Shown here: positions 1-21,095 of the stretch, one piece after another
Layout of the letters: the number at the start of each line of letters is the position of its first letter
Numbering within the stretch: position 1 is the stretch's first letter
Origin: a virus
Virus record (IMG/VR): IMGVR_UViG_3300005513_000032
Coordinates: 1 to 21,095 of that record
Reading direction: 5' to 3' (one strand)
Length of the DNA stretch: 21,095 nt
Program-made: the position numbers and the translations under genes
The notes under the pieces: model-generated
The model's input: only the letters and a program-made list of their open reading frames with translations
Database searches by the model: none
What the model was told of the DNA's origin: nothing

Positions 1-35
1 ATATCAAACGGAATGCGTTCGTCCTCGTGCAGCAT
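1..35 (-). CDS. 5' end of an unidentified virion-module gene (partial)
   Basis: The ATG at 35-33 overlaps the TAA of the hydroxylase-like gene upstream (TAATG). Only about 11 codons, reading MLHEDERIPFD, are inside the window before it runs off the left edge. The tight stop/start overlap is the pattern used by its neighbours and is the main support. The product cannot be identified from this fragment. Confidence 0.6.
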   Translation of the reverse strand, partial: MLHEDERIPFD

Positions 36-616
36 TAGTCGTTTCTCCGAACACAGATAATCAAGGTAATCCGTTCTTCGTCACTGTTATTAGTGACCCA
101 GTGCAGTAGCGAGTTGTCGAACGTATAAATATCGCCAGGCTCCGGGCTGAGGCTTTCATCCTCGAAGCAAAATGCCTGATCCTTGTTCCCTTTGACCTGC
201 ACGGCGAACTTTTCGTAATGCCTCGCGTGCCAGCCAGTATCTATGTGCGGCTTTACCCCGCCACCCGGAGGAATGCGGGTGATGAGTACGCCACCAAGCT
301 GTTTTCCGCCAACTCGGCGCACCACATGACGGGCCAGCGACCACGCGGCAGGAATCTTCCCGATTACGGGATACCAAACTGACGTATGGGCATCGTTGAA
401 GGATTCGCGGTCGCCCTTGAAGTTGGCCCAGTCGTTGTACCGCACCCAAATGTCATCTATCGACTTGTGGGGCGTGTCGTATGCTTCCGTTCGCTGCGTA
501 TGTGTGTTCCACACTTCCGGGTGGTCGGCGATCTGTGAAACAAGCCGGCTCACGTCAAGCCCTGAACCAAGTCTACGAATAGACATGCCTTGCGTCATCG
601 GCTCACAGGTTGTCAT
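35..616 (-). CDS. Aspartyl/asparaginyl beta-hydroxylase-like 2-oxoglutarate/Fe(II) oxygenase
   Basis: The 193-residue product has the metal-binding pattern of the Asp/Asn hydroxylase branch of the cupin-fold oxygenases. HID is at residues 124-126, and a distal His at 172 in SLLHWVTNNS is followed by a basic segment (ERITLIICVR) where 2-oxoglutarate is normally held. Such enzymes hydroxylate protein side chains using Fe(II), oxygen and 2-oxoglutarate; the substrate here is unknown, though a position among tail genes suggests a virion or host protein. It starts inside the 3' end of the preceding gene (14-base overlap). ATGs at codons 7 and 11 are alternative starts. Unlike most neighbours it contains no in-frame TAG. 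Confidence 0.75.
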   Translation of the reverse strand: MTTCEPMTQGMSIRRLGSGLDVSRLVSQIADHPEVWNTHTQRTEAYDTPHKSIDDIWVRYNDWANFKGDRESFNDAHTSVWYPVIGKIPAAWSLARHVVRRVGGKQLGGVLITRIPPGGGVKPHIDTGWHARHYEKFAVQVKGNKDQAFCFEDESLSPEPGDIYTFDNSLLHWVTNNSDEERITLIICVRRND

Positions 617-1085
617 TGATCGTCTTCGGGTTGAACCGTGGCAGCGGGGCGATCTGCGCGGCGCCCGACAAGCTATTGTTCTGCGCTACTTGCGTCTGCG
701 CGTTCACCGTGTCGGTGATGGCAGAAACTTGCTGACCCGCTGCCTGCAGCCCGGTCTGCACGTCAAGCACCTGCGTCTAAGTGTTGGCCGTCTGCGTGAT
801 GACTTGAGGCACGGTTGGCGCATCAATGCCGCCGAGCCGGGTTTCCGCAATTTCCATAAAGAATTTGTACCAAACCGGCATCATGCGGCCAGAATCATCA
901 AGCACGGCAACCTGCGCCCCGGGGAGCCAATTAACCCGTTTGCGAAGGCTGTTCGAACCGGCCCACGTTACCCTTCCGGTGGCTGAGCCAATGCCCGCCA
1001 CTGTGCGGGCTGACGCCGTGAAGGAGATGAATGGCGAGCTGGCACTGGATACGCCAGCGACCGTTGCGCATGATGCCGTTGCCAT
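603..1085 (-). CDS. Tail/virion-associated protein with one in-frame TAG
   Basis: The frame opens at the ATG overlapping the previous TAA (TAATG at 1087-1083) and runs to TGA at 605-603 if TAG at 779-777 (codon 103) is read through, giving 160 residues. The centre (NWLPGAQVAVLDD, MPVWYKFFMEIAETR) looks like small proteins found in phage tail modules. After the TAG the reading continues with polar, Gln/Thr-rich helical sequence (TQVLDVQTGLQAAGQQV) and the motif PLPRFNPKTINDN. This is the only recoded gene here whose first TAG is far from the start. Molecular role not recognised. Confidence 0.65.
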
Positions 1086-1663
1086 TAGTCAGGCAGGCCC
1101 AGTGTCCAACTTCCGATGACGTGTGACCCGGCAGACGGATAGCTCTGCTCGAGAATGGAGGACACTACCAGTGCCGAGCCGCCGCCCGTTGTCACACTGA
1201 TCGGCGCTCCGCCACTGGTAGCGGCCACTTGAAACGTGTCCGTGGTGACGTTTACTGCAAAATAGGTCGTGCCCTCGGTCAGCCCCGTTGGCATCGTGTC
1301 ACCATAGATCACGATAGTGCCATTCGTTGAAAAGCCGTGACCGGGACAGGTGAATACGCCCGTAGTGACGTTGGCGATGAACTCTTTCGGATTGCTTGCG
1401 TTCGGCGCATAGCCGACGTAGGTTGCGCCGTTCCACAATCCAAGCCATTTGACGGTTGTTCCGGCTGGAATAGCAAAAGTCACTGCCGAGGATAGCGTGC
1501 GAACTGCGCCTGAGGATGCACCGAAGGTCGCGGCCATCTTGGCATACGTGCCGCCGGTAACCTCATTGGCTCCGGTGGCTCCGGGGAATGCCGTGTGCGC
1601 ACTGATCTAGGTGATCGTCAGTGCGTTGAGCATGGTGTCTTTTGAGGCGGTGACAAAGCTCAT
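1085..1663 (-). CDS. Virion structural protein (tail fibre Gp80-like?) with one in-frame TAG
   Basis: The start ATG at 1663 overlaps the TGA of the gp10-like gene (ATGA), and the product begins MSFVTASKDTMLNALTIT. Codon 19 is TAG (1609-1607); the reading then continues ISAHTAFPGATGANEV and on to TAA at 1087-1085, 192 residues in total. The N-terminal motif with HTAFPGATGANEV resembles small phage structural proteins annotated as tail fibre or virion proteins. The rest is Gly/Thr/Ser-rich and probably beta-structured. Without suppression only an 18-residue peptide would be made. The family assignment is from memory of the motif. Confidence 0.7.
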
Positions 1664-3072
1664 TTGCTGCTCGCTGTAGCGTCAAGGTTGGCACCGTACA
1701 CCGCGATCTTCACGGGTTCGGTTGTGCGGATGCGGTAGACGCGGCGGCGGGACAATCCAAGGCGCCTAGCCACGCCACGGTTGCGATAGGCGCCAATCTG
1801 GCCTATGCGAACTTCGCGACTGTTACTGAAGTTTCGGCAACCGTCATCCGACCAGTCCAGCATCCATAGAGGATCGGCACCCGGTGTTGGCGGCGTGATC
1901 CCGTCAAGTCCAACGCCCATCTCGGCAATGATTTCAAGCCGGCTATGTCGGAGCCACTTATTCTCGTTCTCGATAACGGCCCACGCCCTCTCACGGGTGA
2001 TCGAATTTCCGTTATCGGTGAAGGCATTCAGGTCCAGCACGTATAGGTTGCCGCTGACGTAATCGCCGAGCACGTGCTGGCCGCCGAGGAACATGTAGGC
2101 GTTTCCGCGGTGCTGTTCCTGTGCGCCCGTGATTGGGTTGCGATAGGTCAGCTGCGTCCAGCGACGCGACGCGGCATCAAACGCCCACGTGGCATACCCA
2201 GGAAACGTCAGCACATAGAGCGTATGCCCGTTCTGCTGGTAGCAGTAGCCCCATGCGCCAGAAACGTCGCCATAGCCCGCGATGGCGTTTTCCAGAGCAT
2301 GCGTGGAGATGCGCGTCGGGCTGTACCCTTGGGCCATATAAACCATGCCGATGCCGCTATCGTTCTGACTGAGCCAAAACACGGTGGAGTCGGACTTGGC
2401 GGGGGAGTATTTGGCCGCGCAGCCATATTCCATGATGGCGGTTCGCACAAAGACGAGATCCTTGTCGCCCGAAGTCTGCGCAATCTCCGTTGTCGTGGTG
2501 TTGAACAGCCACAGCTCGCGGTGATCAGATAGCACCGAAACGATGGGGTCAGGATTAGCCTCGGAACTGGCAAAGTTCAGTGCATCAAGGGTGGTTGCAT
2601 CGCCGATGTTCGTCCAGCCGTAAGTGCCATTCGTGTTGGGGAAGATGATGTAACTGTCTTGATACGTGCCCTGCGCTGTCGTCGGAGCGCCCGTAACCGA
2701 CACATAGGCCAGTGTCGAGAAGGTCAGAACATGCCATCCCGCTGAATGCATGACGGCGAGCTGCGTGTCGTTGTAAACAAGGCTTACACGCCCCGCCCCA
2801 GGAACGGCGCCGATCAGCGTTGAAACGCCAGCCGTCGTGACCTGATATAGCGAAGCACCCGAGACGACCCAGCCAAACCCATTGGCCGTTTCCGCCGCAC
2901 GGATCGGGCCTGTGCCGATGGTGGACAGCAGCCGCAGACCCGGCGCTCCGTAGAACATGCCCTCTTCGGACGACCCCGGAGGCGCGCCCTCAAAAAACAG
3001 GTTGACCAGCGTCTAGCCGGCCAATGGGAGCGATCGCGACTGATAGGCCGCGCCAAGGAAATCAGTCTTCAC
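1660..3072 (-). CDS. P22 gp10-like tail accessory / packaged-DNA stabilisation protein, one in-frame TAG
   Basis: The GTG at 3072 overlaps the preceding TGA (GTGA) and the frame closes at TGA 1662-1660, giving 470 residues with TAG at codon 20 (3015-3013). The N-terminus reads SRSLPLAG-(TAG)-TLVNLFFEG, which fits the gp10-type opening where a Gln followed by a V/I-N-L-Y/F-x-E segment is common; this supports TAG as Gln. In P22, gp10 forms part of the neck that plugs the portal after packaging. The remainder is long and beta-rich (VVSGASLYQVTTAGVSTLIG, DKDLVFVRTAIMEYGC, WAFDAASRRWTQLTY), typical of these proteins. It sits after the adaptor-like gene, as expected. Confidence 0.75.
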
Positions 3073-3719
3073 CGAGCAACCTGCGTCAATCGCGAGCCGC
3101 GCGTGAAGCGCTGGCGCTCGTTGGACAACGCGGCCATCAGACGGCCCGCATATTGAGACTTCCAGAGCGGCAGGCGACCGTCTTCACCGATGAATGGGGC
3201 TGACTCGGCCAGCGCGGCATAGAGCCACACATCCGGATAGCGGTTGAACGCAGCGTTCAGCGTGCCGGAAGAAATGTCGGGCGCCTTCTTGTAATACCGG
3301 CCAGCGATGACCGTGCCATCTGTCATTGTCGGGAAGAACAACAGGTTCAAGCCCTGCTGCGTGTACTTGCGGGCCGATCCGGAGCCGCCGCCCGCCTTGA
3401 GCAAGCGCAACTGGCCTTCTTCGGCGACGTAATCCATCGGGTAATCGCCCGATACCTGCACGCGGATTAGCTCAAGGCAGTCGGTGGGAAGTGGCGCGAC
3501 GTTGCCAGTGGCCGTGATGGCGAGCGGCGCCTCCATTTCGGCACAGCGCAGCGGCGGAAGTACGCTCTGCACGCCGGTCATGCCGTAATAGACAGCCTGC
3601 TCGCCCATGCTGATCAGCAGATCCAGCGTGGACTAGCTCAGGGCGCCAGCATTCGTGTCGTCGCCGTCGATCATCTTCAGCACGGCGGTACGAAAGTCGG
3701 TATAGGTCGTGAAGTTCAT
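3069..3719 (-). CDS. Head-tail adaptor-like protein (SU10/P22 gp4 type), one in-frame TAG
   Basis: The ATG at 3719 overlaps the previous stop as TGATG. The product begins MNFTTYTDFRTAVLKMIDGD, and TAG is codon 29 (3635-3633), followed by STLDLLISMGEQAVYYGMTG. Read through, it is 216 residues ending at TGA, which itself overlaps the next gene's GTG. The N-terminal pattern (YTDFRTAVLKMIDGDD then a helix of the LDLLISMGE type) and later RYYKKAPD and NRYPDVWLYAALAESAPF match phage adaptor proteins that sit between portal and tail. Gene order (capsid, small gene, adaptor, gp10-like) agrees. The exact family name is not certain. Confidence 0.7.
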
Positions 3720-4009
3720 CAGACACGGCCCCGTGAGACGCGGAAGCCCGACAGGGCTGGATCGTTCAACATGCGGTTGGCGTGCACGGGGTTACGGATG
3801 AACTCCGCAAAGCTGACGCCATTATCGTTGCAGTATTGCTGGATGATGATGTCGGGTATCTTGGCAAGCACCCGCATTTCACTATCGCCCGTCAGGCCGG
3901 CGCTCTAAAGCGCCCTGCAATGATCGGCAATAGCATGGAGATCATCCATGTTGGCTTCGTAGACGTGAGCCTCATGTGTGGCGCTCACTTCCTCGATACG
4001 TGCCCGCAT
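3719..4009 (-). CDS. Small conserved-type virion-module protein, one in-frame TAG
   Basis: This 96-residue gene only appears if TAG at 3907-3905 (codon 35) is read through: MRARIEEVSATHEAHVYEA up to DHCRAL, then SAGLTGDSEMRVL, then IIIQQYCNDNGVSFAEFI and NDPALSGFRVSRGRV. A good ribosome-binding site, AAGGAG, lies 5-6 bases upstream of ATG 4009. The stop TGA overlaps the next ATG. The C-terminal half looks like a folded helical protein, and the type recurs beside adaptor genes in podovirus-like modules, but no function is known to me. Confidence 0.7.
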
Positions 4010-4021
4010 GTCATCTCCTTG

Positions 4022-4053
4022 AATAAAGAGGGGCCGCTATGCCAGCCGGCCCC
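4022..4053 (-). terminator. Rho-independent terminator after the capsid gene
   Basis: On the minus strand a 7-bp perfect stem GGGGCCG / CGGCCCC with a 10-base loop is followed at once by TCTTTATTC. It lies in the short gap between the capsid stop (4061) and the next ribosome-binding site. An internal terminator here would raise capsid expression relative to the downstream neck genes, a common arrangement in phage late operons. Confidence 0.6.
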
Positions 4054-4060
4054 GGGTTCA

Positions 4061-5032
4061 TCAGCTCAGGTCAAGAATCGACGCGAGCGGCTTCTCGTCA
4101 CGCACCACCAGCGTGACTTCGGTACGAATCTGCCACTGCTTGGCATCGCCCGTGGTCGCCATCTGCTCCGACTCGAACGGGCGCAACTGACCGAGGGCCA
4201 GCTTGTCCGTGTCGATCAGGTAGGCCGAAGCCGTCAAGCCCAGTCCGCCCGACGCCATCACGCGGTCAGGAACCACCTTCGTGACGCCGAAGTCATGGCC
4301 GTAGAAGGTGAACGCGGTGTTCAGCACCAAGCTGCCATCCGCCTTGCTGGACGGCACGGTCTGCTGCCGGGTCACGTTGCCGGTCAGTGCTGATACCTTC
4401 TACTTCTGCGCCGGAGGAACCAGCAGCATGGTCGAGTCACCACCATTCTGGTACGCGGCCAGCACCGCAGCCTTCACCAGAACGTCGGAGATGGCACGGG
4501 CCGTACCTGCCACCGGAGCCGTGTTGGTGACCGGGTTCGGAGCCACGCCAGCGCCCGCACCCACGCTGGCGTTCAGCGCAATGAAGCCGTACAGGCCGCG
4601 CATCTGGCCTGCAACGCCCGAAGTGCCAGTGACGGCAGCGCCGTTGCCGATGGCTGCCGCCTCGATGTCGCGACGAAGCTCAACCATCTTCTTCGCTTTC
4701 AAGCGATTGATTTCGGACGATCGGCCGTATTTCTTCACCGTCTCGGCGGTGTTGGACACGCTCAAGGTGTCCTGGAAGATCTGCGTGCGGTTGTTCAGCG
4801 GGCCGGGCTGGGTCTGCGCGGCGTAAGCGGCGTCGGCGCCTTCAATCGCAGCATTCGCGGCGTTGGTGGCGCGGTAGCTGTCACGGGTCCACTCGTGGAA
4901 CACGTTCGACACCTTGATGCGGTCGATGGCACTGACCAGCGGGGTGTCCTACGGGTTGAAGTTGTAGATGCGGTCTTCCACATCCTCCGCCACACGGACG
5001 ATGGACGGGGTAATCAGGGTGTTCGCAGTCAT
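4061..5032 (-). CDS. Major capsid protein (SU10/DUF5309-like), two in-frame TAGs
   Basis: The frame runs from ATG 5032 (AAGGA 7-8 bases upstream) to TGA 4063-4061, 323 residues, with TAG at codon 28 (4951-4949) and codon 211 (4402-4400). Key segments are EDVEDRIYNFNP-(TAG)-DTPLVSAIDRIKVSN, FHEWTRDSYR, and VPPAQK-(TAG)-KVSALTGN. The NP-x-DTP and HEW blocks and the PPAQKx block near two-thirds of the length are typical of the DUF5309 HK97-fold capsids. A polar residue such as Gln fits both TAG positions. It follows the scaffold by 9 bases. Without suppression only 27 residues would be made. Confidence 0.85.
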
Positions 5033-5041
5033 GTCTTTTCC

Positions 5042-5968
5042 TTAACCTAGCAAGTTGCCGAGGGATTGAAGGCTCTGTTTCGCATCGAAGCGTTTGAACG
5101 CCTCGGACTTGCTCACAGTCGCCCTGTTGGGTTGGTTTGCCGCCGATGGCTTAGCCACCCTTGGCAGTTGCGCAACGGGCTTGAGCGCGGCTGTTTTAGC
5201 CTGCAACTCGTCGTAGGCTTTTGCCTTAGCGGCAATCTCCCACAAGCCTTTCTGCACATAACCGATGTCTGCGGTCTTGGGGCTGATGCCAGCCTTGCCA
5301 AGATATGCCGCCAGATCGTCGATTGTTTTCTCACCAAAACCCGGCAGGGTGTCCTTCAGCGCCTTCTCGGTAGCATCGGCTTGCTGAGCAATCCACGCTT
5401 GGCGTTGCCGCTGCGTTTCCTGCTGAACATTCGCGATGGCCTCATGTGCTGCGTTCAACTGGCCCTTGCGTGTTTCGTATTGCTCCTTCTGTGCGATGTA
5501 CAGCCCCACGTCCTGTGAGGCCAATTCAACAGACGGTGGTGCGCCGATCTGCGATTCCGCAAACTTGGCGAACGCGTTCAGACGGTCAAGGGTCGCCGTC
5601 AACGCCCTTTCATTGTGCTGGCGGTATTCGTCGGCCTGTGCCTGCAGCGCCTCGACGTGCCTGCGCTCCTCCGCGACAGCCATCGTTTTCTGCGAGTAGT
5701 CGAAGCCCTTCTGAGCCAGCTCGATAACCTCGGACTTCTTGAGCGGAACGTCCTTGCCATCATGCTTAAGCACAATGGTGGCATCGTCGCCCTTGTCGCC
5801 CTCGGCCTATTCCTGACCCTCTTCGGTTTCCTCCCGCTCCTCGGCTTCCTCGCCTTCCTATTCCTGCTCAAGCTCCGGCTCAGCTTCCTGATCCGCGCCG
5901 TCCATCAGACCAGCCAGACCCGAAAGCGTATCGCCCTCGGCTGGCTGCATTTCTGCGTCACCTGCCAT
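5042..5968 (-). CDS. Scaffolding protein, two in-frame TAGs
   Basis: The start is ATG 5968 with GAGG about 8-9 bases upstream; the stop is TAA 5044-5042, 308 residues. TAGs at codon 37 (5860-5858) and codon 54 (5809-5807) lie in a very acidic N-terminus (ELEQE-(TAG)-EGEEAEEREE and EEGQE-(TAG)-AEGDK), where Gln alternates with Glu. The middle is a long charged coiled coil (AEERRHVEALQAQADEYR, NVQQETQRQRQAWIAQQ) and the C-terminus is basic (SEAFKRFDAKQSLQ), as expected of an internal scaffold that contacts capsid. Its position directly before the capsid gene supports the assignment; no sequence match was tested. Confidence 0.8.
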
Positions 5969-6106
5969 GTTGTATACCTCGTTGGTGGAATGAATCTGCG
6001 GTGGCCGGCGCTGATCTCCGGCATGATGGCACTACTCCGTTGCCTCTGACCTAGCCAGCTAGAGAGGGACTTAGCGCATCAGTCGGCGCGTTCACCGCAA
6101 AACTTG

Positions 6107-6340
6107 TTACCCGATCGCCGCATTGATGACGTTGATCAGGCTCGTTACTGCCTCCTCTGGTGTCTTGCCAATTCCGCAGAACTCGCCGCTAGCCTCACCA
6201 AGCCGCACCAGGCCGGATTCGTTACCTATTTCAGCGCACCAACTCGGCGCGGATTGGTCGCCGTCGAACGATAGGGCGAACTCCTTGTCGCGCGGCTTGA
6301 TTTCAATGGCAAGTTCAATAAGTTTTGACAGGTTACTCAT
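6107..6340 (-). CDS. Small hypothetical protein, HicB-like motif
   Basis: This 77-residue gene starts at an ATG overlapping the preceding TGA (ATGA) and ends at TAA. The segment WCAEIGNESGLVRLGEAS followed by GIGKTPEEAVTSLINVI recalls the small alpha/beta fold shared by HicB-type proteins (W-x-A-x-I, then TPEEA and a helix). No toxin-like partner is adjacent, so it is unlikely to be a toxin-antitoxin pair. It is one of two genes in the virion module without an in-frame TAG. Role unknown. A 138-base gap with no evident gene follows before the scaffold start. Confidence 0.65.
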   Translation of the reverse strand: MSNLSKLIELAIEIKPRDKEFALSFDGDQSAPSWCAEIGNESGLVRLGEASGEFCGIGKTPEEAVTSLINVINAAIG

Positions 6341-6618
6341 CGCCGAAACACTCCCTTGAACCGTTCAGCGCGTGATTGCTCAGCCTCGATGGCCTTGCTC
6401 TGCATCTTGCCGGTGATCATCGTCTGTTCCAGCACGTCACCAAGCCGTTTATGGCACTGGATCATGCGCCAGAGGTGATCGCGCTTCGCCTCGTCCGCTT
6501 CGATCTGCCAGCGAGCCAGGATTTCATCCTTGAGCTGCGCCATCGTCTCGATATAGACGCGGTTTGACAGTACATCGGCGGCGAGTTGACCGCGTTCAAG
6601 CTCTTCCTATGGGGTCAT
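6337..6618 (-). CDS. Small helical protein between portal and scaffold, TAG at codon 4
   Basis: Translation begins MTP-(TAG)-EELERGQLAADVLSNRV and then continues MAQLKDEILARWQIEADE. The ATG at 6618 overlaps the portal TGA (ATGA) and the stop TGA overlaps the next ATG, so the 93-residue frame with TAG as sense fits exactly between its neighbours. A later in-frame Met (6543) would give 68 residues, but it lacks the overlapping junction and drops sequence that continues the same amphipathic helix. The protein is highly charged and predicted helical; no known function. With TAG at codon 4 termination would leave a tripeptide. Confidence 0.7.
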
Positions 6619-8846
6619 TCATTCTCGCCCTATTGTTCGCCCTTCGTGGCGGCCTGCAATTCGGCAATCTGCTGCTGCAACTGCGCAATCTGCTCGTTCT
6701 GCTGAGCGTCGATGTCCTTGTGCGCCATATCGTGCGCGGTGGCGACGCCGTGAATATGCGTGTCGTGCGCTTTGCGCTGAACATCAGCGGCCTTGACCCC
6801 GATATTTCCCTGATCGGCCTGCGCCTTGACTCCGAGTGAGGCCATCGCATGCTGGTGTTTCTGATCCGCCTCACGCGCCCGCTGCTGCAATTCCATCTGC
6901 TTGAGGTACGTGTCCGACTGCTGCTGCGCGCTCATCTGCTTGAGCTGGCCGTTTTCTTGACCGAGTTGTTCCAGCTGCTGCTTGGTCTGCGCCATTTCCT
7001 GCTGTTGCTGCTGTTGCTGAGCCTGATACGCCTGCGGGTTCGGCGGCATACCTGACGGCTGCGGACTAACGAAGCGTTCCGGTTCCTTGAACTCGGCGGC
7101 CTGCACGTACAGTTTGACGGTTTCGGCCACCTGAGCTGGCGTGACGATGCCGAACGGGGCAGCTTGCATCTGCACCTGCATCAGGCCCATGACGCGCGCG
7201 GCAAGTTGTTCCTTGCTGCCCGTTCCCAAGCCGACCTTGATCGTAGTGTTGAACTGGTCTTTCCACTCGGACGGATTCACAGCGACCCACGACCCGTTGA
7301 CCTGCATCTGTTCGGTCTTGTCCTGGAACTGGATCGCCAGCTTCAGCATCTTGCTGAAAAGCCCCTTCATGCCGACCGCGAACATGCGCGACATCAGCTC
7401 AAGGCGCATGTCTGCCTTTTGCGTGATGATGCTGACGCCGGTCGCGGTCTTGTTTAGCGAGTTGGCGTCGGTGCCCTGCGAATAGCGCGTGAAGCCGGTG
7501 CGGTTCTCTTTCCATCCCTCAAGCCATTCGTTGAACTCGTAGGCGGGAGCGCCGAGAGCGGGCTGTACGATGGGCTGAATGGCGGTGTTGGCCGGACCGT
7601 GGCCGCGCACCGCGCCACCAGGCCGATTCTCCAGCCAGTCGTCCATGTTCACGCCAGCATCCAGGTTGATGTAGGTCCGCTGATTGACGGACAGCATCAT
7701 ATTGTCTTGGATAGCGCGGATGACGTTGGTGCGCAGCTTCTGTGGCTGCAACGCCATGTCGGCAGGGCAGTCGCCGAAGAACGCATGCGGACGAGGAATG
7801 GGGCATATCCACACGAACGGATGGCCGTCGCACTTTTCGTACTCGACCAGCTTCTGCTCGATCATGTGGCAGCACAGCCATTCGGCAATGCCGTCGCCGT
7901 CCGCGTCCAGCTTGATATAGACCTCGCTGCACTGATACAGCTTGTGGCTTTCGTGCGGCTCAACAGCCGTGTAGTCGCTGTTCAGGCCAAGCTAGGCAAG
8001 CGTTTCGCTGTCGTAGCGCGAGTTGCTGCCGGCCTGCCCGATGTCGGTCAGGTCGTAACCCTCTTCCTCTAGCTCAAACTTTCGCTTCGGGTAGACGTGG
8101 GCAATCATCGCCGGATCGTCACCCCAGCGCGCATTCGCATCCACGCGCACTTCGTGAGGGGCGCATGCGGCCACCTTCACCGCCATGCGTTTATCTTCCT
8201 TCTTGAGCGATACCGTCAGCGTCGGTGCGGCGGGCTGCTGCGGTAGCGGCTGTCCATCCGGGCCATACTGCGCTGGCATGGTCTGTGACGGCTCAACCTG
8301 AGGTTCGTCGTCAAGCTCCCAGCCCGACTACTGAAGCATCGCCACCTGCTCCTGCGTGATGCCGGAATAGGTAGTTTGCAGATCCTCGAATTCCTCCTCG
8401 GCCCACACCTTGACGAAGCCGACCTTCTGGATCAGTGAATCCTTGAACCAGTCGTACATGATGCCTACACCGTCGTTGCGGGTGTAGAACAGGTAATTAA
8501 CGTAAGCCGTGGCGAGCTGGGCAACCTGATCCTGATCGGGTCGGCGCGCCTGGAACTCGACCGCCTCGTCATCCGTCACAAACGGCTTCATGATCTGCGG
8601 CAACATCGCCTCGATCGTGTCAGCCACGTCGGTCGCTACGAAATCGCTGCGGTCGTCAATCTCTGGCGGGGCTAGTTCGCCAGTAGCTTCGGCGTTGTAA
8701 TATTCAAGGTTGCGAAGACGCTGCTAGGCAATCTCGGTGCCCGGACCGCCCATGCTGTTTTCCAGCGCCATGCGGCAGGCAAGCTCGACCTCAGCATCCG
8801 TCATCTTGGCGTGCTTGATTGACGCCTTCTTGGACGTGTATGCCAT
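6615..8846 (-). CDS. P22-like portal protein, four in-frame TAGs
   Basis: The start ATG overlaps the terminase TAA (TAATG at 8848-8844) and the true stop is TGA 6617-6615, giving 743 residues. TAGs are codons 41 (8726-8724), 173 (8330-8328), 285 (7994-7992) and 739 (6632-6630); all lie in one frame. Family signals are DDRSDFVATDVADTIEAMLP, YDWFKDSLIQKVGFVKVWAE, EVYIKLDADGDGIAEWL, NVIRAIQDNMMLSVNQ and GVSIITQKADMRLELMSRMF, all typical of podovirus P22-type portals that form the dodecameric DNA gate. The C-terminus is a Gln-rich coiled coil. Read with the standard code this gene falls into several pieces. Confidence 0.9.
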
Positions 8847-10096
8847 TAGCGGGTAAGCCTGCGGTAGCTGATTGGTTGCATATCTTCGTTAACCATCTTG
8901 GGCGCCACACTTGCCATGTAGCGGAACATATCGGCGCCGTGACTCCACTCGTCGTGGACGGGTGCGCCAGGCTCGCCCGTTGAAACAGGAACGCCGCGCT
9001 TGTACCGCTTGAGGCACTGAATCAGCCGCTCGCACTTGAGCTTGTCGATGTAGAGCTGGCCGAACGCCATGCGTGCCGCCTTAATGCCTGTCTCGACCGG
9101 CTGAATCGGAACGATTCCCACATCCCAGCCAAGCTCGCGCATGATCTGCTCGGCACTCTTGCCGGTCTTGTAGTCACCGTGGGCGCCGTCGTGAGGTAGC
9201 CAGAGACGGCCCCAGTTGAGGTTCTTCTGTTTCAGCTCAGCCGAACACCAGTCGAGCGTCTTGTGGTCAACCTCGATGTACTTGATCAGCCGAAGCGACG
9301 AGATATGCCGCTGGCATAGGCCAATCGCCATCTTGTCGTTCCAGCCCAAGTCGAAAATGACGTGAACCTTGAGCGCCGGGTCATACGGGAATAGGCCAAT
9401 GCGCCCCTCTTCCTGCGCCCTGGCAATCTCGTCAGCGTAGATCGCGCCAGTCACGGCAGGCTTGCAGCGTCCTTCCCATATGTTGTCGTAGTCAGCCCTT
9501 GGTGTCGTGGCGAGCGCGTGTTGCCGCTCAGCCTCAAGCACATCAGGGAACCACGGGTTGTCCGCGTAATTGATCTGCACCACCACGGAATCAGGGGGCG
9601 GATTCTCGATGAAACGGACGTAGGTTTCGTCGGTGTCCAGCTCGGGGTTTAGCGTGATGGTGATTCGCGACCCGTCTTTGCGGATCGTCGGGATAAGAAT
9701 GTCCCACGATCGTTTGCTGATCGCCTGGGCTTCCTCGGCCCAAACGTCATCAACACCCTCGAACGACTTGATCGACTCGGCGGTCTGGTCGCTTAGGCCG
9801 GAAAATAGAAACTCGGTTCCGTTCGCGCCCTTGATGATGTTCTGCTGGACTTCGTAGAACGCGCCAAGGCCCATGGATTGAATCTGGTCACTCAGGAGCT
9901 TGTGCACGGAATCGCGGATGGACTTCTGCACCTCGCGAGTGCACAGAAATCGTCTTTTCGACTAAGCGCCCCGGATCAGGTAGGAGCGAGCAACACCCCA
10001 CGACTTAGCACCACCGCGGCCACCATGCAGGATCGTGTATCGCTGTGGGCCAAACAAGCACTGCAGCTTGGCGGGGAACTCAATCTGGCTTGACAA
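8846..10096 (-). CDS. terL: Terminase large subunit, one in-frame TAG
   Basis: The 416-residue frame runs from TTG 10096, inside the end of the small subunit gene, to TAA 8848-8846. Walker A is GGRGGAKS (residues 25-32), and the Walker-B-like segment is DDVWAEEAQA followed by ITITLNPE. The nuclease half shows VIFDLGWNDKMAIGL and the late acidic motif HDEWSHGADMFRYM. TAG is codon 45 (9964-9962), between SYLIRGA and SKRRFLCTREVQKSIRDSV, so the ATPase P-loop and the rest of the enzyme can only be joined by reading through it. The TTG start is chosen because an in-frame TGA lies two codons upstream and no better start precedes the P-loop. Confidence 0.9.
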
Positions 10097-10346
10097 AGGT
10101 CACCGTCAGGCTGGTCTTGAGTGGGTTGTCAGGATCGCCAGACACCGTCATCGGCAGAACCTTGCCAACCAGCGTAAGGAACGCGTTCGGGTTGGTCTGC
10201 GCCTAGGTCAGCAGATACTTGGCTCCGCCCGCCTTGTCGAGTGCCGTCAGGATCATGGCCTTTACGTCAGCCGTCACCTTATTCGGTACGCCTTTTGGCC
10301 TACCCTTGCCTGCATTTCCCCTATTCGCGCCTACTTTGGGTTCCAC
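10080..10346 (-). CDS. terS: Small terminase / DUF5681-like packaging protein, one in-frame TAG
   Basis: GTG 10346 is preceded by GAGGAAA at a good spacing; an in-frame TAA lies seven codons further up, so this start is favoured. The 88-residue product has a basic N-terminus with GKGRPKGVPNK (AT-hook-like, DNA-binding) and a helical C-terminal half reading AKYLLT-(TAG)-AQTNPNAFLTLVGKVLP. I recall proteins with the pattern YLxxQAxxNPxAFLxLxGKVLP upstream of large terminases; Gln is the usual residue at the TAG position (codon 48, 10205-10203). It overlaps the large subunit gene by 17 bases. It is shorter than most small terminases, so the name rests mainly on position. Confidence 0.7.
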
Positions 10347-10421
10347 GGACTTTCCTCGGGCTGCTTACGCGTCACCCATCATTGCTACGGATGCTTCTAT
10401 CTCAGACCACGGTATGTGGCT

Positions 10422-10592
10422 TCAGTCATCGTCTTCACTGTTGGCGGGGGCGGACGGAATCGAACCGTCATAAGGCGGGTTAGAGCCGCTGTCAGCACCC
10501 AAGCGCGCCCCACTAAAGATCGCATCCCAATGGCTGGCAAATGTCGCCTGGTCCACGCTGAACGGGCGTGGCGCTGATCCCTTACCGTTCAT
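10422..10592 (-). CDS. Small phage protein whose 3' half contains the suppressor tRNA
   Basis: ATG 10592 to TGA 10424-10422 encodes 56 residues: MNGKGSAPRPFSVDQATF, ASHWDAIFSG, then a low-complexity tail ending NSEDDD. The first ~28 residues strongly resemble a family of short phage proteins starting M-x-GKGSAPRP-F/Y-S-V and ending with a FD/WD-xIFG motif, normally soon followed by the stop. Here the frame continues through the whole tRNA-like sequence (10442-10512), which codes for ARLGADSGSNPPYDGSIPSA. The start overlaps the preceding small gene by 11 bases. Function unknown. If the tRNA is processed out, this message must be destroyed. Confidence 0.65.
   Translation of the reverse strand: MNGKGSAPRPFSVDQATFASHWDAIFSGARLGADSGSNPPYDGSIPSAPANSEDDD
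10442..10512 (-). tRNA. Putative amber-suppressor tRNA, anticodon CUA, Gln-like
   Basis: Read on the minus strand from 10512. Acceptor 5' strand TGGGGCG pairs at six of seven positions with CGCCCCC (10452-10446), with a U1-C72 mismatch. The discriminator is G and CCA is encoded (10444-10442). The T-arm is perfect: GACGG, loop TTCGATT, CCGTC. The anticodon loop is CTCTAAC with U33, CUA at 10483-10481 and A37, on a stem with four Watson-Crick pairs plus an A-C. G73, G2-C71 and G3-C70 are glutamine identity features in E. coli. Oddity: only 15 bases lie between acceptor and anticodon stem, and no clean D-stem is visible. It could fail a strict tRNA model. Confidence 0.7.
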
Positions 10593-10701
10593 ACGGCTTC
10601 GGCACAGTCGGCTTAACCGGATTCGTCGTCTTGACCTTGTACGTCAGCCAGCTATAGGCGCAGACGATGGCGAGGAGGAGTAGCAGGGCGATGGCGATCA
10701 T
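10582..10701 (-). CDS. 39-residue single-span membrane protein
   Basis: ATG 10701 overlaps the Rz1 TGA (ATGA), and the frame ends at TAA 10584-10582. The product is MIAIALLLLLAIVCAYSWL followed by TYKVKTTNPVKPTVPKPYER: one N-terminal hydrophobic span and a basic, proline-rich tail. Coupled start, hydrophobic span and position directly after the spanin pair suggest a lysis-associated protein, perhaps a second holin or antiholin; this is inference. Confidence 0.55.
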   Translation of the reverse strand: MIAIALLLLLAIVCAYSWLTYKVKTTNPVKPTVPKPYER

Positions 10702-10970
10702 GGCTGCAGCCCCTTTATCCTTGCCAGCTTGTCGTTTGAAGCGCCTAGGCATGCCTTGAGATGTATCGCGTACTCGACCAGTGAGCCGTTCGTCAGCTCG
10801 CTAGGCAACGCAACCGTGCAAACCTTTACTAGCTCGGCAGGCAAGGCAACGTAGACCGGAACCTTGACCTCGACCGTCTCAGTCCTGATTGCCGGTTTCG
10901 CGCAAGCGGCCAGCGACAACAGCAGGGACGCGAGTATTAGCCCACGCTTTGACAGTCGGCTCGCGCTCAT
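10698..10970 (-). CDS. Rz1: o-spanin, Rz1-like outer-membrane lipoprotein
   Basis: The 90-residue product begins MSASRLSKRGLILASLLLS and has lipobox LAAC (Cys23), predicting signal peptidase II cleavage and an outer-membrane lipoprotein. The gene starts inside Rz in another frame (92-base overlap), the usual nested or overlapping spanin arrangement. The periplasmic part is longer than lambda Rz1 (VEVKVPVYVALPAELVKVC and on) and less proline-rich. With Rz it is expected to fuse inner and outer membranes in the last step of lysis of a Gram-negative host. Confidence 0.8.
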   Translation of the reverse strand: MSASRLSKRGLILASLLLSLAACAKPAIRTETVEVKVPVYVALPAELVKVCTVALPSELTNGSLVEYAIHLKACLGASNDKLARIKGLQP

Positions 10971-11301
10971 AAGTGGCCTGCAATGACTTGATGGACTTCT
11001 GTGCGCCGGCTTGGCGCTTGGTATCGCCCTGTGCGCTCAACCGCGCCTGCTTGTTAGCTTCGGGCTGATTGGCCTTGCACGTTCTGGCCCATTCGGCGTT
11101 CGCACCCTGTAGCTTTGCGATCGTTGCCAGATTGGTTTTCTGCGCACCCGCGAAGGTGCTGACTGCTGACTGCAGCGTGACGGCACTCGCCCGGTAATGC
11201 CTGACCTCAACATGCTGGACAGCCGCAACCATCAACAGCAGCCCAGCCAGTGCGGCAAAGATCGTGGCGCGGATGCCGCCGAGTAGTTCAATCAGGCCCA
11301 T
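10879..11301 (-). CDS. Rz: i-spanin, Rz-like inner-membrane subunit
   Basis: The start is taken at ATG 11301, overlapping the end of the small gene upstream; longer readings in this frame only translate that gene out of frame. The 140-residue product has one N-terminal membrane span (about residues 12-28, TIFAALAGLLLMVAAVQ) and a long periplasmic helix (TLQSAVSTFAGAQKTN, LSAQGDTKRQAGAQKS). The C-terminus EREPTVKAWANTRVPAVV resembles the conserved Rz ending where a W-A-x-T-x-V-P motif precedes a final arginine-rich segment. It overlaps Rz1. Confidence 0.85.
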   Translation of the reverse strand: MGLIELLGGIRATIFAALAGLLLMVAAVQHVEVRHYRASAVTLQSAVSTFAGAQKTNLATIAKLQGANAEWARTCKANQPEANKQARLSAQGDTKRQAGAQKSIKSLQATYEREPTVKAWANTRVPAVVAGRLRETGNQD

Positions 11302-11399
11302 ACGGCGAACCTGCATACCGCATAGGCACCGCCGATCAGAATCCACAGCTTCGGGTTGAGAATCGTGTAGACGATCCGCTCTTTCCGCGTGTAAATCAT
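11292..11399 (-). CDS. 35-residue putative membrane protein
   Basis: ATG 11399 overlaps the protease TGA (ATGA), and the TGA at 11294-11292 overlaps the Rz start, so the gene fits exactly between its neighbours. The product is MIYTRKERIVYTILNP, then a hydrophobic stretch KLWILIGGAYAVCRFAVWA. A basic N-terminus and one hydrophobic helix suggest a small inner-membrane protein, possibly a holin or antiholin. It is too short for function prediction. Confidence 0.55.
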   Translation of the reverse strand: MIYTRKERIVYTILNPKLWILIGGAYAVCRFAVWA

Positions 11400-11974
11400 C
11401 GCCCCGCCTCATCAAACTGCGTCTTGGTGAACATCAGTGGGAAAGCTCCCATCACCTTCATGAATCCGTTCGGGCTGATCTGCAGATCCAGCACTGATGT
11501 CACGGCGACTAGCTGGCCGTCCATGCTGAAAAGGCCACTGCCGCTATCGCCGAAGTAGCCGTTGTAGTCGATGACGTACAGCGTCTGGCCGTTGATGACG
11601 GCATAGCCCGACACATATCCATGCCGGTACATGTCGCGCAACCTGCCGGGGTTGCCGAGGTTGAACACTTCCTCGCCCTGGTACACATCGGGCCTCACTT
11701 CCACCCAATGTGTATAGGTTGCGGTTACGCGGACGATCGCATGGTCACGATGGTCAAGCTCAACCCGTAGCACTTCAACGGGAACGCTATCGACCGCGAG
11801 ATTCTTTGTGCCGGTCAGGCAGTGTTCGGCGGTCAGGATCGCATGCGGTCCAATCACCGTTCCGCTACAGGTGCCATCATCCATTCCCAGCAGAACGGTG
11901 GCGTTGTGCACTCGCGCAATCGGGCTGACGCAGCTCGCCAGCCCCACACACAGTAGGGCTGCGAGGATGCGCAT
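11396..11974 (-). CDS. Secreted trypsin-like serine protease lipoprotein
   Basis: The 192-residue product begins MRILAALLCVGLASC, a signal peptide with lipobox LASC (Cys15). A chymotrypsin-fold protease domain follows: TCSGTVIGPHAILTAEHCL with catalytic His51, HRDHAIVRV with Asp77, and YFGDSGSGLF with Ser144. The triad and the GDSG motif are intact and in the right order and spacing, so an active enzyme is expected, anchored in a membrane on the periplasmic side. It sits in the lysis cassette ahead of the spanin genes. Possible roles are degrading envelope proteins at lysis or altering the lysogen or infected-cell surface; the sequence does not decide. Confidence 0.8.
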   Translation of the reverse strand: MRILAALLCVGLASCVSPIARVHNATVLLGMDDGTCSGTVIGPHAILTAEHCLTGTKNLAVDSVPVEVLRVELDHRDHAIVRVTATYTHWVEVRPDVYQGEEVFNLGNPGRLRDMYRHGYVSGYAVINGQTLYVIDYNGYFGDSGSGLFSMDGQLVAVTSVLDLQISPNGFMKVMGAFPLMFTKTQFDEAGR

Positions 11975-11977
11975 GGG

Positions 11978-12244
11978 TTAGCAGCGAATGGTTAGCGGGT
12001 TAATGGGGTCGCAAGCAATGTATGCAGGACGCTGGTATGTTTCAAATCGGCGCATCGCATCGCAAGGCACGTCACATCGAGCTGGCGCAGCAGTCATTGG
12101 AATCACTCGCTGCCCATAGCCCGCCTGAATGGCGCCGCAGTGGCTACATTTAGGTGGCGGCGGCGGCGCTATGCTTGACCATGCACCTTGGTGAGCCATG
12201 ACATTCCCGCCACAAATAGAGCAGGCGCCAATACAGGTGAGCAT
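11978..12244 (-). CDS. Small cysteine-rich (zinc-ribbon-like) protein
   Basis: This 88-residue product has two CxxC pairs (CSICGG near the start, CSHCGA near residue 33) around a proline run (APPPPPK), and further Cys residues later. The pairs suggest a small zinc ribbon. The stop TAA is 3 bases before the protease start and the start lies 3 bases after the preceding TAA, so it belongs to the same transcript. An internal ATG (MAHQGAWSS) is an alternative start but would lose the first CxxC. No function recognised. Confidence 0.55.
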   Translation of the reverse strand: MLTCIGACSICGGNVMAHQGAWSSIAPPPPPKCSHCGAIQAGYGQRVIPMTAAPARCDVPCDAMRRFETYQRPAYIACDPINPLTIRC

Positions 12245-12247
12245 GGT

Positions 12248-12457
12248 TTAGCTCGCCTTGGCTTCGTATGGAGCTTCTTTGACGATCAGATAGCGTGTGC
12301 TGGTGATGCCAGCCTGCGTCATCGCGGTCGGGTAATCGCAGCGCAGCGTCTCGGCCAATTTGTCTGACTCGCCTTCCGGGTAGCCCTTATCCCATACCTC
12401 GACGATGACCTTCCAGTCAGAAGTGTCGGCATTCTCGATGCGGATTTGCTTGGTCAT
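12248..12457 (-). CDS. Small hypothetical protein
   Basis: The 69-residue product MTKQIRIENADTSDWKVIV, then EVWDKGYPEGESDKLAETL and later TSTRYLIVKEAPYEAKAS, is soluble, acidic and probably a small beta-alpha fold. It lies directly after a gene remnant (12461-12544), with three bases between that stop and the ATG. I recognise similar small proteins in phage late regions but no function. Confidence 0.6.
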   Translation of the reverse strand: MTKQIRIENADTSDWKVIVEVWDKGYPEGESDKLAETLRCDYPTAMTQAGITSTRYLIVKEAPYEAKAS

Positions 12458-12460
12458 TGG

Positions 12461-12544
12461 TTAGGCGTCCGTAGACTTCTTGGTAACGGCGGAATCAGCG
12501 ACGTTTGAGCCGAAGTACAGGCCCAGCGTCCATGTTAAATAGCT
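12461..12544 (-). pseudogene. Orphan 3' end of a small gene, downstream of the HNH nuclease
   Basis: Immediately after the HNH stop, in the same frame, the sequence reads SYLTWTLGLYFGSNVADSAV and ends KKSTDA with TAA at 12463-12461. WTLGLYFGSNVADSAV looks like the C-terminus of a small phage membrane or lysis-type protein, but there is no ATG, GTG or TTG start in this frame after the HNH stop. The simplest reading is a gene whose 5' part was lost when the HNH nuclease gene was inserted. The alternative, that it is noncoding, cannot be excluded. Confidence 0.4.
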
Positions 12545-13252
12545 TTACAAAAGCGTTTGTATGCGACAACTCTTTGATAGATTATCTTTCGCCCAAAGCG
12601 GCCGGAGATTCGTTAGCGCCCACGCGCGGCGCAATTCGGGGTCGTCCGATCCGGTAATCGTGAAGCTCGCCAGCGGAATGATGTGATCGACATGCCATTT
12701 GCCGTAGTTGTCCCAGCTCATGCCCTTAGCGAATTGGCGTTCCAGATGGGCGCGAAGTTCATCCTTCCCGTACCAAAGAAGATCAATCCATCGTCTGCCA
12801 CACTTCTTGTCGCGCAAAACACCCCATATCTGACGCCCCATGCGCCTAGCTGGGCCGCGCATGCTGGCGGACTTTCGCTTGCGTAATAGTTCGGCGTTGC
12901 CCGGTGCCGACTTCCATTTATCCAAACTTTTACGCTGGGACGCTTTGGACTTTTCCGGGTTAGCGGATCGCCATTTAGACGCCCTATCCTTTACGGTACC
13001 CTTATTTTCCAGATACCACTTTTGAAGTCTTTCTTTGGCTTTTTCACGATTTCTAGCATGCCATTCTCGGCTAATAGCCAAGTCTCTTTCTCGGCGCCCT
13101 GGATTATTGAGCTGTATCTCCATCGCCCTTGTGCGATCACATATACGGCAGATTGAGTTATATCCGTCCGAATTTCGCGCCTTCCTGGTGAACCCCTCAA
13201 GGGGCTTTTCCAAACCGCACCGCGTGCAGGATTTCGTCACTTTGTCATTCAC
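12545..13252 (-). CDS. HNH endonuclease, homing type, in the lysis cassette
   Basis: The GTG at 13252 overlaps the endolysin TGA (GTGA); 235 residues to TAA. An N-terminal zinc finger (CTRCGLEKPLEGF with a later ICRIC) leads into a long basic helical region (REKAKERLQKWYLENKG) and a C-terminal HNH domain with WHVDHIIPLASF and NLRPLWAKDNLSKS. This architecture is that of free-standing phage HNH nucleases, which behave as selfish DNA. It separates the endolysin from the spanins and is followed by an apparent gene remnant. No in-frame TAG. Confidence 0.85.
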   Translation of the reverse strand: MNDKVTKSCTRCGLEKPLEGFTRKARNSDGYNSICRICDRTRAMEIQLNNPGRRERDLAISREWHARNREKAKERLQKWYLENKGTVKDRASKWRSANPEKSKASQRKSLDKWKSAPGNAELLRKRKSASMRGPARRMGRQIWGVLRDKKCGRRWIDLLWYGKDELRAHLERQFAKGMSWDNYGKWHVDHIIPLASFTITGSDDPELRRAWALTNLRPLWAKDNLSKSCRIQTLL

Positions 13253-13713
13253 GGCGGCGTCTCGCACAATTTGCGTTCGGCAGCGCGGCGCTTGACCAGC
13301 CCATTTAGCTGACGGCCTTGGCTATACGTCCACCTGCTCAGCTCGCCGCAGAACGGCAGTCCAGCGTTAAGTTTGCGCATCAGTCCGGAATGACAGGCGG
13401 CGGTCGCGCCAACGTTGTATTCCCAGCTCAGGATGGCAGCAGCTTGGTTGCGCGTGATCGGCCGCTGAATACACGGCTCAACCTTGGCCCACTCGATGGC
13501 TAGGCGCTTGTCGAGCCGCTGCAGGCATTCATCCATCGTGGCATGCATACCCAGCCTGATATCCGGGCCTGTCTCGCCAGCGCACAACGTCGCGGTGCCA
13601 TTCACATCGTCGTAGGTGTGCGGGACAACGCCCTCGTAGTGCGCAACCAATGGCGGCACGATCATCAGCAACGCTCCGATGGCTATGCCGGATCTGCCCT
13701 TAGGCGCCGGCAT
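13249..13713 (-). CDS. SAR endolysin, glycoside hydrolase 24 lysozyme
   Basis: The 154-residue product starts MPAPKGRSGIAIGALLMIV: a weakly hydrophobic, Gly/Ala-rich signal-arrest-release segment (about residues 9-24). The catalytic triad of the T4-lysozyme family follows with the standard spacing: Glu27 in HYEG, eight residues, Asp36 in YDD, five residues, Thr42 before LCAGET. Later motifs TRNQAAAILSWEYNVG and LPFCGELSRWTYSQG are usual for P22/P1-type endolysins. It would be secreted by the host Sec system, held inactive in the membrane, and released when the holin depolarises it. It overlaps the holin gene by 14 bases. Confidence 0.9.
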   Translation of the reverse strand: MPAPKGRSGIAIGALLMIVPPLVAHYEGVVPHTYDDVNGTATLCAGETGPDIRLGMHATMDECLQRLDKRLAIEWAKVEPCIQRPITRNQAAAILSWEYNVGATAACHSGLMRKLNAGLPFCGELSRWTYSQGRQLNGLVKRRAAERKLCETPP

Positions 13714-13927
13714 CGGGCGGGTAATCCGCGTCGTGACGGTGCTTGAATGCGCCCCACTTCAATTTTGCCCACTGATACAGTCGGTAGATTTGCTGAATAA
13801 TCACGAACACCGAGCAGATCGCCGCCAGCTGATAGCTCAACGTGTCCCAGCGATAGCCCGCGAGGGATGTGACCGCCACACCCACCGGGTAACTGACTTT
13901 CAAGACGTCCAAGACACTTTCCCGCAT
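13700..13927 (-). CDS. Probable holin
   Basis: The 75-residue product has two hydrophobic segments (VSYPVGVAVTSLAGY and LSYQLAAICSVFVIIQQIY) and a charged C-terminus (KLKWGAFKHRHDADYPP). It lies directly upstream of and overlaps the SAR endolysin gene, the classic holin position. AGGA lies about 9 bases before ATG 13927. Membrane topology would be class II or pinholin-like, as often paired with SAR endolysins. No family match was tested. Confidence 0.75.
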   Translation of the reverse strand: MRESVLDVLKVSYPVGVAVTSLAGYRWDTLSYQLAAICSVFVIIQQIYRLYQWAKLKWGAFKHRHDADYPPDAGA

Positions 13928-13968
13928 TGGCGTATTCCTGTGATGGCCGCCAGTGCGGGCCTGTGGGG

Positions 13969-14223
13969 TTATTTGATGGGTGTCACTTTGCCGGGCTTGC
14001 GGCTGGGGCAGCGCATGGAGCCGGTGGCGTTGTCCTCACCCGTGATCGCGCCGGTCTTGTACTCGACGAACAGGGCGTTGAAGCCGTGCGTATCGGCATA
14101 CCAAGCGGTGCCGTGCGGGAAGATGACCTGACCCTTTTCGCACTCGACGTATTCGGACTCGCCGTCAAGCTCGACCTCGATTTCGCCAAGGTCGATTTCT
14201 TCGTCCTCGGGTTCGTCGGTCAT
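13969..14223 (-). CDS. Small acidic protein, first gene of the late operon
   Basis: The start is ATG 14223, with GAGG 5 bases upstream, giving 84 residues: MTDEPEDEEIDLGEIEVEL, then CEKGQVIFPHGTAWYADTHG and ALFVEYKTGAITGEDNATG. An upstream GTG (14280) would add 19 residues without a good ribosome-binding site. It is very acidic at the N-terminus and ends in a basic KPGKVTPIK tail. It is probably a small cytoplasmic protein; the function is not recognised. Confidence 0.6.
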   Translation of the reverse strand: MTDEPEDEEIDLGEIEVELDGESEYVECEKGQVIFPHGTAWYADTHGFNALFVEYKTGAITGEDNATGSMRCPSRKPGKVTPIK

Positions 14224-14592
14224 GGCTGCCTCGTTGAATTGGTCCGGGATAGCGCACCACGGCTGCGTTGACTGGCTCACGCCGGTCGTTTCGGTGTCCG
14301 CTGCTATGGCGGCATTTCAGGCCGTCCGGCATGGCCGAGACGCACCGAAATGGATTGGGAAACGGCTGTCGTCACAGCCTCACTGCGCACGGGTTACAAA
14401 TCGACGGCCAGGTAACCGGGCCTCCCGAGATCGCCACACCCGCTAAAGCGTGGCCGTTATATGCACAGTTCCCAAAGGTGAAACCGCCTCGATCTTTCAG
14501 GGATGTTGGCGGCGTGAGGCGGTGAAAGTTCACTTTTCGTCTCACTCGCGTCCACGCTACATCATGAATCGGCGATCTAGATTTCCGTTCAG
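14224..14592 (-). other. Gene-free leader between early and late operons
   Basis: About 370 bases without a convincing gene on either strand. On the minus strand it contains an inverted repeat CCGCCTC / GAGGCGG (about 25 bases apart, each flanked by TTTCACC), a possible promoter (14456-14484), GGTTAC / GTAACC, and a compact hairpin GGCTGT-gacg-ACAGCC (14364-14379) followed by GTTTCCC. This matches the layout of a lambdoid late leader (promoter, early hairpin terminator, antitermination), but no element is strong alone. Confidence 0.4.
14456..14484 (-). promoter_or_regulatory. Candidate late promoter
   Basis: On the minus strand GTTTCA (14484-14479), 17 bases, TATAAC (14461-14456). The -10 is good, the -35 poor, as is common in late promoters dependent on an antiterminator or activator. 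It sits at the start of the only long intergenic gap ahead of the lysis genes. Confidence 0.3.
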
Positions 14593-15087
14593 TTATTTGT
14601 TTCGGCGTTCCCGTATCAGGACTTGCCGGTATGCCGAGCCAAGATGCAGCAGGTAGGTATTCAGGCTCGCACTCAGCCGGTCGCGGATGCCGTCACGCAA
14701 CCGCTTGTAAGTTTTCGGATCGACGCTGAGGTCAGCGGCCATCACGGTATGCGGCAACATCGGCTCCATGTAGATAAGCAGGTGCAGCGCATCCAATCCG
14801 GCCACGCCTGCCAGTGTCGGCGTGTACGTCGTGCGCTTGACCGCGCCATCCAAGCAGGCAGCAATGGCGAATTCATGCACCCAGCGTTTCAGCTTCGGAA
14901 TGTGCAGGTAGTCGCCCGCGTACACGGTACGGAACATCTCCCAATTTGGGAAGCCGTTGTTGAACTCAAGACGGCACAGGCGATCAGCGTCGATCAGCGT
15001 GCCGTGAACCTCGCTGACCATGCAGGTATCAATGTCGCGCCCGCGCAGATCATAGTCACCAACTGGGGATTTCATGACGGCGTTCAT
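14593..15087 (-). CDS. Unknown protein in the position of a late regulator (Q-like?)
   Basis: ATG 15087 overlaps the exonuclease TGA (ATGA); 164 residues to TAA. The N-terminal half includes RGRDIDTCMVSEVHGTLID and LHIPKLKRWVHEFAIAACLD. The C-terminal third is basic and helical (VDPKTYKRLRDGIRDRLSAS, GSAYRQVLIRERRNK), suggesting nucleic-acid binding. As last gene of the early operon, directly before the gene-free leader, it occupies the place of lambda Q antiterminator. I do not recognise Q sequence motifs, so this role is inferred from position only. Confidence 0.5.
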   Translation of the reverse strand: MNAVMKSPVGDYDLRGRDIDTCMVSEVHGTLIDADRLCRLEFNNGFPNWEMFRTVYAGDYLHIPKLKRWVHEFAIAACLDGAVKRTTYTPTLAGVAGLDALHLLIYMEPMLPHTVMAADLSVDPKTYKRLRDGIRDRLSASLNTYLLHLGSAYRQVLIRERRNK

Positions 15088-15827
15088 GCCGCCACCTTCA
15101 ACCTTGCATACCTCGGCTCGCACCGCGTCGATTGCGAATAGGTGCCACAGTCCTTGCACTGATACCGGACATACTTACGCGTCTGCTTGAGCGAGTAGCC
15201 ACGGCGGATCAGGCGTTCACTGGCGCAGTTCGGGCAGCATTCCCCATCCTCGATCGAGGCGTTAGGCAGGCCAAGCACCCAGCCCTTTTCGTGCAGTTTG
15301 TCGAATACGGCCTCGGTGATCTTCACGTCGCCGATGTTGTATTTGCGCATCAGGGCTTGCGCTTTCGGATCGCCGGCCAGCACATCTGTCCATAGCTCAA
15401 AGCCGCCCGTATCGACCTTCTTGCCGACGCCAAGCCACTGTGCGACGTAGTCCAGCTTGTAGCTCGGCAACGCGACCTGCCGGCGCACCGACTTCATCAG
15501 GTCGATTTTTGCGAATGGCGATGACTTACTCAGGCCGCACTTGAGGAATTGAGCCTGAATCCAGCGAATGTCGAACTTGTCGGAGTTCCAGCCGATGACA
15601 CCATCCGCTTCGTCGAACAGGCGCAACAGCTCGCGGGCCATACCTTTCTCGCCATCGGACCATAGCGACTTGAAGATCATTTCGCGGCTATCGTGGAACT
15701 TGGCGGCAAAGCACAGCAAGCCACCAGGCCGGCGAATCTGGTTAATGGCGACGAACTGCTTATGAAGCCCCCACGTATAGACCTCATTTGGGCGCGTTTC
15801 GATGTCTATAGTGAGAAGACGACTCAT
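15084..15827 (-). CDS. DEDD-type 3'-5' exonuclease with C-terminal zinc ribbon
   Basis: The 247-residue product carries the three exonuclease motifs: DIET (Asp8, Glu10), VIGWNSDKFDIRW (Asp83/Asp86) and KYNIGDVKITE (Asp167, with Tyr163 suggesting the DEDDy class). It resembles the stand-alone RNase H-like exonuclease domain related to family B polymerase proofreading domains. A zinc ribbon follows (CCPNC at 197-201, CKDC at 224-227). No polymerase domain is present. Start ATG 15827 has AAGGA 7 bases upstream. The likely role is processing DNA ends in replication or recombination. Confidence 0.8.
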   Translation of the reverse strand: MSRLLTIDIETRPNEVYTWGLHKQFVAINQIRRPGGLLCFAAKFHDSREMIFKSLWSDGEKGMARELLRLFDEADGVIGWNSDKFDIRWIQAQFLKCGLSKSSPFAKIDLMKSVRRQVALPSYKLDYVAQWLGVGKKVDTGGFELWTDVLAGDPKAQALMRKYNIGDVKITEAVFDKLHEKGWVLGLPNASIEDGECCPNCASERLIRRGYSLKQTRKYVRYQCKDCGTYSQSTRCEPRYARLKVAA

Positions 15828-15836
15828 GAATAATCC

Positions 15837-16040
15837 TTAGTCAAGGAGCTGCTTAACTTTGGCCGCAACGCGAATAGCGCGTTCGGAATCTGCGATATGG
15901 TCATCGCGTTCCTGCTTGAGCGTTTCCGCCTTAGCGTGCTTTTGATCGGCGGTGGCGCGGAGATCCTCGGCCAAACTTAGAAGCTGCGCGCACTTCTTTT
16001 CCAGATCACCAACAATTGAACTGACAGTTTTATTAAACAT
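15837..16040 (-). CDS. Small coiled-coil protein
   Basis: The 67-residue product (MFNKTVSSIVGDLEKKCAQL, ATADQKHAKAETLKQERDD) is almost wholly charged heptad-like helix. GAGG lies 8 bases before the ATG. Small proteins of this kind are common in phage early regions and are usually annotated as hypothetical; no function is evident. It lies between the diphosphohydrolase-like and exonuclease genes, on the same transcript. Confidence 0.65.
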   Translation of the reverse strand: MFNKTVSSIVGDLEKKCAQLLSLAEDLRATADQKHAKAETLKQERDDHIADSERAIRVAAKVKQLLD

Positions 16041-16082
16041 GGCTGATCCTCTTTTGGCTTGTTTTGGGTTTTAAAGTCCGCT

Positions 16083-16787
16083 TCACAGTCGATCATCCGG
16101 CAACGTAACGTGATGCAACGGGTGTTGCGGATCGGTTACACATGTAGCTTTTGGAGCTACATGCCCAACATCGCCGATGCCGAAACCTTTCAATTCCTCG
16201 GGGGTCAGCAAGTCGCGCACCCCGTCAAGCTCAGCTTGCGTAGCAATGCGGCTGCCAGCGTTCGGCGATTTTGCGGCAATGCCAGCGTTCGGGCTGAAAC
16301 TGGCAAGATAGGCTGATTCGGCGGGGATGCCCTGAACGATGCTGAAATCCGCATCGGTGCCGACGACGTGCCAGTTGTTCGCGTCTTGCGCCTGCGCAGT
16401 GGCCGTGGTTTCGTCGTATAGCTGGCGGGCCGTCTTGGGTTGCCACGCTGGCGGCTTCTTCAACCAACGGTCCATGCGTGCGACAGACAATGCTGCCTCA
16501 CACTCTTCCTGCAACGCGGCCAGCGCACGCCATGCAACCTTCGTACGGTGCCTGACGCCATCGGTATCAATCGTGCCGCGCGCCACGAAATGACGCAGCA
16601 GGCAGTCGTCGTGATCGGTGGACTTCGTGCGATCCCAGTGCAGCGGCTTGCCGGGATTGTGCTGGGCATTCCCGATACAGGATAGCTGGGCTACGGCAAC
16701 CAGCGCGTCAGTGAAGTAGTCGAACAGGCCGGACGCGAGCGGGATGGCTTTTCGTGCAGCTGCGTCGCTGGGGAGTGAGTTGTTCAC
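16083..16787 (-). CDS. dATP/dGTP diphosphohydrolase N-terminal domain-like protein (DUF5664)
   Basis: The start is taken at GTG 16787, which overlaps the upstream TGA (GTGA); the adjacent GTG 16790 is equally possible. The 234-residue product opens with the block ARKAIPLASGLFDYFTDALV, then HWDRTKSTDHDDCLLRHFV and HRTKVAWRALAALQEECE. I recognise the PLA-x-G--DYF / HWDR-x-KSxDHxDC--RH pattern of the all-helical dATP/dGTP diphosphohydrolase-like family. Such enzymes are thought to adjust nucleotide pools; activity of this protein is inferred. The second half (SFSPNAGIAAKSPNAGSR) is low in complexity and has no recognised domain. Confidence 0.65.
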   Translation of the reverse strand: MNNSLPSDAAARKAIPLASGLFDYFTDALVAVAQLSCIGNAQHNPGKPLHWDRTKSTDHDDCLLRHFVARGTIDTDGVRHRTKVAWRALAALQEECEAALSVARMDRWLKKPPAWQPKTARQLYDETTATAQAQDANNWHVVGTDADFSIVQGIPAESAYLASFSPNAGIAAKSPNAGSRIATQAELDGVRDLLTPEELKGFGIGDVGHVAPKATCVTDPQHPLHHVTLPDDRL

Positions 16788-16954
16788 CACACCACCCCGC
16801 GAAGTTCCTCGACGCGGGCGCGGTGGTCAGCCTTGACGCTGGCGATGAGCTTCGTTGCGAGTTCATGCTGCCCGGAGCGCATAAGATCGGCGGCATGCGC
16901 CACGCGTCGCTGAAACTTCTTCGTCCAGCCGAAACAAACGGTTCGTTTCTTCAT
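16784..16954 (-). CDS. Small basic protein
   Basis: ATG 16954 is preceded by a strong ribosome-binding site (AAGAGGG, 8 bases upstream); 56 residues to TGA, which overlaps the next start. The product is MKKRTVCFGWTKKFQRRVAH, then LMRSGQHELATKLIASVKAD: basic and helical, resembling small conserved phage early proteins. It lies in the same frame as the gene upstream, whose apparent TAG stop is 12 codons before this ATG. Readthrough of that TAG would fuse the two. Confidence 0.6.
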   Translation of the reverse strand: MKKRTVCFGWTKKFQRRVAHAADLMRSGQHELATKLIASVKADHRARVEELRGVVW

Positions 16955-16990
16955 TGCACCAACCCTCTTAGGACTGGTGCCAGTAAATCC

Positions 16991-17287
16991 CTATTTCGTG
17001 CAAGCCATCCTTGAAAACCTTGCACTATCTTTGTTGCCATCACTGGCAAGGTAATAGACGTTCCTCCGACTCACTCCGAGTCGCTCCGCCGTAACATCCG
17101 GCCCCAGCGTCGGCAGCAACTTCGCCGCCTCAATAGCTTTGCGGTCACGGTTTGCGCCCTCGTCAATGGCTATCATGTTATTTATGGTTTCCGCGCTGAA
17201 CTTCTCGCAGCGAGCAACTGACCAGCCGCAATCGTGCAGCAGCTCGGCCAGCTCACCCAACTTCGCATGTGCGGCTTGGCTAATCAT
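16991..17287 (-). CDS. Helix-turn-helix protein ending at TAG
   Basis: The 98-residue product begins MISQAAHAKLGELAELLHDC. Near residues 66-82 it has a helix-turn-helix-like segment (VTAERLGVSRRNVYYLASD), suggesting DNA binding. Start ATG 17287 has AAGGGGTG overlapping the preceding stop. The only stop is TAG at 16993-16991. This is the only gene in the window that appears to end in TAG; if UAG were sense here the reading would continue into the small basic protein downstream for 167 residues in total. Because that gene has its own ribosome-binding site, I take TAG as the stop. Confidence 0.6.
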   Translation of the reverse strand: MISQAAHAKLGELAELLHDCGWSVARCEKFSAETINNMIAIDEGANRDRKAIEAAKLLPTLGPDVTAERLGVSRRNVYYLASDGNKDSARFSRMACTK

Positions 17288-17290
17288 GTT

Positions 17291-17689
17291 TCACCCCTTC
17301 AAGTAATCAAGGATCGTAGCTTTCGCCGCTTCCCAACCTTTGCAGACCGCCACGCGATAGCCCGCATTGCCGAGGAATAGGTGGCACTCGGCTTGTTCGG
17401 GATCGACGCGGCCACCTTTAACTCGCTTGAGTTCGACATATAGGCCATGAAATCCGCCGCGCGATACAGGCAGGCACAGATCGGGAATCCCTTTCTTCAC
17501 GCCCGACTTCTTCAACTTCACCGCCGTCACGATATTCACGAACGCGCCGTTCGGGATCGAATGAAGCCAGCGCAGCTCGGGATACTTCTTGCTTGCCAGT
17601 TCCGCCCATTCCATCAGCGCCGATTGCTCGTCGTACTCGGTCGGTACGGGAGGTTTCGGCGCAGTGAGCTTGAAGGGCTTGGCGGTCAT
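17291..17689 (-). CDS. VRR-NUC domain nuclease
   Basis: The 132-residue product is a minimal VRR-NUC protein: EYDEQSALMEWAEL at the N-terminus, WLHSIPNGAF, KKGIPDLCLPV (Asp70) and GLYVELKRVKGG (Glu86, Lys88), then a C-terminal helix. These are the restriction-endonuclease-like catalytic residues (E/D...EXK) of the family found in phages and in FAN1-type repair nucleases. It likely cuts structured DNA in replication or recombination. It sits among NinB-like and HNH genes, with an ATGA start overlap. Confidence 0.85.
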   Translation of the reverse strand: MTAKPFKLTAPKPPVPTEYDEQSALMEWAELASKKYPELRWLHSIPNGAFVNIVTAVKLKKSGVKKGIPDLCLPVSRGGFHGLYVELKRVKGGRVDPEQAECHLFLGNAGYRVAVCKGWEAAKATILDYLKG

Positions 17690-17934
17690 GCCGCCTTCTT
17701 CTCATAGCTGCGCAGCGAATACAGGAACACCTTATCCTTCCCTGACCGCTTCATCTCTGGCGGCAAATAGAACGGGCGGCGCGTTAGCTTCTTCGTCTTG
17801 ACGAGATAGCACAGCGTCCCCGTAACGCGATTGGCTGTGACACCAAGCTCAAGGACAAAATCATCGACGGTTCCCGGACCTTCTGCGAACACGTCAAGGA
17901 TTTTCTTGCAAACAGAGTTTTCGTGGGTCGGCAT
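17686..17934 (-). CDS. Small winged-helix-type protein
   Basis: The start is ATG 17934, overlapping the HNH gene stop (TGATG); the longer open frame upstream only translates the HNH gene in the wrong frame. The 82 residues (MPTHENSVCKKILDVFAEGP, TVDDFVLELGVTANRVTGT, LCYLVKTKKLTRRPFYLP) look like a winged helix: helix, recognition helix, then a basic wing. A DNA-binding or regulatory role is inferred. Confidence 0.6.
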   Translation of the reverse strand: MPTHENSVCKKILDVFAEGPGTVDDFVLELGVTANRVTGTLCYLVKTKKLTRRPFYLPPEMKRSGKDKVFLYSLRSYEKKAA

Positions 17935-18221
17935 CACTTCACCTTCAGCACAAGTTGTCCGGCGTCGATCAGCCGGGAATGGGTTAGGACGATGGCGCGA
18001 TCCATCTGCGCGCGGCGTTCGGCGCGGTCTAGGAGCCGCCCGTTGTCGATTTCGTGATGGCACTCGGGGCAGAGTGCAGCGGTCATATACGCGGCGGATT
18101 TCTGACCCATTCCGCGATCCTGATTGGAATGGGCGACCTGCACTCCCCACTTGCCGCATAGGCTGCATGTTTCCAGGCTGGCGACGGCAGCGAACCACTT
18201 ACGGTCGGCGGCAGTGGTCAT
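17934..18221 (-). CDS. HNH-type recombination nuclease (DUF968/Nin-like)
   Basis: The 95-residue product has CSLCG (Cys19, Cys22), VAHSN (His31) and ALCPECHHEIDNG (Cys51, Cys54, His55-56), the zinc-bound HNH arrangement of small lambdoid Nin-region nucleases. Genes directly up- and downstream overlap it by 1-4 bases, and it follows the NinB-like gene by one small gene. A role in resolving recombination or replication intermediates is likely from context. Confidence 0.7.
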   Translation of the reverse strand: MTTAADRKWFAAVASLETCSLCGKWGVQVAHSNQDRGMGQKSAAYMTAALCPECHHEIDNGRLLDRAERRAQMDRAIVLTHSRLIDAGQLVLKVK

Positions 18222-18442
18222 GCAGCTAGCTCATTGCAATTAGGACATGGGATTCCGCGCTTGGCCTTAGTTACCGAGATGGCAAGCCAGTCGGTTACGT
18301 GATCGCAAATCAGACAATTCATGCGAACGGTGGCTAGTCCATCATCGTAATCATCGTGGGACGCATCGCAGACATGCATTAGCCTTTTAGGCTTGGCGCG
18401 CGGTGGCTTAAGTTCGACAAACATATCGGGTAGTCGATTCAT
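18218..18442 (-). CDS. Small zinc-ribbon protein
   Basis: The 74-residue product has two CxxC pairs, NCLICDH and PCPNCNEL, a spacing expected of a zinc ribbon, after a basic N-terminus (VELKPPRAKPKRLMHV). It overlaps both neighbours by 4 bases within the recombination-gene block, which suggests a DNA- or RNA-binding accessory protein. Function unknown. Confidence 0.6.
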   Translation of the reverse strand: MNRLPDMFVELKPPRAKPKRLMHVCDASHDDYDDGLATVRMNCLICDHVTDWLAISVTKAKRGIPCPNCNELAA

Positions 18443-18867
18443 GCGACCCTCCTCTGCTCACCCTCATACGGCTCAGGGATATACGCACCACATTGCGCAG
18501 CGGCACGGAACACGACGGTCTCAAGCAGTTCGCCGAACGCCTTGGCATCCATGACATTCCGCTTGCCGTTTTCATCGCGTGTCGTGGTGCGGAATGGCAC
18601 GCTCTCGACGCCCTGCGGATTACATGGCGTCTTAGGGCACTTGCGGTCTACCCATCCGAAAAATTGTCCACACACCCACTGGTGTATGTCTTCCACCGTG
18701 TAGCCCATCGCCTCGGCAATCGGGCCGTAGCACACGCCGAACAGGTAAGCGTTCTGCGGATGCGTGCGCTCTTTCTTCCAAGCCTTCGCCGATACTTCCA
18801 GCGGCAGCTTGAGCGTGTGCAGGAACGTAACCCAGCGGGATAGCTCGGCAGGATTGGTGATCTTCAT
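18439..18867 (-). CDS. ninB: NinB/Orf-like recombination mediator
   Basis: The start is ATG 18867, overlapping the TGA of the gene before it; the GTG 15 bases upstream lies inside that gene. The 142-residue length matches lambda NinB (about 146). Shared features are KKERTHPQNAYLFGV (R-x-x-x-QN block), a middle segment VEDIHQWVCGQFF, and a C-terminal block FRTTTRDENGKRNVMDAKAF followed by GELLETVVFRAA, like the ST/TT - FAELLE block of NinB. Lambda NinB (Orf) is a single-strand-DNA-binding recombination mediator. Assignment by pattern. Confidence 0.65.
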   Translation of the reverse strand: MKITNPAELSRWVTFLHTLKLPLEVSAKAWKKERTHPQNAYLFGVCYGPIAEAMGYTVEDIHQWVCGQFFGWVDRKCPKTPCNPQGVESVPFRTTTRDENGKRNVMDAKAFGELLETVVFRAAAQCGAYIPEPYEGEQRRVA

Positions 18868-19051
18868 AACGGCCACCCGCACGCCTTAGCCAGTCCGCGA
18901 TAGACCGGCATCGCCTCAGCCAGCGCCATCATTTCCGATGCCTTAGCGCGCCAGTGCGACCGATGCGTGCCAGATTGGTCGTAATGGCCTGCACCGTTGC
19001 GCGAGTCGCAGATTTCACGGGCGAGGGATTCGAGTTTTCGAAGTTGGTCAT
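18864..19051 (-). pseudogene. Small early gene with a 1-base frame break in an A-tract
   Basis: From ATG 19051 (overlapping the methylase TGA) the frame reads MTNFEN and soon meets a stop. The -1 frame reads KLESLAREICDSRNGAGHY, then SHWRAKASEMMALAEAMP and GLAKACGWPL, ending at a TGA that overlaps the NinB-like start. That frame has no start codon of its own. One extra A in the AAAA tract (19038-19035) would join them as MTNFEKLESLAREI, 62 residues, with both ends in ATGA overlaps. It is either a real or sequencing indel, or a slippage site. Confidence 0.6.
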
Positions 19052-19887
19052 GCGATCAGCCTCTGTTGTGCCTGCATCGCATGCGCGGGCTCGTTAAACC
19101 AAAGAGACTCCACGCGCTCCCTCGCTCCATCCGCGTGAGCTGCACGATCAACGCGGAACCAGTCGCCATATAATCCGTTATAGAGTTCGGACGGATAGCC
19201 GGAAAGAACGACCATTCCCTTAAGCCGCTTAAGTCCATCTGCCAAAGTTACGTGCTGCTCGTCAGAAAGCTCATGCTTATAAGACTTTCGCTTAAGGTCA
19301 TGATTGACTTTCACGGATCTGGTTGAATGCACATATGGCGGATCAACGTAATGCAGTGTTTCTTCACCGTCCTGATGCACCATCACTGCCATTGCATCGC
19401 GTTGCTCGATTACCACGCCGCGCAGCCTTTCGATTAACGGCTCAACTGCGTCAGCATAGTTAGCCCAGTCATGCGCCGGCGTCGTTCCACTGCGACTGCT
19501 ATTAGCTCGGAATCCAGATAGCTCACCACATGCAGCGGCGCTGCCGAACCCCTGAAAGCTGCGCAGAATTGTTCGCCGAGCCTGCTCGATGGGATCGTTA
19601 GATGGAACATATGCGGCAACGAACTCAGCCCTACTGAAGGGCGTAAGACGTATTGCTTCATGCAGCGCGGCGCCGTGGTCACGCATAACACGAAACACGT
19701 TGACTATCTCGCCATCCAGGTCGTTGTAGACCTCTGCATAGCTGCGCGGCTTCCTGAGTAATACCGAGCCACCACCGCCGAATGGTTCAACATAAACCCG
19801 GTGCGGCGGAAGGTTGGTGATTATCCACGGGGCCAACTTCCATTTCCCGCCGTGATAACGAACAATTGGTCTTGTGAGAGATTTCAC
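19048..19887 (-). CDS. N6-adenine DNA methyltransferase, D12/Dam class
   Basis: The 279-residue product starts at GTG overlapping the upstream TGA. It shows IVRYHGGKWKLAPWI, the S-adenosylmethionine motif VEPFGGGGSVLL (35-40), NDLDGE (55-60) and catalytic DPPY (182-185) in HYVDPPYVHST, followed by HVTLADGLKRLKG and LSGYPSELY, the usual order for Dam/DpnM-type enzymes. No restriction partner is adjacent, so it is probably an orphan methylase that protects phage DNA or marks it for replication or packaging. Target site not predictable. Confidence 0.9.
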   Translation of the reverse strand: MKSLTRPIVRYHGGKWKLAPWIITNLPPHRVYVEPFGGGGSVLLRKPRSYAEVYNDLDGEIVNVFRVMRDHGAALHEAIRLTPFSRAEFVAAYVPSNDPIEQARRTILRSFQGFGSAAACGELSGFRANSSRSGTTPAHDWANYADAVEPLIERLRGVVIEQRDAMAVMVHQDGEETLHYVDPPYVHSTRSVKVNHDLKRKSYKHELSDEQHVTLADGLKRLKGMVVLSGYPSELYNGLYGDWFRVDRAAHADGARERVESLWFNEPAHAMQAQQRLIA

Positions 19888-20108
19888 CGTCCACCCCTCC
19901 GCTTGGCATCCATCTCGTTCGCATTCTTCAGCGCCCGGTCAATCCGAAACTGCATGCGCAGCCACGTCTGCACGACTTCGCGGCAATTGCCGGTTGTGCA
20001 ATCGGAGTGTTCGCAGCGTTCCGGCAACGCCTTGGTCTGATCGGCCCATTGGCTTGCGGGCAGCTTGGAAATGCGCTGCGCCTCAGTGAGGCAATAGCTG
20101 GCAGTCAT
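19884..20108 (-). CDS. Small hypothetical early protein with a Cys cluster
   Basis: The 74-residue product (MTASYCLTEAQRISKLPASQ, RCEHSDCTTGNCREVVQTWL, then a basic end DAKRRGGR) overlaps both neighbours by 4 bases. Three cysteines in CEHSDCTTGNC could bind a metal. No function recognised; the coupled junctions support it as a gene. Confidence 0.6.
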   Translation of the reverse strand: MTASYCLTEAQRISKLPASQWADQTKALPERCEHSDCTTGNCREVVQTWLRMQFRIDRALKNANEMDAKRRGGR

Positions 20109-20302
20109 GCCGACAGCCTCATTTCGGGACGGCCCATGCGGCGCATGCGCACCGTGTGAAGCTCGCGCACTTCGCCACTGGCGCGCAGTTCGTCAGCGGC
20201 GTGACGGATACCGCTCACGCTGCATCCGAGAAAGCGGGATAGCTCAGGGATGGTCAATGGCGTGACGCGCAGGGCGAATAGAATCCGGTCGCGGATGTTC
20301 AT
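20105..20302 (-). CDS. Small winged helix-turn-helix protein
   Basis: The 65-residue product MNIRDRILFALRVTPLTIPE, then LSRFLGCSVSGIRHAADEL and a basic wing VRMRRMGRPEMRLS, is a minimal winged helix: LTIPELSRFLGCS-x-x-x-IRHAADEL is the turn and recognition helix. It lies in the replication operon with 4-base overlaps and could be a local regulator or replication accessory. Confidence 0.65.
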   Translation of the reverse strand: MNIRDRILFALRVTPLTIPELSRFLGCSVSGIRHAADELRASGEVRELHTVRMRRMGRPEMRLSA

Positions 20303-20976
20303 GCCGCAGCCTCCGGGTCAGGCTCGCGCAAAATGTCGCGCACTCGGTCAAGGTGTTCTTTCACCACCTCGGGGCTGGCTGGCTTGATCGGCGTCACGGT
20401 CTTTTCGAGCAGCGCCACGGGTGCCACCGGAAGCTCGCCGCCGCCAATGACATATTCGACCGCAAGACCGTAGGCATCCTGCAACATCCGCTCAGCCTGC
20501 TTGCCCTGCGCGTTGCGGTAGGCGTAAACGTTCAAGTTCGACCAGACCAGGCGCGAGAATCGGCTTACCTCGATCCTTTCCTCGCCGCCAGCTAGCCACT
20601 TGCGCTGGGTAAGCAGCTTGAACACTTCCGAATTGACCTTTGCCGGCGTCGGGATTTCATGACACATGGCGCAGAAGCTGGTTGAACTCGGCGGCCAGTT
20701 GCTGCCGCGTAACGTGTCGGCACGGAATCCTGCGGCCAACTGTTCGGCGGTCAAACCCGACAACGTGCTACGCCATTCTGCGGCGGCAATGCCGGACGGG
20801 GAATCACTGTACTGACTCACCCAGGCGTTGCCGTATCGGCTCCCCATCCGCATCCATACCTGCTCGATCATCGGAGCCGATAGAGGCTTGCGCTGCTCGT
20901 TCGGCGCGGCCAGCGTGGATGTTTTGCTCGATCCGCTCGACGGCGGAGAGCTTGCGGCTTGGCTGAATGTTTGCAT
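20299..20976 (-). CDS. Lambda P-like replication protein (helicase loader)
   Basis: The start is ATG 20976 with GGAG about 8 bases upstream; a TTG further upstream lies inside the O-like gene and is less likely. The 225-residue length is close to lambda P (233). The middle block MIEQVWMRMGSRYGNAWVSQ, followed by EQLAAGFRADTLRGSNWPPS and TSFCAMC, resembles the P family (helicase loaders that bring host DnaB to the O-bound origin). It overlaps the O-like gene by 173 bases in another frame, an unusually long overlap. Confidence 0.65.
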   Translation of the reverse strand: MQTFSQAASSPPSSGSSKTSTLAAPNEQRKPLSAPMIEQVWMRMGSRYGNAWVSQYSDSPSGIAAAEWRSTLSGLTAEQLAAGFRADTLRGSNWPPSSTSFCAMCHEIPTPAKVNSEVFKLLTQRKWLAGGEERIEVSRFSRLVWSNLNVYAYRNAQGKQAERMLQDAYGLAVEYVIGGGELPVAPVALLEKTVTPIKPASPEVVKEHLDRVRDILREPDPEAAA

Positions 20977-21095
20977 TTCGTGTCTCCGGCTTGATTTCAA
21001 AAAGGCCCGTCCACCCGCGCTCGATCGACTGCTCAATAACGGCGGTCGGGTCGTGGCCCTTGGTTCGCAGCTTGGTCAGTGTCGCCAGCGAGAGT
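20804..21095 (-). CDS. O-like replication initiator, C-terminal part (partial)
   Basis: The frame is open from the right edge to TGA 20806-20804. It reads LATLTKLRTKGHDPTAVIEQ, then SIERGWTGLFEIKP, then a polar tail VERIEQNIHAGRAERAAQAS ending GESVQ. The LRxKGHDPxxVIxQSIxxGWTGLF block is the usual C-terminus of phage replication proteins with an N-terminal helix-turn-helix (lambda O/DnaT-like group), here cut by the window edge. The N-terminal DNA-binding part and the origin lie outside the window. Confidence 0.7.
   Translation of the reverse strand, partial: LSLATLTKLRTKGHDPTAVIEQSIERGWTGLFEIKPETRNANIQPSRKLSAVERIEQNIHAGRAERAAQASIGSDDRAGMDADGEPIRQRLGESVQ

Follow-up and report, generated by a model that had tools for sequence, protein, structure and literature searches.

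A group of temperate phages of Pseudomonadota carries the amber codon UAG within its packaging and virion genes, preferentially near the gene starts, together with a CUA tRNA at the head of the same block, and comparison with homologues supports the reading of this codon as glutamine there. From this arrangement we infer that UAG serves as a lock on virion production opened by the co-encoded suppressor tRNA, a function that we consider somewhat more probable than its alternatives in the absence of expression data. The reason for stop-codon recoding in phages is still open, and proposals of late-gene regulation concern chiefly large uncultured gut phages. In the group described here the genomes are small and temperate, hosts carrying the prophage have been sequenced, the TAGs are few and lie at defined positions, and the prediction is clear; this makes the recoding question testable by one tRNA deletion or one codon change.

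In-frame TAG codons in the packaging and virion block

The window, meaning the whole 21,095-nt stretch of viral DNA analyzed, contains the following features, with each TAG given by the position of its lowest base.

603..1085, minus strand: late gene; TAG 777 (codon 103 from the first start, 43 from a later one)
1085..1663, minus strand: head/fibre-type protein; TAG 1607 (codon 19); phrog_240
1660..3072, minus strand: head closure Hc3 (gp10-like); TAG 3013 (codon 20); phrog_578
3069..3719, minus strand: adaptor; TAG 3633 (codon 29); PF24175
3719..4009, minus strand: late gene; TAG 3905 (codon 35); weak phrog_3982
4061..5032, minus strand: major capsid protein; TAG 4949, 4400 (codons 28, 211); PF17236 SU10_MCP
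5042..5968, minus strand: scaffold; TAG 5858, 5807 (codons 37, 54); phrog_3927
6107..6340, minus strand: small late gene without TAG
6337..6618, minus strand: small late gene; TAG 6607 (codon 4)
6615..8846, minus strand: portal; TAG 8724, 8328, 7992, 6630 (codons 41, 173, 285, 739); PF23899 SU10_portal
8846..10096, minus strand: large terminase (terL); TAG 9962 (codon 45); PF04466
10080..10346, minus strand: probable small terminase (terS), adjoining terL; TAG 10203 (codon 48); phrog_11043, function unknown
10442..10512, minus strand: suppressor tRNA with anticodon CUA, between the lysis genes and terS; ARAGORN
10698..13713, minus strand: lysis region, no TAG, upstream of the tRNA
10698-10970, minus strand: spanin (lysis region)
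10879-11415, minus strand: overlapping frame (lysis region)
11396-11974, minus strand: trypsin-like protease beside the lysis genes; PF13365
13249-13713, minus strand: lysozyme (lysis region)

As the initial annotation had reported, 16 in-frame TAGs fall in 11 genes, each with coding sequence in the same frame on both sides, and every read-through frame closes with TGA or TAA and has no other internal stop. These are 11 of the 12 consecutive minus-strand genes from terS (10080-10346) to 603-1085, with 6107-6340 as the exception. In terL, the Walker-A segment lies 5' of the TAG at codon 45 and the remainder of the protein 3' of it. Full-length proteins are restored in the hallmark late genes by UAG read-through, which is one criterion for phages of genetic code 15 (UAG read as Gln). 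At 386 TAG sites in the same phage group, standard-code homologues match both flanks of the codon. Judged by such homologues, which span the codon on both sides, the in-frame TAGs are more than chance. Two cases call for caution: TAG 6630, as codon 739 of 743 in the portal gene, may be a stop close to the end of the frame, and where gene 603-1085 starts is not certain.

The early genes of the window phage contain no convincing internal TAG, and a few of them end in TAG. Apparent TAG ends of early genes were seen in a 41-kb contig nearly identical to the window (G001) at 25049-25345 (window 16991-17287), 31720-32244, and 39990-41006, and the integrase frame of G001 is apparently among the early genes that end this way. 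An aspartyl/asparaginyl beta-hydroxylase-like gene (window 35-616, PF05118) lies within the late block without a TAG. The stretch from the spanin to terS yielded no consensus for a promoter or a terminator. Pfam assigns the capsid, portal, and adaptor to SU10-type families, and the presence of the SU10_MCP, SU10_portal, and SU10_adaptor domains meets the criteria for an SU10-type virion module; of the earlier label "lambdoid/P22-like Pseudomonadota-type," the Pseudomonadota part stands and "P22-like" is loose.

Relatives, lifestyle, and hosts

Searches of IMG/VR with terminase and capsid returned the near-identical contig (L001, the same as G001), a set of close relatives with terL at about 94%, and numerous remoter ones, both recoded and not. 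An integrase is present in many contigs of the group. Dyella sp. SG609 harbours one recoded relative as a prophage, and a second recoded prophage lies inside a 520-kb contig, with host genes on both sides, in a genome of the same family as Dyella. The phage group is temperate, and two relatives are prophages. The suspicion that recoding occurs here in an unusual setting proved sound, these being small, temperate, 58% GC phages of Pseudomonadota and not large gut phages.

A single metagenome contig such as the window leaves room for decay of a prophage or for sequencing errors as the source of the interruptions. However, the same pattern recurs in many contigs and two isolate genomes, where only TAG and never TAA or TGA interrupts the frames, and the proteins are otherwise conserved, which leaves this explanation practically without standing. 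It could also be supposed that the host reads UAG as an amino acid and that these are simply the genes of an alternatively coded host. No evidence supporting this was found, and we consider it very unlikely: RF1 is above the model cut-off in both known hosts, 15 of 70 sampled genes of Dyella SG609 end in TAG, and phage early genes also end in TAG. UAG is therefore a stop in the hosts and in early phage genes and glutamine in the virion block, with the restriction that the hosts are those of two relatives and not of the window phage.

UAG as glutamine and the CUA suppressor tRNA

The assignment of UAG to glutamine, initially drawn from protein context, was borne out by the tabulated homologue residues and by a CUA tRNA. 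In called late genes, TAG and CAG face the same residue profile; beyond codon 60, the Gln share is 0.53 for TAG and 0.54 for CAG. Glutamine is ahead of the next residue by at least 20 log-units in 10 of 12 recoded genomes; the number of sites in G008 and L086 is too small for this comparison. This comparison supports UAG being read as glutamine in the virion block. An initial tabulation also showed tryptophan opposite TAG, a shadow-frame artefact that was gone when only called late genes were used.

The initial annotation inferred UAG decoding without mention of a tRNA, and one lies directly upstream of terS. ARAGORN finds a single tRNA in the window (10442-10512, minus strand), with anticodon CUA, an encoded CCA, a U1.C72 mismatch, G73, a reduced D arm, and a canonical T loop. 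It scores 56.9 bits with model R1 and falls under the Rfam threshold, probably owing to its very short D arm. Its base pairs covary: among four tRNA homologues, 8 pairs are changed on both sides, and 95% of cells are paired versus 39-54% in slid controls. Wherever a recoded contig extends over the slot upstream of terS/terL, it has a CUA tRNA there, including contigs in which ARAGORN did not detect one (L003, L012, L086, L150, and L190). TAG-bearing genes sit downstream of this tRNA; of eight large contigs, seven give Fisher p values from 6e-6 to 9e-9, and the sparse G008 gives 0.03.

The backbones of these tRNAs vary from canonical to short D arm to long variable arm, and all CUA tRNAs read in the group have a 1:72 mismatch, G2-C71, and G73, which are features favourable for GlnRS. 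Charging by the host GlnRS is inferred. ARAGORN labels the tRNA "tRNA-Pyl," and the short D arm of the window tRNA might be cited in favour of UAG as pyrrolysine, but the label seems to rest on the anticodon only. With homologues carrying glutamine, no PylS over the cut-off found in known hosts or phages, and a window tRNA with a canonical T loop and a GlnRS-type acceptor end, pyrrolysine can be given next to no credence.

Close relatives may differ strongly in this slot. L003 has a long-variable-arm tRNA (999-1104) where the window has its short-D-arm form, though the L003 terminase is 94% identical to that of the window, and this L003 tRNA is of quite another kind than the suppressors that its close relatives carry there (window 10442-10512 and L002 1023-1097). 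It looks as if the slot tRNA had been swapped between relatives with the 1:72 mismatch, G73, and CUA kept. In line with glutamine, a model made from eight of the group's CUA tRNAs gives its highest score in the Dyella host genome to tRNA-Gln(CUG) (78.5 versus 62.8 bits), and the anticodon arm of the L013 tRNA differs from the Dyella tRNA-Gln(CUG) core by a single base, G36 to A. In L093, a non-recoded relative, positions 1940-2014 encode a tRNA-Gln(UUG) in which U1.U72 is mismatched, a possible ancestor type of the suppressor.

TAG codons cluster at gene starts

The initial annotation took the TAGs for plain sense codons; their N-terminal clustering points to more. Across 216 late genes of 12 recoded genomes, TAG makes up about 21% of Gln codons in the first 60 positions against about 7% in the rest of the gene (p=4e-24), with shares of 0.21 in codons 1-20, 0.24 in 21-40, and 0.18 in 41-60, then 0.09 falling to 0.06. 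This p value overstates independence, the genomes being related, but the bias is nonetheless seen in separate lineages. A prophage found later has the same bias (0.255 versus 0.108, p=0.003), and in two sparse genomes 10 of 10 and 5 of 5 late TAGs lie within codons 1-60, where 2.1 and 0.7 were expected. Misplaced start codons were considered as a source of the bias. It persists among sites flanked on both sides by standard-code homology (0.233 versus 0.075), and wrong starts are therefore not the cause for most sites.

The number of genes with an early TAG also exceeds a random draw made at the raised N-terminal rate in G001 (p=0.011), G017 (p=0.004), L089 (p<0.001), and G009 (p=0.035), and no significant evenness beyond the N-terminal rate was found in G003, G006, G008, G010, L016, L086, L087, or L090. 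In the TAG-rich relatives G004, L016, and L020 the bias is weak or nonsignificant. At single sites TAG was retained no better than CAA, so the sites turn over. The control was limited to one gut code-15 phage, phAss-1, and six related loci. phAss-1 itself had no N-terminal TAG excess; its pooled relatives had earlier TAG positions (Mann-Whitney U test [MWU], p=0.004) and no codon 1-60 excess (0.25-0.33 versus 0.40 in codons 61-120). Unlike those of phAss-1, the TAGs of this group are not scattered synonyms of CAG.

Recoded capsid genes whose N-terminus is complete carry a TAG by codon 73 without exception; six different sites are used, depending on lineage (codon 9, 14-16, 21, 28, 42, or 73). 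In standard homologues, codons 28 and 42 most often correspond to Ser, Thr, Asp, or Glu, with no Gln listed, although TCG becomes TAG in one step and CAG in two, which may explain part of the TAG at Ser sites. The capsid tree requires seven changes between recoded and standard states, gains and losses counted alike, six of them forced by well-supported branches, and the terminase tree also requires seven, four of them forced. Repeated, independent origins are thereby shown. L027, a standard-code phage nested in a recoded clade, has CAG at capsid codon 16 where others have TAG, likely a reversion to CAG.

The main rival to a regulatory role for UAG is ordinary code-15 recoding without any gate. 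In that case CAG would drift to TAG once a suppressor is present, and TAG would persist near gene starts; incomplete suppression is cheapest there, since it avoids the long truncated capsid products that are wasteful or poisonous. Keeping UAG where it is cheapest explains part of the data: it predicts the N-terminal bias without regulation, it accommodates TAG sites that turn over like CAA sites, and it fits TAG-rich genomes with TAGs throughout. However, such tolerance should spare the most highly expressed gene, and the capsid gene always has an early TAG, at independent sites. The early occupancy of genes is also too even in four genomes, and phAss-1 lacks such a bias. We retain drift and tolerance as a serious possibility, if the less probable one.

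A proposed UAG gate on virion production

The position and reading of UAG, the tRNA, glutamine from homologues, RF1 in the standard-code hosts of two relatives, the clustering, and the repeated origins are established, and the gate function is an inference. In the proposed scheme, early and lysis genes would stay on the standard code, with UAG absent or a stop, and nearly every packaging or virion gene would carry at least one UAG, preferably within the first ~60 codons. The CUA tRNA at the head of the virion block would be charged with glutamine by host GlnRS and would be scarce in the lysogen or in early infection. Leaky late mRNA would then yield short peptides only, with little downstream expression owing to polarity, and late transcription would supply enough tRNA for full translation of the virion genes, a coherent feed-forward delay. 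An early UAG would block most tightly and would minimize waste or poisoning from long, truncated capsid products, and the result would be a two-key lock in which virion proteins are made only when both the tRNA and the virion genes are expressed.

A further-reaching form of this proposal, on which we are evenly balanced, holds that UAG is a regulatory element and not a reassigned codon, that selection repeatedly installs an early amber in the capsid gene and its neighbours even at non-Gln sites, and that the late-made stable tRNA is a second key guarding lysogens against leaky late expression. The TAG-free lysis genes fit poorly with a lock on lysis.

Relation to known recoded phages

Phages reading UAG as Gln are known from the gut, among them crAss-like, Lak, and phAss-1 phages (PMC7886860, PMC9523058, PMC10607447), and code-15 gut phages are also the subject of Borges et al. 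2022, as represented in papers that cite it. Suppressor tRNAs in UAG-to-Gln phages, late-gene recoding, and a regulatory role are all known or proposed (PMC7886860, PMC9523058, PMC10136315, PMC10879173). In the limited set of literature searched, we found no report of this phage group or of a gene-start TAG bias.

Like gut code-15 phages, the group uses UAG as Gln mostly in late genes, has a phage CUA tRNA and standard-code hosts, and has switched repeatedly at short phylogenetic distance. Unlike them, its members are about 40 kb, temperate, GC-rich, and associated with Pseudomonadota, with sparse TAGs concentrated at gene starts, TAG-free lysis genes in the window, and a tRNA whose constant place is in front of the virion block. 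A phage-encoded CUA tRNA is frequent in code-15 phages and not universal. An even spread of TAG as a CAG synonym, seen in phAss-1, is not a formal code-15 criterion and is not seen in this group.

The suppressor tRNAs linked to theta ribozymes (PMC10879173) are similar in that a late-gene code switch by suppressor tRNA has been proposed for them; unlike in that system, no ribozyme family matched the window at Rfam gathering thresholds. The group's tRNAs also recall the supE and CUA initiator-tRNA variants of Escherichia coli, with a CUA anticodon, a weak or mismatched 1:72 pair, and Gln at UAG. Those variants are charged by GlnRS. In contrast to them, the group's tRNAs are natural phage genes with diverse backbones. 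One family consists of 71-nt CUA tRNAs with a very short D arm (D loop of about 3 nt) and occurs at window 10442-10512, L150 9002-9072, L012 2488-2558, L190 3176-3246, and L199 205-275; the L150 and L012 members have a noncanonical T loop (CGCAATT).

Follow-up and report, generated by a model that had tools for sequence, protein, structure and literature searches.

A putative amber suppressor tRNA with glutamine identity marks, nested in frame in a small gene, heads a TAG-recoded phage late module

Reading of TAG as glutamine (code 15) has been described in gut phages that include the crAss-like phages, the Lak megaphages, and phAss-1, where suppression was proposed to time the expression of late genes (PMC9523058, PMC10607447, PMC11210395). 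The phage family analyzed here resembles them in its in-frame TAG codons within structural genes, its suppressor tRNA with a CUA anticodon, and glutamine at UAG. The debate over late-gene timing by phage recoding rests mainly on gut phages that lack a tractable host. For laboratory suppressors, glutamine was inserted by every amber tRNA-Asn suppressor whose 1-72 pair had been weakened, amber tRNA-Ser was turned glutamine-specific through acceptor pairs 1-72 and 3-70, and glutamine was accepted by amber tRNA-Trp and amber tRNA-fMet (reviewed in PMC9976931).

The analyzed DNA (hereafter the window) is a stretch of 21,095 nucleotides from the IMG/VR virus record IMGVR_UViG_3300005513_000032, and its tRNA comes from a soil phage. 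Over its first 20,096 bases, the window matches a section of a 41-kb contig (L001) exactly. A first-pass annotation, made from the sequence alone, had proposed a CUA-anticodon tRNA of glutamine type at the edge of a recoded module. ARAGORN called a single tRNA in the window, with a CTA anticodon and with exactly the boundaries that this annotation had given.

10442..10512, minus strand: putative amber suppressor tRNA, CUA anticodon, 71 nt including the encoded CCA, 15-nt D region, open 1:72, G73 (ARAGORN, covariation with three other short-D tRNAs, and the wider family)

It reads U GGGGCG, CGCUUGGGUGCUGAC, AGCGG CUCUAAC CCGCC, UUAU, GACGG UUCGAUU CCGUC, CGCCCC C G CCA. The perfect T-arm, encoded CCA, six acceptor pairs, CUCUAAC loop, and G73 listed by the annotation were all present, and the G2-C71, G3-C70, and G73 that it had likened to determinants of glutaminyl-tRNA synthetase (GlnRS) were confirmed in the sequence. 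The 15-nt D region and the U1.C72 and A27.C43 mismatches were also found as described; the description of the short D region and U1.C72 as departures from the norm did not hold, as both recur as family features. The Rfam tRNA model (RF00005) did not recognize this copy, which stayed below the gathering threshold and did not reach E = 1, probably because of the D arm. An Rfam scan of the window gave chance matches only.

TerL searches of viral and bacterial contigs yielded 157 distinct TerL loci, 25 of which carry a CUA tRNA upstream of TerL. As the tRNA bodies align badly by sequence, they were located with ARAGORN (21 loci) and pattern searches (L003, L012, and L025), with one more recognized by eye (L314). 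The short-D form, with a D region of 15-16 nt and the common pattern CGC-nnn-GGTGCT, was found in four divergent phages (the window, L012, L025, and L314), and a pattern scan of viral contigs revealed nothing beyond these four known contigs. A Dyella sp. SG609 contig of 432,598 bases matches L025 without a difference over 21,200 bases, so that a short-D version is present in a Dyella prophage. Among the four, 97.2% of 18 stem pairs were kept and six pairs were altered on both sides; neither the paired percentage nor the covariation score was matched by any of 500 shuffles. The D arm of this form is cut down to two G-C pairs, and because these are invariant no covariation can be shown there. 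Similarly, nine tRNAs of 74-75 nt kept 100% of 17 counted pairs, with 14 altered on both sides. RF00005 was passed by the suppressors of L003, L004, L007, L013, L029, L250, and L255 (42-57 bits), and its threshold was missed by those of L012 and L025. As judged by sequence comparison, the tRNA is beyond chance, given the CTA tRNAs upstream of TerL in relatives and the covariation in the stems.

The Rfam result, the nearly absent D arm, and the A27.C43 mismatch are what would be expected of a degenerate copy that no longer functions and leaves the work to another suppressor. However, this was the only CTA tRNA that ARAGORN found in the window (the scan did not span the whole of the 41-kb relative), the short-D form recurs with compensatory changes in three other divergent phages, and it is the copy found in L025 and L012, both of which have many TAGs. 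A degenerate tRNA is hence considered very unlikely. The short-D form escapes Rfam in the window and is missed by ARAGORN as well in two relatives; recoding phages that seemingly lack a suppressor may therefore have one.

At this one position, close relatives have unlike tRNA bodies (glutamine-like, tryptophan-like, serine-like, and short-D; 71 to 106 nt), and the frame is preserved. For example, in relatives whose TerL is 93-94% identical to that of the window, the flanks align and the tRNA differs in form: the window has the 71-nt short-D form, L002/L004 and L007 have two unlike 75-nt forms, and L003 has a 106-nt serine-like form. L250 and L255 also have unlike tRNAs, with nearly identical flanking protein sequence. 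It is inferred from these comparisons that bodies may have been replaced in place between close relatives. The D arm in L010, compared by eye, is that of Dyella tRNA-Trp, and the anticodon arm in L013 closely resembles its counterpart in Dyella tRNA-Gln(CUG). Close relatives of the window also have further tRNA pairs (Thr and Ser, or Ser and Ser) located upstream of their suppressor (L004 6740-6907, L005 1273-1440, and L007 1100-1277).

Downstream of the tRNA, on the same strand, is a P22-like structural module, which places the tRNA at the edge of the recoded genes as proposed. Each of the eight genes examined, beginning with TerL, has at least one TAG in frame, and the total is 13. A further ORF precedes TerL.

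10080..10346, minus strand: ORF before TerL, placed like a small terminase subunit (by position only); one TAG
8846..10096, minus strand: terminase large subunit (TerL; PHROG); one TAG, codon 45
6615..8846, minus strand: portal protein (PHROG); four TAGs, codons 41, 173, 285, and 739
5042..5968, minus strand: head scaffolding protein (PHROG); two TAGs, codons 37 and 54
4061..5032, minus strand: major head protein (capsid; PHROG); two TAGs, codons 28 and 211
3069..3719, minus strand: virion structural protein (PHROG); TAG at codon 29
1660..3072, minus strand: head closure protein (PHROG); TAG at codon 20
1085..1663, minus strand: late-module gene of no known function, with homologues in four loci of the first set; TAG at codon 19
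603..1085, minus strand: late-module gene of no known function and no PHROG match; TAG at codon 103

The TAGs are in frame, and homologues align across them with homologous residues on either side, which bears out the claim that these genes are interrupted by the codon. A gene on the minus strand at 35-616, which adjoins the recoded module, has weak similarity to 2OG-Fe(II) oxygenases and no TAG. Among the genes upstream of the tRNA (lysis and DNA metabolism), we took no TAG for a sense codon. Two upstream ORFs hold a TAG, one at codon 4, probably reflecting a wrong start, and the other at 16991-16993, which we read as a real stop. An early gene of 98 aa (16991-17287, minus strand) appears to end at this second TAG, which could also be a sense codon in this phage; its product would be 68 aa longer after read-through.

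Among the 157 TerL loci, heavy use of TAG inside the late genes TerL and portal was observed only where a CTA tRNA was present. For example, TerL and portal contain six and eight TAGs in L025, and two and three in L012. L021-L024 carry a CTA tRNA upstream of TerL, yet have no TAG in TerL or portal; in L022 and L023, where the capsid gene is covered, one TAG was found near the capsid start (MCP alignment column 16), shared with other groups. A single TAG near the TerL or portal start, with no CTA tRNA seen, was present in L200, L204, L220, L262, L305, L321, and L325-L327, and we read these as upstream stops or wrong starts, without a case-by-case assessment. In the TerL tree, the recoded phages formed four clusters, and at least two changes were forced by well-supported branches; L314, unlabelled as recoded in this tree, sits apart there.

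The TAGs were concentrated near gene starts. In the window, eight of 13 fell within the first 60 codons. A distribution like that of the other glutamine codons would place 1.7 there, and none of 20,000 permutations reached the observed number. Early TAGs were also observed in 16 recoded relatives (16 of 16 portal genes and 13 of 14 capsid genes); related genomes are not independent, and only the test on the window itself is free of the kinship problem. In the 41-kb relative G002, TAG occurred in all nine downstream same-strand ORFs (28 in total) and in three of 11 upstream, a contrast drawn from a rough greedy ORF tiling of full records that was used for this purpose only. Upstream same-strand ORFs of other records also contain TAGs (e.g., 21 in G004 and 27 in G006), many of which may be tiling errors, and a strict late-only rule is therefore not shown for the whole family. 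With most TAGs no more than 60 codons from the gene start, translation of the virion proteins would terminate early until the suppressor accumulates.

When TAG columns were compared with homologues, glutamine had the highest log-odds in all 12 groups scored, including those with tryptophan-like bodies (+52.6, 29 sites) and serine-like bodies (+5.0 over two sites in L003 and +5.6 over six sites in L261). The signal was weaker for the window phage (glutamine +9.3, followed by glutamate at -1.6; 11 sites), and none of its 11 UAG sites was in an invariant glutamine column. Columns 61 and 279 of the TerL alignment had glutamine in 79 of 79 non-TAG rows. The decoding of UAG and the glutamine type suggested by the first-pass annotation both found comparative support, with suppression and charging themselves inferred. 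The phage appears to qualify as code 15, in that TAG is read as a residue inside conserved genes, the residue is glutamine as judged from homologues in the absence of proteomics, and a CUA tRNA is encoded.

ARAGORN labels the tRNA as 'Pyl', which implies that pyrrolysine, or some other amino acid, would be inserted at UAG. The anticodon is CUA, and the compact D region is like that of tRNA-Pyl in length. Against this, glutamine ranked first in every group, and in the Dyella host, the host of one relative only, no PylRS exceeded the cut-off (best match 22.9 bits, against 178.15). Insertion of an amino acid other than glutamine is scarcely credible on this evidence, and the label, which reflects the CTA anticodon only, was rejected.

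The sequence marks of a GlnRS substrate were all met in the window tRNA: a weak or open 1:72, G2-C71, G3-C70, G73, and U35. Of 18 listed bodies, all have an open 1:72 pair, G2-C71, and G73, and 16 have G3-C70. The open 1:72 together with G2-C71, G73, and U35 would make the tRNA a GlnRS substrate whatever the body, and the GlnRS of the host would charge it with glutamine, so that UAG in the late structural genes would be read as glutamine. The Dyella host has a GlnRS (690 bits), and the loop of its tRNA-Gln(CUG), CUCUGAC, is one base off CUCUAAC. No CTA tRNA was among the Dyella tRNA genes read (release factor 1 was outside the search), and the late part of the prophage held 56 TAGs by rough tiling. 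Two adjoining, low-scoring tRNA-like genes without CCA were seen in the Dyella genome (L165; Dyella C10:113700-114200).

An open 1:72 pair disfavours EF-Tu binding, and its presence in all 18 listed bodies is shared with bacterial initiators. The tRNA could accordingly be initiator-like, formylated and starting translation at UAG instead of elongating through it; the clustering of TAGs near gene starts would fit, as would the acceptance of glutamine by amber tRNA-fMet and the listing of a 1-72 mismatch as a formylation element (PMC9976931). The TAGs, however, fall within conserved coding sequence, where homologous residues flank them to the left and right, and some are deep in genes (portal codons 173, 285, and 739). 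In addition, initiator tRNAs carry three G-C pairs in the anticodon stem (G29-C41, G30-C40, and G31-C39), which are absent in the window (AGCGG/CCGCC) and in most bodies, with the exception of L010. An initiator role is thus highly improbable, and an elongator charged with glutamine remains the preferred reading.

The tRNA is nested within a chain of overlapping small ORFs.

10698..10970, minus strand: Rz1-like lysis gene, upstream, without TAG (Pfam PF23793)
10582..10701, minus strand: short membrane-protein-like ORF (MIAIALLLLLAIVCAYSW...), overlapping the start of the tRNA-bearing ORF (called from its frame)
10422..10592, minus strand: small ORF of 56 aa, MNGKGSAPRPFSVDQATFASHWDAIFS...SEDDD, holding the whole tRNA in frame (N-terminal motif in relatives, dN/dS)
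10379..10429, minus strand: tiny ORF MTEATYRGLRQKHPQQ with two TAG codons, its start overlapping the stop of the tRNA-bearing ORF (lower part of the frame 10379-10540)

A PHROGs search left the small ORF without a name. Its N-terminal motif recurs in each of the 25 recoded loci, weakly so in L021-L023 and L314, and four non-recoded relatives have it without the tRNA. In 21 of the recoded loci, the motif continues in frame into the tRNA. In L021-L023, the tRNA occupies a different open frame, which has a similar C-terminal motif, and the L314 frame begins at the tRNA itself and reads on into the C-terminal motif. Over 20 codons of the small ORF in the clade of the window, dN (NG86) was 0.03-0.21 and dS 0.47-1.17. 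In 10 of 13 lineages tested, the stop codon of an upstream ORF (at least 30 codons long) is only a few bases from the small-ORF start, a stop/start overlap or contact at this point occurs in other lineages too, and overlaps like that of the tiny ORF were found downstream of the tRNA in L003, L007, L010, and L016. The closeness of stop and start suggests translational coupling, which is predicted from the arrangement of the genes alone.

The nesting by itself may be an accident, in which a dispensable tail received the tRNA and the open frame is without function. The tails of the non-recoded relatives are unrelated, so the tail tolerates change, and in most of these tRNAs two of the three frames are open. 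As the conserved EDDD tail shares sequence with the start codon of the next ORF, it is not independent evidence for the frame and was discounted as such. In contrast, the through-running frame is open in 18 of 18 listed bodies. For the 15 counted as independent, the chance of this is (2/3)^11 x (1/3)^4 = 1.4e-4, assuming equally likely phases and TAG as sense. About ten unlike bodies, 71 to 106 nt in length, restore the frame between conserved flanks, and L314, with a different start, still runs in frame into the C-terminal motif. Accidental nesting is hence possible, though we doubt it.

The tRNA gene has no room for its own promoter, and no promoter-like site was found between 9900 and 11500, a weak test. 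Together with the gene overlaps, this suggests that the tRNA derives from the late transcript. Nested in frame in a small gene that is part of an overlapping operon, it should be cut from the transcript that also carries the recoded genes. The reading we strongly favor is that the suppressor is charged by GlnRS, is made from the late transcript, and gates the virion genes. The tRNA, the sense use of TAG, the glutamine residue, the nesting, and the early TAGs come from sequence comparison; charging, tRNA maturation, suppression, co-transcription, and late-gene gating are inferred, with no data on expression, charging, or the proteome behind them. The small gene of many lineages also contains a UAG, either within the tRNA or beyond it, and would thus need its own tRNA product to be completed. 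A further possibility, which we offer only tentatively, is that the same late RNA serves as message and tRNA: ribosomes would cross the tRNA as a linker of the small protein, coupling the next genes, RNase P would yield the suppressor, and the two fates, being mutually exclusive, would form a switch. No precedent for an in-frame tRNA inside a phage gene was found in the literature searched, which included few subscription journals and did not cover the main 2022 paper on recoded phages.

Compared with the gut code-15 phages, the present family is small (about 40 kb) and P22-like, and the tRNA heads the late module in a compact layout with TAG early in the genes. At least one member, unlike the gut phages, is a prophage of a gammaproteobacterium, and since this relative resides in a sequenced isolate, Dyella sp. 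SG609, the idea of late-gene timing is directly testable. Suppressors associated with theta ribozymes (PMC10879173) are likewise phage suppressors that need excision from longer transcripts. In contrast to that system, the window has no match to a self-cleaving ribozyme family in Rfam (coverage of theta by its models was unconfirmed), and the present tRNA has coding sequence on both flanks. In phAss-1, one suppressor has an open U1.C72, two others have a weak A-U pair at 1:72, and G73 is common to them all, so that an open or weak 1:72 with G73 is not unique to the present family; the phAss-1 suppressors are located between annotated genes or in a tRNA array, whereas those of the present family are inside a gene. 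Among laboratory suppressors, supE (tRNA-Gln) is a CUA suppressor that inserts glutamine. Similarly, su7 (tRNA-Trp), amber tRNA-Asn, and tRNA-Ser show that varied CUA bodies take glutamine once 1:72 and its neighboring pairs are right (PMC9976931). The present family appears to hold the same solution in nature, with several bodies within one phage family, and its contrasting tRNA bodies around a fixed glutamine-identity core would constitute a natural version of the classic suppressor-identity experiments.

Follow-up and report, generated by a model that had tools for sequence, protein, structure and literature searches.

In tmRNA (ssrA), one RNA carries both tRNA and coding functions, with the open reading frame placed between the tRNA halves and both parts acting in a single molecule. 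At the locus described here, unlike in tmRNA, the bases of the tRNA would themselves code for protein, and their two uses would exclude one another. Among phages, TAG-recoded genomes (genetic code 15) that carry a suppressor tRNA are already known, for example in crAss-like phages (PMC9523058, PMC10607447). Theta ribozymes adjoin phage suppressor tRNAs and have been proposed to act in their maturation, and the trigger of the code switch in recoded phages has been called poorly understood (PMC10879173). In mycobacteriophage Fionnbharth, a tRNA-Lys overlaps the 3' end of gene 37 on the opposite strand (PMC10865867).

The window, by which we mean the whole stretch of 21,095 nucleotides analysed (positions 1 to 21,095 of virus record IMGVR_UViG_3300005513_000032), carries a predicted suppressor tRNA inside a small protein gene. 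As in the crAss-like recoded phages, TAG is predicted to stand for glutamine, the phage encodes a CUA tRNA and TAG occurs in phage genes (PMC9523058, PMC10607447), but the phages studied here are of about 40 kb with one relative in Dyella, their tRNA lies in frame inside a gene that heads the recoded operon, and in relatives the same place is taken by unrelated tRNA bodies. The theta ribozymes offer a parallel in that a special processing context is proposed to control the supply of suppressor tRNA and with it the code switch (PMC10879173); here, in contrast, the context would be an overlapping protein gene, and the window contains no match to any Rfam family at or above that family's gathering score. 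The Fionnbharth case is similar because a phage tRNA overlaps a protein gene and changes its C-terminus (PMC10865867), whereas the overlap described here is on the same strand, wholly nested and conserved in frame in many relatives. We found no precedent for a same-strand, in-frame nested tRNA gene in the open-access literature searched. If the reading proposed below is true, the same bases of one DNA strand specify both a working tRNA and a protein that is translated, and this dual use has been conserved across the clade while the tRNA was exchanged.

The minus-strand ORF starts with ATG, runs for 56 codons to a TGA stop and encodes the protein MNGKGSAPRPFSVDQATFASHWDAIFSGARLGADSGSNPPYDGSIPSAPANSEDDD (Table 1). 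The only tRNA that ARAGORN reports in the window, with the anticodon CUA and an encoded 3' CCA, lies wholly within this ORF on the same strand, with 80 nt of the ORF on its 5' side and 20 nt, stop included, on its 3' side. The initial annotation had described a suppressor tRNA nested in a sense-oriented gene of 56 codons, and its coordinates, sequence and open frame were all correct. Relatives of the locus, some of them on metagenome contigs, are designated by L-numbers; L001, a contig of 41 kb, contains most of the window (13,248 bases compared, zero mismatches).

Table 1. Features at and around the nested tRNA; positions are those of the window except where another locus is named.
Feature	Position	Strand	Basis and remarks
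Small "KGS" protein gene, contains the tRNA	10422..10592	-	56 codons; N-terminal family in many phages
Conserved N-terminal segment MNGKGSAPRPFSVDQATFASHWDAIF and first part of a Ser codon, 5' of the tRNA	10513..10592	-	
Predicted compact 71-nt suppressor tRNA, CUA	10442..10512	-	ARAGORN, covariation with five relatives, identity elements
Short in-frame tail after the tRNA: remainder of an Asn codon, SEDDD, TGA	10422..10441	-	
Micro-ORF MTEATYRGLR-TAG-KHP-TAG-Q-TGA, overlaps the KGS stop	10379..10429	-	sequence, relatives
In-frame TAGs of the micro-ORF	10397-10399 and 10385-10387	-	
Small terminase subunit candidate	10080..10346	-	by position; one in-frame TAG, 10203-10205
Large terminase (Terminase_3)	8846..10096	-	one in-frame TAG, 9962-9964
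Portal protein (SU10_portal)	6615..8846	-	four in-frame TAGs
Major capsid protein (SU10_MCP)	4061..5032	-	two in-frame TAGs
Rz1-like LysC lysis gene, upstream	10698..10970	-	no TAG
Phage lysozyme, upstream	13249..13713	-	no TAG
Tandem nested tRNAs in relatives	L234 about 6282-6596; L237 about 14057-14380		reverse-complement coordinates

To the Rfam tRNA model (RF00005) the window tRNA matches with 18.1 bits, below the gathering cut-off of 29; its D-arm is reduced, the anticodon stem has an A.C mismatch at one end, and shuffled sequences fold with energies that are just as good (z = -0.38), single-sequence folding being uninformative. Canonical tRNAs scoring 46.9-56.7 bits occupy the same place in seven other nested relatives. 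The window tRNA falls into a compact class of 71/72 nt with six members (the window, L012, L025, L174, L227 and L233), and a single cloverleaf accommodates an alignment of all six, with pairing in 97.4% of cells; it has six acceptor pairs, five anticodon pairs, five T pairs and a short D-arm, CGC/GYG, whose loop has four bases. Changes on both sides are found at 8 of its 19 pairs, and the covariation score is 0.449, as against 0.028-0.063 in slid controls. Because of this covariation within the compact class, we take the predicted 71-nt element of the window to be a genuine tRNA, though a compact one.

Under the standard code, in-frame TAGs break the small terminase candidate, the large terminase, the portal, the capsid and other late genes; with TAG as a sense codon these genes are whole. 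TAG makes up 16 of 3375 late-gene codons and 0 of 3165 codons in the other called genes (Fisher test, P = 3 × 10-5), and all 13 late genes stop at TAA or TGA. All genes that use TAG as a sense codon are downstream of the tRNA (boundary at 10346); of those upstream none does, and one (16991-17287) ends in TAG. Across the loci compared, TAG in TerL goes together with a CUA tRNA upstream, and no in-frame TAA or TGA was seen in their matched TerL stretches. At four of the terminase TAG columns the relatives carry Gln in 118 of 118, 107 of 119, 93 of 114 and 92 of 116 cases; several other TAG columns are mixed, with Gln the leading residue overall. The bacterial tRNA-Gln reference determinants are G73, G2-C71, G3-C70, a weak 1-72 pair and U35 (PMC9976931), and the acceptor ends of the nested CUA tRNAs, with a mismatched 1.72, G2-C71 and G73, match most of the acceptor determinants among them (for the acceptor and frame counts the 5' end of the L257 tRNA was set one base upstream, giving 79 nt). 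The window tRNA has a U1.C72 mismatch in place of U1-A72, together with G2-C71, G3-C70, G73 and the anticodon CUA, and so agrees with the Gln identity set, which predicts charging with Gln. ARAGORN labels it tRNA-Pyl because its anticodon is CUA, a label that we set aside since the identity elements and the terminase TAG columns point to Gln. With a CUA tRNA, in-frame TAGs in genes that end in TAA or TGA and TAG columns led by Gln, this genome has the marks of a TAG-recoded phage with a suppressor tRNA, and in the late (structural) genes of its clade TAG is predicted to encode glutamine. The CUA anticodon and the TAGs of the late genes bear out the earlier description of the tRNA as a suppressor.

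A CUA tRNA follows the NWDxIF segment directly or closely in 19 distinct loci (the window/L001, L003, the L004 group, L007, the L010 group, L012, the L013 group, the L016 group, L025, L029, L229, L233, L234, L237, L239, L242, L257, L268 and L269), it lies outside the ORF in none of the 19, and the frame is open through the tRNA in all of them; because these loci share ancestry, such counts overstate the number of independent events. The tRNA bodies vary widely, from 71 to 106 nt and with short as well as long variable arms, and the Gln-type acceptor end is kept. In L234 and L237 a tandem pair of tRNAs is nested in one ORF and the frame is kept through both, the second tRNAs having the anticodons Asn (GTT) and Gln (TTG) according to ARAGORN. 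A pattern search that used letters of the N-terminal segment and the tRNA only, and was blind to the tail, recovered three new nested loci (L257, L268 and L269), each of which is in frame and carries the conserved tail described below. The terminase tree places the nested members in two groups, both with good support, and unrecoded relatives come between the two; the nesting may have a single origin. We also observed loci (L021-L024 and L244) in which a CUA tRNA is followed in frame by the conserved tail but neither a start codon nor a KGS segment is clearly present upstream, and four (L174, L231, L232 and L242) in which an ATG that shares the frame of the tail spans tRNA position 1 and may serve as an alternative start.

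An open frame across the tRNA proves little by itself, because 36 of 40 Dyella genome tRNAs, our host control, are also free of TAA and TGA in the corresponding frame, and we rejected it as evidence when taken alone; in the window tRNA two of the three frames are without TAA or TGA. When all stops are counted, the ORF frame is interrupted in 1 of 21 nested tRNAs, by a TAG and in no case by TAA or TGA, as against 22 of 40 Dyella tRNAs, mostly by TAG (Fisher test, P = 8 × 10-5). TAG within the tRNA-coding part occurs in L013 and L016, and in L016-L018 a TAG stands exactly at the tRNA 5' end. The phase at which the ORF enters the tRNA offsets the length of the tRNA, such that entry phase plus length equals 1 modulo 3 in 20 of the 21 nested tRNAs, with only L013 deviating: tRNAs of 71 nt are entered in phase 2, those of 75, 87 and 90 nt in phase 1 and those of 79, 94 and 106 nt in phase 0. 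With about 12 tRNA clusters and equal phases assumed, the probability of such constancy is roughly 10-4, an approximate value in view of the shared ancestry. The linker that the 21 tRNAs would encode in the ORF frame consists to 72% of Gly, Ser, Asn, Pro, Ala and Thr and is nearly neutral, and the other two frames give basic products and are closed more often. As far as these comparisons go, the clade-wide conservation of arrangement and frame exceeds what would be expected by chance.

The N-terminal segment follows the pattern MGKGSxPRPxSVDxxTFxxNWDxIF, which recurs in many phages, as the initial annotation had recognised when it spoke of a recurrent small phage protein type. The small KGS protein has no match among the Pfam, PHROG and NCBIfam models, a DNA similarity search of the phage collection with the 171-nt ORF returned only short tRNA-like matches, and a search with the full ORF gave weak matches only. 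Among 18 relatives, differences in the N-terminal segment are distributed over the three codon positions as 0.316, 0.299 and 0.582, with 984 synonymous and 254 non-synonymous single-nucleotide codon differences. The expectation that relatives lacking the tRNA would stop after IFG did not hold: in L027, L028, L032 and more distant loci the protein continues for about 10-80 residues beyond IF, with unrelated tails. Nor did we find the C-terminal protein sequence conserved over this stretch without tRNA pairing, a pattern that would have spoken against the reading in the initial annotation; in the nested relatives the stretch still holds a tRNA, one of different sequence.

Beyond the tRNA, 11 of the 19 loci (the L004 group, L012, L229, L233, L234, L237, L239, L242, L257, L268 and L269) carry a conserved tail, IYxDxxTGxxVxExWW, in frame with the N-terminal segment. 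Across 20 tails the differences by codon position are 0.23, 0.237 and 0.476, a pattern that is gone in shifted frames, and there are 702 synonymous and 342 non-synonymous single changes, with non-synonymous changes prevailing when the frame is shifted. The frame is also maintained across additional sequence, as in L229, where about 40 codons lie between tRNA and tail, and in L242, where about 38 codons precede the tRNA. A TAG is present in 12 of the 20 tails, about 27 nt after the tRNA, in 11 cases at the same tail position and in one a codon earlier. A search for the tail in cultured phages found none, weak matches to minor tail proteins being judged chance. The tail of the window protein consists of no more than NSEDDD, and its coding sequence overlaps the beginning of the micro-ORF, the conserved tail having been lost or never present; the same 20-nt distance from tRNA to the end and an acidic tail are seen in L003, L007, L010 and L016. 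With so short a tail, translation of the window ORF through the tRNA is inferred mainly from homology with its relatives.

Many relatives thus combine, at the sequence level, a tRNA, TAG recoding, nesting and a frame that continues into a tail with a coding signature, and we think it quite likely that the region is used both as a tRNA and as protein. Each transcript would then be either translated through the tRNA region, yielding a small protein with a tRNA-encoded linker rich in Gly, Ser, Pro and Ala, or cut by RNase P and 3' nucleases, releasing the decoder, and on any one RNA molecule the two outcomes would be mutually exclusive. In this respect the comparisons support the earlier suggestion that a single transcript could yield either the protein or the tRNA.

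Several features of the locus could be read differently. The protein might be functional only up to about NWDxIF, in keeping with the ease with which ordinary tRNAs leave this frame free of TAA and TGA, with the TAG at the tRNA 5' end in L016-L018, where the standard code would end the protein, and with the six-residue tail of the window; we regard this as quite unlikely in view of the tail with synonymous changes that 11 distinct loci keep in frame with the N-terminal segment, the offset of tRNA length by entry phase and the avoidance of stops in the ORF frame. That the window element is a decayed pseudo-tRNA, with TAG read by another tRNA or by read-through, would suit its low Rfam score, reduced D-arm and stem mismatch, and is very improbable given the strong covariation of the compact class, the lack of Rfam tRNA matches in the 41-kb contig L001 at an E-value threshold of 0.001, the 16 in-frame TAGs of the structural genes, and a Dyella prophage that has the same tRNA class and 6 TAGs in its terminase.

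Tail and tRNA could also form a mobile or selfish cassette with one insertion site, in which the frame is kept only to spare the host gene. The widely differing tRNA bodies at the same site, the presence of the tRNA in two groups of the terminase tree, the tandem tRNAs of L234 and L237 and, in L025, an ORF resembling an HNH endonuclease directly 3' of the tRNA all fit such a cassette, but the tRNA corresponds to the TAG codons in the late genes of this same phage; as a full account we consider it unlikely, and as an origin story it is compatible with dual use. The initial annotation had proposed that the RNase P cut destroys the message for the small protein, separates lysis from packaging transcripts and so switches between late programmes. 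The lysis genes (lysozyme and Rz1-like LysC) and the terminase/structural operon are indeed located on either side of the tRNA, and the lack of a standout sigma-70 promoter or terminator at the site (one promoter-like match, 12045-12017, is about the chance number) fits one long transcript. However, tRNAs are commonly excised from polycistronic mRNAs, with no switch necessarily involved, and the sharp boundary that we see is one of TAG usage and not of transcription. This switch seems improbable to us; a connection with the change of genetic code agrees better with what is seen.

Under the dual-use reading, decoder supply would follow late transcription because the decoder heads the operon whose TAGs it reads; it would rise with that transcription, and ribosomes translating the host gene would temper it. 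That the tRNA/protein arrangement has a regulatory role is plausible, though in our view somewhat less likely than not. Downstream, the micro-ORF of Table 1 is also found in L003, L007, L010, L013, L016, L025 and L029, in the relatives with the form MTNWRRFRE-TAG-VP-TAG and synonymous codon changes; in L007 CAG replaces the first TAG, and in L010 its end overlaps the start of the next gene. It is possibly a TAG-sensing leader peptide. A self-gated decoder, in which host-gene translation competes with suppressor tRNA release on the same RNA and an amber codon in the tail or in the micro-ORF directly downstream senses whether the decoder is present, is speculative and, we think, unlikely; with such a sensor, the phage would time its own genetic-code switch. 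The arrangement offers a concrete handle on the trigger of that switch in recoded phages.

The prophage in a bacterial isolate makes dual use testable. TerL of L025 is 99% identical to that of locus L209 in Dyella sp. SG609, whose 432-kb isolate contig (L209, L247 and L248) contains a TAG-recoded phage genome with a tRNA at 412270-412340. TerL of this phage contains 6 TAGs and the gene after it contains 8, and the long forward-strand phage-like ORFs upstream of its tRNA (403004-405048 and 408103-408996) contain no TAGs. The HNH endonuclease-like ORF that directly follows the nested tRNA in L025 (4953-5474) is also found in L209, and ORFs of this kind may explain the exchange of tRNA bodies.

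The small terminase candidate has no Pfam match. Near the lysis genes the window carries a gene for a trypsin-like peptidase (11396-11974), and it also has one for a D12-class adenine methyltransferase (19048-19887). Two extra tRNA genes, either Thr and Ser or two Ser, lie 5' of the suppressor tRNA in each of L004 (2740-2907), L005 (1273-1440) and L007 (1100-1277).
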